IMG/VR virus record: IMGVR_UViG_3300044568_003733
Span: 1-57,851 of that record
Reading direction: 5' to 3' (one strand)
Length of the DNA: 57,851 nt
Origin: a virus
Part shown: in pieces, positions 1 through 57,851 of the stretch
Position numbering within the stretch: the stretch's first letter is position 1
Layout of the letters: every line of letters begins with the position of its first letter
Made by a program: the position numbers and the translations under genes
Notes under the pieces: model-generated
Database searches by the model: none
Told to the model about the DNA's origin: nothing
What the model saw: only the letters and a program-made list of their open reading frames with translations

Positions 1-3000
1 CCATGTTATGGCATCCGTACCTCAACAGATGCCATAACATGGACCACCCGCACCTCAAACTTTGGAAATACAATTATACGCTCAGTAGCCTATGGTAACA
101 GCCTTTGGGTAGCAGTTGGCTATGCAGGACAACTCCGTACCTCAACAGATGGCACAACTTGGACCACCCAAACCTCCAACTTTGGAAATACACATATAAA
201 CTCAATAGCCTACGGCAACAACCTTTGGGTAGCAGGTGGCTATGTAGGACAACTTCGTACCGCTGCTTCCTTATATCCAAACCTATCAACAGTAGCATCT
301 TCAACAGGAACAAATACAAGAGTATCTACTGATAGAATATCATGGACTACTATTAGTATTTTAAATCCCGTTGCTTATATAGATACCGACGTAAAATCAA
401 GCGGCATAGCAACAGCAGAACGATATAAAGCAATATCAAATATAAATGGAACTCTTCTTTATTCTGATAGAGAAACAGATCAATATAATCAATATAGAAA
501 TTTATATCAAGAAGTTGGAATTGCTTGGACCACCCAAACCTCCAACTTTGGTAATACACGGATACAGTCAGTATCTTACGGAAACAACCTATGGGTAGCA
601 GGCGGTTTATATGGTGTCCTCCGCACCTCAACCGATGCCATAACCTGGACTGCCCGTACATCCAACTTTGATAGTAATCACTGGATCCGCTCAGTAGCCT
701 ACGGAAACAACTTATGGGTAGCAGGTGCCTATAACGGCCAACTCCGCACCTCAACAGACGGCACAACATGGACCACCCGTACTTCCAACTTTGGTAATAC
801 ACAGATACGCTCAATAGCCTACGGTAACAACCTATGGGTAGCAGGCGGCTATACAGGACAAATCCGCACATCAACAGATGCCATAACCTGGACTACCCAA
901 ACCTCTAACTTTTTTACTCCCAATGAACCAAGAAATATAAACTCAGTAGCCTACGGAAACAACCTATGGGTAGCAGGCGGTGTATATGGTGTCATCAGAA
1001 CCTCAACAGATACTATAACATGGACCACCCAAACTTCAAACTTTGGAAGTACAGATATATTCTCAGTAGCCTACGGCAACAGCCTTTGGGTAGCAGGTGG
1101 GGCTACAGCCCAACTACGCACTTCAACCGATGCCGTAACTTGGACCACCAGTACTGGTGCTTCAAGTATAAACTCAGTAGCCTACGGCAACAACTTATGG
1201 GTAGCAGGTGGTGGTTCAGGCACCTTACGCACATCAACGGATGCTATAACTTGGACTACCCGTACTTCTAACTTTGGTTCTTCACCTATAAACTCAATAT
1301 ACTACGGCAACAATCTATGGGTAGCAGGTTCATATGGAGGCCAGATCCGCACCTCAACCGATGCTATAACTTGGACCACCCGTACCTCTAACTTTGGCAA
1401 CTCAACTATACTGTCAGTAGCCTACGGCAACAACTTATGGGTAGCAGGTGGGGGTGCAGGCCAGATCCGCACCTCAACAGATGCAATAACGTGGACTACC
1501 CGTACCTCAAACTTTGGAAGTACAGGTATATTCTCAGTAAGACACGGCAACAACCTGTGGGTAGCAGGCGGGGATGGAGGCCAACTCCGCACCTCAACAG
1601 ATGCAATAACTTGGACCACCCGCACCTCAAACTTTGGAGGTACACTGATACGCTCAATAGTTTATGACAACAGTATTTGGGTAGCAGGCGCAGATTCAGG
1701 CCAACTCCGCACATCAACGGATGCAATAACTTGGACCACCCGTACATCTAACTTTTCTAGCGATCAACCAAGAGTTATACGCCGAATAGCCTACGGTAAT
1801 AGCCTTTGGGTAGCAGTTGGTCTTTCAGGTCTACTCAGAACCTCAACAGATGGCATAACCTGGACTACCCAAACTTCCAACTTTGGAACTAGTACTATAA
1901 ACGGAATAGCCTATGGCAACAACTTGTGGTTAGCAGGGGGATTAACAGGACAACTCCGCACATCAACGGATGCTATAACTTGGACCACCCGTACTTCTAA
2001 CTTTGGTGTTTCACCTATAATTTCAGTAGCCTATGGTAACAACCTTTGGGTAGCAGTCGGCTATACAGCCCAGATCCGCACTTCAACAGATGCCATAACC
2101 TGGACTACCCGTACCTCTAACTTTGGAAATACACATATACACTCAGTAGCCTACGGTAATAGCCTATGGATAGCAGTTGGCGATACTGGCCAACTCCGCA
2201 CCTCAACAAATACACCACTTTATAACAATATAAAATCAATATCTACATTTGGAACTACAACAATTGGATTAATAGCAGATAATAATTTTGTTACTAGTAA
2301 TGATTTAATTTCATATGCCACGCCAAATTTACAATGGACCACCCAAACATCTAACTTTGGAACTTCAGATATACAGTCAGTAGCCTATGGCAACAGCCTT
2401 TGGGTAGCAGCTGGACATACAGGCCAACTACGCACCTCAACAGATGCCATAACCTGGACCACCCAAACCTCTAACTTTGGCAGCACAACTATACGCTCAG
2501 TAGACTACGGCAACAGTCTCTGGGTAGCAGTTGGATCTTCAGGCCAAATCCGCACCTCAACAGATGTCACAACTTGGACCACCCAAACCTCAAACTTTGG
2601 AGATACAACTATATGGTCAGTAGCCTACGGCAACAGCCTCTGGGTAGCAGGTGGCTATAATGGTAATCTCCGCACCTCAACAGACGGCACAACCTGGACC
2701 ACACAAACCTCAAACTTTGGAACTACACAGATACGCTCAGTAGCCTACGGCAACAACCTTTGGATAGCAGTTGGATTTGCAGGACAATTGCGCACCTCAA
2801 CAGATGCAGTCACATGGACTACCCAAACCTCAAACTTTGGAACTGAAATTATATTCTCAGTAGCCTACGGCAACAACCTTTGGGTAGCAGGTGCAAATAA
2901 TGGTAATCTCCGCACCTCAACAGACGGCACAACCTGGACCACCCGCACCTCCAACTTTGGTAGTACAGGTATAGGAGAAGTAGACTACGGCAACAATCTC

Positions 3001-4284
3001 TGGATAGCAAGCGGGCCTGCAGGCCAACTCCGTACCTCAACAGATGCAATAACTTGGACCACCCGCACCTCAAACTTTGGCAGCACAGCTATACGCTCAA
3101 TATCCTACAGCAACAACCTTTGGGTGGCGGGTGGAGATGCAGGCCAAATCCGAATTTCCTACACCCCATCAATACCACCAACCATTACATCAATAAACAC
3201 AAATATATTAGCATCAGATCAAGGAGTAATCTATCCATTTAATACATCAAATTCTACATATACCCCAATTAGAACAGGAATTTTAGGCGGTGTAGAAAAA
3301 GTAAGTTATTCTGATAATACTTATTCAATATATGTAAATGGAAAAACACCATATACATGGATAACACCAGTAAGTAACTTTGGAAATACAAATGTAATGG
3401 CAGTAGGCTATGGAAACAATCTTTGGGTAGTAGTTGGGACTGCAGGAACACTTCGCACTTCAACCGATACTATAACCTGGAACACGCAAACCTCTAACTT
3501 TGGAAGCACACAGATATTGGCAGTAGCCTATGGCAACAGCCTTTGGGTAGCAGGTGGCAATACAGGAACACTCCGTTCCTCAACTGATGCCGTAACTTGG
3601 ACCACTCGTACTTCCAACTTTGGAAACACACTTATATTTTCGATAGCCTATGGCAACAGCCTTTGGGTAGCGGGCGGAGAGTCAGGCCAACTTCGCACCT
3701 CAACAGATACTGTAACCTGGACCACCCGTACTTCTTCTGGCACTATGAACCAAATTATCCGCACAGCATCCTACAATAACAACATTTGGACAGTAGGTGG
3801 GGGTGGAGGACAACTTAATACTTCAACAGACGGCACAACCTGGACTGCCCGTACCTCCAACTTTGGTAATACGGCTATATTCTCAATAGCCTACGGTAAT
3901 AGCCTTTGGGTAGCATCATCTGGTGCAGGAACAGTCCGTTCCTCAACTGATACTATAACCTGGACCACCCGTGATTCCAACTTTGGAGGTGTAGTCTACG
4001 GCAACAATCTTTGGATAGCCTCCACCAATTTAAATAACATACGCACCTCAACAGACGGCACAACCTGGACTACCAGTAACTCAAACTTTGGAAATACAAC
4101 TATACGCCGAATAGCCTACGGTAATAGCCTTTGGGTAGCAGTTGGCTATGCAGGCACAATTCGTACCTCAAGAGTAAATGAAAACCTTGGCATGTATGTA
4201 TCAACTGATGGTGCTACATGGACTACTCAAGCATTGACATTACCAATATCTAATTCTAATTTAACTGATATTGAACTTGCATAA
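1..4284 (+). CDS. Giant Asp-box beta-propeller adhesin (5' end outside window)
   Basis: The frame is open from base 1 to the stop at 4284 (1427 codons), so the gene starts upstream; the internal ATG at 1924 is just a methionine inside a repeat. The protein is built from ~40-residue units of the pattern SVAYGNNLWVAGG-x3-GQLRTSTDAITWTTRTSNFG. The STDG-x-TW part is a BNR/Asp-box-like motif typical of beta-propeller blades. I count 30 full units: 2 before about 270, 14 from about 535 to 2206, 7 from about 2335 to 3160, 7 from about 3375 to the stop. Spacers of about 40-90 residues separate the arrays. Proteins like this occur in phage tails as adhesins or fibres; binding a surface glycan is inference. 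The gene is richer in GC than its neighbours. It precedes the glycan-modification island. Confidence 0.85.
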   Translation, partial: PCYGIRTSTDAITWTTRTSNFGNTIIRSVAYGNSLWVAVGYAGQLRTSTDGTTWTTQTSNFGNTHINSIAYGNNLWVAGGYVGQLRTAASLYPNLSTVASSTGTNTRVSTDRISWTTISILNPVAYIDTDVKSSGIATAERYKAISNINGTLLYSDRETDQYNQYRNLYQEVGIAWTTQTSNFGNTRIQSVSYGNNLWVAGGLYGVLRTSTDAITWTARTSNFDSNHWIRSVAYGNNLWVAGAYNGQLRTSTDGTTWTTRTSNFGNTQIRSIAYGNNLWVAGGYTGQIRTSTDAITWTTQTSNFFTPNEPRNINSVAYGNNLWVAGGVYGVIRTSTDTITWTTQTSNFGSTDIFSVAYGNSLWVAGGATAQLRTSTDAVTWTTSTGASSINSVAYGNNLWVAGGGSGTLRTSTDAITWTTRTSNFGSSPINSIYYGNNLWVAGSYGGQIRTSTDAITWTTRTSNFGNSTILSVAYGNNLWVAGGGAGQIRTSTDAITWTTRTSNFGSTGIFSVRHGNNLWVAGGDGGQLRTSTDAITWTTRTSNFGGTLIRSIVYDNSIWVAGADSGQLRTSTDAITWTTRTSNFSSDQPRVIRRIAYGNSLWVAVGLSGLLRTSTDGITWTTQTSNFGTSTINGIAYGNNLWLAGGLTGQLRTSTDAITWTTRTSNFGVSPIISVAYGNNLWVAVGYTAQIRTSTDAITWTTRTSNFGNTHIHSVAYGNSLWIAVGDTGQLRTSTNTPLYNNIKSISTFGTTTIGLIADNNFVTSNDLISYATPNLQWTTQTSNFGTSDIQSVAYGNSLWVAAGHTGQLRTSTDAITWTTQTSNFGSTTIRSVDYGNSLWVAVGSSGQIRTSTDVTTWTTQTSNFGDTTIWSVAYGNSLWVAGGYNGNLRTSTDGTTWTTQTSNFGTTQIRSVAYGNNLWIAVGFAGQLRTSTDAVTWTTQTSNFGTEIIFSVAYGNNLWVAGANNGNLRTSTDGTTWTTRTSNFGSTGIGEVDYGNNLWIASGPAGQLRTSTDAITWTTRTSNFGSTAIRSISYSNNLWVAGGDAGQIRISYTPSIPPTITSINTNILASDQGVIYPFNTSNSTYTPIRTGILGGVEKVSYSDNTYSIYVNGKTPYTWITPVSNFGNTNVMAVGYGNNLWVVVGTAGTLRTSTDTITWNTQTSNFGSTQILAVAYGNSLWVAGGNTGTLRSSTDAVTWTTRTSNFGNTLIFSIAYGNSLWVAGGESGQLRTSTDTVTWTTRTSSGTMNQIIRTASYNNNIWTVGGGGGQLNTSTDGTTWTARTSNFGNTAIFSIAYGNSLWVASSGAGTVRSSTDTITWTTRDSNFGGVVYGNNLWIASTNLNNIRTSTDGTTWTTSNSNFGNTTIRRIAYGNSLWVAVGYAGTIRTSRVNENLGMYVSTDGATWTTQALTLPISNSNLTDIELA

Positions 4285-4301
4285 TTTGACAAAAATTACT
4301 A

Positions 4302-4331
4302 TTGCCAAATCCCTAGTAGATATGATAGAAT
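4302..4331 (+). promoter_or_regulatory. Promoter, predicted leaderless start for sulfotransferase
   Basis: A -35-like TTGCCA (4302-4307), an 18 nt spacer and an extended -10 TGA-TAGAAT (hexamer 4326-4331) lie directly before the ATG at 4340. The predicted start of transcription (about 4338-4340) coincides with the start codon, and no Shine-Dalgarno sequence is seen. Confidence 0.5.
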
Positions 4332-4339
4332 GAATCTAT

Positions 4340-5164
4340 ATGTTAAATAAAAAACAATTTTACTTTATGGCGGGACTACCAAGATCTGGTAGTACTCTAA
4401 TATCATCTATATTAAATCAAAATCCTGATATTTATTCATCAGCAAATTCACCTATGTGTGGAATGATATTTAATTTAGAACGTAGTATTTTGGCATCAGA
4501 ACAGTACTCTGCATACCCAAAACCTGCAGTAATGCCAAATACAATTATGGGGGTATTAGAAGGATACTACTCTGATACAAATAAACCTATAGTTATTGAT
4601 AAATCAAGAGAATGGTCAATGCCTGAACATTTCGGGGTATTGCAAAGAAATCTTGGATATGAACCAAAAATAATACTACCAGTAAGAGGAATAACAGATA
4701 TCCTTGCATCATTTATAAGTCTAGTTAAAAAGAATCCAAATAAAAATAATTTTATTGATTCTGAAATACAAACAAGACAGGAATTTAATTTTTACCGTCC
4801 AGCAGATGATATTAGGTGTGATAGCTTAATGAGGCCAAAAGGTATTATTGATAACTGCTTATACGGTATAGCATTTGCGATGCATCCAGATAATAGAAAG
4901 TATTTCCATTTTGTAGAATACGATGATTTAATAGAAAATCCAGAAGAAGAAATTAACAAAATTTATGATTTTTACGGTATTGAAAGATTTACCCATGACT
5001 ATTCAAATATAGCAAACAATATTAAAGAAGATGATAATGTCTATGGACTTATAGGACAACATGATGTAAGATCTTCTATATCCCGTCGGAATATAAATAA
5101 ACAAGAGTTATTGTCTGAATATGTAATAAATAAATATACTGGTCTAGAATTTTGGAGAAAATAA
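4340..5164 (+). CDS. PAPS-dependent sulfotransferase-like protein
   Basis: This 274-residue protein has the two nucleotide-binding signatures of the sulfotransferase superfamily. One is an N-terminal 5'-phosphosulfate loop, GLPRSGST (residues 12-19). The other is a 3'-phosphate-binding segment, PVRGITDILASF (about 114-125), with Arg116 and Ser124 in the expected places. A late YDDLIENPEEEI segment is also typical. The family moves sulfate from PAPS to a hydroxyl of a glycan or tyrosine. The acceptor is unknown; the next genes encode glycosyltransferases, so a glycan is the likeliest target (inference). It is the first gene of an operon-like run behind its own promoter, and its stop overlaps the next start by one base (TAATG). 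An APS-kinase-like gene lies at 56272. Confidence 0.85.
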   Translation: MLNKKQFYFMAGLPRSGSTLISSILNQNPDIYSSANSPMCGMIFNLERSILASEQYSAYPKPAVMPNTIMGVLEGYYSDTNKPIVIDKSREWSMPEHFGVLQRNLGYEPKIILPVRGITDILASFISLVKKNPNKNNFIDSEIQTRQEFNFYRPADDIRCDSLMRPKGIIDNCLYGIAFAMHPDNRKYFHFVEYDDLIENPEEEINKIYDFYGIERFTHDYSNIANNIKEDDNVYGLIGQHDVRSSISRRNINKQELLSEYVINKYTGLEFWRK

Positions 5165-5835
5165 TGAAGCCACATGTTAATGTTTTAATCGCCACCCCTG
5201 GTAGAAATATGGAAGCAGAATATGTAAAAAGTTTAATACAAACTATTTCATATCTAAATCAAGTAGGTATTTCATATATGTTCTTAAATGAATATTCATC
5301 TATGGTTAGTACTGCTAGAGAAGCAACAACAATGGGAGATCAATACCTAGATCCTTTTAATAATAGTCCTGCTCGTGGACAAGTAACATATGATAAAATT
5401 TTTTGGATTGATTCTGATATTGGATGGGAAATAACAGACTTTATGAAAATATATGAGTCTGATAAAAATATTGTTTCTGGTTTATATTTTAATGAAAAAA
5501 TGGTACCAATGTTTTCTGTAGCAGTAGAAGATGCGGCAACAGAAATTGACAGAATTTTAAAAAGTAATAAGGAAGAAGAAGTTTTTGCTGCTGGATTTGG
5601 TTTTATAGCAATGAAGCAAGGCGTATTTGAAAATATGAAAAGACCATGGTTTGAGTCAGTATTTCAAAAAATGACTTCAGAAGATGAGGAAAAAGAAATA
5701 TTTATTCCATACGGAGAAGATTTTTCCTGGTGCAAAAAAGCACAGCAAGCAGGATTTAAGGTGTACTTAGATCCTACAGTAAGTTTGTCGCATTATAAAA
5801 AAGTAAAGGTAAGGTTAGATAATTATGGCAAATAA
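5164..5835 (+). CDS. GT-A fold glycosyltransferase, paralogue 1
   Basis: The 223-residue protein starts MKPHVNVLIATPGRN. It carries a DxD-type motif in WIDSDIGW and a late acidic motif in PYGEDFSWCKKA, as in GT-A glycosyltransferases (GT2-like), which transfer a sugar from a nucleotide sugar using a divalent metal. I chose the ATG at 5164, which overlaps the previous stop (TAATG) with GGAG at 5154-5157, over a TTG at 5152. It is clearly paralogous to the next protein: both share the ATPG start, the IDSDI-x-W core, the AGFGF segment and the GED-x-SWC segment. The sugar and acceptor cannot be read from sequence. Confidence 0.8.
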   Translation: MKPHVNVLIATPGRNMEAEYVKSLIQTISYLNQVGISYMFLNEYSSMVSTAREATTMGDQYLDPFNNSPARGQVTYDKIFWIDSDIGWEITDFMKIYESDKNIVSGLYFNEKMVPMFSVAVEDAATEIDRILKSNKEEEVFAAGFGFIAMKQGVFENMKRPWFESVFQKMTSEDEEKEIFIPYGEDFSWCKKAQQAGFKVYLDPTVSLSHYKKVKVRLDNYGK

Positions 5836-6529
5836 GCCACATTTTAATGTAGTAATAGCTACTCCAGGAAACGGATTCACTCCTGGCTATATGAGAAGTA
5901 TTCTTAAAACAACGTATATATTAAATCAAGAAAACCTATCTTGGAACTTTTTAAATCAAGGTGGATCTTTAGTTGCAATGGCCCGTGAATCTACAATTGG
6001 TGGATGGGATACAAATAATATAAAGATGACAGAGCCATGTAGTGGTGAATGGACTTATGACAAAATTATTTGGATTGATTCAGATATTGAGTGGGAACCA
6101 TCAGATTTTTTTGCATTATATAATTCTGAAAAAGATATTATTTCTGGATGCTATTTAATGGAAGATCGACACGTTCCTATTTATAATCAGCCTAGAGGTG
6201 GAATGATGCCAGAACAAATGATTCTTGATAATAAGGAGCCATTTAAAGTTGCTGGGGCTGGATTTGGGTTCCTAGCCGTTAAACAAGGGGTATTTGAAAA
6301 AATGCCAAGACCTTGGTTTGGCCCAGTAGCAATACCCAATACAGATGAAAACAAAGACACAAATCCTGAGTTTATACTTATTGGTGAAGATCTTTCTTGG
6401 TGCACAAAAGCCATTAATTCTGGTTTTGAAATTTGGGCGGATCCCAAAATTAGAGTAACTCATCAAAAAACATTTAAACTTCATTGGATGGATGTTTTAC
6501 AAAAAAATTATCCACAGGAAAATAAATAA
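5825..6529 (+). CDS. GT-A fold glycosyltransferase, paralogue 2
   Basis: This 234-residue protein aligns along its whole length with the gene before it: NVVIATPGNG at the start, IIWIDSDIEW as the DxD site, VAGAGFGFLAVKQGVFE in the middle, LIGEDLSWCTKA near the end. It looks like a tandem duplication that has diverged, perhaps to a different sugar or linkage (inference). It overlaps the upstream gene by 11 bases and touches the next in an ATAATGA junction, so all are probably translated together. Confidence 0.8.
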   Translation: MANKPHFNVVIATPGNGFTPGYMRSILKTTYILNQENLSWNFLNQGGSLVAMARESTIGGWDTNNIKMTEPCSGEWTYDKIIWIDSDIEWEPSDFFALYNSEKDIISGCYLMEDRHVPIYNQPRGGMMPEQMILDNKEPFKVAGAGFGFLAVKQGVFEKMPRPWFGPVAIPNTDENKDTNPEFILIGEDLSWCTKAINSGFEIWADPKIRVTHQKTFKLHWMDVLQKNYPQENK

Positions 6530-7251
6530 TGAAATTACAATTTGAAGCATTTGATAAAGAAACAGAACTTTTGTTTGAAAGTCCAAAGCCAGCAGTTCAG
6601 TCTCTTCCACAATGGTATAAAGATATGCCAACAAGAATGGATGAAGAAAAATTAGACGGTTTATCAAAAGATGGGGTTGCAGTTAGTAACTTAACATTAA
6701 AGGGATGCTCTCCTTTTCTTGACGCTTTAAGTACAGGATACATATTTGAATTACCATTTGATATGGAGTTTAGAAAAAATGATAAAGGAATGATTAATGT
6801 TCGTTGGGCAACAAATATTAATCTTATAGGACAACACGGACCAGATCAAGCACCAGGATTACCAGGACCATTTGGTGGATCCCCAAGTCTTCTTAAGTGG
6901 AGACCAGGATGGAGAGTTATTACTCCAAAAGGCTACAGTTGTTTGTTTACCCATCCTATGAATAGGCACGATCTTCCATTTAGAACATTTTCTGGTGTTG
7001 TGGATACCGATATGTATAAGCTTGGTGTTGAGTTTCCATTTCAGTTATTGGATTCTTCAATTGATAAAGATGTTTTTATTCTTGAGAAGGGAACCCCCAT
7101 TTGTCAGGTTATTCCATTTAAGAGAGAAGATTGGAAGAGCGATGTTGTAAAATTTGATGAAGAAGAAAATCGTAAAAATGGTTTTTTATTAAAATCAAAA
7201 ATAGTTCGTTCGTACAAACAACAATTTTGGCAGAAAAAAACTTATAATTAG
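6529..7251 (+). CDS. DUF6065-like conserved phage protein
   Basis: A 240-residue protein of unknown function. It contains the order of blocks that I associate with the DUF6065 family: an early Cys-Pro segment (GCSPFLDAL), a TP-x-GYS-x-LFTHPMNRHDLPF block, GVVDTDMY, and a late KGTPICQVIPFKRE segment. The overall look is a compact beta-rich fold, and no catalytic site is known to me. Its position between glycosyltransferases, in an operon with one-base overlaps, suggests a part in glycan modification, but this is only context. The family assignment is from memory of motifs and is moderate. Confidence 0.5.
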   Translation: MKLQFEAFDKETELLFESPKPAVQSLPQWYKDMPTRMDEEKLDGLSKDGVAVSNLTLKGCSPFLDALSTGYIFELPFDMEFRKNDKGMINVRWATNINLIGQHGPDQAPGLPGPFGGSPSLLKWRPGWRVITPKGYSCLFTHPMNRHDLPFRTFSGVVDTDMYKLGVEFPFQLLDSSIDKDVFILEKGTPICQVIPFKREDWKSDVVKFDEEENRKNGFLLKSKIVRSYKQQFWQKKTYN

Positions 7252-7259
7252 GAGATAGC

Positions 7260-8234
7260 ATGGATTGGTTACAGCAGGTTCCAAAAAACAATATTGGGGT
7301 GGTAGAAGAATCTTTGCCTCCAATGGGCGGTACAGAAATATTAAAATCTGGACTATATAAATATACTAATATAGCGCAGCATGAAGATGTTCACCTTTTG
7401 CTATCTAATCCATATTTTAAAAATATAAAATATACAAAAAAGAATTTGCTATGGCAACATTTGGCTCATAGCGATGAATCATTAAAATTAGGATACACAG
7501 ATCCCTCATTTATGAATGCTATAAATTCATTTGTATACATCTCTCACTGGCAACATGAAAAGTATCGTTGGATATTTAAAATCCCACTTGAAAATGCATA
7601 TGTAATCAAGAATGCAATAGAACCAATTGAATTTAAGCCAAAGACTAAAGATGGCAAGATAAAATTAATTTATACCTCTGCCCCTTTTCGTGGACTAGAT
7701 ATGCTTTTGCCAGCATTTGAAATGCTAAATAGAGAAGATGTAGAGCTTGATATTTATTCATCAGCAAAAATGTATGGAACTGGATATGAAGCTCATACAA
7801 ACGGGGTGTACGAAGAACACTTTGAAATAGCTCGCAATATGAAGAATGTTAACTATATGGGATATGCTACAAATGATGTAATTAAAAAGGCTTTACAAGA
7901 AGCCCATATTTTTGCATATCCAAGTACATTTGAAGAGACTTGTTGTTTGGCAATGGTTGAAGCTGGAGCTGCAGGATGCCGCATGGTTACAACTAACCTT
8001 GGTGCACTATATGAAACGGGATCAGAATATGCAAGACTTATGCCAATGCAAGCGGTACCAGAAACATTTATTCCAGCATATGCAAAAATACTAAATGAAG
8101 AAATTGACAATTATTGGTCTATAGAAACACAAAGTAAATTACAAAAGCAATCAGATTTTTATAATGAAAATTACTCTTGGGATTTAAGGTCTAAAGAGTG
8201 GAATAGATTGTTTGAAAAAATTAGCTCCACTTAG
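7260..8234 (+). CDS. GT-B (GT4-like) glycosyltransferase
   Basis: The 324-residue protein has the C-terminal half of a GT4-type enzyme: a mid-protein nucleotide-sugar domain start (KIKLIYTSAPFRGLDMLLPA) and the donor-binding FAYPSTFEETCCLAMVEAGA segment with the E-x7-E arrangement. The N-terminal acceptor domain includes MGGTEI near residue 22, a common GT4 glycine-rich loop. A good AGGAG (7250-7254) precedes the ATG. The gene ends convergently with the minus-strand gene, with 14 bases of overlap at the 3' ends. Donor and acceptor are unknown. Confidence 0.8.
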   Translation: MDWLQQVPKNNIGVVEESLPPMGGTEILKSGLYKYTNIAQHEDVHLLLSNPYFKNIKYTKKNLLWQHLAHSDESLKLGYTDPSFMNAINSFVYISHWQHEKYRWIFKIPLENAYVIKNAIEPIEFKPKTKDGKIKLIYTSAPFRGLDMLLPAFEMLNREDVELDIYSSAKMYGTGYEAHTNGVYEEHFEIARNMKNVNYMGYATNDVIKKALQEAHIFAYPSTFEETCCLAMVEAGAAGCRMVTTNLGALYETGSEYARLMPMQAVPETFIPAYAKILNEEIDNYWSIETQSKLQKQSDFYNENYSWDLRSKEWNRLFEKISST

Positions 8235-8877
8235 CATTATATTTTACTTGATCAGAAGCAACAATGCTATCAAAAGATTCGGTAGAGCTAGAATCAATTA
8301 AATAATCTCCCCATAGGTATTCTGAACGAGAATGTCCCAATACAGGTTCTGCCCTACGATAAAAATCATTATCACCAAACCATATTTGGAATTGCTCATC
8401 AGCACGTAGGCTAGAGGATGCTGAAACTAATAGCATAGCCCCATCAGAGATATTTATAACCTCTGATTCACCCTTAGAAAATTCATCGTATGCTTCTTTA
8501 ATCACGAATGGATCAAATTCAAAAACGCCATTTGTTAAAATAACAGCATCTGCTCCGTTTGCTACGGCATACTCAAAGCCAGTATTCCAATAACGATAAA
8601 TATTTATATCATTAAAATCTTCTAGATGGACTACGCCATCATGCTCTGTATAACCAGCAACTTTATTTACAAAAATAACTCTACTAGAAAAATTTGGTCC
8701 TGTTTGACCAGCATATGGATGAGAAACATTTTCTGTCTCTAACTCTTTTGTTTCTTGATTAAATATCTTTTTTTCGTAGGTTTCTGGGGCAATATATCCG
8801 CCAGACAATTTATTAATAAATTCAGTAAGATCTACAGTATTATTTAGCACTGGAACGACTATCCATGTATTTAACAT
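8221..8877 (-). CDS. Lone minus-strand GT2-like glycosyltransferase
   Basis: This is the only minus-strand gene I can support in the window. The 218-residue protein begins MLNTWIVVPVLNNTVDLTEF, a typical GT-A/GT2 first strand and helix, contains WNTGFEYAVANGADAVILTN where the DxD strand would be, and ends with WFGDNDFYRRA, the late acid-containing motif of the family. The usual DxD reads LTNG, as in some GT2 members and in divergent or inactive ones. It has its own ribosome site (AAGGAGA on the minus strand, 8881-8887) and extended -10 promoter. Inverted orientation inside a plus-strand operon suggests insertion as a separately regulated module. Confidence 0.7.
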   Translation of the reverse strand: MLNTWIVVPVLNNTVDLTEFINKLSGGYIAPETYEKKIFNQETKELETENVSHPYAGQTGPNFSSRVIFVNKVAGYTEHDGVVHLEDFNDINIYRYWNTGFEYAVANGADAVILTNGVFEFDPFVIKEAYDEFSKGESEVINISDGAMLLVSASSSLRADEQFQIWFGDNDFYRRAEPVLGHSRSEYLWGDYLIDSSSTESFDSIVASDQVKYNAKWS

Positions 8878-8910
8878 ATTTCTCCTTATATTATCTTATG
8901 GTATTCAAAT

Positions 8911-8919
8911 ATTATATCA
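8911..8919 (-). promoter_or_regulatory. Extended -10 promoter for the minus-strand gene
   Basis: On the minus strand the bases read TGATATAAT, a full extended -10 element. It lies about 34 nt before the minus-strand ATG at 8877, leaving a short leader with an AAGGAGA ribosome site. No convincing -35 is seen, as usual for extended -10 promoters. Confidence 0.55.
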
Positions 8920-8978
8920 TAGAGGATTTACTAAATAAACTTCACTAGCTCCGACCTTTTTTATCTGTCGGCTGGACC

Positions 8979-9008
8979 TTTACAAAACCCCACCTAATAG
9001 TATATACT
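8979..9008 (+). promoter_or_regulatory. Promoter, predicted leaderless start for GH130-like gene
   Basis: TTTACA (8979-8984), an 18 nt spacer and TATACT (9003-9008) lie 6 nt before the ATG at 9015. There is no ribosome site, so the mRNA would begin at or next to the start codon. It is divergent from the minus-strand promoter 60 bp away. Confidence 0.5.
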
Positions 9009-9014
9009 TGAGAT

Positions 9015-10025
9015 ATGAATCTTGTACAAAAAGCGGTTACAAATGGCGGTAAATTAGTCCCTCTAGTTATTTCTAAAGGATTAACAAGTGGAACGGGATT
9101 AATGAACCCCTCCGTATTTATAGATGATGACGGGGACATATTAGTTAATCTTCGTCATGTGAATTACACCCTATATCACTCTGAAAATAGTCAAATGTTT
9201 CCATCTATATGGGGACCCCTATCTTATTTGCATCCAGAAAAAGATCAAAATCTAAGAACAACTAATTATATATGTAGGCTGGATAAAGATCTTGTTATGA
9301 CAGATTATTCTGTTATTGATACAAGTCTTTTAGATGTCCCGCCACTCTGGGAATTTGTTGGTCTTGAAGATGCCAGACTTGTTCAATGGGACGGCATATA
9401 CTATTGTATTGGCGTAAGAAGAGATACAACAAAAAATGGCGTAGGTAGAATGGAATTATCTAAAATAGAACTAGACAAAACAAATTGGTCTGCAAAAGAA
9501 GTGTCACGTATTAGGATACCTGCACCTGGAAATGATAGTTCATATTGTGAAAAAAATTGGTATCCAATACTAGATAAACCCTATCACTTTGTTAAATGGA
9601 CTTCTCCAGCAGAAATTGTAAGAACTTATCCAGATCTTCCCGCCAGATGTGATCAAGTGTCTCTTACTGAGAATATAAAAGTTCCTGCTGATCAAAGAGG
9701 CGGAAGCCAACTAATTCGCTGGAATAGTCTATATCTATCTATAACCCATGAAGTAAACCTATTTAATAATTACCTTAGTCAAAAAGATGGTGTATACCGA
9801 CATAGACTATGTGTCTGGGATGACGATTTAAATTTAATTGGAATTTCTCCAGAACCATTTTCATTTTTAGATGCACGTATAGAATTTGCTGCAGGAGCAG
9901 CAGTATACAATAATGATTTGCTGATATCTTTTGGTCTGCAAGATAATTGTGCGTTTGTTATTAAAGTTCCTGAGATAGTAGTAGAAGACATGATAGGGGA
10001 GGCATTACTAAATGAAATCAATTGA
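9015..10025 (+). CDS. GH130-like five-bladed propeller carbohydrate enzyme
   Basis: The 336-residue protein has signatures that I associate with GH130 (beta-mannoside phosphorylases and hydrolases): MNPSVFIDDDGDILVNLRH near the start, GLEDARLVQWDGIYYC in the middle (the EDAR box), EKNWYPI, a RGGSQLIRWNSLYLS block and AAGAAVYNNDLLISFG near the end. Members cleave or phosphorolyse beta-mannosides. Here the substrate is unknown, and a phage might use it to trim host or virion glycans (inference). It starts leaderless behind its own promoter and overlaps the next gene by 14 bases. Confidence 0.7.
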   Translation: MNLVQKAVTNGGKLVPLVISKGLTSGTGLMNPSVFIDDDGDILVNLRHVNYTLYHSENSQMFPSIWGPLSYLHPEKDQNLRTTNYICRLDKDLVMTDYSVIDTSLLDVPPLWEFVGLEDARLVQWDGIYYCIGVRRDTTKNGVGRMELSKIELDKTNWSAKEVSRIRIPAPGNDSSYCEKNWYPILDKPYHFVKWTSPAEIVRTYPDLPARCDQVSLTENIKVPADQRGGSQLIRWNSLYLSITHEVNLFNNYLSQKDGVYRHRLCVWDDDLNLIGISPEPFSFLDARIEFAAGAAVYNNDLLISFGLQDNCAFVIKVPEIVVEDMIGEALLNEIN

Positions 10026-10584
10026 AAAATTAATTGAAGATGCATCTCATGATATGTTTAATCCAATATTAAATTTTGAGATTGCTAATAAATATGAGGA
10101 ATTAAATCAAACAGCATCTGCTGTATCTTTTTATTTAAGAGCGGCAGAATATGGATATAATACTAATCCAGAAATTGTTTATACATCATTATTAAAAATG
10201 GCACATTGTTTTAATGATCAGGCTGGAAGAGAAAATAGTGTAACTCATGCTTTGCTTCAAGCTATTCAATATATGCCTAATAGACCTGAAGGATATTTTT
10301 TGCTTTCCCGTTTTTATGAGAGAGATCAAAAGTGGCAACAATGCTACACTTTCGCCGAAATAGGGTTGTTATATTCAAAAACAATTAATCAATTGCCAGC
10401 ATCAGTAGATTATCCAGGAGAGTATGGCCTACTATTTGAAAAAGCTGTAAGTGCATGGTGGATCGGCAAAAAGGAAGAATCTTTAAATATATTTTTAGAA
10501 TTATTAAAACAAGACATGTTAGATATTTATCGTAATGCAATAATATATAATTTGAAAAGAATTGATCCAAATGCTGCTATTTGA
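10012..10584 (+). CDS. TPR-like helical repeat protein
   Basis: A 190-residue, mostly helical protein. It has repeated pairs of helices with TPR-like small and aromatic spacing, for example ANKYEELNQTASAVSFYLRA, PEGYFLLSRFYERDQKWQQC and SAWWIGKKEESLNIFLELL. TPR regions often sit next to or inside glycosyltransferases in phage and bacterial glycan loci and act as protein-binding scaffolds. No catalytic motif is seen. It overlaps its neighbours on both sides, so it is translationally coupled to the GH130-like gene and the methyltransferase. Confidence 0.6.
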   Translation: MKSIEKLIEDASHDMFNPILNFEIANKYEELNQTASAVSFYLRAAEYGYNTNPEIVYTSLLKMAHCFNDQAGRENSVTHALLQAIQYMPNRPEGYFLLSRFYERDQKWQQCYTFAEIGLLYSKTINQLPASVDYPGEYGLLFEKAVSAWWIGKKEESLNIFLELLKQDMLDIYRNAIIYNLKRIDPNAAI

Positions 10585-11242
10585 TATTGGCGCAAATAGA
10601 GGAGATGCAGTAGTTGCAGGATTGAATAAAGGATTTGATAAGATTATTGCTTTAGAGCCCGCCCCCAAAATGTTTTATATGCTTTACAATAATTTTAAAA
10701 ACGACAAAAGAGTTATTCCACTTAAGTATGCTGTATCTGATTCTAATGACGAAAAAATTGAATTCTATGAATGTGTAGAAGATGGTCTTTCTACAATTGA
10801 AAAATCTTGGCTAACTGGAGAAGGTGCTATTTATAATGGCAAACAATTTAAAACTATTAAAGCTATTACTTGTACGATAGATTATCTTGTTGAAAAATAC
10901 GGCATTCCAGACTTAGTTAAAATAGATGTAGAGGGAGCAGAATCTCAAGTATTTGGAGGAATGACTTGCAAGCCAAAACAGTTATGTTTTGAATGGAGTC
11001 TATTTACCCTAGATCAGCATCTAGAGCAATTAAAGCGTCTTAGAGATGTTAATGGATACACAGAATTTGCGTTACAATATATTACAGATCATTTAGTAGA
11101 ACCTACAGTTTACCAATCAATGTCTATGATAGACTCTCTTCCTAAGTGGATTGAGGATACCAAAGATGAGTGGGAAAACGGCGGGTGGCTAGAATATGGG
11201 CTCAGACAAACTACAGACGTGGGAATGATTTGGGTAAAATGA
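10571..11242 (+). CDS. FkbM family methyltransferase
   Basis: A 223-residue SAM-dependent methyltransferase of the FkbM type (Methyltransf_21). The glycine-rich SAM loop is FDIGANRGD at the very start, followed by ALEPAP (acidic end of strand 2), a YAVSDSNDEKIEFYE block and PDLVKIDVEGAE, the family hallmark. FkbM enzymes O-methylate sugars and other small hydroxylated groups. I prefer the ATG at 10571 over a TTG at 10562; both lie inside the preceding gene. It probably methylates a glycan made by the neighbouring genes (inference). Confidence 0.8.
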   Translation: MLLFDIGANRGDAVVAGLNKGFDKIIALEPAPKMFYMLYNNFKNDKRVIPLKYAVSDSNDEKIEFYECVEDGLSTIEKSWLTGEGAIYNGKQFKTIKAITCTIDYLVEKYGIPDLVKIDVEGAESQVFGGMTCKPKQLCFEWSLFTLDQHLEQLKRLRDVNGYTEFALQYITDHLVEPTVYQSMSMIDSLPKWIEDTKDEWENGGWLEYGLRQTTDVGMIWVK

Positions 11243-11286
11243 TATATTTAAACACTAAGATTAATCTAAAGGATGGCTTAATATTT

Positions 11287-11304
11287 AGCCTTTTGCAAAA
11301 GGCT
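11287..11304. promoter_or_regulatory. 18 bp perfect palindrome, possible operator
   Basis: AGCCTTTTGCAAAAGGCT is perfectly self-complementary and sits across the -35 region of the promoter at 11319-11327. No T-run follows, so a terminator is unlikely. A GGCTTA direct repeat flanks it (11275-11280 and 11301-11306). It could be a protein-binding operator or a leader hairpin. Confidence 0.4.
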
Positions 11305-11318
11305 TATAGTACCGAGAA

Positions 11319-11327
11319 TGATATAAT
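11319..11327 (+). promoter_or_regulatory. Extended -10 promoter
   Basis: TGATATAAT, with the hexamer ending 6 nt before an ATG at 11334 that opens a 12-codon reading frame. A TSS near 11334 would make this a leaderless transcript. Confidence 0.5.
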
Positions 11328-11333
11328 ATAAAA

Positions 11334-11369
11334 ATGAGTAATACTACTGATAAAAAAGGAGATAATTAA
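11334..11369 (+). CDS. Possible 11-residue leader peptide
   Basis: The frame reads MSNTTDKKGDN and stops one base before the ATG at 11371. Its last codons contain the AAAGGAG ribosome site (11355-11361) of the next gene. If the upstream promoter makes a leaderless mRNA, this mini-ORF would be translated first and could couple or tune translation of the next gene. Coding is plausible but unproven at this length. Confidence 0.3.
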   Translation: MSNTTDKKGDN

Positions 11370-11370
11370 A

Positions 11371-11754
11371 ATGGCACACTTTGCAGAAATCGACGAGAAC
11401 AATATTGTTACTCGTGTATTAGTAGTAGATAACGCAAATGAAGACAATGGGCAAGAATTTCTTGCAGAGACTTTAGGTCTAGGCGGAACTTGGATTAAAA
11501 CTTCATACAACACTTCAGGTGGCGTACACATAAATGGCGGAACACCATTAAGAAAAAATTATGCTGGAATTGGATATTCATATGATGCAGAAAGAGATGC
11601 GTTTATCCCGCCGAAACCTTATAATTCATGGTTATTAAATGACGAAACATGTCTTTGGAGCGCCCCAACACCAATGCCTGTAGAAGAAGGCAAAATTTTT
11701 AAATGGGTTGAAGAAGATTTAAACTGGCAAGAAGTAGAAATGGCACAGGAGTAA
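11371..11754 (+). CDS. Conserved phage protein of unknown function (127 aa)
   Basis: I recognise the family: a small protein beginning MAHFAEIDENNIVTRVLVVD, with an NYAGIGYSYD segment, then FIPPKPYNSWLLNDETCLW. It is very common in marine and freshwater tailed phages, usually near tail-fibre genes, and has no established function. A structural or fibre-associated role is likely from context. It has an AAAGGAG ribosome site 9 nt before the start and a possible leader peptide upstream. A 67 nt gap to the next gene holds nothing recognisable. Confidence 0.75.
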   Translation: MAHFAEIDENNIVTRVLVVDNANEDNGQEFLAETLGLGGTWIKTSYNTSGGVHINGGTPLRKNYAGIGYSYDAERDAFIPPKPYNSWLLNDETCLWSAPTPMPVEEGKIFKWVEEDLNWQEVEMAQE

Positions 11755-11821
11755 TTTAAATTAATATAGGCGGATCTAGAGTAGTAATAATTAGATATCA
11801 AATATAGAAGTTAGGAATTAA

Positions 11822-12895
11822 ATGATATTTCATGTGGTAAGCCTACCTCACACTCAAACAACAGATGAGTATTCTAGTTGTGCCTTTACATCTAAAATAA
11901 TTGGTTTTTGTAAAATGATGAAGTCATTGGGACACACAATATATTTATATGCTGGTGAAGAAAATAAAGCTACATGTGATGAATTAATTACATGTATTAC
12001 TGAAGAGCAAAGAAAAGAAGCAGTAGGAGATAATCATTACACCACCGCCTCATTTGACACTAATTTACCACATTGGCAAATATTTAATAATAATGTAATT
12101 AATGAAATTAAAAAACGGGCAGGACAAAAGGACTTCCTCTGTTTTATAGGCGGAACATCTCATAAGCCAATTGCAGATGCTCTACCAGAATTTATGTCAG
12201 TAGAATTTGGTATAGGTTATGGAGCCACATTTGCTAAATATAGAGTTTGGGAATCATATGCTTGGATGCATTCAAATTATACTGGGTATAAAGATCCAAC
12301 AACAGTAGATGGATTATTTTACGATGAAGTAATTCCAGGATACTTTGATCCTACCGAATTTGCATTGCAAGAAGATAAAGAAGATTATTATTTATATCTG
12401 GGCAGACTAATAGATCGTAAAGGATATAATATAGCAGTAGAAGTTTGTAAGAAATTAAATAAAAGATTAATTATTGCTGGTCCTGGAACCCCGCCAGAAT
12501 ACGGTGAATATGTTGGAGTAATTGGTCCAGAAGAAAGAAAGAAATTAATAGGTGGGGCAATTGCATTATTTGCACCTACTCTTTATTTAGAACCATTTGG
12601 TAATATAGTTCCAGAAGCACATCTTTGCGGCACCCCAACAATAACTACAGACTGGGGAGCATTTACAGAAACAAATATTAATGGAGTAACAGGATATAGA
12701 TGTAGATCATTTCAAGAGTTTTGTGATGCTACAGAAAAGGTAAAATATTTAAATCCAGCACAAATATGGCGGAGGGCAGTGGACACTTACTCCCTTGAAG
12801 TAACCGCTCAAAAATATGATAAATACTTTAATAAATTACTTACTTTATGGGATGATGGCTGGTATAGTTATAAACCTGAAAGTGGTATAATTTAA
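11822..12895 (+). CDS. GT-B (GT4-like) glycosyltransferase
   Basis: A 357-residue protein. The C-terminal half is a clear GT4 donor domain: [28 protein letters not shown], and [20 protein letters not shown] with the E-x7-E catalytic pair, then [14 protein letters not shown]. The N-terminal half is a less conserved acceptor domain. It is the last enzyme of the glycan island, directly before the collagen-like fibre gene, which makes fibre glycosylation attractive (inference). The sugar is unknown. Confidence 0.85.
12883..12891 (+). promoter_or_regulatory. Extended -10 promoter, predicted leaderless start for fibre gene
   Basis: TGGTATAAT, with the hexamer ending 6 nt before the ATG at 12898. 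It overlaps the end of the preceding glycosyltransferase gene. No ribosome site is present, so a leaderless transcript is predicted. Confidence 0.55.
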
Positions 12896-12897
12896 AA

Positions 12898-14367
12898 ATG
12901 ACCACAGCTAAAGGCTTTCGCTATCCAGTATATTCAGACACTCCAGATGTCCCAAGAGATTTGGAATATTTAGCTGAAGATGTCGATACTTATTTAACAG
13001 CACATCCAGGACCAACTGGCCCATCAGGCCCATCAGGCCCATCAGGTCCATCAGGTCCATCAGGTCCATCAGGTGTTTCAGGCCCATCAGGTCCGTCAGG
13101 TCCGTCAGGTGCAACAGGTGCTACTGGTCCCACAGGACCAACTGGCGCAACTGGTCCGTCAGGTCCATCAGGAGCAACTGGAGCACAAGGAGCGGGAGTA
13201 ACAATACTTGGTAGCTATGCTACATTAGGCGCATTACAAACAGCACATCCTACAGGAGATCTTGGAGATGGATATGTTGTTGGTCCAGACTTATATGTTT
13301 GGGATGGAGATGAATGGTTAAATGTTGGTCCATTACAAGGTCCATCAGGTCCGTCAGGTCCATCAGGAGCATCAGGTCCATCAGGCCCAAGCGGCCCAAG
13401 TGGACCAAGCGGATCATCAGGGCCAACAGGGCCTGCACCAGCATTTTCAATAACATCAGATACTCCGCCATCTTCTCCAGTTACAGGACAAGCATGGTTT
13501 AATTCTACAAATGGAACACAATATACATATTATGATTCATATTGGGTAGAGGTTGGACAATCTTTAATTGGACCAACAGGTGCAACAGGACCTAGCGGAC
13601 CATCAGGACCATCAGGTGCTTCAGGTCCATCAGGACCAACTGGTGCAAATAGCACAGTATCAGGTCCATCAGGACCAAGTGGACCATCAGGCCCATCAGG
13701 CCCAAGTGGACCATCAGGCCCAAGTGGACCAAGTGGATCATCAGGATATACTCCAACTGGCTGGACAGCAATAATTACAAATCAAGCTGTAACATCTGGA
13801 ACTACGGTCACACTATCTGGACTTGGAACGTATAATAGACTTAAAATAATTTGGCATAGACAAGAAAGTAGTGGTGGCACACTTGCTTCTCCATCAGATA
13901 ATATAGATCATTTTTTAGTAGGATCTGTGAATGGTGGAGGATCAGGAAATAGTAAATTTGGATATAGCCAAGTAGAATTTATTGGATATTCATTAAGTTC
14001 ATTTTATGGAACTGGCGGAACTGGCGGAACTGGTTTGTCTGGATATGAATCAGCTGCGTATGGAGCAAATAATTCAGACCCTGGATTATTTATAGTTCCT
14101 TCAGGTCCTTCAGGAGGATCTATAGAAATTTTTGACAACTTATCTTCTACTGCAAAATCATACAATTTAATAGCAAATGGCCGACAAAGTATATCTAGCA
14201 CAGCATATCCAAAAATTAAATTTGTAACTGGAATGTGGGATAAGGCAGATCCTATTAGCTCAATTACTTTTGAATTACTTTATGGAAGCAATGGACAGTT
14301 TGGTAGAGTTATAGGCGGATCCGTTCAATTAGCTACATATTTTACAATACTAGGGAGTACACTATGA
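12898..14367 (+). CDS. Collagen-like tail fibre or adhesin
   Basis: A 489-residue protein with a short N-terminal anchor region (residues 1-40), a Gly-Pro-Ser/Thr collagen-like stretch (about 40-100), a small globular linker ([20 protein letters not shown]), more GPSG triplets (about 142-180), another linker with [15 protein letters not shown], a third collagen run (about 225-284) and a C-terminal beta-rich head of about 200 residues starting [14 protein letters not shown]. Collagen-like triplets trimerise fibre shafts in phage tails. The interrupted plan (shaft, knob, shaft, knob, shaft, head) is typical of receptor-binding fibres. Its many Ser and Thr residues could be glycosylated by the upstream enzymes (inference). 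Confidence 0.85.
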
Positions 14368-14606
14368 TAGATGTAACAGAAATAAATATTTCTACTGGAG
14401 AAGTTACTGAAAGAGAATATACTCAAGAAGAAATAGATAAAAGAATAGAACTTGAGTCTAATCCTCCACAAAAAATTATTGACATAAGATCTCAAGATCA
14501 ATTTTTAGAAAATGAAGAAATTATTGCATTAAAACAATCTGCTATAGATAAATTAAAGGCATTGGGTTTAACAGAAGAAGAAGCTAAAGCATTGGCAGGT
14601 ATATAA
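14364..14606 (+). CDS. Small acidic fibre-associated protein (80 aa)
   Basis: An 80-residue, charged, helical protein ending [17 protein letters not shown]. It starts in an ATGA overlap with the fibre gene and is followed by another collagen-like gene. Small proteins of this size and position often act as fibre assembly partners, but no family assignment is firm. Function unknown. Confidence 0.65.
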
Positions 14607-14607
14607 C

Positions 14608-15156
14608 GTGCCAATAGATTTTCCAAATTCTCCAACTTTAAATGATGTTCACACAGTAGGAAGTAATTCCTGGAAATGGGATGCAACATCTTGGAATCTT
14701 GTAAGAAGTATTGGCCCATCTGGTCCTACTGGAGCAACAGGGCCTACAGGGCCAACTGGACCTAGCGGAGCAACTGGACCATCTGGAGCAACTGGTCCTA
14801 CTGGAGTAACAGGACCAAGCGGTGCGGCATCAGTATATGCTATAAATACTCAAACAGCATCTTATACTGCAGTATATTCAGATTCTTCAGCAATAGTAAG
14901 AATGAATGTTGGATCTTCAAATACATTTAGTATTCCTGTATCAACAAGCCCTACCGACTTTGAAATAGGATCATCAATAACAGTTTGGCAAATGGGTTCT
15001 GGTCAAACAACTATTCAAGCCTCAAATTCTGGAACTACAACAATACAATCAACAGGCGCATCTGCTGCCGCTCCAAAATTAAGAACTCAATATAGTTCAG
15101 CCGTAATAACTAAAGTAGCGGCAAATTTATGGTATGTGGCTGGAGATGTGGTTTGA
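14608..15156 (+). CDS. Short collagen-like tail protein
   Basis: A 182-residue protein with a GTG start. Residues 1-33 form an N-terminal module ([18 protein letters not shown]) like those that attach phage fibres. About 35-72 is a Gly-Pro-Ser/Thr collagen run. The C-terminal 110 residues form a beta-rich domain ([20 protein letters not shown] through to GDVV) that resembles a fibre trimer head. It follows the 80-residue protein by one base and is probably part of the fibre complex. Confidence 0.75.
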
Positions 15157-16044
15157 TTGCGTCATCTAATAGGAATATTTTCTTCTGAAATATCAAAGAG
15201 AACATTTGTAAGTGGCGGAACATTATCTTCTGATTCAACATATTATTATAGAACATTTACTGGTACAGATAATTTAATAATAACTGGACCAAGTATCTCT
15301 GTTGAATATTTAGTAATTGCAGGTGGAGGTAGTGGTGGTTGGGGTGGAGGCGGTGGAGGTGCAGGTGGAGTCAGATCTTCATCAGCAACATTAACTGCTG
15401 GCTTGTATCCTGCAACAGTTGGTGCAGGCGGAGCTTATTATATAACTGGAACAAACCCATCATCATTTAATTCATTTGAGTCTGCAGGCGGAGGAGTAGG
15501 GTCAACAAACAGTTTTGGAGCAGGAGCAAATAATGGAGGTTCAGGCGGCGGAGCAAGTGGTACTGGTGGGGCTTCCATAGCTGCAGGTTTTGGAAATACT
15601 CCAGCAACATCCCCTTCTCAAGGAAATAATGGAGGACCTGGTTCTGTCGGACACGGCGGTGGTGGTGGTGCAGGGGCATCTGGTGGAGCAGCTAGTGGAA
15701 ATTATGGTGGCTCTGGAGGAAATGGAACCAATTCTTATTCATCTTGGGCTTCAGCAACATCTACTGGAGTTAGTGGATATTATGCAGGAGGAGGTGGCGG
15801 TGGAAGCGTTGAAGTTGCTTATCAAGCTACTGGAGGTTTAGGCGGTGGTGGCTCAGGTGGATATATTTATAATCAAGATACTCAGCCATATAACGATTTA
15901 AATTTAGGAGCAACAAATTCTGGATCTGGTGGCGGTGGTGGAGGAAACGGAGTTGTTGGATCGGGATACAATCAGGCATATCCTGGAAACGGCGGTTCTG
16001 GTATAGTTATAGTTAGATACTTAAAATCAGCAGTAGGAGGATAA
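15157..16044 (+). CDS. Glycine-rich tail adhesin
   Basis: A 295-residue protein that begins with a TTG directly after the previous stop; no better start is visible. After a beta-rich N-terminal module it has a long glycine-rich region (about 55-290) with runs such as GGGGGGAGGV and the conserved block LTAGLYPATVGAGG, as in phage glycine-rich tail adhesins whose polyglycine-II helices form receptor-binding tips. It ends IVIVRYLKSA, a typical closing strand. The 3' end overlaps the next ATG by one base. Confidence 0.75.
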   Translation: MRHLIGIFSSEISKRTFVSGGTLSSDSTYYYRTFTGTDNLIITGPSISVEYLVIAGGGSGGWGGGGGGAGGVRSSSATLTAGLYPATVGAGGAYYITGTNPSSFNSFESAGGGVGSTNSFGAGANNGGSGGGASGTGGASIAAGFGNTPATSPSQGNNGGPGSVGHGGGGGAGASGGAASGNYGGSGGNGTNSYSSWASATSTGVSGYYAGGGGGGSVEVAYQATGGLGGGGSGGYIYNQDTQPYNDLNLGATNSGSGGGGGGNGVVGSGYNQAYPGNGGSGIVIVRYLKSAVGG

Positions 16045-17906
16045 TGTCTTATCAATTAAAAATATTAAAAGACCACCCTATTGTATATTATCCAATATCT
16101 GAAACATATACTTCATTAATAGGCTCATATCAAGATGTATTAGACACATATGATACATATCAAGAATTTGAAGATGATTTTTCAACATACAGGGAAATAG
16201 TATCCAATACTATATTTGATAAATCTGGATGTGGAAATGATGGTATATATCAAGGAGATCTAACAGATACATTTTTACCATTAACATCTGGCGGAAGTCA
16301 TGCAGCAAAAATAACAAATACAAACTACATGCTAGTTCCTACTACTTTTGATTATTATGGTTCTACAGCATCAGGCGGGTTTGGAAATAAATATACATCA
16401 GATAATGATTTTACAATAGAAGCATGGATATACCCAAATATACCTACTACTAATTTAACTACTATTTTTGCCGACCCAGCAAATGATGTTGGAGTATTCT
16501 GGCAAAGAGGAAATATTATATTTAAGCTTGACTCAGAAATACTAAACTATACCGTTCCATATTTTAAAAAAGCCCTACATATTGTAGCCGTATATTCAGT
16601 TTTTCAAATGATAATTTATGTAGATGGTAAGGCGGTGGCTTCAAAAGATCTTACAGATTTTACTTTTACAAACACATCCCTATCTTTACAAATTGGTCCT
16701 ACAGCACATGCTACAGATTCATTTATTGTAGATGATCCAGCAGTATATAGGTATGCTTTATCTGCTACTCAAATTTTAAATCATTATAATGACAATGGGT
16801 TCTTGCCACCAATACAAATAGCATACCCAGATAATGGACAGATATTTGAATTTTATGATAATAGCATTAGTTCTCAATACAGATATTCTTATCCAGCCGA
16901 TAGATCTTGGGAATACTTTTTAACCGATGATTTATATTATAATAGAGATGACAATGCAATTGAAATAGCATACTCTGAAAGCGGAGTTTCAAAAACTGTA
17001 TACCTAACAGACTTAGTTACTATTCCGCTGGGAATTACAATGGATTCTTCTAAAATTGAATGGTATGGCGATAATGGAATTATGGTGGAAACCAGTATAG
17101 ATAACTCTACATGGGTTCAATGCATGAATGGTGAATCAATCCCTCAATATAAATTAAATAGTTTTAATTCCTCAGGCTTTGTTTATTTAAAGATAACCTT
17201 ATCCACCACAGACAATAGTAAATATCTTCCTAAGATTTCTAATTTAACTTTATCTTTTTATAATGATCAAGTAATGTATGCCCAAAATGGTGGAAGCTAT
17301 ATGTCGACATTTGCTGATTTGGCTGGTATATCAGATCCAGCAATAAGCCTTGGTCCTAATAAATATCCTATTTTATCTAGAGATTATAGGAATGGAATTA
17401 GGGTTCCAGCAAATTCTGGATTTTATATTAATTCCAATATACCCGTAAAGACTATAGAGTTTTTCTATACGCCAGACGCAATTACAAATAGCGGATTAAT
17501 TTCTTCTATTTCAAATAACGGCTATGCGGCATCGAACTTCTCTTGGTCCTCTGGGACAATTAGTAAAACCAACATAAATTCAATATATGTAAATGGAGTA
17601 AATAAGTCCTCAGCAACTAGCATATCTAATGTTTTTACATCTAAAGATCTTCACCATGTGGTCATAACTTATACAAATTCAATTTACGGCCCGCTTAAAT
17701 TTAATAATGCTTCAGGAGTAGGCGTAGGGTCCTTAATTCAAAATGTTGCCCTATACGAGGATCAATTTACGGGAACTCAAATATCAAATCATTATGATCT
17801 ATATCTAGGTAGGGCTTCTGTAATATGCCAAGATTCGACTATAAACTTGACAGAAAATTCAGCTCAGGCTTATAATAATGACTGGCTCGTGATACAAAAC
17901 GTATAA
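16044..17906 (+). CDS. LamG/concanavalin-like tail adhesin
   Basis: A 620-residue protein with two LamG-like jellyroll segments. The first (about 50-245) has NDFTIEAWIYP, then HIVAVYSVFQMIIYVDGK and DPAVYRYALSATQILNHYND. The second (about 460-600) has KTIEFFYTP, HHVVITYTN and NVALYEDQFTGTQISNHYD. Between them lies a beta-rich region of unclear fold. LamG domains bind glycans, so this is a likely receptor-binding or virion-decorating protein. A GGAGGATA ribosome site precedes the ATG. It closes the fibre block. Confidence 0.75.
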   Translation: MSYQLKILKDHPIVYYPISETYTSLIGSYQDVLDTYDTYQEFEDDFSTYREIVSNTIFDKSGCGNDGIYQGDLTDTFLPLTSGGSHAAKITNTNYMLVPTTFDYYGSTASGGFGNKYTSDNDFTIEAWIYPNIPTTNLTTIFADPANDVGVFWQRGNIIFKLDSEILNYTVPYFKKALHIVAVYSVFQMIIYVDGKAVASKDLTDFTFTNTSLSLQIGPTAHATDSFIVDDPAVYRYALSATQILNHYNDNGFLPPIQIAYPDNGQIFEFYDNSISSQYRYSYPADRSWEYFLTDDLYYNRDDNAIEIAYSESGVSKTVYLTDLVTIPLGITMDSSKIEWYGDNGIMVETSIDNSTWVQCMNGESIPQYKLNSFNSSGFVYLKITLSTTDNSKYLPKISNLTLSFYNDQVMYAQNGGSYMSTFADLAGISDPAISLGPNKYPILSRDYRNGIRVPANSGFYINSNIPVKTIEFFYTPDAITNSGLISSISNNGYAASNFSWSSGTISKTNINSIYVNGVNKSSATSISNVFTSKDLHHVVITYTNSIYGPLKFNNASGVGVGSLIQNVALYEDQFTGTQISNHYDLYLGRASVICQDSTINLTENSAQAYNNDWLVIQNV

Positions 17907-17907
17907 C

Positions 17908-17928
17908 TTTGTCAAACCTTTGGACAAA
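17908..17928. promoter_or_regulatory. Inverted repeat TTTGTC-N9-GACAAA
   Basis: A 6 bp inverted repeat (17908-17913 with 17923-17928) just after the LamG gene and just before the head-gene promoter. No T-run follows. It may be an operator or a weak hairpin. Confidence 0.25.
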
Positions 17929-17931
17929 ATC

Positions 17932-17960
17932 TGGACTTTAACCTAAAAGAATGGTAAAAT
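17932..17960 (+). promoter_or_regulatory. Promoter for the head gene cluster
   Basis: TGGACT (17932-17937, four of six -35 bases), a 17 nt spacer and TAAAAT (17955-17960) preceded by TGG (extended -10). The ATG at 17970 is 9 nt after the hexamer, so the leader would be at most a few bases. Confidence 0.5.
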
Positions 17961-17969
17961 TAATACCTA

Positions 17970-18305
17970 ATGGATATTAAAAGAGTTAAGCAATCTGTAG
18001 TAGAAGAAACTAACCTAGGAATTTATGTGTGGGAAATTGACGGCAAATGGGTTGGCGATGATGATGGTAATTATCTTTCTGTGACCTCCAAAAAAGGAAA
18101 TAGAGAAAAGATTGAAATGCTTAGAAAAGCCGTTGCCCACTATGGCGTAAATAGAGGAGAGCCAAAGTTTTTGGCGGGACGCAGAAAAATTGATGACGAA
18201 GAATTTGAGTATCAACAACAAAGGTTGAAATGGGGTCTAACTCCAGATCCACTAGACATTGGCGAATACAAGGATCAAGTTAGAGCAGCAAAGGGAGCTA
18301 GATAA
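17970..18305 (+). CDS. Unknown protein upstream of portal (111 aa)
   Basis: A 111-residue charged protein with an N-terminal beta-like segment (NLGIYVWEIDGKWVGDDDGN) and a helical, basic middle (KIEMLRKAVAHYG). I do not recognise a family. It is the first gene behind the head promoter and is followed directly by the portal gene, a position where other phages carry terminase or head-assembly genes. It is far too small to be a large terminase. Function unknown. Confidence 0.6.
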   Translation: MDIKRVKQSVVEETNLGIYVWEIDGKWVGDDDGNYLSVTSKKGNREKIEMLRKAVAHYGVNRGEPKFLAGRRKIDDEEFEYQQQRLKWGLTPDPLDIGEYKDQVRAAKGAR

Positions 18306-19886
18306 ATGGAATTTATGAACGACGAAGAGTCATCAGATCAAATTTTTATATCAAACGATTCTGATTGGATTAAGTTTAATAAGAAGCCAGTTGTAGAAAA
18401 TGATCCATTTAAAATTGAAGGCGCAGAATTAAAAAAGGTTAATGGACTAGGCTCATCATTTAAACGTAAAGTTTCAAGAGATTTACAAAAAAGATTTGTG
18501 GGTCAAGAAGGAGCGGAAACACAACAAAACTTATTAGCACAAGCAATAACTGGCTATGCTATGTTCGATCTTATTGAGCCACCATACAACTTAGAATATC
18601 TTTCCAGAATTTATGAAATCTCTCCATACAACTATGCAGCAATTAATGCAAAGGTGGCGAATATTGTTGGACTAGGATTCTCATTTGTAGAAACAAGAAA
18701 GGCCAACGAAGCCCTTGACAGCATTTCAGATGAAAGACAATTAGAGCGGGCACGTCGTAAATTAAATAAGCTTCGTCAAGACCTAGATTCTTGGCTAGAA
18801 GAAGTAAATGAAGAAGAAACATTTACAGAAACATTAATTAAAGCTTATGTAGATTTAGAAGCAACAGGAAATGGTTACATTGAAATAGGCAGAACAACTG
18901 CTGGCAACATTGGATACATTGGGCATATTCCTGCAAAGACAATGCGAGTACGCAGACTTCGTGATGGCTTTATTCAATTGCTTTATGGCAAGGCAGTATA
19001 CTTTAGAAACTTCGGAGATCAAGAAACTGAAAACCCAATTGCAGATGGATCAGATCGTCCAAATGAAATTATTCACCTAAAGAAATATACTCCAATGAAT
19101 AACTACTATGGAATTCCAGATATTATTGCAGCACAAAATGCTATGGCGGGAAATGAATTTGCTGGAAAGTATAATCTAGACTACTTTGAAAACAAGGCGG
19201 TCCCAAGATATATCATTACAGTTAAAGGTGCTAAACTAGCTCCAGAGTCAGAGCGTAAATTATTAGAATTTTTCCAGGTCGGATTAAAAGGTAAAAATCA
19301 TAGATCCCTATATGTTCCCCTTCCAGCCGATAGTGCAGACTCAAAGGTTGAATTTAAAATGGAGCCAATTGAGGCAAATTCTCAAGAGTCCTCATTTAAC
19401 GTTTATCGTAAATCAAATAGAGATGAAATTCTTTTGGCCCATAGAGTTCCAATTAGCAAAATCGGATTACCTGAAGGAGTCAATTTGGCTTCAGCCAGAG
19501 ACTCAGATAAAATGTTTAAAGAGCAGGTATGCCGTCCAGCACAGGATATTTTAGAAAAGAAATTAAATAAAATAATTGAAGAAAAGACAGATGTGCTATT
19601 AATTAAATTTAATGAATTAACCTTGACTGATGAAGATACTCAATCTAAGATAGATGAGAGATATTTAAGAATGCAGGTAATTACCCCTAATGAAGTTCGA
19701 ATTAGAAAAGGTATGGTTCCAATTGATGGTGGAGATTCAATTGTTCAATTAAAGCCACAACAGGCTGCCGAACAAACTGCACAAGCTATGAATTCTCGTC
19801 AAAGAACTCAGGAGCGGGATGCTAATTCTCCAGATATTTCTGGGGAGGCTAGAAATCCAAAAGGAGAGGGTAGAGTAACCGCTTAA
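18306..19886 (+). CDS. Portal protein (PBSX/HK97-like)
   Basis: A 526-residue protein with the portal core: EPPYNLEYLSRIYEISPYNY (about 92-111), then AYVDLEATGNGYIEIGR, a wing and stem region, DIIAAQNAMAGNEFAGKYNLDYFEN, and HRVPISKIG with a Ser/Gly-rich loop after it, as in PBSX-type portals. The dodecameric portal sits at the head vertex and passes DNA. The C-terminus is Gln- and Arg-rich (MNSRQRTQERDANSP). Size and order (portal, protease, capsid) are as usual. A terminase was not found in this window. Confidence 0.9.
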   Translation: MEFMNDEESSDQIFISNDSDWIKFNKKPVVENDPFKIEGAELKKVNGLGSSFKRKVSRDLQKRFVGQEGAETQQNLLAQAITGYAMFDLIEPPYNLEYLSRIYEISPYNYAAINAKVANIVGLGFSFVETRKANEALDSISDERQLERARRKLNKLRQDLDSWLEEVNEEETFTETLIKAYVDLEATGNGYIEIGRTTAGNIGYIGHIPAKTMRVRRLRDGFIQLLYGKAVYFRNFGDQETENPIADGSDRPNEIIHLKKYTPMNNYYGIPDIIAAQNAMAGNEFAGKYNLDYFENKAVPRYIITVKGAKLAPESERKLLEFFQVGLKGKNHRSLYVPLPADSADSKVEFKMEPIEANSQESSFNVYRKSNRDEILLAHRVPISKIGLPEGVNLASARDSDKMFKEQVCRPAQDILEKKLNKIIEEKTDVLLIKFNELTLTDEDTQSKIDERYLRMQVITPNEVRIRKGMVPIDGGDSIVQLKPQQAAEQTAQAMNSRQRTQERDANSPDISGEARNPKGEGRVTA

Positions 19887-19891
19887 TTATT

Positions 19892-19914
19892 AGGCAACTA
19901 GTTATTTGCCTTTT
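19892..19914 (+). terminator. Weak hairpin after portal gene
   Basis: AGGCAA (19892-19897), an 8 nt loop, TTGCCT (19906-19911) and a short T-run. The stem is only 6 bp. It overlaps the TTG at 19906, an argument for the later start of the protease gene. Confidence 0.35.
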
Positions 19915-19941
19915 GACGTATACAAGTATAAAATTGAGCAT

Positions 19942-21276
19942 ATGAATATTGAAAAATCTAATTGGTCTTCCAATGGCGATAATATCATTTTATCTGTTCC
20001 ATTCACAAAAGTTAATCGTGAAAAGAGAACAGTTTCTGGTTTTGCCACACTAGACAATATCGATCAAACAGGAGATGTAGTAACCGCAGAAGCAAGCCTA
20101 AAAGCTTTTGAAAACTTTAGAGGAAATCTTCGTGAGATGCATCAACCAGTTGCAGTGGGCAAAGTAGTTTCTTTCAAGCCAGAAACATTTTATGATCCAG
20201 CAACAAAGGAATTTTTTAATGGAGTATATGTAGATGCATATATCTCAAAGGGCGCCCAGGATACATGGGAAAAAGTTTTAGACGGAACACTTCAAGGTTT
20301 CTCAATCGGCGGAAAGATCATTGAGTCAGATAATGAAGTAAACAAATCAACAGGTAAGACAGTCAGATTTATTAAAGACTATGATTTGATGGAGCTATCA
20401 ATTGTAGATTCTCCAGCAAATGAGTTGTGCAATATTCTTTCAATTCAGAAAGTTAATGGACAATTAGTATTTAAAGGAATGGCTGCAGAAGTTGTAACAG
20501 AAAATATTTTTTATTGTTCAGAAAGTGACTCTGTTTTTATCTCAACAGAGAAGACATATGAATCACCAGTAACTGGTAAACCAGCGGAACTAATCGGTTG
20601 GGTAGAAAGTTCAGATGTTAATAAAGGAAAAGAGATAGACAGAATTCTTGCTTCATTTAAGAAGTCAAGATTACCGTTGCCTGCAATACAAACAATTGCA
20701 AAACAGGCAAACGCAGAAGGAGGTAATGAAGTGTCAGAAAACACAGAAAACGTAGTTGTAGAAGATGCAGCAGCAGAAGTTGCAGCACCAGAAGCAGCCG
20801 TAGAAACTCCAGCAGTTGCAGAAGATGCAGCAGTTGAAGAGGCACCTGTAGAAGATACAGTTGCAGACGCTTCTGCCGAAACTCTGGAAAAGGCAGCCGA
20901 CGTATCAGAAGTTGAGGTTGATGAACCTGATTTTGCAAAGATGCTAGGTGACCTAAAAGGCTTTTTCGCAGAAACTTTAACAAAAGCTTCTGAAGCAAAT
21001 GCTGTTCAGGTTTCAACAATCAAAGAGACTGTTGAGACATTTAGCAAGAGCGTTGAAGGCCGAATTTCAGAATTGGCAGAGAAACACACAGCATTAAGTA
21101 ATGCTGTAACAGAAATACGCAACACCATCAATGGTGTAGAAAAGCGTGTCGATGCAGTAGAAAATGAGACTGCAATTAAGAAGTCCTCAGACCTTGGCGG
21201 GTCTCAGGAAGTAACAATTAAAAAATCTAAATGGAACGGTTCTTTCCTCGGTTCCGTACAGGAAATTTTCAATTAA
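19942..21276 (+). CDS. HK97-type prohead protease with scaffold-like C-terminus
   Basis: The N-terminal 160 residues match prohead protease (peptidase family U35/S78): FTKVNREKRTVSGFATLDNIDQTGDVV, NLREMHQPVAVGKV with the catalytic His, GTLQGFSIGG with the catalytic Ser, and DLMELSIVDSPAN. The rest is a long acidic Ala/Glu/Val-rich tract (EDAAAEVAAPEAAVE) and a coiled coil (about 350-425), which looks like a fused scaffold or delta domain that would be cleaved during maturation (inference). I prefer the ATG at 19942 over a TTG at 19906, which lies in a hairpin. Length then is 444 residues. Confidence 0.85.
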   Translation: MNIEKSNWSSNGDNIILSVPFTKVNREKRTVSGFATLDNIDQTGDVVTAEASLKAFENFRGNLREMHQPVAVGKVVSFKPETFYDPATKEFFNGVYVDAYISKGAQDTWEKVLDGTLQGFSIGGKIIESDNEVNKSTGKTVRFIKDYDLMELSIVDSPANELCNILSIQKVNGQLVFKGMAAEVVTENIFYCSESDSVFISTEKTYESPVTGKPAELIGWVESSDVNKGKEIDRILASFKKSRLPLPAIQTIAKQANAEGGNEVSENTENVVVEDAAAEVAAPEAAVETPAVAEDAAVEEAPVEDTVADASAETLEKAADVSEVEVDEPDFAKMLGDLKGFFAETLTKASEANAVQVSTIKETVETFSKSVEGRISELAEKHTALSNAVTEIRNTINGVEKRVDAVENETAIKKSSDLGGSQEVTIKKSKWNGSFLGSVQEIFN

Positions 21277-21295
21277 AAAAAGGGTAGGTAAAACT

Positions 21296-22348
21296 ATGAG
21301 TAATGAACTATTAGAAAAATCAGTAGCCGCTAATACTTCCGTAACCGCTAATATGTCTGGGTCTGCAGTAGCAACCACAGGCGTACACATCGGTTCCGAA
21401 GGTGAGGGTGGATTACTGAATCCAGAGCAATCAGCTCGATTCTTAGATTATATGTTCGACGCAACCGTAATTGGTAAAGTTGCACGTACAGTAAGAATGA
21501 AGTCTGATACAACTGAAATTGATCGTATGTCCGTAGGCGAAAAGCTTATGAAACTTGCGACAGAAGCAGATGATACTTCAGCAAATAGCGCAGTATCTTT
21601 CTCAAAAATTTCTTTGACAACAAAGAAGTTACGCCTAGATTGGGAACTATCAACAGAGTCTCTAGAAGACAACATTGAGGGTCCAGATCTAGAAGACCAC
21701 ATTGCACGTATGATGGCAACACAAGCAGGAAATGATATTGAGGATGTAGTTCTTAACGGAAATACAGCTTTAACATCAGATGCTTTGTACAAGTCATTTG
21801 ACGGTGTAGTAAAGAAGGCAAAGACATACGGTCATGTTGTTGATGCTGGTGGAGCTGCTGTTTCTCGTGCTGTATTTAACAGCGCATTAAAGGCACTTCC
21901 ACGTAAGTACAAGCAACGCCGTTCAGATCTTCGCTTCCTAGCAGGATCAAACTTAATTCAGGACTTCCTATATGCTAACAGCATTGGAACAAACCAGACA
22001 ATTCCACAAGATATTGCTTCAAGCATTATCCGTGGGCAAGAGGTTCAACCACTAGGTGGACCTGCAGGATATGTGGCACCATTCGCATTCGGTATTCCGA
22101 TTGTTGAAGTTCCACTTCTTCCAGAGGCACAAGATGGTGACTATTCAGGAGAGACTGGTAATCACGGAGATATCCACTTGACATTCCCAAATAACGTAGT
22201 TATTGGTATCAAGCGTGATGTAACTGTTTACCGATTCTTCTGGCCACGTAAGGACTCTATTGAATACACAATGTATACTCGTGTAGGCGTTCAAATCGAA
22301 CAAGCTGATGCTTGGGTTGTAGTAAAGAACGTTAAGGTTGCTTCATAA
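21296..22348 (+). CDS. Major capsid protein, HK97 fold
   Basis: A 350-residue capsid protein directly after the protease-scaffold gene. It has an N-arm (1-60), a long alpha-helix-rich P domain (STESLEDNIEGPDLEDHIARMMA then QAGNDIEDVVLNGN), and C-terminal beta strands with VYRFFWPRKDSIEYTMYTRVGVQIEQADAWVVVKNV, a classic HK97-fold ending. Codon use is richer in C-ending codons (AAC, TTC, CGT) than in neighbours, as expected for the most abundant protein. GGGTAGG lies before the ATG and a strong terminator follows. Confidence 0.9.
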   Translation: MSNELLEKSVAANTSVTANMSGSAVATTGVHIGSEGEGGLLNPEQSARFLDYMFDATVIGKVARTVRMKSDTTEIDRMSVGEKLMKLATEADDTSANSAVSFSKISLTTKKLRLDWELSTESLEDNIEGPDLEDHIARMMATQAGNDIEDVVLNGNTALTSDALYKSFDGVVKKAKTYGHVVDAGGAAVSRAVFNSALKALPRKYKQRRSDLRFLAGSNLIQDFLYANSIGTNQTIPQDIASSIIRGQEVQPLGGPAGYVAPFAFGIPIVEVPLLPEAQDGDYSGETGNHGDIHLTFPNNVVIGIKRDVTVYRFFWPRKDSIEYTMYTRVGVQIEQADAWVVVKNVKVAS

Positions 22349-22369
22349 GTAATCTTTAATAATTAAGTT

Positions 22370-22405
22370 GGGCCTGGCAATAGCCAGGCCCTTCTTATTT
22401 TATAT
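22370..22405 (+). terminator. Strong intrinsic terminator after capsid gene
   Basis: GGGCCTGGC (22370-22378), loop AATA, GCCAGGCCC (22383-22391): a perfect 9 bp GC-rich stem, followed by the T-rich run TTCTTATTTTAT. It ends the capsid transcript. Confidence 0.85.
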
Positions 22406-22435
22406 TTATATACCCTTCCCCTTTAATTCCTTTAA

Positions 22436-22444
22436 TGCTATAAT
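22436..22444 (+). promoter_or_regulatory. Extended -10 promoter for the connector genes
   Basis: TGCTATAAT directly after the capsid terminator, 28 nt before the GTG at 22472, leaving a leader with AAAGGAG (22459-22465). No clear -35. Confidence 0.6.
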
Positions 22445-22471
22445 AAATATACTTGAACAAAGGAGATTATT

Positions 22472-22870
22472 GTGTCATTTGAGACATTAAAGATATCTGA
22501 ACTAAAAAAGGTAGCCGAAGATTTCGGTGTAGGTACAGAAGAATTAAAAAACAAGACTGACATTATTGCTGCACTTTCAGAAGAAGGCGTAACCTGGGCC
22601 GTGTATCAAAAAACAATTAAAGATATTGAAGACAATTTAGAGGAAGCTCCAGAGCAACCAGTTAAATTTGATCCAAAGAAAGAACTATCTGAGGATAGCG
22701 TTTTAGTCAAAATGACTAGACCAAACTTTAGATACGACATTACGGGATTTACTTTTACAAAAGAGCACCCATTTGTTGCAATGACTAAGGATCAAGCGCA
22801 GTCAATTTTTGATAAGGAGGAAGGTTTTAGATTAGCTAACCCAACAGAGGTACAAAGTTTTTATAGCTAA
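22472..22870 (+). CDS. SAP-like domain protein downstream of capsid (132 aa)
   Basis: A 132-residue protein with a GTG start. Residues 4-37 (LKISELKKVAEDFGVGTEEL to IIAAL) look like a SAP/HeH-like helix-extension-helix fold. The C-terminal half (EDSVLVKMTRPNFRYDITGFTFTKEHPFVAMTKDQAQSIFD) looks like the small capsid-associated domain often found in this position in actinobacteriophages. A head-decoration or DNA-head contact role is plausible but unproven. Confidence 0.65.
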   Translation: MSFETLKISELKKVAEDFGVGTEELKNKTDIIAALSEEGVTWAVYQKTIKDIEDNLEEAPEQPVKFDPKKELSEDSVLVKMTRPNFRYDITGFTFTKEHPFVAMTKDQAQSIFDKEEGFRLANPTEVQSFYS

Positions 22871-22883
22871 TTAAAATCTTAAT

Positions 22884-23873
22884 ATGGCAGAGATTTATGT
22901 AAACAGTAACACCCCAATTAAAACAAAAATATATTGGGAAGGTGAACTCGTAGAGCCTAGTGGTAACGTAACTGCTGCCATATATGATATTACAGAAGAT
23001 CCTGCCATTAGTCCAGCAATTCTTCCAACAACTATTTTAACAACACTTACGGCAACAGCTGTAGAAACAGATATAGGAACATATCAGATAGTTCTGCCAT
23101 TTTCTTATTCTGTAAGAAATAGAAAATTTAAAGTTGTCTGGTCTTATACGGTCAGCTCAGTTGCTGGAACCCATACTACATATGTTGATGTTGTAACTCC
23201 ATATATAAATTTTGGAGACACAATAGATAGTTTAAATTTTGGTTCCGATCCAAGCGATCCAAATTATAAAACTTACAGAGAATTACAAATAGCAGAAAAA
23301 TATGCACGTAAACTTATTGAAGAATATACTAATCAAGAATTTTATTTATACAATGACACTGAGGTAGTTTATGGAATGAATTCGGACATTCTTCCGCTTC
23401 CATATAAAATAGATACAGTTTATCAACTGTACTCAAACGATATTTTATTAATAGACAATAATACAAATCCAGTTACAAACAACTGGACCTATACTCCAAT
23501 TATTTCAGAAACTGGATTCGGCATTAGAGTAGACAGAACTTATCTAATTGATAATACAGTGTATGTTGCTAACGGAATGGTACCTCCAACAATTAATGAT
23601 AATATAAATGGCGCTTTTGCAAAAAATGTTAGATATAAAATAGTTGGCAAGTATGGCTGGAATGAAGTCCCAGACAATGTCCAACAAGCCTGTGTAGAGT
23701 TAATGAAAGATTACTTCGCCAAGGATAACATTTGGAAAAACAAATACGTTAAAAACATTCAAACATTTGACTGGCAATTTGAATATGATTCAAACGCATA
23801 CCGTGGAACAGGAAATGCATATGCAGATCAACTGCTTAGTCCATATGTCATAAATGGAATGGTTGTTGTTTAA
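22884..23873 (+). CDS. Head-tail connector with N-terminal Ig-like domain
   Basis: A 329-residue protein. The first ~110 residues are a beta-sandwich-like region (KTKIYWEGELVEPSGNVTAAIYD through to VVTPY). After that comes a helical connector core with AEKYARKLIEEYTNQEFYLY and VPDNVQQACVELMKDYFAKDNIWKN near the end, like gp6/gp15-type adaptor proteins that bind under the portal. The fusion with an Ig-like domain suggests surface exposure at the neck (inference). Its stop overlaps the next start (TAATG). Confidence 0.75.
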   Translation: MAEIYVNSNTPIKTKIYWEGELVEPSGNVTAAIYDITEDPAISPAILPTTILTTLTATAVETDIGTYQIVLPFSYSVRNRKFKVVWSYTVSSVAGTHTTYVDVVTPYINFGDTIDSLNFGSDPSDPNYKTYRELQIAEKYARKLIEEYTNQEFYLYNDTEVVYGMNSDILPLPYKIDTVYQLYSNDILLIDNNTNPVTNNWTYTPIISETGFGIRVDRTYLIDNTVYVANGMVPPTINDNINGAFAKNVRYKIVGKYGWNEVPDNVQQACVELMKDYFAKDNIWKNKYVKNIQTFDWQFEYDSNAYRGTGNAYADQLLSPYVINGMVVV

Positions 23874-24301
23874 TGCAAGACCTAATCCAGTCCGTTCTAC
23901 CAATGAAACTGGATGTGTATAGACAACTAGACACACAAGATCCAGATACTGGGGCTATTAAAAAAGAATGGTTATTTTACAAAAGCGTAGACTGTCATGC
24001 TAAAGGCGTTATAAGTAACTCGGCAACTACTAGAAGTAGCGATAAACAAATATTTAATAACAAATATGTTAACGATCAAATAATTCAAGTTAGAACCGAA
24101 GGCAGATTAACAACACGGGAAAAAGTTACAAATATCCGTGACATGAGTGGTAACTATATTTGGGTGGAATTAGACTTTCCAACAGAGACTCCCACCGTAT
24201 TTGAGGTTATGGGTACTACTCCATTAACCGACCCATTTGGCAGAGTTCTTGGATACAACTCATCTATGAAGAGATCGGAGAACCAACAAATTGGACTCTA
24301 G
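23873..24301 (+). CDS. Head closure / head-tail joining protein
   Basis: A 142-residue, beta-rich protein (MKLDVYRQLDTQDPDTGAIK at the start, WVELDFPTETPTVFEVMG near the end). Size, content and order, after the adaptor and before the tail-completion genes, match SPP1 gp16-like head-closure proteins. No diagnostic motif is visible beyond this, so the call depends mainly on gene order. Confidence 0.65.
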   Translation: MQDLIQSVLPMKLDVYRQLDTQDPDTGAIKKEWLFYKSVDCHAKGVISNSATTRSSDKQIFNNKYVNDQIIQVRTEGRLTTREKVTNIRDMSGNYIWVELDFPTETPTVFEVMGTTPLTDPFGRVLGYNSSMKRSENQQIGL

Positions 24302-25079
24302 TGCTATGCTACTAGCCGCAGCCTCAGGTCTTGAAAGACTTATGATTGGCAGCCGCAACGACGGCGTTTTAAAAGATAGTAATGTGGCTCAAATCTCGGC
24401 AGCCCTATATTATCAATCTAATGTTATTGCAAAATTAACAACAAGCAATCAATTTAAAAGTAAATTTAAAAAAACCATATATACTCAGATAAATAAAGAC
24501 TTTGGAGAATATATGGATGCTCAGGCCAGGTCAAAGCCTAGAAGTTTTCACCATGTTTATGAATGGAAAAAGTCTGGACTCCCTACTGCTAGATTATTTA
24601 AATTAAAAATGATAGATACAACAGGTATTTCTTTTAAAATAGATTTTGAATTTATCCCATCTAAATCCGCCGTCCCAAGCTCAAAAGGTAGACGTAGACA
24701 CGTATTTGCTAGCAAAGCATCTGTGATGGAGGCTGGAATGCCCCTAACAATTGCCCCAAGGGCCGCAGAGCGCCTAGTATTTGAAACTGATACTGGAACA
24801 GTGTTTATGCCTAAAGGGGCCTCAGTGACCGTTAAAAGGCCAGGAGGGCCTGGTGTAAAAAATCAATTTACCCTATATTATAGTAGATGGTTTAGTAGCA
24901 ATTTAGTAAACCTATCAATTAAGAGATCTGGATTCCAACAAATATTTAACTCAGCAATGTCTAAGTCCTTAAGATTACCATCCCCAATTAAAAGAGTTCA
25001 ATATTCATTTTCCCCAAATTCAATTCGGCAAATGGCTGATGCTGCAGTCGAAGCATCCTTTGGAGGGTCAATGGTATGA
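24291..25079 (+). CDS. Putative tail-completion/neck protein (262 aa)
   Basis: A 262-residue, basic protein between head closure and tail terminator. GGAG (24277-24280) sits 10 nt before the TTG at 24291; ATG 24306 is an alternative. It contains an RSKPRSFHHVYEWKKSGLPT block resembling minor neck or HK97 gp10-like proteins, though longer than the usual 120-160 residues. A C-terminal extension (PSPIKRVQYSFSPNSIRQMA) is unusual. Likely at the head-tail interface. Confidence 0.6.
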   Translation: MDSSAMLLAAASGLERLMIGSRNDGVLKDSNVAQISAALYYQSNVIAKLTTSNQFKSKFKKTIYTQINKDFGEYMDAQARSKPRSFHHVYEWKKSGLPTARLFKLKMIDTTGISFKIDFEFIPSKSAVPSSKGRRRHVFASKASVMEAGMPLTIAPRAAERLVFETDTGTVFMPKGASVTVKRPGGPGVKNQFTLYYSRWFSSNLVNLSIKRSGFQQIFNSAMSKSLRLPSPIKRVQYSFSPNSIRQMADAAVEASFGGSMV

Positions 25080-25588
25080 CAGTTAATTATAAATTAGATG
25101 CAGTCCTGGAATTAAGAAAGTTCCTTTGGAGCGAATTAGTCGATAGAGAAATTTTTACTGAAACAGAATATTATAGCGATAATATTGGGGACACTATTAT
25201 TCCAATTATTCCAGTACAACAGTCGGCAGAAATGAACCAGTTTTTGAGCGGAAAGAAACATATCGTTTATGACAAGATCGGTATGTCTTATGAAGACAAT
25301 TGGTTGATATGCTGTGAGCAAGTTCTATTTACTATATACTCAACAGATATTTCAGATATTAATGAGATTAGAAATTTCATGACCGACCAATTTAGAAGAA
25401 TGGACGATTCGGCCAAAGACGTAAATAGCTTTGATACCCTATCTGATAAATTTAAATTCCACAGTATTTTTATTGCTGATATATCCCCAACTGCCCCATC
25501 AGAGGAGATACAGGGATTTTTGTCGGCAGATGTAATATTAGAGGTTAAATATTCTCGTATTACAGATACCGTTGGCCGATTCTCATAA
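25076..25588 (+). CDS. Tail terminator protein
   Basis: A 170-residue protein starting in an ATGA overlap with the gene before it. It has the mixed alpha/beta look of tail terminators (DAVLELRKFLWSELVD; EDNWLICCEQVLFTIYSTDI; AEDVILEVKY-like closing strand near 150-160, here SADVILEVKYSRI). The position directly before the tail tube gene is also typical. It would cap the tail tube and join it to the head. No active site is expected. Confidence 0.65.
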   Translation: MTVNYKLDAVLELRKFLWSELVDREIFTETEYYSDNIGDTIIPIIPVQQSAEMNQFLSGKKHIVYDKIGMSYEDNWLICCEQVLFTIYSTDISDINEIRNFMTDQFRRMDDSAKDVNSFDTLSDKFKFHSIFIADISPTAPSEEIQGFLSADVILEVKYSRITDTVGRFS

Positions 25589-25657
25589 TTTGCCTTATGG
25601 CCCAAAATGGCCTATTATTGGATATGAGGAAAGAAAAGCCTAGCCAGCTTAGATTTT

Positions 25658-25679
25658 TTAAATATATATATATATTTAA
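25658..25679. repeat. 22 bp AT-only palindrome
   Basis: The bases from TTAAATAT to ATATTTAA are perfectly self-complementary, directly after a T-run and 7 bases before the GGAGG ribosome site of the tail tube gene. It could fold in the leader or destabilise DNA. No known element is recognised. Confidence 0.35.
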
Positions 25680-25698
25680 TATAGGAGGAAAATAAACT

Positions 25699-26406
25699 AT
25701 GGCACAATCCGTAGGTAATGCTAAAAACATTCTTGTCGGTGCATCTCCATTGTTCTTGTCAACTATTGACGTTAACGATTCAGATTACATCGAAAACGCA
25801 GAGCCAGGTGTAGCAATTACTGCAACTTCTGGCAACGTAGCTATCCCAGCTTTTGCAACAAACGTATCATATACAACATCATTAAACAATGTTGATCAGA
25901 CAGCAGGGAAGTTTGGATACCGCAACGTTGGTTTTACTAACAACGGTCTTCAAATTACATACAACCCAACATACGACAACGTAACTGTAGATCAGTTACT
26001 TGATACAGCTAAGCTGTTCAAGTCTGCTATGGAGGTTATGATCATGACAGAAATGTCAGAAGGTACACTCGAGAATATCGTAGCTGTATTCGGACAAAAT
26101 GCATCATCTCTAACAACATCAGGAACTGGAGACACTAAAAAAGACGTACTTGGTCTTGAGGCAGGTTCTTTAGGAGCAGCCCCAACAGAGCGTCAATTGA
26201 TTGCCGTTGGCCAAGCACCTACAGCTGATTCAACATCATCTGAGCGTGTATACTATGCACGTCGAGTATTGTCTGTACAACAGTCACAATTCTCGCTTGC
26301 TCGTACTACTCCAACCACATTCCCAGTGACTTTCCGTCTTCTACCAGATGCTAACTACTCTGGCTCAGAATACGGCAAGATTATTGACCGTGTATTAGTA
26401 GCATAA
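25699..26406 (+). CDS. Major tail tube protein
   Basis: A 235-residue protein with a strong AGGAGG ribosome site (25683-25688). It is beta-rich (NVSYTTSLNNVDQTAGKFGYRNVGFTNNGLQITYNPTYD cut into strands; PTTFPVTFRLLPDANYS near the end), as in siphovirus tube proteins, and is followed by a terminator and the chaperone pair, the usual order. Codons are C-richer than in neighbours, like the capsid gene, pointing to high expression. Confidence 0.8.
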   Translation: MAQSVGNAKNILVGASPLFLSTIDVNDSDYIENAEPGVAITATSGNVAIPAFATNVSYTTSLNNVDQTAGKFGYRNVGFTNNGLQITYNPTYDNVTVDQLLDTAKLFKSAMEVMIMTEMSEGTLENIVAVFGQNASSLTTSGTGDTKKDVLGLEAGSLGAAPTERQLIAVGQAPTADSTSSERVYYARRVLSVQQSQFSLARTTPTTFPVTFRLLPDANYSGSEYGKIIDRVLVA

Positions 26407-26428
26407 TAAATTTAATTTATTAATAGAG

Positions 26429-26457
26429 ACCCCCAAGAAATTGGGGGTTTTCTATTT
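26429..26457 (+). terminator. Intrinsic terminator after tail tube gene
   Basis: ACCCCCAA (26429-26436), loop GAAA, TTGGGGGT (26441-26448), then TTTCTATTT. A GNRA-type loop on an 8 bp stem with a T-run. Confidence 0.85.
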
Positions 26458-26484
26458 GTATTAGTAATATGGTTTTGTTATAAT
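26456..26484 (+). promoter_or_regulatory. Promoter for the tail genes
   Basis: TTGTAT (26456-26461), a 17 nt spacer and TATAAT (26479-26484) with an extended TG (26476-26477). The leader has AAGGAGG (26499-26505) before the TTG start at 26513. Confidence 0.6.
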
Positions 26485-26512
26485 AATTAAGACTATCCAA
26501 GGAGGATATAAA

Positions 26513-26845
26513 TTGGCTACAACCATATATAACGTAGAAGAAATCGAGCTTCAAAATGGAGCTAAGGTTAAGTTAAAACCATTGACAATCAAAGAACTAA
26601 GAAAGTTCATGGCTGCAATTCAAAAGACTTCAGAGTCAAAAACAGAAAACGAAACATTAACAATCCTTATTGATGCCTGTGCAGTGGCATTAGAAAAACA
26701 ATTACCAGATTTGGTAAAAGATCGAGATGCATTAGAAGATGCTCTGGACGTACCCACAATCAATCGCATACTTGAAGTATGTGGTGGGATTAAGATGGAC
26801 GACCCAAACCTTCTAGCGGCAGCGGTTCTGGCTGGTCAGAACTAG
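26513..26845 (+). CDS. Tail assembly chaperone, short (G) product
   Basis: A 110-residue protein with a TTG start and a strong AAGGAGG 7 nt before it. It is the first part of the two-product tail chaperone gene found before the tape measure in most long-tailed phages: LKPLTIKELRKFMAAIQKT, then an acidic helical body and VCGGIKMDDPNLL. Near its end lies the slippery heptamer C-CCA-AAC (26803-26809), where a fraction of ribosomes should shift by -1 into the second frame. It binds the tape measure and tube protein during assembly. Confidence 0.8.
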   Translation: MATTIYNVEEIELQNGAKVKLKPLTIKELRKFMAAIQKTSESKTENETLTILIDACAVALEKQLPDLVKDRDALEDALDVPTINRILEVCGGIKMDDPNLLAAAVLAGQN

Positions 26846-27168
26846 ATTTAGCCGCTCTATTAGGGGAAGTTTTTCTTTTAGGTAATTGGAAAAATTACGA
26901 AGAACTAGAAGAAAGTCTTTCAATGCCAGAGTTAATACAAACTTTTAAGTCGATGCAGAAAACTGAAGAAGAGAAAAGAAAATTCTTGGCTATGCTTCAG
27001 GGCGTTAACTTAGAAGAAGAAAAAACAGAAGGTCCAACCTTTGAAGATGTAAGAAGAAAGGCGCTAGGCATAAATGCTAGTGGAGACGACATATTGTCAC
27101 TACAAGGCCAGTTTGCCTCAGAGTCTGGATTTGGAATCGGAGCAGGATTAGGATACTCTAAGGAGTAG
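26794..27168 (+). CDS. Tail assembly chaperone, -1 frameshift extension (T part)
   Basis: This frame is open without a start from 26794. After a -1 shift at CCCAAAC (26803-26809) it gives PSSGSGSGWSELDLAALLGE, then GNWKNYEELEESLSMPELIQ and a C-terminal region ending GLGYSKE. The fused product would be about 218 residues (99 + 119). A stem-loop (GTTCTG 26825-26830 with CAGAAC 26837-26842) lies downstream. The ATG at 26923 is probably not the real start. The G/GT arrangement is well known in tailed phages; the exact slip is inferred from sequence. Confidence 0.75.
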   Translation, partial: DGRPKPSSGSGSGWSELDLAALLGEVFLLGNWKNYEELEESLSMPELIQTFKSMQKTEEEKRKFLAMLQGVNLEEEKTEGPTFEDVRRKALGINASGDDILSLQGQFASESGFGIGAGLGYSKE

Positions 27169-27178
27169 AATATAATAA

Positions 27179-30100
27179 ATGGCTGACGAAAATATAGTCA
27201 CGAATATAGTCGCTAAAGCCGACTTTTCAAATCTTATTGCAGATCTTAATAAGGTTTCATTTTCGTTAACTAAATTACAAGATCAACTAGTAGCTTCCAA
27301 TAAAATGTTGGCAGCTCAAGTTGGTGTAATGAATAGGTCATTTGCCGACACCCTAAGAAGCACTGGTCAGTTTTCCACCCACTTTGTCAGCCTTTCATCT
27401 GATGTAGAAAAATTTGGTTCTCAATTAGACAGAGGCCAGATGAGACTTGGAAAATTTTTTCAAGTTTATCGTCAACACGCAACCTCTACTGGCGGATTAG
27501 TAAGAGATTTAGCAAAACAACAGGTACAATTACAAAACGCAATTATGCAACCCTTGGGCAAAAACGCTCAAGGGTTAATGCAATATAATGTTCATATCCC
27601 AAGAGGTTTAGATTTAGTAAAAAATAAATCTTTAATAGCAAGACAAGAACTACAAATTATGAACAAGGTAGTTCAAGAAGGCGCTAACTCATTAATTAAC
27701 TGGGGTAAAAATACTCAATGGGCAGGACGTCAATTAACAGTAGGATTAACCGTACCACTAGCAGCATTTGGAAAGGCATCGGCAGATGCATTTAAACAAG
27801 CAGATGAACAATTAGTTCGTTTAACAAAAGTTTATGGCGGAGTAGCAGCAGTATCAGCACAGGAACTTGGAAAAGTAAGAGCTGATGTTTCAAAAACTGC
27901 AGAAGATCTAGCAAAGTCATACGGCTCGTCATTTAAAGACACAATTGCTTTAGCTGCAGATATTGCAGCAACTGGAAAACAAGGTAATGATTTATTGGGA
28001 TCTATACGAGAAACAACACGTTTAGCCGTCCTTGGTGAAGTTGATAGACAAGATGCAATGAAGGCTACTTTAGCAATTCAAACAGCATTTAAACAAAATA
28101 CAGAAGAATTAGCAGAATCAATTAACTTTTTAAACGCAGTTGAAAACCAAACATCGACCACCCTTAATGACTTGGTAGAAGCAATTCCAAAAGCTGGACC
28201 AATTATTAAAGGACTTGGTGGAAGCATACAAGACTTAGCATTATATTTAACAGCAATGCGAGAAGGCGGAATCAATGCCTCTGAAGGAGCTAACGCTTTA
28301 AAGTCAGGTCTTGCCTCTCTTATTAATCCAACTAAAGTTGCAAAAGATTTATTTAATGGGTTTGGAATATCCTTAACAGATATTGTTCAAAAAAATGCTG
28401 GAAATACAACTGCAACAATATTGGAATTACAAGCAGCATTAGAAACATTAAACCCGCTTCAAAAGCAACAGGCACTAGAACAATTATTTGGTAAATTCCA
28501 GTTTGCTCGTATGAATGCTTTGTTTGAGAATTTAGGAAAACAAGGAAGCCAGACTTTGCAAGTATTAGATTTAATGAAGGCTAGCTCCCAAGAATTAGAG
28601 GCATTGGCTACTCGAGAATTAGGACAAGTAACAGAATCAGCATCTGGTAAATATCGTAGAGCGGTAGAAGGATTAAAGGCAGATTTAGCTGGAATTGGAG
28701 AGCAGTTCTTAAAGATCAATACAAGTCTTATTAATTTTGTTGATGGAATAATTAAGTTTGTTCAAAAATTACCAGATCCAATTAAACAAGCATTAGGATT
28801 TATGGGAATGTTAACGGCGGCGGCTGGACCATTAATCATGTTAACTGGTGTACTCGGAAACTTCTTTGGCTATATTATTAAAGGTGCTTATCATTTTAAA
28901 GCATTATTTAAGGGTGGAGAAGGATGGAGGCTATTAACTCCAGAAATTTTAGCAGCACAAAAAGCTGGTAATTTAGTAGAACAAACATTTTATAGTGATG
29001 CTAAAGCAGCAGCGGTATTAAAACAAGCAATTGCTGGACTAACTGCAGAGTTTACAATATTACAACAAAAAGCATCATCTGCTGCAATGTCAGTTAATCC
29101 CGCCATATCAACAACTGCTGGTAATGTTATAGTTGCAGGCCCAAGAGTTGTAAATCCTAACCACCCACTTGTAGGTAAAATAGACACAAGAGCGGCTGCA
29201 CATCATAATCCAAGAGGATTGATGAATCAAGCACAAAGAGATGCCCAAACAATTCACTCTGTTACTCCTGGATCAATTGATGTAAATCAAAAAATAGGAA
29301 CTGTTCCTCAAATATTTATGGCAGGAGATATGCCAAAAATTGAAGGATTAACATCTTCAAGAGGTGCTTCTACGGGAATAGTGGCTGGAGAGGCAGCAAA
29401 GTGGCATGCGCTTATGGGATCCCTATCTATGTTAAGTAAAAGAGAAGTTGCTACATTAAAGAAAGAAATTGCAAGAACTGGAACCTTTAGCGAAGATATA
29501 AGTAACACTTTTAGTCAATTGTTAGTGCCAATGACAGATATAACTACAAATGCTGCTAATAGATCTGCTCAAATAGTTGCTCAATTACAATCTGGAAAAA
29601 TTACAATGGAAGCAGCTCGTGCAAAAATTATTGCATTAAATACAGAAATAGAAGCAATGATGGCTACAGCAACAACTCAAGTTGCAACATCGCTAGGTCG
29701 GACTGCAAATTTAACTCAAGTCCCCCTCACTTCACAAGCCATTGTAAGTAATACTGGAAAAGCAAATTTAAAAGAAATATTTAGACCTGGCAGAAAGGGC
29801 AAGACAATAGTTGATGCTATTGCTAGGGCCCTTGGAGTAAGAACATATGGCGCTGGATATTCAACAGAAACAACAATGCCAAAGAAATTTGCAACAGGCG
29901 GAATGGTTGTTCCTGGACCAAGATCAGATACAACAGATACTCAATTTATGAATTTAATAGAAGGAGATGTCGTATTAAATAGAAAGGCATCAGATGCCTT
30001 AATGGGATATAACAAAGGCGGCAGAGTAGTACCAGCAATGGTAACTCCTGGAGAAATTATAGTTAATAACCCAACACCATCAGAAGCTGAAGCACTATTA

Positions 30101-33100
30101 GCATATAATAATCAATTTGCAGCTGGAGGTATGGTAAGAAATTCAAAAAATAATTATGGTTTAGTAGGTCTTGGAAGAATTGGAAGGCCTCGTGGAATAA
30201 GTAGATCTTCAGGATATGATACTCCAAGAATAAGATCTAGGGACGTCAGATCTTCTGTAATAATTGGTAAAACAGAAATTCCTACAAGAGGAGCAAATAC
30301 AGCTGCAGGATTAGAAACTAGTATATTGAATTCTAATAATCCACAAATGGCAGCACAAGTTGCATCACAATATGCTTCTACTATTACAAGGGCAACACAT
30401 AATAGGGCTGGAACAATTCAGCAAAAAGATTTATCACCAGACTCTGAATTAGGAAAACTTTGGCAAAAAGCTAAACTTGGATCACTATATTCTTCAAGCG
30501 CAGTAACACACGCAACTCATGCAACAAGAGCAAGGATTGCTAGGGATGGAAGTAGATTTGTTAGTAGATATACTTATCAATATGATTCTTATGCAAATCA
30601 AAGATTAAAAACAGGGATACCAGTAAAAGATTTTATTTTATTAAATTCTAAACATAAAGGAAAATATAATGATCTTTTTGCAAGAACTGGGGTACCAAAA
30701 AAAGAATGGGCTAATTTAGAAAATAAAATAGACAAAGATTTGTTTTTAAAATATGGCAAAAACAACTCAATTATTAGTGATGATTTACCAGGTACCCTAA
30801 CACTAGAAGATAGTTTCTCACCAGTAGTTGATGGTGCTATACTAGATTATTTTGGAAAAGATCAAGTTTCTAGACAAAGGGCAAAAGGCATTATTAAAGA
30901 CCTTAAAGTCACCGACGTACTAAGAAGTAAAAAAACAACTGCTCAAGCTTTAAATTTAGGTGGAATGGTTGGAAAAGCTTTAGCTCCAAAATTTAAATCA
31001 CAATTAAATAAAAAATTAGGTATTACATGGGGACAAGGATTAGCTGGAGACGGGCTTACAAACAATCCCCCAACTTCAGGATATGGAAACCTTGCTCTTC
31101 AAATTGGAATGGGTAAAAAATTATTTGGTGGATCTGGTTTAACTCCTAGAGCACAAAACTTAATGTACGATGCTTTAGCAAGCGAACTTGAACAAACAAC
31201 TCCTGATACTTACCTAAAAGTTCAAGGTGTTAGAGGACCAAAATTAGCAAGAGCAATGGCCCCAGGCCAAACAAACGGAATGCTATTTGGTGCCGCTTCT
31301 ACCGTAGCAAGGCATCGTGGAATTAGTAAAAAAGATAGAGAAATACTTGCATTATGGTCTTCTGATCCATTTAAAAACAATTATCCAAAAGGATTGCTTA
31401 GTAAAATAACTGGAAAAATGTTTGGATATAATCGTGGCGGAATGGTTTCAATGCCACCACAAATTCCAATTCCAGCACAAAATGGACAAAAATATAACAG
31501 AGGTGGAATGGTTGGGCCAATTGGTCAAATGATTGGTGGAACTGCTGGGTGGATGGGCGGACAAGCATTAGGAACAGCAGTAGGTGGAGATATTGGTGGA
31601 ATGATTGGCGGAATAACTGGATCATTTGCAATTCCAGCATTACTATCAGGTTCTGGTAGAGCCGCAGACGATGCTACTCCAAAAGTTGGAAGATTTAAAT
31701 CTGCAATATCAGCAGTTATAGGACTTCCTGGTCCAGTAAAATTATTAGGCGGACTACTTGCAGTTGGAGCTGCAATGAAAACAATTAATGACAAAATTAA
31801 AGAACACAGAGAGACTGTAAATCTTGGATTTGGGCCAACAGAAGATGCAGCACAAAGACTAGGCATCAAATATAATTCTTTAACAGAACAATTAAAAACA
31901 TTTTCAGAGCAAACTAAATTAAGTAAGGCAAATATTGAAGAGTACTATGCCGCAACACAAAGCTCTGGTGTCCCTGGTTTAAATTTAACTATTAAGCAAT
32001 TAAAAGAATTAAAAGAAACAATTGCAAAAGATTTCCCAGACTACGTAAAGATGTTTGATGCTGCTAAACCAGATCAAGTTATTGCTAAAGCTCAACAACT
32101 AAAAGCCCAATTAATATCTGGGGGTATGGGAGCCGAAGAAGCCACTAAAAAGATTTATGCAATGATTACCGTATCTAACAAAGCCAATCAATCTATTCAA
32201 GCAATAGCAAACGAGGGATTTGTAGCAATAAAAGATAAGGCAACTGCTGCTAGCCAATCTGTAAAAACATTCAATGACTTATTAAAACAGGGTAATACAG
32301 ATCAACTCACAGCATCATTTGACACAGTAGTAAATGCTCTTCAGTCTGCAGAAAAAGCATTAATAGGAACTAAAAATGCTCAAAATAAATTAATTACTGA
32401 ATCTGAAGCATTTAATACTATATTAGAGTCTATTAAAGATAAACAACTTGGCGGAGTTCAATTAACTGAACAAGGCGTAGAAGCTCTTTCAAAACAAAAT
32501 GGAATCTTAGCATTAATACTAAATAACACTGATACTGTTGCAGGAGCATATTCAAAAATTAAACTATATCTAAGTGGTATAGATACTGATCTTAAATCAA
32601 TGAATTCTGAAATGGCTGAATTAGTTGCTAAAACAATACAATTGCAGACTCAACAATTAACTGGAGTTGGTGGAGCATATCAAAATATTTCAGATGAAAT
32701 TGCAAAATACACAAGTGCAGCTTCTTCATCTAAAATTATTGATTCACAAAAGAAAGTACAAGAAAATTTAGATAGCCAAATTAAAAAACATCAAAAAATT
32801 ATTGATCAAATTAAAGAAGAGGCAGACGCAAGAGTAAAAGCTCTAGATAGACAAAATCAATCAGAAAACTTTAATGTACAGATAAAGAAATTACAACTTC
32901 AATATCAAAATGCTTTAGCTTCTGGAGACATGTCTACTGCTGCACAAATTCAACTGGACATACAATCACTATCTGGTACTCGACAGAAAGATCTTGCAAT
33001 AAATGCAATTAGAGATAAAGAAGCAGCTGATGTAAAAGCACAAGAAAGTATTATAGAAAGTCTTAGATTAAAGGGCGAACAGTCTCAAAAAATAGTTGAT

Positions 33101-34042
33101 GCTGCTAATAAAAAGGCAGACGATGCAATGAAAAAGGCTTCAGAATTACAATCTTTATTATCAGAAATTGTTGCAGCTACAATAGATGCCAATAATGGAT
33201 TAACAGATTTAGAAAGAAAAAATGTAGCAAATTTAGATAAAAGAGCAAAAGCTTTAGGTATAGATGCCAAACTACTTCCATCTACATTTACATATGGCCA
33301 AGGAAATCCTGCAATGACTGATGTATTTGGAACTACTGGAATAGAGGGTATAGCTAAATTATCATTAGCAGATGTAATAAATGCAAATAAAGAGTTAAGA
33401 GTAAAAGACAAAGACTTATATGCTTTAATTCAAAACTCATCGCTTAATACAAGATCTGCTGTATCTCAAATAACAACAACTCCTAATCAAAGGGGTGGCA
33501 TGGTTTCTACAGTTTCAGCACAGTCTTTGGTAAGTCAAGGATATAAATTAACTCCAGGCACAGTAGTTTCTATAAATGGCACCCAGTATGTAATTTCTGG
33601 GTCTACAGATAGATCTGGACAAATTGAAGTTAAAAAGAAAGCAATGGGCGGATATATTAGAAATTATGAAATGGGATCGTTTGGTGGAGTTAGAGGCCCA
33701 GGAACTGCTACATCTGATTCAATTCCAGCCATGCTCTCAAATGGAGAATATGTATTAAGAGCCTCTGCAGTAAATGCAGTTGGCGTCCCACTACTTGATG
33801 AAATTAATAAAATGGCTATGGGCGGACTTGCTGCAAGATATGATGTTTCAAAGAAAATGGCAATGCCTTCAAATACAATGGGATATAATAGAGGTGGACC
33901 AATACAAAACTATAATGTTGGCGGACTAACAATGAATTTTGCAGATGGCGGAGAAGTAAATGGTAGAATGTTATACGAACAATTTAAGGGAGCTATGGCT
34001 CTTGACCGCCTAAAAACTGGCGGAGGGGGAAGGACAATTTAA
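27179..34042 (+). CDS. Tape measure protein (2287 aa)
   Basis: The largest complete gene. Helical N-terminus (1-200), then a PhageMin_Tail-type core (about 195-480; DTIALAADIAATGKQGNDLL, ESINFLNAVENQ, AMREGGINASEGANALKSGL). Hydrophobic segments lie near 530-565. A GGMVVPGPRSDTTD module is near 905 and a second MSNG-like module (GPGTATSDSIPAMLSNGEYV) near 2175. Between about 985 and 1415 is an inserted region of unknown fold flanked by GGMV motifs, followed by glycine-zipper segments (MGGQALGTAVGGDIGGMIGG) and a coiled coil (about 1830-2010). It sets tail length and may help DNA entry. At about 0.15 nm per residue the tail would be at most about 340 nm, less if the insertions are globular. Confidence 0.9.
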   Translation: MADENIVTNIVAKADFSNLIADLNKVSFSLTKLQDQLVASNKMLAAQVGVMNRSFADTLRSTGQFSTHFVSLSSDVEKFGSQLDRGQMRLGKFFQVYRQHATSTGGLVRDLAKQQVQLQNAIMQPLGKNAQGLMQYNVHIPRGLDLVKNKSLIARQELQIMNKVVQEGANSLINWGKNTQWAGRQLTVGLTVPLAAFGKASADAFKQADEQLVRLTKVYGGVAAVSAQELGKVRADVSKTAEDLAKSYGSSFKDTIALAADIAATGKQGNDLLGSIRETTRLAVLGEVDRQDAMKATLAIQTAFKQNTEELAESINFLNAVENQTSTTLNDLVEAIPKAGPIIKGLGGSIQDLALYLTAMREGGINASEGANALKSGLASLINPTKVAKDLFNGFGISLTDIVQKNAGNTTATILELQAALETLNPLQKQQALEQLFGKFQFARMNALFENLGKQGSQTLQVLDLMKASSQELEALATRELGQVTESASGKYRRAVEGLKADLAGIGEQFLKINTSLINFVDGIIKFVQKLPDPIKQALGFMGMLTAAAGPLIMLTGVLGNFFGYIIKGAYHFKALFKGGEGWRLLTPEILAAQKAGNLVEQTFYSDAKAAAVLKQAIAGLTAEFTILQQKASSAAMSVNPAISTTAGNVIVAGPRVVNPNHPLVGKIDTRAAAHHNPRGLMNQAQRDAQTIHSVTPGSIDVNQKIGTVPQIFMAGDMPKIEGLTSSRGASTGIVAGEAAKWHALMGSLSMLSKREVATLKKEIARTGTFSEDISNTFSQLLVPMTDITTNAANRSAQIVAQLQSGKITMEAARAKIIALNTEIEAMMATATTQVATSLGRTANLTQVPLTSQAIVSNTGKANLKEIFRPGRKGKTIVDAIARALGVRTYGAGYSTETTMPKKFATGGMVVPGPRSDTTDTQFMNLIEGDVVLNRKASDALMGYNKGGRVVPAMVTPGEIIVNNPTPSEAEALLAYNNQFAAGGMVRNSKNNYGLVGLGRIGRPRGISRSSGYDTPRIRSRDVRSSVIIGKTEIPTRGANTAAGLETSILNSNNPQMAAQVASQYASTITRATHNRAGTIQQKDLSPDSELGKLWQKAKLGSLYSSSAVTHATHATRARIARDGSRFVSRYTYQYDSYANQRLKTGIPVKDFILLNSKHKGKYNDLFARTGVPKKEWANLENKIDKDLFLKYGKNNSIISDDLPGTLTLEDSFSPVVDGAILDYFGKDQVSRQRAKGIIKDLKVTDVLRSKKTTAQALNLGGMVGKALAPKFKSQLNKKLGITWGQGLAGDGLTNNPPTSGYGNLALQIGMGKKLFGGSGLTPRAQNLMYDALASELEQTTPDTYLKVQGVRGPKLARAMAPGQTNGMLFGAASTVARHRGISKKDREILALWSSDPFKNNYPKGLLSKITGKMFGYNRGGMVSMPPQIPIPAQNGQKYNRGGMVGPIGQMIGGTAGWMGGQALGTAVGGDIGGMIGGITGSFAIPALLSGSGRAADDATPKVGRFKSAISAVIGLPGPVKLLGGLLAVGAAMKTINDKIKEHRETVNLGFGPTEDAAQRLGIKYNSLTEQLKTFSEQTKLSKANIEEYYAATQSSGVPGLNLTIKQLKELKETIAKDFPDYVKMFDAAKPDQVIAKAQQLKAQLISGGMGAEEATKKIYAMITVSNKANQSIQAIANEGFVAIKDKATAASQSVKTFNDLLKQGNTDQLTASFDTVVNALQSAEKALIGTKNAQNKLITESEAFNTILESIKDKQLGGVQLTEQGVEALSKQNGILALILNNTDTVAGAYSKIKLYLSGIDTDLKSMNSEMAELVAKTIQLQTQQLTGVGGAYQNISDEIAKYTSAASSSKIIDSQKKVQENLDSQIKKHQKIIDQIKEEADARVKALDRQNQSENFNVQIKKLQLQYQNALASGDMSTAAQIQLDIQSLSGTRQKDLAINAIRDKEAADVKAQESIIESLRLKGEQSQKIVDAANKKADDAMKKASELQSLLSEIVAATIDANNGLTDLERKNVANLDKRAKALGIDAKLLPSTFTYGQGNPAMTDVFGTTGIEGIAKLSLADVINANKELRVKDKDLYALIQNSSLNTRSAVSQITTTPNQRGGMVSTVSAQSLVSQGYKLTPGTVVSINGTQYVISGSTDRSGQIEVKKKAMGGYIRNYEMGSFGGVRGPGTATSDSIPAMLSNGEYVLRASAVNAVGVPLLDEINKMAMGGLAARYDVSKKMAMPSNTMGYNRGGPIQNYNVGGLTMNFADGGEVNGRMLYEQFKGAMALDRLKTGGGGRTI

Positions 34043-34043
34043 T

Positions 34044-34712
34044 ATGGCAGCTATTTATTTACCAGTAGGCTCTTTAATATATTTAAATACTACAATTAAA
34101 CTGTCTGAACATAATCGTCAACCAGTATCTATACAGCATAATAGAATTGAAAAAACACAAAGAATGTCTAATGGAACCCTTCGTAAATTCTTTGTAGCTG
34201 ATAAAAAATCAATAAATGTGTCATGGAATATGCTTCCTTCATTTTCTACATTTACAGCAGATGGTGGATATGGCGCAGTAGATATTAAATCTTTTTATGA
34301 TGGCGTTGCGGCTAAAGCTTCTGGAGCCTTATCTGGAAGAAGTAATTTTGATGTTACATTAAGATATAGTGGTCCATCGAATATAACAAATGTTTCGGGT
34401 AACGGTACAACAATAACGTATACGGCTGCAAATAATTTTTCTACAGGAGATAAAGTTACTATTTATGGAGTAAATCCTTCTGCATATAATTTATCAAATG
34501 CCACTATAGCATCTGCATCTTCAAGCCAGTTTACAATTACAAACACTGCAACAGGTTCATTTGTTTCTGGTGGGCAAGCTTTTGAAACAGAAACATTTAA
34601 TATGATATTTACATCCTGCTCTTTTGAATTAGTTAAAAGAAATGTTAAGCAGGTTTCAGGCGACACAGCTCAGGAGTTTTGGAACGTATCTCTTTCTATG
34701 GATGAGGTATAA
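34044..34712 (+). CDS. Distal tail protein with inserted beta domain
   Basis: A 222-residue protein directly after the tape measure. An outer tail domain (NRQPVSIQHNRIEKTQRM at the start; NMIFTSCSFELVKRNVKQ at the end) is split by a ~70-residue insert (about 115-185) with TYTAANNFSTGDKVTIYGVN and FTITNTATGSFVSGG, a small beta module seen in several phage structural proteins. Position suggests a distal-tail or tail-tip component. One-base overlap with the next gene (TAATG). Confidence 0.65.
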   Translation: MAAIYLPVGSLIYLNTTIKLSEHNRQPVSIQHNRIEKTQRMSNGTLRKFFVADKKSINVSWNMLPSFSTFTADGGYGAVDIKSFYDGVAAKASGALSGRSNFDVTLRYSGPSNITNVSGNGTTITYTAANNFSTGDKVTIYGVNPSAYNLSNATIASASSSQFTITNTATGSFVSGGQAFETETFNMIFTSCSFELVKRNVKQVSGDTAQEFWNVSLSMDEV

Positions 34713-36670
34713 TGATAACCGCATCAAATAGCTTAAAAACAGTTTTCTATAATAATACAAATATTAGAATAGATAGCGGATGTACAATAGAATATAACAT
34801 GAACACTATGTTAAATCTAGTTTCAGTTTCATATGACAGTAGCTTAGAAACACAATATCAAAGAGACCCAAGCGGAAGAATTAATATATATAAAAAACTA
34901 TTTCCAATAGATTCTATAGTTAAACCATTTAGGCCGAATGCCTCTGGAATTAAATATTTTGTGTTATTGCCTAACGATACTACCAAAGATAGCTTTTCAA
35001 ATTATAGAATTATTAGTTACCCTGGAAATCAGCCTAGGCTATATTATCCTGGAGTAACCACAGCATATAAATATTGGGTTACACCAAAAAATCAAAATGC
35101 TGATTTAACTGTAAACTATACTCCTAGTGGAACTAAGTATGCTTTAACAAATAAAATTGTAGCTACTTTTGAAAGATACCATGCCAACCCAACTAATTAT
35201 ACAATTACAATTACTAAGTCTGACAATTCAACAATTACAGTCGGTCCAACGTCTACTCCATCTGATGGAAAAGTAGTTTTATATTATAGTGGAACAGGAT
35301 GGAGTACAACAGCGTGGGCTGAACCTTTATCAATTCCTGATCCTCAATCAATTAAAAGTATTAGACTTCAAGCAACAAATCCTGGTGGTGGTAAAATTGT
35401 TGGCGTAATCGAAGTATCGGCTAGATGGGTAAAAGACTTATCCTCAGACGTAGTGTCTTTTGACATAAGCAAAGAGTCTTCTGCTTCACCAGATGACATA
35501 TTGCCAGTAGGCATATTGACATCAAACAGCTTATCAATAAACTTATCTAAGTATGACCAAACTGCTTTACAGTATATTCCATACAATACATCTTCAACAT
35601 CAATTGACTCAACCAAAACATATATGTTTAAAAACGCTGAATTAAAACCATATTTTAAAATATATCATGCAGGTGGCGCAATAACTAGTGGTTCAGATGT
35701 TTATGATAAAGTACAGCAAGGATCATTCTTTATTAATGACTGGTCAATATCTGACTATGGAGACGTATCGGTAACAGCATTAGATAGCGTAAAATACTTA
35801 ATGGAAACAATTGCACCAGATATCCTTTGCGAACAATATCCAGTAACTGCCATATTAAGAAGAGTTTTAGACTCCATTGGATTTAATAATTACAATTTTA
35901 ATTTAGCAACTACAGAAACATCAATACCATTTGTAAATTATTTTTGGACAGATGGAACTAAAACTGTATGGGAAATTATTCAAGAGTTGTGCAGAGATAT
36001 ACAAATGAATGCAGTTGTAGATGAAAATAATGTTTTACAATTTTATAGCAGAGACTATATGTATAACAGAACAACAAAAGATTGGAACTTTTTTTATGCC
36101 GCAGATTCAGAAGGCATACTTCCAAACATTATAGATTTTTCACAGAAAGAAATTCCATCTGCTAACCAAGTAAAGATACTTTGGCAGACTCCGATATCTA
36201 CGCAATATACTGGAGGATCCTCAGCTTTATGGCAATCTCAACCAACATTTTTAAGCGCTGGCGGATTAAAAACTGCAATTAGCTCTAGCGCCACAGAGCT
36301 TGAATTAGACCTATCTACAATTGATGAATATAGCAAACAGCAATCTATTTATAACTTTAATGGATACTTTTTAATAGACTCAGAAATAATAGAATTTGAA
36401 GCAATTCAATATCAGTATGTTCCAATAAATTCTAGCTCATTCGTACTTGTTTGGATATACTCTCCCGCTGATGTTAATAAATATAAAGCATTATCTAAGC
36501 CAGGATTTGAAAGTGAATTTAAACCAGAAACTGCACACTTTAAGCCAACTGGTAAATATAAAATTAAAACAAGAGGGGCACTTGGAACAACAGCAGCGTA
36601 TCATAGCTCTTCTCAGTCAACACTATCTGCTTTAAATGAATGGACTGCAAGAATGGTAACGGTAAAATAA
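34712..36670 (+). CDS. Tail-tip/baseplate hub-like protein (652 aa)
   Basis: A large protein with an N-terminal beta-rich part (VSYDSSLETQYQRDPSGRIN), a middle WVKDLSSDVVSFDISKES region, and a C-terminal half like tail-hub proteins: SFFINDWSISDYGDVSVTAL, TAILRRVLDSIGF, KTVWEIIQELCRDIQMNAVV then LQFYSRDYM. That order (short helices reading out a domain with IIQELC) is typical of gp27-like hub proteins. It likely forms the tail tip on which the next proteins assemble. No enzymatic motif is seen. Confidence 0.65.
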   Translation: MITASNSLKTVFYNNTNIRIDSGCTIEYNMNTMLNLVSVSYDSSLETQYQRDPSGRINIYKKLFPIDSIVKPFRPNASGIKYFVLLPNDTTKDSFSNYRIISYPGNQPRLYYPGVTTAYKYWVTPKNQNADLTVNYTPSGTKYALTNKIVATFERYHANPTNYTITITKSDNSTITVGPTSTPSDGKVVLYYSGTGWSTTAWAEPLSIPDPQSIKSIRLQATNPGGGKIVGVIEVSARWVKDLSSDVVSFDISKESSASPDDILPVGILTSNSLSINLSKYDQTALQYIPYNTSSTSIDSTKTYMFKNAELKPYFKIYHAGGAITSGSDVYDKVQQGSFFINDWSISDYGDVSVTALDSVKYLMETIAPDILCEQYPVTAILRRVLDSIGFNNYNFNLATTETSIPFVNYFWTDGTKTVWEIIQELCRDIQMNAVVDENNVLQFYSRDYMYNRTTKDWNFFYAADSEGILPNIIDFSQKEIPSANQVKILWQTPISTQYTGGSSALWQSQPTFLSAGGLKTAISSSATELELDLSTIDEYSKQQSIYNFNGYFLIDSEIIEFEAIQYQYVPINSSSFVLVWIYSPADVNKYKALSKPGFESEFKPETAHFKPTGKYKIKTRGALGTTAAYHSSSQSTLSALNEWTARMVTVK

Positions 36671-38376
36671 TGACAAGAATACATGTTATAAATGGTGGTG
36701 GTGGAGGATCATCTACAGTTGAAATAATAAATCAGCCAGTTGTAGAACAGCTATCTGAAAGCTCTGTTAAAATAACTGTTACTTCTGTAAATATTGCTGG
36801 AACTCCAACATCATATAAATATTATTGGGAAAAATTTAATAACACCACTCTTGTATTTGATGCAGTTTCTTCTAAAACAGACGGAGCTTCAACTACCATT
36901 ACAGGACTAGTTCCATTAGGATATTATATGTTTAAGGTTGAAGCATATGACGGAGCAATAGTCAGTGCAACTAAGTATGCTTTTCATACAATGGCTGGAG
37001 CCTCTATAAATAGTCAAATGATTTCTTCAGTTGCCACCACATTAAAAGCACCATCAAAATCATATATGGAGCTTTCAGTTTCCGATGCTGAATTTAAATT
37101 AAATAAATATGCAATTGCACACAGAAGTTTTTCATCTATAGTTCCCCCATCTTACTCTACTGTTAATTTTACAGTTGGATCAAAAACTCAACCAGTAAGC
37201 GAAGCAAATTCTGTAGCGTACTATACATTTGGCGGCAGCATATTAATGAAAAATTCAATTGAAAATGCAAATGCAATAGGCGGTATTGGATTTTTTATAG
37301 ACTCATATGCAACAAAAGGATATTACATAATAATTGAAACTACAGCCTCTGCTGCATCTAAAAATAGAAAAGCAGTTAGAATTGTTAAATTTTATGGAAA
37401 TAATATTGTAAATTTAAGAGAAACTGGAACCAGAACAGAATCAACAATTGAAGGAATATATGGAGGAAGATCTTATAATATAGATGTTAAGGTAAAGGTT
37501 GAATTAAAAACTGTTACTATCGACGCTTATGTTAATGGATATAAAATTTCATATACTGACTCTACTGCAAACAACACAGCAGTCGGAAGCTTAGGATTAG
37601 TTGAAATGCTTAAAGCAACTAATCAGGTTGCTCTTTTATGTGGAAGAGGAACTGTAGCTTATGATTATGTTTATGGAAACACAATTGAAAAAACAAAATA
37701 TGACGATGCTCAATATGCATTAAATTTATATAGGGGACAATTTAATAATGATTTAATAAACACTGAGTTTGGTGATTTAATATATACAGATGTAAATGAT
37801 GAAATAGATTCAAAAGGAACTGCCGTAGACGAATTTGGAACTGTTGTAAGAGAAATAGCAAAAGCAAGCATTAAATTTGACACAAGACCTTCCTATCCAG
37901 TTCTGTGGTCAACGGGAGCAAATTCATCAGTAAGCATATTAGGACAAAAAGTTTCAAGTTTTGGAGCGGAAGCATATATTCTTAACAATTCTTCTAGCAC
38001 CGTCCCACTTGCCGATGACATAGGTAATTCATTTTATGTATACGGAAATACCTTGGGATCTTCTGGAACTTTAGAATATGTAAATAATCCAGAATCAGAA
38101 TATGCAACTGTAGAGCCAGTAATATTTGAATCTGCATGGCTACAAAATCTTTCAGATGTAAAGTCTTTAGCAGATTGGATAAAGACTAAAACTGTAAATA
38201 GAGGCAAAGTGGTAACCCTTCAAGTTTTTGGAAACCCTTTAATTTCAGTCGGAGACATAGTTTCAATAAAGTATGTCTATGAAGGTTTTGCTGGAACAGA
38301 AAGTTTAATTGTTACTAATGTAAATCAATCATATTCTGAAGGATTGGAGACTAATATCGTTTGTCGATCTTTATAG
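36670..38376 (+). CDS. Minor tail protein with FnIII-like N-terminus
   Basis: A 568-residue protein; the ATG at 36670 overlaps the previous stop (TAATG), so I reject an upstream ATG at 36640. It starts MTRIHVINGGGGGSS, followed by a fibronectin-III-like domain (about 12-105: SSVKITVTSVNIAGTPTSYK, GLVPLGYYMFKVEAYDG). The middle (about 175-330) is lectin-like beta sandwich (GGIGFFIDSYATKGYYIIIE, VKVKVELKTVTIDAYVNGYK). The C-terminus has VVTLQVFGNPLISVGDIVSI, common in tail-tip proteins. Probably part of the tip and able to bind cell surface. Confidence 0.65.
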   Translation: MTRIHVINGGGGGSSTVEIINQPVVEQLSESSVKITVTSVNIAGTPTSYKYYWEKFNNTTLVFDAVSSKTDGASTTITGLVPLGYYMFKVEAYDGAIVSATKYAFHTMAGASINSQMISSVATTLKAPSKSYMELSVSDAEFKLNKYAIAHRSFSSIVPPSYSTVNFTVGSKTQPVSEANSVAYYTFGGSILMKNSIENANAIGGIGFFIDSYATKGYYIIIETTASAASKNRKAVRIVKFYGNNIVNLRETGTRTESTIEGIYGGRSYNIDVKVKVELKTVTIDAYVNGYKISYTDSTANNTAVGSLGLVEMLKATNQVALLCGRGTVAYDYVYGNTIEKTKYDDAQYALNLYRGQFNNDLINTEFGDLIYTDVNDEIDSKGTAVDEFGTVVREIAKASIKFDTRPSYPVLWSTGANSSVSILGQKVSSFGAEAYILNNSSSTVPLADDIGNSFYVYGNTLGSSGTLEYVNNPESEYATVEPVIFESAWLQNLSDVKSLADWIKTKTVNRGKVVTLQVFGNPLISVGDIVSIKYVYEGFAGTESLIVTNVNQSYSEGLETNIVCRSL

Positions 38377-38383
38377 AGACAAA

Positions 38384-38392
38384 TGGTATAAT
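38384..38392 (+). promoter_or_regulatory. Extended -10 promoter, predicted leaderless
   Basis: TGGTATAAT, with the hexamer ending 8 nt before the ATG at 38401. No ribosome site lies between, so a leaderless transcript is predicted. Confidence 0.5.
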
Positions 38393-38400
38393 AAATAATT

Positions 38401-38790
38401 ATGGTTAAAAGAATAGATAAAAAAGACATTACGGACGGCACCCCCTTGGTTCTTCCATCTGGGCACCCAGATACTGTATTTTTAAATCCAAATAACTATA
38501 TTTCAATTAAAGGAACTGTTGTAGATTACAACAAGTATCAGGTATCGAATCCGTACTCCTCACCTGGAGATCCAACACCAGATTCTGAAGCATCATTAGT
38601 TGGCTCAACTTTAACAAATCAACTAGATGTCCCACAACTTGCAGACATTGAAAGTGTTGCTTATGAACAATACTACGATTCAGTTAGCAAAATTGTAAAA
38701 TATAAAGCAATATTAAAAATAAGAAATTCTAGTAAAAATCCAAACAACGTAGCGGGGGTGGATGCAAGGATATACAATCCTAATGCATAA
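38401..38790 (+). CDS. Small tail protein of unknown function (129 aa)
   Basis: A 129-residue protein (MVKRIDKKDITDGTPLVLPS) with an acidic, proline-rich middle and a beta-like end (YKAILKIRNSSKNP). Not recognised. It has its own extended -10 promoter and lies between tail-tip genes, so a baseplate role is likely by context. Confidence 0.55.
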   Translation: MVKRIDKKDITDGTPLVLPSGHPDTVFLNPNNYISIKGTVVDYNKYQVSNPYSSPGDPTPDSEASLVGSTLTNQLDVPQLADIESVAYEQYYDSVSKIVKYKAILKIRNSSKNPNNVAGVDARIYNPNA

Positions 38791-38791
38791 T

Positions 38792-39724
38792 ATGATAAAG
38801 GGTACTTATATATTTTATCAGGATGGGAAAGAAGTATTTCGATCCCCAAACGTCGTAACTAAATTTGGCAAAAGATTTATTACAAATTTTATTGCTGGAA
38901 ATATTGAAGATAACAATAAAGATATATCCGTTGGAATAGATACAACTGCTGCTACAGAAGAAGACACAAGGTTAGGTTTTGAATTTTATAGGCTGCCAGT
39001 TACATTAGGAAGCATAGATATACAAACTGATGAAAGCGGAACAACATATTCTGTAGTATATAAAACTACAATTCCACAAGATGTTGCTGGACAGATAAAC
39101 GAAATAGGACTATATCCATCAACTAGATCTTCAATTAATAATTTTGATGATAGATTTTTAGCGGACTTTGCAGATCCCCTGGACTGGGCTACTGGATCAG
39201 GAACAAATCCAGAAACGTCACCAACTGGCGCAAAAGTCGGAGACAATGTTTTAACTTTTACTTCTAACAGCACTTCAGCACAAGAGTATTTTAATAACAC
39301 AACATTAGATCTTTCTGGATACAGTGTAAATGATTCTATAAGATTAGCATATTATAAAAACAATGCTAACCTACAAAATATAATAATTAGACTTTATAGC
39401 TCAAATAGCAATTATTATAGTACAACAATTACTCCAGCTTCTGGCACTGGATATAAAATTACTTCAGATATTTTATTAAGTACATTATTTACTTCTCCAA
39501 CTGGAACTCCAGATAAAACAAATATTAATAAAATTGGAATTACTATTACCCCCACTTCTTCAAATACTACTTCGGTAGGAATGGACGGACTAAGAATTAA
39601 TGATGAAGACACATTTGACCCAGTATTTGGATTAATAAGTAGATCTGTATTGGCAACAACACTTTCAAAATCTGCAGGAAGAGCGGTAGACGTAGAATAT
39701 AAACTAGATCTGGATTTCACATAA
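38792..39724 (+). CDS. Tail/baseplate protein (310 aa)
   Basis: The protein starts MIKGTYIFYQDGKEVFRSPN, with VVTKFGKRFITNFIAG and later INEIGLYPSTRSS, which are seen in phage tail proteins. A central beta domain (about 140-260: DLSGYSVNDSIRLAYYKNN) looks like a carbohydrate-binding jellyroll. Earlier in-frame ATGs at 38762 and 38783 overlap the previous gene; 38792 follows its stop directly. Function otherwise unknown. Confidence 0.6.
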   Translation: MIKGTYIFYQDGKEVFRSPNVVTKFGKRFITNFIAGNIEDNNKDISVGIDTTAATEEDTRLGFEFYRLPVTLGSIDIQTDESGTTYSVVYKTTIPQDVAGQINEIGLYPSTRSSINNFDDRFLADFADPLDWATGSGTNPETSPTGAKVGDNVLTFTSNSTSAQEYFNNTTLDLSGYSVNDSIRLAYYKNNANLQNIIIRLYSSNSNYYSTTITPASGTGYKITSDILLSTLFTSPTGTPDKTNINKIGITITPTSSNTTSVGMDGLRINDEDTFDPVFGLISRSVLATTLSKSAGRAVDVEYKLDLDFT

Positions 39725-39725
39725 A

Positions 39726-41957
39726 ATGGCATTTGAGGATTTATTAAAAGATAGTTCTTTTCCTTTAGATAATAAAAATTATTTTAATTTAACTATAACT
39801 GATTTAAATATAAGTACATTATTTCCACTTCAATTTAGATGGAAATATGAAGATGGATCTTTTGGCCCATGGTCCGCAGTTAAATCAATTACAACCCCTG
39901 GCGAATCTTTTCCTAATGTTCCGTCTAATTTAACAGTTGTTGGTGGTGCTGGATTCTTAACAGTAACATGGGATGGAAACAATTCAACAGGTGGCGCATT
40001 AACTAATTTTGACCGAGTAGATATTTATATTAATGGATCTCCATTTAATTCCAGCAAACCTGCAGATTCGTTTTTTGCATCAGGAACAAAAACAATTACA
40101 GCTCCAGCGGGCACCTATATAGTATCATCATATGCAGTATCAAAAGCTGGTACATTATCAGCAATGAGTACAGCAGTTACAAGAACTGTTACTGCTGTTG
40201 GGGAAACTATTGCATCACCAACTCTTCCTAGCGGAATATCTGTTGCAACAGCCCCGTTTGCTGTATCAGTAACATGGCCAGGAACTTATTCAACTTCATC
40301 ATTTACAGGATTTAAATCAATTGATATATATGCAGTATCTTCGGACCTTGGATCAACAACTACTAGCGGAATATCTGGATCTAACTTAGTAGGAAGTTTA
40401 ACAGTACAAGACACTCCAAATAAAATTAATATAGGCCTAGACAATTTAAGACAGGCTTTGGGTCTTTCAACTAATGCTGATGTTTATACAACAAGCATAT
40501 TTTATTATTTTAATTCTTCAAATAAAAATGGAGACAAATTTGGTTCTCCAACCTACACTAGAATAAATTCTAGTTCAATTATTCCAACAAAAGCAAACTT
40601 TGTAGATATTGCAAGTGGAGTAATATCAATTGAAAATTTAGTTGCAGGTAACGGATCATTCTCATCATGGCTTAGAACTGGAACTGCTGGCGGAGCAAGA
40701 ATAGAATTAAGTGCTGTATCTGATTTTACCAATGGTGGCAATACCGTACAAAAAGGTTTAGTTGCGTATTCTAGTGGAAATACAGAATTATTTAATTTAG
40801 ATTTAGATGCATCAACATTAACCATAAATGGAAGTGGAACATTTACAGGTAACCTTTCTATAGGATCATCCAATGCCATATTTAAAGCAGAACCAGCAAC
40901 TGGAATATGGTTAGGAAATGCAACATATGCATCAGCACCGTTTAGTGTATCTGTAAATGGAGTTATAAAAGCAAATTCTGGAACTATAGGTGGCTGGACA
41001 CTTGGCGATACATACTTACAAGGAAGCAACTTTGAAATAAATAGCTCTAGTTCAACAATATTTGTAGGACCAACAAGTGGACAGCATATTAGAATGAGTG
41101 CATCTGGTGGAATAGCAACATATAATGGTGGAACCCAAACTGGAGGTTTTAATTTATCTACAAGTGGTAATTTAACTTTATCAGGAACTTTAACGGCGGC
41201 TAGCGGATCATCTATTGGTGGCTGGACAACAGGCTCTACAACAATTACTGGTGGATCAACAACATTAAATTCTAATGGAACAATTACATTATCTGGAACA
41301 TACCCTCTTACAATTACAAATACCTTAAGATATTCAAGTCCTAGTTTAACTTGGGGACCAACATCTTCCCCAACTTTTGAAATATATCAGTTTGCTGGTG
41401 GTGGAGGCTCAGTAATAGCAGCAAGTGAGTATTTGTTTATAAGTGCTGCAACTAGAATAGAAGCAAACCAGCTTTTAATTCAACCGTCAGGCTCAATTTC
41501 AACTCCTGGAAGTGCAACTTTTGGCTTCCCTGATGGATTCAAATTTGAGTTTTTATCGTCAAGCGGAAATGTGCGAGTTGCTCAAACTTATAATAATGAC
41601 ATGGGAGGAACCACTCGTGCAATGCGTGTTAGTACAGCTGGAATGTACGGCTATGTTTCATCAACTCGTAGACGCAAAGAGCAAATTGATAATTATTCAA
41701 TAAACTCACAAGCGCTTTTAAGTTTACCAGTTAGAAAATTTAAATACATAGATGATGAAACAGACATTCAACAATATGGTTTTATTGCTGAAGAGGCACA
41801 AGAACTAGGACTTGATGAATTAATTCAATACGACTCGACAGGAATTCCTGACTATTTTGCTTACGAAACATTGCCTATATTTTTACTACAGATTATTCAA
41901 GAACAAGATGCAAGCATAAAATCACTTGAGGCAAGACTTGACGCCCTTGAAGGATAA
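39726..41957 (+). CDS. Tail fibre with S74 intramolecular chaperone
   Basis: A 743-residue fibre. It has FnIII-like domains (about 55-245: PSNLTVVGGAGFLTVTWDGN), a beta-helical shaft with repeated GGWT segments (GGWTLGDTYLQGSNFEINSS, GGWTTGSTTITGGSTTLNSN), and a C-terminal ~100-residue Peptidase_S74 domain: VSSTRRRKEQIDNYSINSQA, then PVRKFKYIDDE, QYGFIAEEAQELG, and a final coiled coil. In this family the chaperone folds the trimer and then cuts itself off before the Ser of the SD/SS-x-R-x-K motif (here near residue 645). The mature fibre is a likely receptor-binding protein. Confidence 0.85.
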   Translation: MAFEDLLKDSSFPLDNKNYFNLTITDLNISTLFPLQFRWKYEDGSFGPWSAVKSITTPGESFPNVPSNLTVVGGAGFLTVTWDGNNSTGGALTNFDRVDIYINGSPFNSSKPADSFFASGTKTITAPAGTYIVSSYAVSKAGTLSAMSTAVTRTVTAVGETIASPTLPSGISVATAPFAVSVTWPGTYSTSSFTGFKSIDIYAVSSDLGSTTTSGISGSNLVGSLTVQDTPNKINIGLDNLRQALGLSTNADVYTTSIFYYFNSSNKNGDKFGSPTYTRINSSSIIPTKANFVDIASGVISIENLVAGNGSFSSWLRTGTAGGARIELSAVSDFTNGGNTVQKGLVAYSSGNTELFNLDLDASTLTINGSGTFTGNLSIGSSNAIFKAEPATGIWLGNATYASAPFSVSVNGVIKANSGTIGGWTLGDTYLQGSNFEINSSSSTIFVGPTSGQHIRMSASGGIATYNGGTQTGGFNLSTSGNLTLSGTLTAASGSSIGGWTTGSTTITGGSTTLNSNGTITLSGTYPLTITNTLRYSSPSLTWGPTSSPTFEIYQFAGGGGSVIAASEYLFISAATRIEANQLLIQPSGSISTPGSATFGFPDGFKFEFLSSSGNVRVAQTYNNDMGGTTRAMRVSTAGMYGYVSSTRRRKEQIDNYSINSQALLSLPVRKFKYIDDETDIQQYGFIAEEAQELGLDELIQYDSTGIPDYFAYETLPIFLLQIIQEQDASIKSLEARLDALEG

Positions 41958-41989
41958 TGGTATCCTTTAGACCTAACAGATAGGATTAT

Positions 41990-42142
41990 ATGGAAAAGGC
42001 CGAATTGGTTATAACCGCCCTACAGCAACGCATAGGAGAAATTGTATCAAATTATGAAACTCAAATTGCAATTCTACGGGCAGAAATTACTCAACTTATG
42101 GAAAAAAATGATAAGAAAGAAACAGCCACAGACAATAACTAG
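41990..42142 (+). CDS. Small coiled-coil protein (50 aa)
   Basis: A short gene. It encodes MEKAELVITALQQRIGEIVS, then a leucine/isoleucine-spaced helix ending in EKNDKKETATDNN. The helix resembles small helical proteins seen next to tail or lysis genes. The next gene's ATG (42108) lies inside it, a 35-base overlap that suggests coupled translation. Function unknown. Confidence 0.55.
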   Translation: MEKAELVITALQQRIGEIVSNYETQIAILRAEITQLMEKNDKKETATDNN

Positions 42143-42497
42143 TCCAGTAATTATACCCTCTGGCCTAGCGGTTAAAACAGACAAAGGTATATATTGGGTT
42201 AAAGATAATAAAAGATTTAAATTGATATCTGATCGTGCTGCAAAATCGTGGGCATTTACAACAGTGTTGGCTACTGAGCAAGCAATAGCTTCTATGAAAA
42301 TTGTAGGAAAACTAGGATTTAGAGACGGAACCTTGATAAAGAACATATCAGATGGTAAAATGTATTTAGTATCACAAAACAAACGTAGGCATATTGTAGA
42401 CCCAGATTCATTTTTAAAGTACGGCCTTGATCGATCAAGGGTAGTAGAAGTAAGCGAATCTGAAATTAATATGCATGATTTAGGAGATAATTTATAA
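42108..42497 (+). CDS. Protein with cell-wall-associated-type repeat (129 aa)
   Basis: The protein has two copies of a pattern known from actinobacterial surface and cell-wall-associated proteins: GIYWVKDNKRFKLIS, then KMYLVSQNKRRHIVDPDSFL followed by VVEVSESEINMHDLGDN. The pattern is a Y-x-V residue group, a basic N-K-R turn, a hydrophobic end, then a v-x-vs-x-x-e tail. I chose the ATG at 42108 (TTG 42042 would overlap the small gene by 100 bases). Binding to host wall material is inference. Confidence 0.5.
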   Translation: MIRKKQPQTITSPVIIPSGLAVKTDKGIYWVKDNKRFKLISDRAAKSWAFTTVLATEQAIASMKIVGKLGFRDGTLIKNISDGKMYLVSQNKRRHIVDPDSFLKYGLDRSRVVEVSESEINMHDLGDNL

Positions 42498-42913
42498 TGG
42501 CATATTCATCAGTTGTATTTAATGAGGGCGAACCATTAGATCCAGTAAAACTTAATCAACTACAATTAAATTTATCAGATGTATATAAAACATCCAGTTC
42601 TCTATATAATGCTACTTTAAATGATCAGGGTTCCGCCTCAGTCCCAGTTGTGTATTCAGGACAAAGGACATGGAAAACTACTTTAAAGGCGGGAACAAGA
42701 TATCAATCATCAGGAGTCACATTACCACAGTCATTCGACTTTAGTTCTCCAATATATACAACAGCTTCGGTAGCACAACAATTACCAGCATCAACACAGA
42801 TATCCGTCTCTTGTTACATATCCAGTAACACCCTACTTGTCGATGTTATTTCAAATAAAGATCTACCAGGACTAATTGTTCATTTTACAGCAACTCAACA
42901 AAAATCAGTTTAG
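42497..42913 (+). CDS. Small tail protein (138 aa)
   Basis: A 138-residue protein starting with a TAATG overlap. MAYSSVVFNEGEPLDPVKLN is a typical start of small tail-fibre or tip proteins; a short helix follows, then a beta-rich body (STQISVSCYISSNTLLVDVI). It closes the structural block; next come the strongest promoter and a hairpin. Exact role unknown. Confidence 0.6.
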   Translation: MAYSSVVFNEGEPLDPVKLNQLQLNLSDVYKTSSSLYNATLNDQGSASVPVVYSGQRTWKTTLKAGTRYQSSGVTLPQSFDFSSPIYTTASVAQQLPASTQISVSCYISSNTLLVDVISNKDLPGLIVHFTATQQKSV

Positions 42914-42916
42914 TGC

Positions 42917-42944
42917 TTGACAGAATATAGCAATATGCTACAAT
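42917..42944 (+). promoter_or_regulatory. Strong sigma-70-type promoter for replication genes
   Basis: TTGACA (42917-42922), a 16 nt spacer and TACAAT (42939-42944). It is the best consensus promoter in the window. The start is predicted near 42951, leaving a ~52 nt leader before the ATG at 43003. Confidence 0.75.
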
Positions 42945-42958
42945 TTTGTTGTAGCCCC

Positions 42959-42984
42959 AAAAGTCACGACTTCGTGACTTTTTT
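42959..42984 (+). terminator. Hairpin with T-run in the leader of the replication operon
   Basis: AAAAGTCACG (42959-42968), loop ACTT, CGTGACTTTT (42973-42982), then TT. The stem is 10 bp with A and T runs on both sides, so it can act as a terminator in either direction. It begins only about 8 nt after the predicted transcription start. It may end tail-gene transcripts and also form a protective 5' hairpin. Confidence 0.7.
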
Positions 42985-43002
42985 AGTATAAGGGATTAAT
43001 GA

Positions 43003-43818
43003 ATGTCAAACGATTTAAAGTGGATGTTGTCGTCAGATCAACAGTTTCCATACCAAGATAATAAAATGATAGAGCTTTGGTTTAAGGTAATGAAATGGTT
43101 TAAGCCAGATGTTGTTGACTATCTCGGAGACACAGATGATCAGGCTTGTTATAGCAGATTTACTGAGGGAAAGCCCACAGAATTTTTAAAAGCATACAAA
43201 AACGATGACGTAACAAATGATTTAGAGTTAATGCTAAAGGACATGAAGTTTGAAGCAAGCGGGGCTCGTGAGTTTTACATAAGAACCAGAAAGATGCTTC
43301 CAAATGCACAACTGTTTTCGGCTTTAGGAAATCATGATATTAGAATATTTGATTATTTAGATAAAAAAATTCCAGAATATGCTAAGCATGTAACGCCAGA
43401 AGCTTTATGGAATTTAGATTCATTAGGATATGACTACATTTATTATAACGAATTGCCTAAGCGCCGCTTTGGAGACATCCACGTACACCATGGAATGTCA
43501 ATTGCAGCCACAGGATCTGCTAGAAAAGATATGGAAGACATGCAAGTTTCTTTAATTAGAGGGCATTCTCATAGAATTGCTTCGCATATGGTTACTTATG
43601 AACTTAGAAATAAAGGCAAAGGAGAAACTTTGCGTGGATATGAAATTGGACATATGTGTGATGAAAAGGGTCCAGGAATGAAATACACACAGCATCATGA
43701 TTGGCAAAAGGGTTTTGCTATTGCTCATATTGAAAACGGTAAATATCCACATATAAACATGATTCATGTTTCTCCAGACTATACCTGCGTTGTTGATGGA
43801 AAGATTTTCTCTCTATAA
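43003..43818 (+). CDS. Calcineurin-like metallophosphoesterase
   Basis: A 271-residue protein with the metal-binding motifs of the family: SSDQQ (Asp12), YLGDTDD (Asp43), GNHD (109-112), HVHHG (160-164) and RGHSH (186-190). These bind two metal ions. The family removes phosphates from nucleic acids, nucleotides or proteins, and phages use it in DNA repair and nucleotide turnover. A substrate cannot be assigned. It is the first gene of the replication operon; AAGGGA (42990-42995) precedes the ATG. Confidence 0.85.
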   Translation: MSNDLKWMLSSDQQFPYQDNKMIELWFKVMKWFKPDVVDYLGDTDDQACYSRFTEGKPTEFLKAYKNDDVTNDLELMLKDMKFEASGAREFYIRTRKMLPNAQLFSALGNHDIRIFDYLDKKIPEYAKHVTPEALWNLDSLGYDYIYYNELPKRRFGDIHVHHGMSIAATGSARKDMEDMQVSLIRGHSHRIASHMVTYELRNKGKGETLRGYEIGHMCDEKGPGMKYTQHHDWQKGFAIAHIENGKYPHINMIHVSPDYTCVVDGKIFSL

Positions 43819-44003
43819 TGTGGTGTCAAAAATGTGGTGGTAGAGTGTTTATTGATAGGGTATTTTCACAAAAATTACACATGGAACTATTTTGTATAAT
43901 GTGTGGAAAAAGATGGATGATTGATAAAGAGACGAGTAGACTGGGTAAATGGTTAAAGGCAAAAGAAAAGGAACACGAAAAAAACTTCTCTATTTCTTCT
44001 TAA
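43818..44003 (+). CDS. Small zinc-ribbon protein (61 aa)
   Basis: A 61-residue protein: CxxC (CQKC at residues 3-6), then a second CxxC (CIMC at 26-29), a treble-clef or zinc-ribbon pattern. A lysine-rich C-terminal tail (KAKEKEHEKN) could bind nucleic acid. The start overlaps the previous stop (TAATG). Function unknown; a DNA- or RNA-binding accessory role is plausible. Confidence 0.65.
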   Translation: MWCQKCGGRVFIDRVFSQKLHMELFCIMCGKRWMIDKETSRLGKWLKAKEKEHEKNFSISS

Positions 44004-44428
44004 ATAATAAGATACATAAGGTTATTAGGTTATCTAGAGCTAAAGATGAATTGGTGGCTTGGTGCTATCCAGATAAAAAAAGAGTTCTCTATTCATACTC
44101 TCAAGTTCAAAAATATAAAGAGAGCGCTTATTCTATTAAAGAAGCTGGGCTATTACTAAACAAACATAAAGTAACGATTGAAGAATATATACTTAATGGA
44201 AAAATAAAAGTTCCTCAAAGGGTGTATCCTATTAGTAATCCAGACAGCCCTTGGTTTAAATTTATGCTTAGCGAATCGGACATATTGGACATTCATCAAT
44301 ATATTCTAGACGTAGGGTATAGCAAAGATGTTCCGTCTAAAGCAGAGTTAACAGCTCTTTTCAAACACAACATTATATTGTATACTAAGACCGACTCTGG
44401 ATTTGTACCAGTATGGAAGGCGGAGTAA
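43949..44428 (+). CDS. HTH-like DNA-binding protein (159 aa)
   Basis: A 159-residue, basic protein. The core SAYSIKEAGLLLNKHKVTIEEYI (about 63-85) reads like an excisionase/MerR-type winged helix: SIKEAG, then a second helix and the wing start GKIKVPQRVYP. The N-terminus is very basic (MVKGKRKGTRKKLLYFFL). It overlaps its upstream neighbour by 55 bases and ends in the next ATG. It may regulate transcription or act in replication; no target is visible. Confidence 0.55.
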   Translation: MVKGKRKGTRKKLLYFFLNNKIHKVIRLSRAKDELVAWCYPDKKRVLYSYSQVQKYKESAYSIKEAGLLLNKHKVTIEEYILNGKIKVPQRVYPISNPDSPWFKFMLSESDILDIHQYILDVGYSKDVPSKAELTALFKHNIILYTKTDSGFVPVWKAE

Positions 44429-44535
44429 TGTCAAATCGAATCGTTAAATGTTCGATATGTGATAAAGAGATAGAGGTTCGTTGGGCCATATTTGCCAGCG
44501 ACACTTTAAATAGACATATGAAGGAGCACAAGTAA
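44428..44535 (+). CDS. Tiny C2H2-type zinc-finger protein (35 aa)
   Basis: A short gene in TAATG overlaps on both sides. It reads MSNRIVKCSICDKEIEVRW, then a helix ending LNRHMKEHK. The Cys-x2-Cys ... His-x3-His spacing (17 residues between) is a C2H2 zinc-finger-like layout. The size leaves room for one finger only. It may act as a nucleic-acid or protein-binding adaptor (inference). Confidence 0.6.
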   Translation: MSNRIVKCSICDKEIEVRWAIFASDTLNRHMKEHK

Positions 44536-44741
44536 TGGCGGAAACAAGGGTCAAGGTTGATTTATCTTTTACAAGAAACTTAGGAAATTATGAAAGCATT
44601 AGAATTGGTGTAGGCATTGAAGATGATGTTCGACATGGAGAAACGGCAGCCTCTGCTACCGAAAGAGTATACAAGTTTGTAGAAGATAAACTTATTGAAA
44701 AAACTCGTGAAGTAGAAAAAGAGTTAAATGGTAGAAAATAG
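44535..44741 (+). CDS. Conserved small phage protein (68 aa)
   Basis: A 68-residue protein that I recognise as a common phage family with VKVDLSFTRNLGNYESIRIG at the start and a GVGIEDDVRHGE segment, then a helix. Function unknown. Its place beside the helicase genes suggests a replication accessory. TAATG overlap with the zinc-finger gene. Confidence 0.6.
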   Translation: MAETRVKVDLSFTRNLGNYESIRIGVGIEDDVRHGETAASATERVYKFVEDKLIEKTREVEKELNGRK

Positions 44742-45078
44742 TTTAGAAACTTTACAAGCTGATAAAAATAAACAGCCATATATTATGCTTTGGAAATACG
44801 AAAAGTTGTACGAAGAAAAGTATGGCAAAAAACCAATGGTAAATAAATATAGAGATAAATTAGCAATGAAGGATGTAATTGATAGTGTTGGCTTTGAAAG
44901 AGGGATGGATCTTTTAGAATATTATTTTAAGACTTCAAAGTATGGCCACCCACTCATATTCTTTTTGTATCATTTTGATAGAATGGACCGTGCAGAAAAA
45001 GAATTAAGTAAAGATAAAAAAAATCGTAAATTATTAAGAGAAGCAACAAAAAAATTAGTTGAAGAAGGAGAAGAATGA
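44728..45078 (+). CDS. Helical protein upstream of DnaB (116 aa), possible loader
   Basis: A 116-residue helical, lysine- and glutamate-rich protein (WKYEKLYEEKYGKKPMVNKY; FYHFDRMDRAEKEL-like segments). Helicase-loading proteins in phages often sit directly before DnaB and have such helical content. No family signature is visible, so the loader call is only from position. ATGA overlap with the helicase gene. Confidence 0.45.
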   Translation: MVENSLETLQADKNKQPYIMLWKYEKLYEEKYGKKPMVNKYRDKLAMKDVIDSVGFERGMDLLEYYFKTSKYGHPLIFFLYHFDRMDRAEKELSKDKKNRKLLREATKKLVEEGEE

Positions 45079-46331
45079 ATACAGAAGCAACCTTAATATC
45101 TGCTGTATGTAAGAATAAAGACATCAGCACCCTTCTTGCAGATAACGTAGATGATTTATTTACCTCGCATAGAGATATATGGGAGGGGCTAAAGTCTTAT
45201 TACTATAAGTTTAAAGCAGTTCCAGAAGTAGGAATTTTACAGGAAAAGTTTAAAGATTTTGACCCAGATCCAAATGCAAAGGCTGAGACTGGGTATTATT
45301 TAGACAGATTAAAAAATGAATTTTTATCTAGTAAATTAAAATCAATTATTATTAGAAGTGGTTCTAGTTTAAAAGAAGATGCTGCATCAAGGGTATTGGC
45401 TCAAATGCAAAGCGAGCTTGCCACATTAAGCAGATATACAAACAATGTAAGAGACTTAGATATTACAGATGCTGAATCTGCAGCAAGACACTTTGAGGCC
45501 GTTAAGAATAGATCTGCAGCAATGGGTGGGGCCCCAGGAATTATTACAGGGTTTGATGCTATTGATAAAGCATATCCAACTGGCATGGCTCCAGGACATT
45601 TAATTGTTGCTATTGGTTGGCCAGGAAAAGGTAAGACTTGGTTTACATCATATCTGGCATGTAAAGCTTGGGAGCAAGGATTTAGACCTATGATAGTATC
45701 CCTTGAAATGTCTCCAGAAAATATGCGTGATCGTATATATACAATGCTTGGCTCTGGAGTATTTCGTGCCAGTGATTTATCTAAAGGAGATATTAATATT
45801 GATGACTTTAGATCATGGAGCAAGAAGAAGTTTGATCAAAAAAATAGTTTTATTTTAGTTTCTAATGAAGGTAACACCGAAGTTACCCCCGCAACAATTC
45901 AAGGAAAAATTGATCAGCATAAGCCAGACCTAGTAATTTTAGATTATCATCAGTTATTTAATGATAACAAGCGAAGCAATTCAGAAGTAGAAAGAAATAG
46001 AAATATATCTCGTGAATTTAAATTGCTTGCTGTTTCAAACAATATTCCGATTATCGATATTACCGCTGCTACAGCAGATGATATTTCAGATCAAGATAAT
46101 CCGCCAATGATGAGTCAGGTAGCTTGGTCAAAGGCAATTGAATACGATGCAGATATGGCTATGGCTATTCACAGATATCCAGGAACCAATATGATTGAAG
46201 TGGTTTCAAGGAAGAATCGTCACGGACATGAATTTGATTTCTATTTAGATTGGGATATCAATAGGGGTATCGTAAAAGAAATATACGAGAATTTGCCAGA
46301 GTTAAATAGTGACGCACAAAAGAATAAATAG
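45075..46331 (+). CDS. DnaB-like replicative DNA helicase
   Basis: A 418-residue protein with a RecA-like ATPase core: Walker A GWPGKGKT (181-188), Walker B in LVILDYHQLF (about 285-294), an ITGFDAIDKAYPTGMAPGHL start of the ATPase domain and a late SRKNRHG segment. The N-terminal ~150 residues are helical and may interact with primase, as in DnaB. It unwinds DNA at the fork as a hexamer. Overlaps the genes on both sides, in an operon with the primase. Confidence 0.85.
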   Translation: MNTEATLISAVCKNKDISTLLADNVDDLFTSHRDIWEGLKSYYYKFKAVPEVGILQEKFKDFDPDPNAKAETGYYLDRLKNEFLSSKLKSIIIRSGSSLKEDAASRVLAQMQSELATLSRYTNNVRDLDITDAESAARHFEAVKNRSAAMGGAPGIITGFDAIDKAYPTGMAPGHLIVAIGWPGKGKTWFTSYLACKAWEQGFRPMIVSLEMSPENMRDRIYTMLGSGVFRASDLSKGDINIDDFRSWSKKKFDQKNSFILVSNEGNTEVTPATIQGKIDQHKPDLVILDYHQLFNDNKRSNSEVERNRNISREFKLLAVSNNIPIIDITAATADDISDQDNPPMMSQVAWSKAIEYDADMAMAIHRYPGTNMIEVVSRKNRHGHEFDFYLDWDINRGIVKEIYENLPELNSDAQKNK

Positions 46332-46608
46332 ATTTCAAATATCGGTAGAATTTAAAGATGATTCAGATATGATTAGAGTAAAGAATCAGTATGAAAATCT
46401 TTTAACTCATGACATGAGGTCAAAAGGATATGCCAGAATCCTTGACATAGACACTGCTTTTTCGGTAGAATTTACTGGTGAGACATGGAGGTTTTTAATG
46501 ACCTTACATGGAGTGTATGTGGGAAGGAGGAAGGCATGGCTATCAGAGGGCATAACTCAAGGAAAATTGATACAACGAAATATACCCCAGAACACATTAA
46601 GTCAATAG
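46309..46608 (+). CDS. Conserved small phage protein before primase (99 aa)
   Basis: A 99-residue protein with a GTG start overlapping the helicase gene. The pattern FQISVEFKDDSDMIRVKNQY, then GYARILDIDTAFSVEFTGE and HGVYVGRRKAW, is a family I recognise from actinobacteriophage-like genomes next to primase or helicase genes. It is likely a replication accessory. The gene overlaps the primase start by 73 bases. Confidence 0.55.
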   Translation: MTHKRINRFQISVEFKDDSDMIRVKNQYENLLTHDMRSKGYARILDIDTAFSVEFTGETWRFLMTLHGVYVGRRKAWLSEGITQGKLIQRNIPQNTLSQ

Positions 46609-47531
46609 TTAAAAGCTTAGGCTTAGAAATAACTGGAGAAACCTCAAATGATTTTCTATGCTATTGTCCATTCCACTCAAATAGGCATACTGCAAGTTTT
46701 AGCGTAAGTAGAGAAATTGGTGCTTTTATATGTTTTAATCCAGCCTGCGGAGAATCTGGCACACTTAATGAATTAGTTAAAAAGATATTAAATAAAAACG
46801 AATATGAGGCTATTAGATTTATTTCTGCTAAAGAGACTGAGTCTTTAAATAATTTTGATGAGGTTATGGCAAGCATGTTTGAAGATAAACCAGAATTTGT
46901 AAAGTTTCCTCAAAATGTTTTAGACAATATGTACAATGAGCTGGGCTCAAATGAAATAGCAAGGGATTATTTTAAATCAAGAAATATAAATGAAGAGTCT
47001 ATGCATTATTTTAAATTAGGATATTCTTCAAAACAAAATATGGTCATAGTCCCAGTACATAGCCCAAATGGGATTCCAGTAGGGCTGGTGGGCAGATCTA
47101 TATCTGAAAAGGTATTTAAAAATAGCACCAATCTTCCAAGAAGTAAAACTATGTTTAATATTCATAGGGCAAAGAAAATTGGTGATCATGTAATAATTGT
47201 AGAGTCCAGCTTTGATGCAATACGTGTGCATCAATCGGGATTTCCAAATGTGGTAGCCACGCTTGGAGGACACATATCTCCAGACAACATTAATCTTCTT
47301 AATAGATACTTTAATAAGATTACTATTATGACAGATGCTGATGAAGCTGGAAGAGTATTAGGTAGAAACATATCTAATAAATTAAAAAACAAAGACATCT
47401 TGTGGGCTTCTTATGAATATGGTAAGATATATCCACACGGTGTAAAAGATGCAGGTGACATGACTGAGGATGAGATACGTTCTTGTATAAAGAATGCGGT
47501 CTCTGATATAGAATACAGATCCTGGAATTAA
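46536..47531 (+). CDS. DnaG-like DNA primase
   Basis: A 331-residue protein. A CHC2-type zinc finger (LCYCPFHSNRHTASFSV at 41-57, GAFICFNPACG at 62-72) is followed by a TOPRIM core: VIIVESSFDAIR, VVATLGGHIS and IMTDADEAGR. The length fits the zinc-finger plus RNA polymerase domains, without the C-terminal helicase-binding domain, which may be supplied by the helicase. I chose the ATG at 46536 because AAGGAGG (46524-46530) precedes it, over 46485. Confidence 0.85.
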   Translation: MAIRGHNSRKIDTTKYTPEHIKSIVKSLGLEITGETSNDFLCYCPFHSNRHTASFSVSREIGAFICFNPACGESGTLNELVKKILNKNEYEAIRFISAKETESLNNFDEVMASMFEDKPEFVKFPQNVLDNMYNELGSNEIARDYFKSRNINEESMHYFKLGYSSKQNMVIVPVHSPNGIPVGLVGRSISEKVFKNSTNLPRSKTMFNIHRAKKIGDHVIIVESSFDAIRVHQSGFPNVVATLGGHISPDNINLLNRYFNKITIMTDADEAGRVLGRNISNKLKNKDILWASYEYGKIYPHGVKDAGDMTEDEIRSCIKNAVSDIEYRSWN

Positions 47532-47540
47532 TGATATAAT
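47532..47540 (+). promoter_or_regulatory. Extended -10 promoter
   Basis: TGATATAAT, 42 nt before the ATG at 47583; the leader has TAAGGAG (47571-47577). No clear -35. Confidence 0.55.
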
Positions 47541-47582
47541 GACCGATACAGATGGATATATACCATCACCTAAGGAGAATAA

Positions 47583-48254
47583 ATGAGTATAGTAAAGGGT
47601 CTAAAAGACCTAAACAAAGCGTTGGATAAGCCAACATACAGTGGCGGAGATGAAAATAAAGGTCGCTGGTTTAAAGTTGAAGATGGTGAAAGCGTAAAGA
47701 TTCGCTTCCTTCAAGAGCTTGACCCAGACTCACCTAACTATGATGAAAAAAGAGGATGCGGATTTATCGCATTAGAACATATTAATCCAAAAGACTATAG
47801 AAAAAAGGCTTTGGATACAATGGAAACAGAGGGTCGTGACTGGGCACAAGAGCAACATCGCAAAGACCCAAAGACTGGCTGGAAAGCAAGGACACGTCTT
47901 TATATTAATGTATTAGTTGATGATGGCAAAGAAGAGCCATTCGTAGCAATTCTTTCTCAAGGAACTAGCGGAAAAACAATTACACCTACCCTAATTGAAT
48001 ATGCTGGTGAAATGGGAAGCATTACAAATCTAATGTGGCGTATTAAAAGAAATGGTAGTAAAACAGATACAAGTTATACAATCATTCCTTTAGCAAAAGA
48101 CGAAACCCCATTTGATTTTTCAAGTTTAGAACTATTTGACCTTGAAAAAACTGCGGTTCGTCATGTACCATATGCAGAGCAAGAAGCTTTTTATACGGGC
48201 AGCGGATCACAAGAAGAGTCTCAGTCTGCTACTTCTAGTAGCGTAGACTGGTAA
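47583..48254 (+). CDS. gp32-like single-stranded DNA-binding protein
   Basis: A 223-residue protein with the organisation of T4 gp32-type SSBs: an N-terminal KALDKPTYSGGDENKGRWFK region and an OB-like core (VKIRFLQELDPDSP, LYINVLVDDGKEEPFVAILS), then a C-terminal acidic and Ser-rich tail (SGSQEESQSATSSSVDW) that would contact partners. It has its own promoter and is followed by a hairpin before the polymerase. A second, bacterial-type SSB lies at 53626. Confidence 0.65.
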   Translation: MSIVKGLKDLNKALDKPTYSGGDENKGRWFKVEDGESVKIRFLQELDPDSPNYDEKRGCGFIALEHINPKDYRKKALDTMETEGRDWAQEQHRKDPKTGWKARTRLYINVLVDDGKEEPFVAILSQGTSGKTITPTLIEYAGEMGSITNLMWRIKRNGSKTDTSYTIIPLAKDETPFDFSSLELFDLEKTAVRHVPYAEQEAFYTGSGSQEESQSATSSSVDW

Positions 48255-48261
48255 ATTGTTG

Positions 48262-48281
48262 GGTGGGGCAAAAGCCCCACC
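48262..48281 (+). terminator. GC-rich hairpin between ssDNA-binding protein and polymerase genes
   Basis: GGTGGGGC (48262-48269), loop AAAA, GCCCCACC (48274-48281), a perfect 8 bp stem, followed by TGCTTTAAC. The T-run is poor, so it may slow or partly end transcription and set the ratio of the two products, or shield the RNA. Confidence 0.55.
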
Positions 48282-48302
48282 TGCTTTAACGGCGGAGATA
48301 AA

Positions 48303-51300
48303 TTGAATTTTACACACCTTCACGTCCATTCTTATTATTCATTAATGGATGGATTAAACTCACCACTAGAATTGGCACAAGCCGCTAAAGATGCTGGGCA
48401 AACTGCGCTAGCTATTACCGATCATGGAACATTGTCATCACATCGTGAAATGCAAATTGCTTGTAAAGAAGTTGGAATAAAACCAATTCTGGGTGTAGAG
48501 GCATACATATCTCCAACAGATAGATTTGACCGATCATCTAAATCAGATAAATCAATTCAGGCATATAATCATATCATCTTATTGGCTAAAAATCGTGTGG
48601 GATTAAAAAATATAAATACTCTCCAAGAACTTGCTTGGAACGAGGGTTTTTATCATAAACCAAGAATTGATAGGGAGGTTCTAAAAGAATATGCAGAGGG
48701 TATTATTGTTCTTTCTGGATGCCTTAATGGACTTATTAGTAAGGCTATTGAAAAAGGAGAGTTTGAGGAAGCGAAAGCTGTACTTGAAGATTTTAAGAAA
48801 ACTTTTGGCAAAGATTTTTACATTGAGGTTCAATCTCATAATCCCAAAGAAATAAATGAAGGACTACTTAGCCTAGCAGATGAATTAGGAATTAAACCAG
48901 TAGCAACTGGAGATGCCCATTTTGCAAAGGGCGAGGACAAAATTTTAGAGGAAGCTATGCTTATATTGTCTACATCCCCCAAAGCAGACAAAGAAGCAGA
49001 CTTTGATATGTCCAGACAAATGCCAAATATGCTGGATAGATTTAATTATCTATATCCAGATAGGCGTATATCCTTTCAAGACTATAATTTATTTATCCAG
49101 TCTAGGGAAGAGATCCAAAATGACTTTAATAAGACTGGCATTATGAGAACAGATATTTATGAGAATACCATGGAGATAGCCGAAAAAATTGGAGAATACG
49201 ATTTTAACAGGGGTCTAGACCTTCTCCCAGTACCCAAGACCAATGCCGACGAAAAGCTGTCCCAAATGGCCTTTGAAGGCCTAGAAAGGCTACGCCTGAC
49301 CTCATCATGGATGGGAAATGACCTATATGAGCAAAGGCTAGTAGAAGAATTAGAGATAATTAAAGATAAAAGCTTTGCCTCCTATTTCTTGGTTGTAGCA
49401 GATATGGTAAATTGGGCAAAGGATAATAATATTATGGTGGGTCCAGGCCGTGGTTCTGCTGCAGGATCGTTGGTGTGCTACTCCCTTGGAATAACAGATG
49501 TAGATCCAATTGAATATAACCTTTTGTTTTTTAGATTTATTAACCCTGAGCGTAATGACTTTCCAGATATTGATACAGATTTTGAAGACCGTCGTCGTAA
49601 AGAAGTTAAAGAATATTTAAAAAAGAAATTTAAAAATGTGGCATCTATTTCAACATATACTTATTTTAAAGATAAGGGCGTTGTGCGAGATGCTTCTCGT
49701 GTATTTATGATTCCCCTTCAAGAAGTTAATCGTGCTTTAAAATCAGTAGACACATTTGAAGATTTTGTTGAGTCTCCAAATACAAAAGAATTTAGAATTA
49801 AATACCCAGAAGTGGTTTGGTTAGCAGAAAGACTTCGTGGAAAAATTAGAAGCGTTGGTGTGCATGCAGCTGGTGTAGTTGTTGCAAAAGATGATATTAG
49901 AAACTACGCCCCAATTGAATCTAGAGAAGATGCTCAGGATAAAGTTTCAGGAAGAATCCCAGTTGTTGCGTATGATATGGATACTGTTGCTGATATAGGA
50001 TTAATTAAACTAGATGCATTGGGACTAAAAACTCTTTCAGTTATTTCGGATACATTAAAATCAATAAAGGATAGATCTGGAAAAGATGTGCACCTATCAT
50101 CTTTAACTTTTGATGATCCAGCAGTATATAAAGTTTTAAGTGAGGGATATACAAAAGGTGTGTTTCAGGCAGAAGCAACTCCTTATACAAATCTTTTAAT
50201 TAAAATGGGTGTAGACAAATTTGAAGACTTAGTTGCCTCAAATGCTCTTGTAAGACCTGGAGCAATGAATACTGTTGGAGCTTCTTATATTAATAGAAAG
50301 CAAGGCAGAGAAGCCGTTGATTATACTCACGCAACAATGAGACCTTTTACCGAGAATACATATGGTGTTATCATATATCAAGAGCAGGTTATGCAGGCAT
50401 GTGTACACCTAGGTGGGATGTCTTGGTCAGAGGCTGATAAGGTCCGCAAGATTATTGGAAAGAAGAAAGATGCAAAAGAATTTGACCAATTCAAAGATAA
50501 GTTTATTGCTGGGGCTTCAGAACACATTTCTGAGAAAAAAGCCAAAACGTTATGGAATAATTTTGAGGCTCACGCTGGCTACTCTTTTAATCGTTCTCAC
50601 GCTGTTGCTTATTCCATGCTTAGTTATTATACGGCTTGGCTTAAAAATTATTACCCTCTTGAATTCATGTTTTCAATTCTTAAGAATGAAAATGATAAAG
50701 ATGCGAGAACCGAATACTTAATTGAAGCTAAAAGATTAGGATTAAAAGTATTACTGCCACACATTAATGAATCTAGTTTATACTTCTCATTACAAGGAGA
50801 TGCAATTAGATTTGGATTAGCAGAAGTAAAATTTATATCAGACAGTATTGCAAATAAAATTATAGAAAGAAGGCCATATGCCACTTATTCCGATTTCATA
50901 CAAAAAGCCTCTACGAAAGGTAGTGGTATTAACAGTAGGGCTGTATCTGCTCTTAATGCTATTGGCGGTGCTGCTTTCGATGACAATGAGAGAAGCGGTA
51001 AAGAAAAAGACAACTACTACGAGTTCTTAGGAATACCTACATTTAATTTAGATTTGCCACCAAGAATTAAAGCTCAAGCAAGACCCATAGAAGACTTCGA
51101 TGACTTGGGATCGTTTGTTATGTTTGGCATGGTTAAAAATATTAAACGTGGAACTGGATGGGCAAGAGTAGAACTGGTAGATGAAACTGGATCAATAGGT
51201 CTATTTCATCATGAACAAACTCAAATTGAAACTAACCAAATGTATTTCATCCTTGTAGGAGACAATAGAATTGCAAGATATATAAAGGTGTCAGATATAG

Positions 51301-51581
51301 ACCCTAGTGGTTCAGATTTGTTTGTAGATTATCTATATAGAAAAGAATATGATATGCCAGATGATGAATATATGGTTTTAAACCATACTCCATATAAAAC
51401 AAAAGCTGGAAAAATGATGGCTCACCTAGTATTTACTAATAAAAATAAAGAATTAACTAGAGCTATTGCATTTCCAACAATGTATAAAATGGCTCTAGCA
51501 AAATTAAGAGAAGGAATGAAATGTAAAATTACATTATCTAAATTAGATGATGGAACCCTTATGGTTAAGGAAATAAAATGA
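48303..51581 (+). CDS. dnaE: DnaE-type DNA polymerase III alpha subunit
   Basis: A 1092-residue protein. The N-terminal PHP domain keeps its metal ligands (HLHVHSYYSLMDG, ITDHG, GVEAYI, ATGDAHFA). The polymerase core has GPGRGSAAGSLV, the catalytic PDIDTDF (about 420-426) and a third acid in IKLDALGLKTL (about 570). A HhH region (SRAVSALNAIGGAAF) and an OB-fold part (FVMFGMVKNIKRGTGWARVE) follow. The start is TTG, with GGAG before it. It should copy the phage genome, and the intact PHP domain suggests proofreading. The next gene overlaps by 4 bases (ATGA). Confidence 0.9.
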   Translation: MNFTHLHVHSYYSLMDGLNSPLELAQAAKDAGQTALAITDHGTLSSHREMQIACKEVGIKPILGVEAYISPTDRFDRSSKSDKSIQAYNHIILLAKNRVGLKNINTLQELAWNEGFYHKPRIDREVLKEYAEGIIVLSGCLNGLISKAIEKGEFEEAKAVLEDFKKTFGKDFYIEVQSHNPKEINEGLLSLADELGIKPVATGDAHFAKGEDKILEEAMLILSTSPKADKEADFDMSRQMPNMLDRFNYLYPDRRISFQDYNLFIQSREEIQNDFNKTGIMRTDIYENTMEIAEKIGEYDFNRGLDLLPVPKTNADEKLSQMAFEGLERLRLTSSWMGNDLYEQRLVEELEIIKDKSFASYFLVVADMVNWAKDNNIMVGPGRGSAAGSLVCYSLGITDVDPIEYNLLFFRFINPERNDFPDIDTDFEDRRRKEVKEYLKKKFKNVASISTYTYFKDKGVVRDASRVFMIPLQEVNRALKSVDTFEDFVESPNTKEFRIKYPEVVWLAERLRGKIRSVGVHAAGVVVAKDDIRNYAPIESREDAQDKVSGRIPVVAYDMDTVADIGLIKLDALGLKTLSVISDTLKSIKDRSGKDVHLSSLTFDDPAVYKVLSEGYTKGVFQAEATPYTNLLIKMGVDKFEDLVASNALVRPGAMNTVGASYINRKQGREAVDYTHATMRPFTENTYGVIIYQEQVMQACVHLGGMSWSEADKVRKIIGKKKDAKEFDQFKDKFIAGASEHISEKKAKTLWNNFEAHAGYSFNRSHAVAYSMLSYYTAWLKNYYPLEFMFSILKNENDKDARTEYLIEAKRLGLKVLLPHINESSLYFSLQGDAIRFGLAEVKFISDSIANKIIERRPYATYSDFIQKASTKGSGINSRAVSALNAIGGAAFDDNERSGKEKDNYYEFLGIPTFNLDLPPRIKAQARPIEDFDDLGSFVMFGMVKNIKRGTGWARVELVDETGSIGLFHHEQTQIETNQMYFILVGDNRIARYIKVSDIDPSGSDLFVDYLYRKEYDMPDDEYMVLNHTPYKTKAGKMMAHLVFTNKNKELTRAIAFPTMYKMALAKLREGMKCKITLSKLDDGTLMVKEIK

Positions 51582-51781
51582 CAGATAACATAGAAGGTCT
51601 AGTGGCATCAATTAATATGAATCAGGTATTAGTTGCAATTTTAGAAGAACATAAAAAAATAACTGTTCCAACTTTAAGGTTTTTAGATGTTAATTCATCT
51701 AATAAAGAACTAGTTATTGATTATAATGAAGAGGGACCATCGTTTACATTTAGTTTAAGGGAGATAAATGAAGTCGTTTGA
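51578..51781 (+). CDS. Small protein after polymerase (67 aa)
   Basis: A 67-residue protein (MTDNIEGLVASINMNQVLVA, then beta-like IDYNEEGPSFTFSLREI). Not recognised. ATGA overlap with the polymerase gene and 14-base overlap with MazG imply the same operon. It may be an accessory to either. Confidence 0.5.
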   Translation: MTDNIEGLVASINMNQVLVAILEEHKKITVPTLRFLDVNSSNKELVIDYNEEGPSFTFSLREINEVV

Positions 51782-52115
51782 TATAGTAACTGAGTATGGC
51801 TTAGACGCTTTATCTGCGGTCTTGCATGAGTCTGCAAAAGAAAAGGGATTCTGGGATGGCGAATATACAAATGACAAGGTCGGAAATAAATTAGCGTTAG
51901 TTCATTCAGAAATAACTGAAATTTTAGAGGCTATAAGAAAAAGCCATGGTTCAGAAAAAATTGTAGAGGAAATGGCAGATGTTATTATTAGGCTGCTAGA
52001 TGTTTATGCTGCGATGCGTAATGAGGGGCAAATCCTACACAGCCTTGACGAGGTTTTAGAGGCTAAAATTAATAAAAATAAAGAGCGTCCAAGACTTCAC
52101 GGCAACCTATTTTAA
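51768..52115 (+). CDS. MazG-like NTP pyrophosphohydrolase
   Basis: A 115-residue protein with the MazG helical core: LVHSEITEILEAIRKSHG (E48, E51 and E54 in a helix) and VEEMADVIIRLLDVY (E67/E68 and D71), the acidic cluster that binds Mg2+ and NTP. MazG enzymes remove pyrophosphate from (d)NTPs; phages often carry one to clear altered nucleotides or ppGpp-like signals. GGGAGATAA precedes the ATG. Confidence 0.8.
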   Translation: MKSFDIVTEYGLDALSAVLHESAKEKGFWDGEYTNDKVGNKLALVHSEITEILEAIRKSHGSEKIVEEMADVIIRLLDVYAAMRNEGQILHSLDEVLEAKINKNKERPRLHGNLF

Positions 52116-52124
52116 TGATATAAT
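52116..52124 (+). promoter_or_regulatory. Extended -10 promoter for recombinase
   Basis: TGATATAAT with a -35-like TTCACG (52096-52101) and 17 nt spacing, 24 nt before the ATG at 52149. Confidence 0.55.
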
Positions 52125-52148
52125 AAACAGAGAGAAGAAAGAATAATA

Positions 52149-53153
52149 ATGAAAATTGCACTAGATGATATACTAGCAAAGTTAGATCCAAAAACAAGAG
52201 CAAGAGTTCAATCAGCAGTAGATGTACATGTCGATAAGCAGCCAACACCCAGCATAGGACTGAACCTTGCCCTAAAGGGTGGCCTTGCTTATGGAAGACA
52301 GATTCTTGTTTGGGGAAATAAGTCTGCTGGTAAATCTTCTTTCTGTTTACAAATGATAGCGTTGGCTCAAAAAGAAGGAAAAGCATGTGCTTGGATAGAC
52401 GCAGAGCATTCTTACGAACCTTCCTGGGCGGAACAACTAGGAGTTGATTCTAGTAAATTAATTTATTCTACAGCAAAAACCGTTAATGACATGGTTGATG
52501 TTGCAACTAAGCTTATGGACGCAGGTGTTGATATGATTGTAGTAGATTCAATTTCAGCACTGCTTCCAGCTATTTATTTTGAAAAAGATGGAAATGAAAT
52601 GAAAGATTTGCAAGACACAAAGCAAATCGGCGCTGAAGCAAAGGATATGACCCACGCAGTCAAGATGTTAAACTATGCAAACAAAAACACACTACTTGTT
52701 CTCATCTCACAACAACGAAATCAATTTGGATCTATGCATGCTTCGCACATCCCCACTGGCGGAATGGCAGTCAAGTTCTTTTCTTCCACAGTCGTTAAAC
52801 TTTGGTCGTCTGAAGCTGAGGCTAATGCTATTAAGGCTGGAATTAAAGTTGGCGACAAGATTATCGAGCAAAGAGTCGGAAGACCAGTTAACTGGATTAT
52901 TGATTACAACAAAGTCGGCCCCCCTAATTTATCGGGACAATACGACTTTTATTACCAAGGGGACACTCTTGGCATAGATGCTGTTGGAGAGTCACTAGAT
53001 GTTGCAGAGATGTGTGGCATTGTAGAAAAAGGTGGCGCTTGGTATACAGTTAATGGAGAAAGATTTCAGGGGAGAGCAAAAGCAGTGCAGTATCTTCGTG
53101 AAAACCCTAAAGTAGTTGAAAAACTACAAGAGGATATTCGTGCCAAATCTTAA
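52149..53153 (+). CDS. RecA/UvsX-like recombinase
   Basis: A 334-residue protein. Walker A WGNKSAGKSSF (55-65), CAWIDAEHSYEP, Walker B in DMIVVDSISALLP, then KNTLLVLISQQRNQFGSM, the switch-type loop after it, and a C-terminal DNA-binding region. The order is that of phage RecA/UvsX family members. It pairs homologous DNA strands for repair and replication restart. A weak ribosome site precedes it. Confidence 0.85.
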   Translation: MKIALDDILAKLDPKTRARVQSAVDVHVDKQPTPSIGLNLALKGGLAYGRQILVWGNKSAGKSSFCLQMIALAQKEGKACAWIDAEHSYEPSWAEQLGVDSSKLIYSTAKTVNDMVDVATKLMDAGVDMIVVDSISALLPAIYFEKDGNEMKDLQDTKQIGAEAKDMTHAVKMLNYANKNTLLVLISQQRNQFGSMHASHIPTGGMAVKFFSSTVVKLWSSEAEANAIKAGIKVGDKIIEQRVGRPVNWIIDYNKVGPPNLSGQYDFYYQGDTLGIDAVGESLDVAEMCGIVEKGGAWYTVNGERFQGRAKAVQYLRENPKVVEKLQEDIRAKS

Positions 53154-53325
53154 TGAGTTCTTTAATAAAGAAGAAATTAAGCCAGTAGAACTTGAAAAGT
53201 TTGGTGGCAAAAAGCCTTGTGCTAAATGCGACAAAGACTCAGAAGAATATTTTTGGGATGCAATGTCATTAACAATGAGTTGGGAATGTCCAAGTGGTCA
53301 CAAAAATTCATTTAGGGTTAACTAA
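53140..53325 (+). CDS. Small zinc-binding protein after RecA (61 aa)
   Basis: A 61-residue protein starting at GTG 53140 (a TTG at 53116 is less likely). It has a CxxC pair (PCAKCDKDSEEYFW) and then a CPSGHKNSF segment, a zinc ribbon of the C-x2-C ... C-x3-H type. It overlaps the recombinase gene by 14 bases and touches the next in a TAATG. Function unknown, perhaps a recombination accessory. Confidence 0.55.
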   Translation: MPNLNEFFNKEEIKPVELEKFGGKKPCAKCDKDSEEYFWDAMSLTMSWECPSGHKNSFRVN

Positions 53326-53633
53326 TGTCAGAAAGATCTGAAGTTAAAAGAGATGGAGCCAAAGCACAAAAAAATAGTGGGCGTGGCGATTATCAAAAAG
53401 GTGATGCTAAATGGAAACAGTTTCTTGTAGATTACAAGGAATCTAAATCTTCATTTAATTTAAACAAAGATGTATGGGCTAAAATCTGTACAGATACTTT
53501 TAAGGTAAGCAGGGATATGCATCCTGCTCTTAAAATAATTATCGGTGAAGATTCCAAGGTCCGTCTTGGAATCATTGAGTGGTCGATCTTAGAAGATTTG
53601 ATCGCATTTTGGGAGGAAAATAATAATGGCTAA
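53325..53633 (+). CDS. Conserved phage protein, unknown function (102 aa)
   Basis: A 102-residue charged protein whose second half (SRDMHPALKIIIGEDSKVRL then IIEWSILEDLIAFWE) is a pattern I associate with a conserved phage family without known function. The first half is basic and probably disordered (MSERSEVKRDGAKAQK). It sits between recombinase and SSB, so a DNA-related role is likely from context. Confidence 0.5.
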   Translation: MSERSEVKRDGAKAQKNSGRGDYQKGDAKWKQFLVDYKESKSSFNLNKDVWAKICTDTFKVSRDMHPALKIIIGEDSKVRLGIIEWSILEDLIAFWEENNNG

Positions 53634-54036
53634 TCCAACAATTACAATAGTTGGCAGAGTGGGGCAAGATCCAGTTAAGATTAATGGAGTCGGAGTTAGA
53701 CTACGAGTTGTCTCTAATGATCGCATAAAAAATGATTCTACTGGTAACTGGGATGATAAGGATACATCTTGGTGGACAGTAAAGGCTTGGAAGAATTTAG
53801 CGGAACAAACTGCTGCTACTATAAAAAAAGGTCAAGAGATAGTTGTTGTAGGAAAGATTTATGAAGAGACATGGAAAGATAAAGAAGGAAACAATCGTAC
53901 ATCTTATAGTATAAACGCAGACACAATTGCAGTTACTACATGGTCTTTATCTAAAAAAGAATCATCTTCGGGATCTGATAATTCATGGTCGGCACCATCT
54001 AAATGGGATATTGTAGATTCTGAGGTTAAGTTTTAA
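53626..54036 (+). CDS. ssb: Bacterial-type single-stranded DNA-binding protein
   Basis: A 136-residue SSB: TIVGRVGQDPVKINGVGVRL, a WWTVKAWKNLAEQTAATIKK block and QEIVVVGKIYEETWKDKEGN, then ADTIAVTTWSL, the OB fold of SSB. A Ser-rich linker leads to a short C-terminal tail (DIVDSEVKF) that differs from the DDDIPF ending of bacterial SSBs, though acidic residues remain. Overlaps neighbours by 8 and 1 bases. Confidence 0.85.
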   Translation: MANPTITIVGRVGQDPVKINGVGVRLRVVSNDRIKNDSTGNWDDKDTSWWTVKAWKNLAEQTAATIKKGQEIVVVGKIYEETWKDKEGNNRTSYSINADTIAVTTWSLSKKESSSGSDNSWSAPSKWDIVDSEVKF

Positions 54037-54167
54037 TGGGATCAAATAATAAAATACCATTTAATAAAACAATTATAAAAGATGGAAGAATTGTAAGAAT
54101 TAGAAAAGACGGAACAGTAAAAGCCGATTTGGGCCCCTACAGCACAAAAAAAACAAAGGCTAAGTAA
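54036..54167 (+). CDS. Small basic protein (43 aa)
   Basis: A short gene in a TAATG overlap with the SSB gene. It reads MGSNNKIPFNKTIIKDGRIV, then RIRKDGTVKADLG and a Lys-rich tail. Two beta-like segments separated by a DG turn suggest a small beta hairpin. Function unknown; coding is supported by start-stop overlaps on both sides. Confidence 0.55.
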   Translation: MGSNNKIPFNKTIIKDGRIVRIRKDGTVKADLGPYSTKKTKAK

Positions 54168-54331
54168 TGGAACAATATATTTGGTTTCTTTTTGGCTTAG
54201 GGCTAGGCTTGGCCCTAGACTGGGTACTAGTTAAATTTATGCTTAAAGATATAAAAAAAAGACTGTCTCGCTTAGAGGTAAAAAATAATTTACAAGCATT
54301 AGAGAAAAGGAATAGCAATGCCAGAGGATAA
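54167..54331 (+). CDS. Small single-span membrane protein (54 aa)
   Basis: A short gene. One hydrophobic segment (WFLFGLGLGLALDWVLVKFM, about residues 6-25) then a basic helix (KDIKKRLSRLEVKNNLQALE). This fits a small inner-membrane protein with its C-terminus in the cytoplasm. Small phage membrane proteins of this size can be holins or spanin-like, but nothing specific is visible. TAATG overlap with the gene before; 14-base overlap after. Confidence 0.55.
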   Translation: MEQYIWFLFGLGLGLALDWVLVKFMLKDIKKRLSRLEVKNNLQALEKRNSNARG

Positions 54332-54653
54332 GAATACCCTAGAGCTTATTAGTTCAATTACAGAATTTAATGACCTTCATGAATATATGAAGGATGAGAA
54401 TTTAGACAAAGCTCTTGCTGTGGTTGTTAAATTATTGATGAATCCAGAAGTTCCTTCTGCTAAAGCCCCTATCTTAATTATTGAACTTCAAGCAATGTCA
54501 ACAAAATTTGCAATGATGGCCTCAGTTTATTCAACAATTATGAAGGATAAAGCTGGATCGGTAAATAATAATAAAAAAAATATATACTATTCAGCAAAAG
54601 AATCTATAGATAAATTAGTAGATGCCCTTAAATATGTTGTTAGGTATAATTAA
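54318..54653 (+). CDS. Helical phage protein, unknown function (111 aa)
   Basis: A 111-residue, helical and acidic protein (ITEFNDLHEYMKDENLDKAL, then KLLMNPEVPSAKAPILIIEL and a C-terminal helix with KESIDKLVDALKYVV). Not firmly recognised. It lies before the nuclease and after SSB, so a role in DNA processing is possible. Confidence 0.45.
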   Translation: MPEDKNTLELISSITEFNDLHEYMKDENLDKALAVVVKLLMNPEVPSAKAPILIIELQAMSTKFAMMASVYSTIMKDKAGSVNNNKKNIYYSAKESIDKLVDALKYVVRYN

Positions 54654-54655
54654 TA

Positions 54656-55441
54656 ATGGGTAGAGAAATAGTTAAAAATCTTAAATTTAAAAAGCATACT
54701 GGTAAGCACTTTGACCCAGAACTTTTTGCAAAACTAATAGACGAATCGTATCGTAATACTAAACGTGCAGATGGAGAAATGACAAAAAAGTCTTTTAGCC
54801 CAAGCTCCCTTGGCTATGGACATGGTACTTGCCCAAGATACTGGTATATGGCTTTTTCTGGTGCAATGTTTATTGATGATAATGATTCTGTTGCAGTTGC
54901 AAACATGGCTCAGGGAACTCAGGCTCATGAAAGACTACAGAATTTAATTAAAACAATGCCAGAATGGAAGGCAGAAGAAGAAGAAATAGTTAATGAGTAT
55001 CCTCCAATTCGTGGATTTATAGATTTGATAATGGAATATGACGGTGAAACAGTTATTGGGGAAATAAAAACTGCTAAGCAAGAAGTTTGGGATGCAAGGC
55101 AATCGGAAATGAAACCCACAACTAATCACTTATTACAATTGCTTACCTATATGAAACTTAAAAATGCTAAAGAGGGATTTTTTCTGTATGAAAATAAAAA
55201 TACCCAAGAATTAATAGTTATTCCAGTTTCTATGAATGAAAAAAATACTGCAATTATTGAAGAAGCTTTTTTATGGATGTGTGAGGTATGGGATAATTTT
55301 AAAGAAGGAGACCTTCCCATGAGGCCAGAAGGTGCAACAAAATCTAAAATGCCGTGCACCTATTGCCCAATTAAAAAAGAATGTTACTCAGGTCTTACTG
55401 GAACAGTTCAAATAGAATCTTATAAGGTGCCTAAAATATGA
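54656..55441 (+). CDS. Cas4/RecB-like Fe-S exonuclease
   Basis: A 261-residue PD-(D/E)XK nuclease. Metal-binding core: GTQAHERL (His91), RGFIDLIME (Asp123), GEIKTAK (Glu136 and Lys138), QLLTYM (Gln161). Four cysteines that would hold a 4Fe-4S cluster, Cys59 (GTCPRYWY) and Cys234, Cys237 and Cys243 (PCTYCPIKKECY), are as in Cas4 and AddB-type nucleases. It probably resects DNA ends with the recombinase (inference). No CRISPR array is present. Confidence 0.85.
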   Translation: MGREIVKNLKFKKHTGKHFDPELFAKLIDESYRNTKRADGEMTKKSFSPSSLGYGHGTCPRYWYMAFSGAMFIDDNDSVAVANMAQGTQAHERLQNLIKTMPEWKAEEEEIVNEYPPIRGFIDLIMEYDGETVIGEIKTAKQEVWDARQSEMKPTTNHLLQLLTYMKLKNAKEGFFLYENKNTQELIVIPVSMNEKNTAIIEEAFLWMCEVWDNFKEGDLPMRPEGATKSKMPCTYCPIKKECYSGLTGTVQIESYKVPKI

Positions 55442-55716
55442 AATGTGCAAACAATGAGTGTACTAAAAAGTTTGATGCCAAAACTCATAATCAAAAATAT
55501 TGTTCTGACGAGTGCTGCAGGGTTGCAACTAATCGTAGAATTATGGAAAAATATTATGAAAAAAAGGCAATTAGAAATGGGGCTCCCAGAATTTGTAAAA
55601 AATGTAAAACTCAGCTAAGCAGATATAATCAGGCAGATGTATGTGCTGGCTGTGAAAAAAGAATAAGCAAAGAAAGTAAACTTGCGATATGGAAAATAAT
55701 TAGTGAAATTAACTGA
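55438..55716 (+). CDS. Double zinc-ribbon protein (92 aa)
   Basis: A 92-residue protein with two zinc-binding knuckle pairs: MKCANNECTKKFDAKTH, then QKYCSDECC (the first ribbon) and RICKKCKTQLS, then DVCAGCEKRIS (the second). A linking helix lies between (RRIMEKYYEKK). These are nucleic-acid-binding patterns. It starts in an ATGA overlap with the nuclease and overlaps the resolvase by 14 bases, so it could be a cofactor for either. Confidence 0.6.
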   Translation: MKCANNECTKKFDAKTHNQKYCSDECCRVATNRRIMEKYYEKKAIRNGAPRICKKCKTQLSRYNQADVCAGCEKRISKESKLAIWKIISEIN

Positions 55717-56269
55717 CCTAATTAAAACAAAAGCCAATAGGGTTTTAGGGATAGACGCCTCAACAAATTCAGTAGCATTCTGTTTAATGGAAAATAACAA
55801 GCCTATAAAGTGGGGTAAAATAAACCTGTCTGGTTCTGATATATATGAAAAAATATTAGATGCAAAAGTTAAAACTCATTGCATGCTAGATGAATTAAAA
55901 AGCGATTATATTGCGGTAGAAGGTGCTATACTTGTCAGATCGCCCGATGCTGTGATAAAATTATCATATGTTTATGGAGTGGTTATTGCCGAACTTATGT
56001 CTACTGGCGCTAGTGTTATTACTATATCTCCAAGTTCCTGGCAAGCATACATTGGAAATAAAAATCCCACTAAAGAAGAAAAGGCGGCAATAAGATTAAA
56101 AAATCCAGGATATGCGGATTCCTGGTATAAGAATCAATTAAGGAATATGAGAAAACAAAGAACTGTAGATTATTTTAATAATAAATACAAGTTATCTTTA
56201 ACAGATTTTGATGTAGCAGATGCATTCGGCATTGCTCATTATGCAAACAAAGTGCTTACAGAAAGGTAA
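55703..56269 (+). CDS. RuvC-like Holliday junction resolvase
   Basis: A 188-residue RNase H-fold nuclease with the acid set of RuvC-type resolvases: GIDAS (Asp18), VEGA (Glu73) and DVADAFGIAHY (Asp170 and Asp173). It would cut branched DNA from replication and recombination. It starts with GTG. Gene order (Cas4-like nuclease, zinc ribbon, resolvase) suggests a single end-processing module. Confidence 0.8.
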   Translation: MKLTDLIKTKANRVLGIDASTNSVAFCLMENNKPIKWGKINLSGSDIYEKILDAKVKTHCMLDELKSDYIAVEGAILVRSPDAVIKLSYVYGVVIAELMSTGASVITISPSSWQAYIGNKNPTKEEKAAIRLKNPGYADSWYKNQLRNMRKQRTVDYFNNKYKLSLTDFDVADAFGIAHYANKVLTER

Positions 56270-56271
56270 AC

Positions 56272-57033
56272 ATGATTATTCAAATTATAGGGCTTCCAGG
56301 CTCTGGAAAAACAGAATTAGCAAAAACTCTAAAAGAGCGCATCAATGCTATTCATCTTAACGCAGATGAAGTTCGTGCAGGTGTTAGCTCTGATCTTGGC
56401 TTCAGCCTTGATGATAGATTAGAGCAAGCACGACGTTTAGGAGAGATGGCTCGTTTAATTGCAAAGCAAGGTGTGGCTCCAGTAATTGTAGACTTTGTTT
56501 GTCCAACAGATTTAACTCGTGCAGCATTTGGAAAGCCAGACATTCTTGTATTTATGGATACAATTTCAGAAGGTCGCTTTGAGGATACTAATAAGATGTT
56601 TGAACGACCAACTGATGCTGATGTATCTTTTATTAGTCACAACTTAAATTCTGAAGCAAAGGCATCCCACATCATTGATAAGTTTAGTCTTCATGACTGG
56701 TCTGCACCTACAACGCTTATGCTAGGTAGGTATCAGCCATGGCACGAAGGCCACCACGCCCTTTACAAAGAAGCGGGCAATAGAACTAATCAAGTTCTTC
56801 TTGGAGTTCGTAATACATACAATACAAGTGAAAAGGATCCTCTTAAATTTGATCAGGTAAAAGAGTATATTGCTAAAGATGAGTTTATGAATGGTGCATT
56901 AGTACTGAGATTACCTAACATCACAAACATTGTTTATGGTCGTGATGTTGGATACAAGATTGAACAAGTAGATTTGGGGGCAGAGATTCATGCTATTTCG
57001 GCTACTGAAAAGCGTAAAGAATTGGGTATTTAA
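56272..57033 (+). CDS. APS kinase-like / nucleotidylyltransferase fusion
   Basis: A 253-residue, two-domain protein. Residues 1-~135 match adenylylsulfate kinase (CysC): P-loop GLPGSGKT (7-14), LNADEVRAGVSSDLGFSLDD (29-48), RRLGEMARLIAKQGVAPVIV and VCPTDLTR. In CysC from memory the equivalent of VCP reads ISP, with a Ser that can be phosphorylated; here it is Cys77. Residues ~145-253 are a nucleotidylyltransferase of the HxGH type: GRYQPWHEGHHALY (HEGH at 158-161) and ISATEKR (242-248). The core resembles NadM-like enzymes but also the HxGH/ISxT motifs of ATP sulfurylase, so a compact PAPS-synthetase-like role is possible (inference). Confidence 0.75.
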   Translation: MIIQIIGLPGSGKTELAKTLKERINAIHLNADEVRAGVSSDLGFSLDDRLEQARRLGEMARLIAKQGVAPVIVDFVCPTDLTRAAFGKPDILVFMDTISEGRFEDTNKMFERPTDADVSFISHNLNSEAKASHIIDKFSLHDWSAPTTLMLGRYQPWHEGHHALYKEAGNRTNQVLLGVRNTYNTSEKDPLKFDQVKEYIAKDEFMNGALVLRLPNITNIVYGRDVGYKIEQVDLGAEIHAISATEKRKELGI

Positions 57034-57115
57034 TTTTGGCCAAGGTATTGCAGATGCAGAAGATAGATTTGTTAAAAGTATGTTTAAGGAAGATATAGAT
57101 AATGAAAGTAACTAG
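56990..57115 (+). CDS. Possible 41-residue protein
   Basis: A short frame starting inside the kinase gene. It reads MLFRLLKSVKNWVFNFGQGI, then ADAEDRFVKSMFKEDIDNES. The second part lies between genes and looks protein-like (amphipathic, acidic), and GGGGG precedes the ATG. It overlaps the next gene by 14 bases. Evidence is limited to the open frame and composition. Confidence 0.35.
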   Translation: MLFRLLKSVKNWVFNFGQGIADAEDRFVKSMFKEDIDNESN

Positions 57116-57305
57116 AGCAAGATCATTTGCGAAAGCAGTAAGTTATCGCATATGGGGAACTCTTTCATCTGTTGTTGTTGCCTATGTTATAACAAAAAAC
57201 GCTGCTCTTTCTGTAACAATTGCGTTTTGGGAAACGGTTGTTAAAATATTTCTATACTACGCACATGAGCGTGGGTGGAACTATATTCAATGGGGAAGAA
57301 AATGA
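57102..57305 (+). CDS. DUF2061 membrane protein (67 aa)
   Basis: A 67-residue protein with the DUF2061 pattern: RARSFAKAVSYRIWGTLSSV, a hydrophobic segment (VVVAYVITKNAALSVTIAFW), then ETVVKIFLYYAHERGWNYIQWG. Two membrane-spanning segments are likely. AAGGAAG (57086-57092) precedes the ATG. Function of the family is unknown. It follows the APS-kinase gene, which may link it to sulfur or surface metabolism (inference). Confidence 0.75.
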   Translation: MKVTRARSFAKAVSYRIWGTLSSVVVAYVITKNAALSVTIAFWETVVKIFLYYAHERGWNYIQWGRK

Positions 57306-57448
57306 AACTATATCAAAGCCAAACATGGATGTACAGAAGGTATGTTGTTCAAAATAAAACAGTAACAGAAATTGCCGAAGAGTGCAAAGTCTCTGCCATG
57401 ACCATACAGAGAGCATTAGAAAAGTTTGGATTAATTAAAAAGAGATGA
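57302..57448 (+). CDS. Tiny helix-turn-helix protein (48 aa)
   Basis: A short gene in an ATGA overlap. It reads MKLYQSQTWMYRRYVVQNKT, then VTEIAEECKVSAMTIQRALE and FGLIKKR. The middle is a clear HTH (EIAEECKVSAMTIQRAL), of the kind in sigma-like or transposase-like DNA-binding modules. It could be a small regulator. Overlaps the next gene by 4 bases (ATGA). Confidence 0.6.
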   Translation: MKLYQSQTWMYRRYVVQNKTVTEIAEECKVSAMTIQRALEKFGLIKKR

Positions 57449-57851
57449 TAGATGAATTTAATAAGTTTTGTTTAAATAAAGAGTCTTACTCTCAAATAAG
57501 ACAAGATCTTTTTGTGTTATTTGCACTTGGCTCAGAGCCAGGATTCTTTGTAGAGTTTGGTGCCTGCGATGGAGTTTATTTGTCTAATACCTTCTTGTTG
57601 GAAACTTACTATGGATGGGACGGAATACTTGTTGAGCCACTGACATACTATAATAGAATCATAAAGAGCAAACGAACTGCGACAGTTGAAACTCTATGCG
57701 TTTCTGATAAATCAAATGATTCTGTAGAGTTTATTGAAGTCAGTGGAATGCCTTGCTTATCTGGTGTTTCAGAACATATCTATGATGGTGTTCATGAGGA
57801 TATGATTAAGTCTAAGGGAATTCCTTATAGCGTAAAGACAATCTCTCTGAA
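57445..57851 (+). CDS. FkbM family methyltransferase (3' end outside window)
   Basis: The frame runs open to the last base. It starts MIDEFNKFCLNKESYSQIRQ, then GFFVEFGACDGVYLSNTFLL, the SAM loop in the FkbM pattern, and WDGILVEPLTYYNRI (strand 2 acid) and VSDKSNDSVEFIE. The C-terminal half, with the KIDVEG motif, is cut off. It is a second FkbM-type methyltransferase after the one at 10571, near the APS-kinase gene. Confidence 0.75.
   Translation, partial: MIDEFNKFCLNKESYSQIRQDLFVLFALGSEPGFFVEFGACDGVYLSNTFLLETYYGWDGILVEPLTYYNRIIKSKRTATVETLCVSDKSNDSVEFIEVSGMPCLSGVSEHIYDGVHEDMIKSKGIPYSVKTISL

Follow-up and report, generated by a model that had tools for sequence, protein, structure and literature searches.

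In DDB1/Rik1, one beta-propeller is inserted relative to the others, and Ig-like domains serve as promiscuous add-ons of phage virion proteins. Seven four-stranded blades make up the propellers of Ycf48 (PDB 2xbg, 5oj3), WD40 PRL1 and COPA, and the 21 WD40 repeats of eukaryotic DDB1/Rik1 form three seven-bladed propellers (PMC3271066). Highly repetitive beta-propellers have been delimited by a median internal blade identity of >60%, with the Asp-box lineage and viruses among the examples (Pereira and Lupas 2022, PMC9218822). Variable blade numbers are expected for them ('there is no counting system' in their amplification), and neither insertion nor nesting came up when the text of that paper was searched (PMC9218822).

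The blades of the viral protein described here are about 70% identical internally and thus fall within the highly repetitive propellers of PMC9218822, but unlike these its whole arrays are multiples of seven. As in DDB1/Rik1, the repeat count is a multiple of seven, whereas DDB1/Rik1 has neither the recursion nor the movable rings of the nested arrangement proposed here and is unrelated in sequence and function. Like the Ig-like add-ons, one module is found in many phages and on a variety of host proteins; unlike these domains, which are mainly appended at the ends, the rings appear to sit inside loops of host domains and inside each other. They share seven four-stranded blades with Ycf48, PRL1 and COPA (Foldseek TMt 0.67-0.76) and differ from them in being highly repetitive, viral, present several times per protein and apparently plugged into other domains. 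The propeller fold, repetitive propellers and promiscuous phage add-ons are already known; the surprising part is the proposed recursive insertion of propeller into propeller, and the literature searched, whose coverage was incomplete, contained no example of movable whole rings within several host folds or within each other.

The window, that is, the whole stretch of DNA analysed, is an IMG/VR virus record in the form of a linear fragment of 57,851 bases. Reading frame +1 of this fragment stays open from the first base until a stop codon at 4282-4284 (1427 aa); it has no start codon, as the 5' part of the gene lies beyond the contig edge. Bases 1-4284 are the 3' part of a gene for a giant phage surface protein, a putative virion protein. 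Genes for glycosyl- and sulfotransferases lie 3' of the blade gene, other downstream genes encode collagen-like, glycine-rich (Gly_rich_2) and laminin-G proteins, portal, prohead protease and capsid, and the window also contains tape measure, minor tail and replication genes. The portal, capsid, tape measure and minor tail genes identify the virus as a tailed phage. No reverse transcriptase of a diversity-generating element was present among the window proteins scanned, which were a subset of the ORFs. Pfam matches of the blade protein to Kelch_6 and PBSX_XtrA were discarded as composition-type noise; no stretch passes alone.

Relatives were collected by scanning IMG/VR with an alignment of the rings, which yielded 61 loci, and the removal of near-copies led to 75 non-redundant proteins; single relatives are cited by L numbers. 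The gene is divided as follows, 'ring' referring to the blade arrays and 'hub' to a degenerate propeller that we propose for the spacers and termini.

1 to 264, plus strand: right end of ring a, a half blade and two complete blades (aa 1-88), the remainder lying upstream of the contig (blade HMM; complete 7-blade ring in L034).
265 to 525, plus strand: spacer b (aa 89-175), proposed hub strands B2/C2-D2 and hub blade 3 (C-D half at blade-HMM positions 15-34; conserved in orthologs, 81% identical to L019; blade 3 not significant).
526 to 2220, plus strand: 14 contiguous blades (aa 176-740), proposed to be two rings of seven (orthologs L019 and L027 have 7 in the same slot).
2221 to 2334, plus strand: spacer c (aa 741-778), proposed hub blade 4 (conserved in orthologs; not significant alone).
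2335 to 3159, plus strand: ring c, 7 blades (aa 779-1053; motif cutting, blade HMM).
3160 to 3357, plus strand: spacer d (aa 1054-1119), proposed hub blade 5 and strands A6-B6 (A6-B6 at blade-HMM positions 5-16; blade 5 not significant alone).
3358 to 4170, plus strand: ring d, 7 blades (aa 1120-1390), modelled as a closed seven-bladed propeller (AlphaFold2, Foldseek).
4171 to 4284, plus strand: C-terminal hub piece, proposed strands C6 (MYVSTDG), D6 and A7 (NLTDIELA), and stop codon (C6-D6 at blade-HMM positions 25-35, 18 bits; 92% identical to the L019 C-terminus).

Blades of about 40 aa (range 35-44) were delimited by cutting at the STDxxTW motifs, and a blade HMM set in A-B-C-D register was scanned along the protein. 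Both procedures returned the arrays of 14, 7 and 7 blades counted in the original prediction (aa 176-740, 779-1053 and 1120-1390) and the two complete blades, accompanied by a half, at the left edge (aa 1-88); the spacers after the edge, the 14-blade and the first 7-blade arrays measure 87, 38 and 66 aa. The left-edge array is complete in contig L034, where it has 7 blades; the DNA of this contig is identical to window positions 61-300 and agrees at 59/60 of the following 60 bases. On the DNA level, TRF recovered repeats of 120 nt that match each other at 72-86%, which, like the counts in relatives given below, speaks against a chance pattern. The half blade that had been noticed at the beginning of each array proved to be a D-only half (model positions 27-40), and every complete array ends with an A-B-C-only half (model positions 1-25 to 1-29), which gives the formula D + (ABCD)x(n-1) + ABC. 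The first and last strands of every complete array thus complete one blade, as in a velcro closure, and arrays that open with a lone D and end with A-B-C can close only as a whole ring. The window motif S-T-D-x-x-T-W lacks one residue compared with the canonical Asp-box (SxDxGxTW), while relatives L045 and L049 retain the full form (STDNGVTW and STNNGITW), and the turn is therefore best described as Asp-box-like or derived rather than canonical. Mean blade identity inside the 14-blade array is 68-73% at every spacing, and a recent duplication of a whole ring within it was rejected on the basis of this flat profile, which shows no seven-periodicity. Positional orthology of blades between the window and L019 was not found either, diagonal and off-diagonal identities being about equal (68 vs 67%, 62 vs 63%); orthologs have lost the positional identity of their blades and kept the size of their rings.

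AlphaFold2 was run on ring d with a 65-row ring alignment from which the row of phage DSL-LC01 was left out. Ring d (aa 1120-1393) was modelled as seven A-B-C triplets with D strands (pTM 0.75), pLDDT being mostly 85-98 across the ring. The hub flanks have a pLDDT of <50, and the model therefore says nothing firm about the hub; strands at aa 1099-1103 and 1106-1110 in spacer d were placed with low confidence, and a model of aa 741-1427 calculated with six close orthologs had a pLDDT of 38 and was discarded. Foldseek related ring d to seven-bladed beta-TrCP, PRL1 (TMt 0.76), COPA and Ycf48 (0.67-0.72). According to the model, ring d is a seven-bladed beta-propeller closed from seven four-stranded blades, and the sequences of the other window rings suggest the same fold for them. 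Structure prediction of an array, a check named along with the original prediction, thus returned a closed seven-bladed ring for ring d and no open solenoid. The likeness to Ycf48 that had been proposed holds for the fold but not for the family, as the window protein has no Pfam Ycf48/PSII_BNR match at E<=0.01 and its best PDB sequence match to Ycf48 is not significant (E=0.017).

The explanation that we favour, and consider fairly probable as a whole, is that closed seven-bladed rings are plugged into a degenerate seven-bladed hub, the protein probably being a multivalent adhesin. Each 7-blade array would fold into a complete propeller by pairing of its first D strand with its last A-B-C, a closure that is modelled for ring d and expected for the other rings. 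In a closed propeller, the first and last residues of the chain are neighbours, so that a whole ring can plug into a loop of another domain; judging from the relatives, the host in the window protein would be a degenerate seven-bladed hub propeller made of the spacers and both termini. Only the insertion of whole rings preserves ring and host, and array lengths would consequently remain 7, 14, 21 and so forth. The rings would display hypervariable D-A and B-C loops on one face and probably grip bacterial surfaces.

In propeller topology, the D-A and B-C loops share one face. Comparison of 397 blades showed the variability to cluster at positions 10, 12, 14 and 28, 29, 31, which map to these loops. 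In the window, pN/pS is 1.5 at the six variable positions versus 0.28 elsewhere, the former value being biased upward because the positions were chosen from the same family. The variability of one face, combined with fibre-type neighbours, suggests a multivalent adhesin, and the rings, as parts of a putative virion protein, probably attach to glycans on bacterial surfaces or to other receptors. The same architecture could also carry rings that are structural or decorative, serving capsid decoration or stabilisation instead of receptor binding, as might be read from a structural match to the 'outer capsid protein' of Vibrio phage VP2 and from blade relatives in cyanophage baseplate proteins. 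However, hypervariability of a single face with pN/pS above 1 and the co-occurrence of collagen-like and glycine-rich fibre-type genes fit binding better, and we regard the decorative role as possible but unlikely.

Several propellers per protein had been predicted, and at least four complete seven-bladed rings bear this out. A different question is whether they form the string that was originally predicted, taken here as a linear series in which independent propellers alternate with small, unrelated linker domains. Such a string would accommodate the seven-bladed rings, the 14 blades that follow each other without a spacer like tandem rings, and hub blades 3-5, which are not recognisable as blades. 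It is less easily reconciled with the orthologs, among which whole rings are gained or lost at hub loops. L019, an apparently full-length protein of 1736 aa, has five seven-bladed rings, and its spacers are homologous to those of the window; its DNA is 82% identical to the window from position 1371 onwards, including the downstream gene. The ring that comes first in L019 is missing in L034, the N-terminal region of which is continuous at that slot, L035 has one ring more than L031 (1075 aa, apparently full length), located directly before the last strand, and the slot with 14 blades in the window holds 7 in L019. A string also leaves the complementary blade halves that flank rings without explanation. 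At the insertion sites, the A-B part of the blade HMM precedes the ring and the C-D part follows it, and such halves were found at three sites in L049 (blade-HMM positions 3-21|23-34, 2-21|23-39 and 6-23|23-39), at one in L039 (3-15|25-34) and at one in the window (5-16|25-35, the A-B half of blade 6 reaching only 5 bits). The spacers are therefore read as dispersed hub blades, probably the pieces of one degenerate hub propeller and not linkers, because orthologs differ by a whole ring and the flanking half-blades complement each other; for the same reasons, the string of propellers is probably wrong.

Long contiguous arrays carry landmarks every nine blades (blades 8, 17 and 26 of L049; 27 and 36 of L039), the spacing that would be expected for a ring of seven inside a host blade. 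The 28 blades of L049 would accordingly resolve as 3 x 7 inserted blades and 7 host blades (1, 9, 10, 18, 19, 27 and 28), which fits the landmarks, whereas four consecutive rings do not. The host blades of L039 would likewise be seven (20, 28, 29, 37, 38, 39 and 40), and this host ring seems itself to be inserted in a hub. When the rings are excised, hubs of 334 aa (L019) and 341 aa (L039) remain, which can be aligned over their full lengths. In the joined hub, hhalign gave a match to the ring profile that covers the N-terminal half only (E 1.8e-6), strand counting suggests seven hub blades, and Pfam returned nothing significant for the joined sequence. Window hub blades 3-5 alone score no better than shuffles, and in view of this and of the 5 bits for the A-B half of blade 6, the case for nesting draws mainly on the relatives.

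Propellers are not the only hosts. Rings interrupt a domain with the arrangement 'HNGTTVDLxxYGELSIGG'-ring-'ISGSDVRLRATI', which its strand pattern suggests to be a beta-sandwich. Homologs of this domain in L104 and L115 (IMG/VR) are continuous and ring-free; a search for the host in the phages collection returned nothing. Together with L034 vs L019 at the N-terminal slot and L031 vs L035 at the C-terminal slot, they provide homologous hosts without a ring. In L072, a Pfam Collar match stops at profile position 42 of 57, directly before the ring; joining both Collar halves did not raise the Pfam score, and the split is therefore read from the truncated profile match. Rings also interrupt glycine-rich domains (L070). 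A putative beta-sandwich that exists with and without a ring is a further argument against a linear string, which we consider improbable. Rather, we lean towards a portable plug-in ring that would enter loops of unrelated virion domains and, recursively, other propellers, with up to three levels in L039 and L049, so that blade counts are quantised in sevens while single blades turn over.

For a strict count of ring sizes, only arrays with both velcro halves were considered (66 arrays in 48 proteins). Multiples of seven make up 57/66 (55 with exactly 7, one with 14, which is that of the window, and one with 21), and the binomial p is about 6e-39 under an expectation of 1/7. The remaining arrays hold 1, 4, 5 or 9 blades. 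Exceptions include the last ring of L038 (5), L052 (5) and L029 (9); those of L055 and L068 are located in ORFs at the ends of contigs, and the count of 9 in L031 and in L035 may reflect two host blades together with one inserted ring of seven. Looser counting likewise gives peaks at 7, 14, 21, 28 and 35, and a raw 16 in L019 resolves into 7, a degenerate hub segment and 7. The same array lengths recur in contigs from different metagenomes (e.g., 35, 7 and 21 in L045-L048), which argues against assembly artefacts. The complete genome of Actinomycetia phage DSL-LC01 contains a standalone gene of 290 aa with exactly seven blades. Seven blades per ring with velcro closure, as originally predicted, are therefore supported by AlphaFold2, Foldseek, half-blade complementarity and the counts in relatives.

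Eight-bladed rings, with the eighth blade contributed by the degenerate spacer segment, had been named as an alternative. The blade-like halves in the spacers would agree with it, and the best PDB sequence matches are the designed eight-bladed proteins Tako8 and Ika8. However, in spacer c only about 6 aa separate the last A-B-C from the A strand that follows, too few for a D strand, standalone relatives close with exactly seven blades and nothing else, AlphaFold2 closes a seven-bladed ring without the spacer, and Tako8 superposes poorly on ring d (Foldseek rmsd mostly 11-12 A). Eight-bladed rings are therefore disfavoured and very improbable. An open beta-solenoid or a blade-level concatemer without closure, in which seven would be a sampling accident, agrees with blade identity lacking seven-periodicity within the 14 but is contradicted by the 57/66 multiples of seven, the closed AlphaFold2 ring and the identical array lengths of L045-L048 across several metagenomes, and deserves hardly any credence.

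The wider question addressed by arrays that come in sevens only is the control of repeat number in repeat proteins. As the arrays stay multiples of seven despite lost blade identity, selection for closure and the insertion of whole rings can be studied in naturally occurring proteins, and the natural data include the same host domain in forms with and without a ring. Should the rings bind host surfaces, they would provide many uncultivated phages with a multivalent recognition scaffold whose variable positions, about six in each blade, are presented on one face.

At the DNA level, positions 13-727 of the window, within the propeller gene, aligned with positions 8086-8794 of L034, a contig that carries an ortholog of this gene, and the pattern of identity between the two looks like an intragenic recombination mosaic. 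Window and L034 are 100% identical over window positions 61-300 and agree in 59 of the next 60 bases, beyond this near-identical stretch identity drops to 85-95%, and past approximately base 480 of the window, inside the spacer, the two sequences diverge.

Ring-bearing proteins are encoded side by side at L017 and L018 (six) and at L012, L014 and L021 (three at each), and these genes are tandem paralogs, each specifying a host domain with one or two seven-bladed rings. The last ring of the ortholog in L038 (residues 553-748) has five blades only, which could reflect either collapse of repeats during assembly or a genuine five-bladed ring. In Synechococcus phage B23, tblastn located a propeller stretch on the plus strand of L007 (6001-6744, corresponding to 214826-215569 of the phage record), where the annotation lists just two small minus-strand hypothetical genes; this is probably a propeller gene that is either unannotated or broken. 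Relatives are also encoded by bacterial metagenome-assembled genomes (L073-L089), several of them with seven-blade arrays (e.g., L073, L074, L075, L077, and L085).

Collagen-like proteins with GPSGPT-type repeats and one Gly_rich_2 protein are encoded at window positions 12898-16044, and in relatives the rings adjoin, or sit within, collagen-like or Gly_rich_2-type proteins. Genes for a sulfotransferase, several glycosyltransferases and a methyltransferase immediately follow the propeller gene (4340-12895), and host or virion glycans may be modified by the phage.
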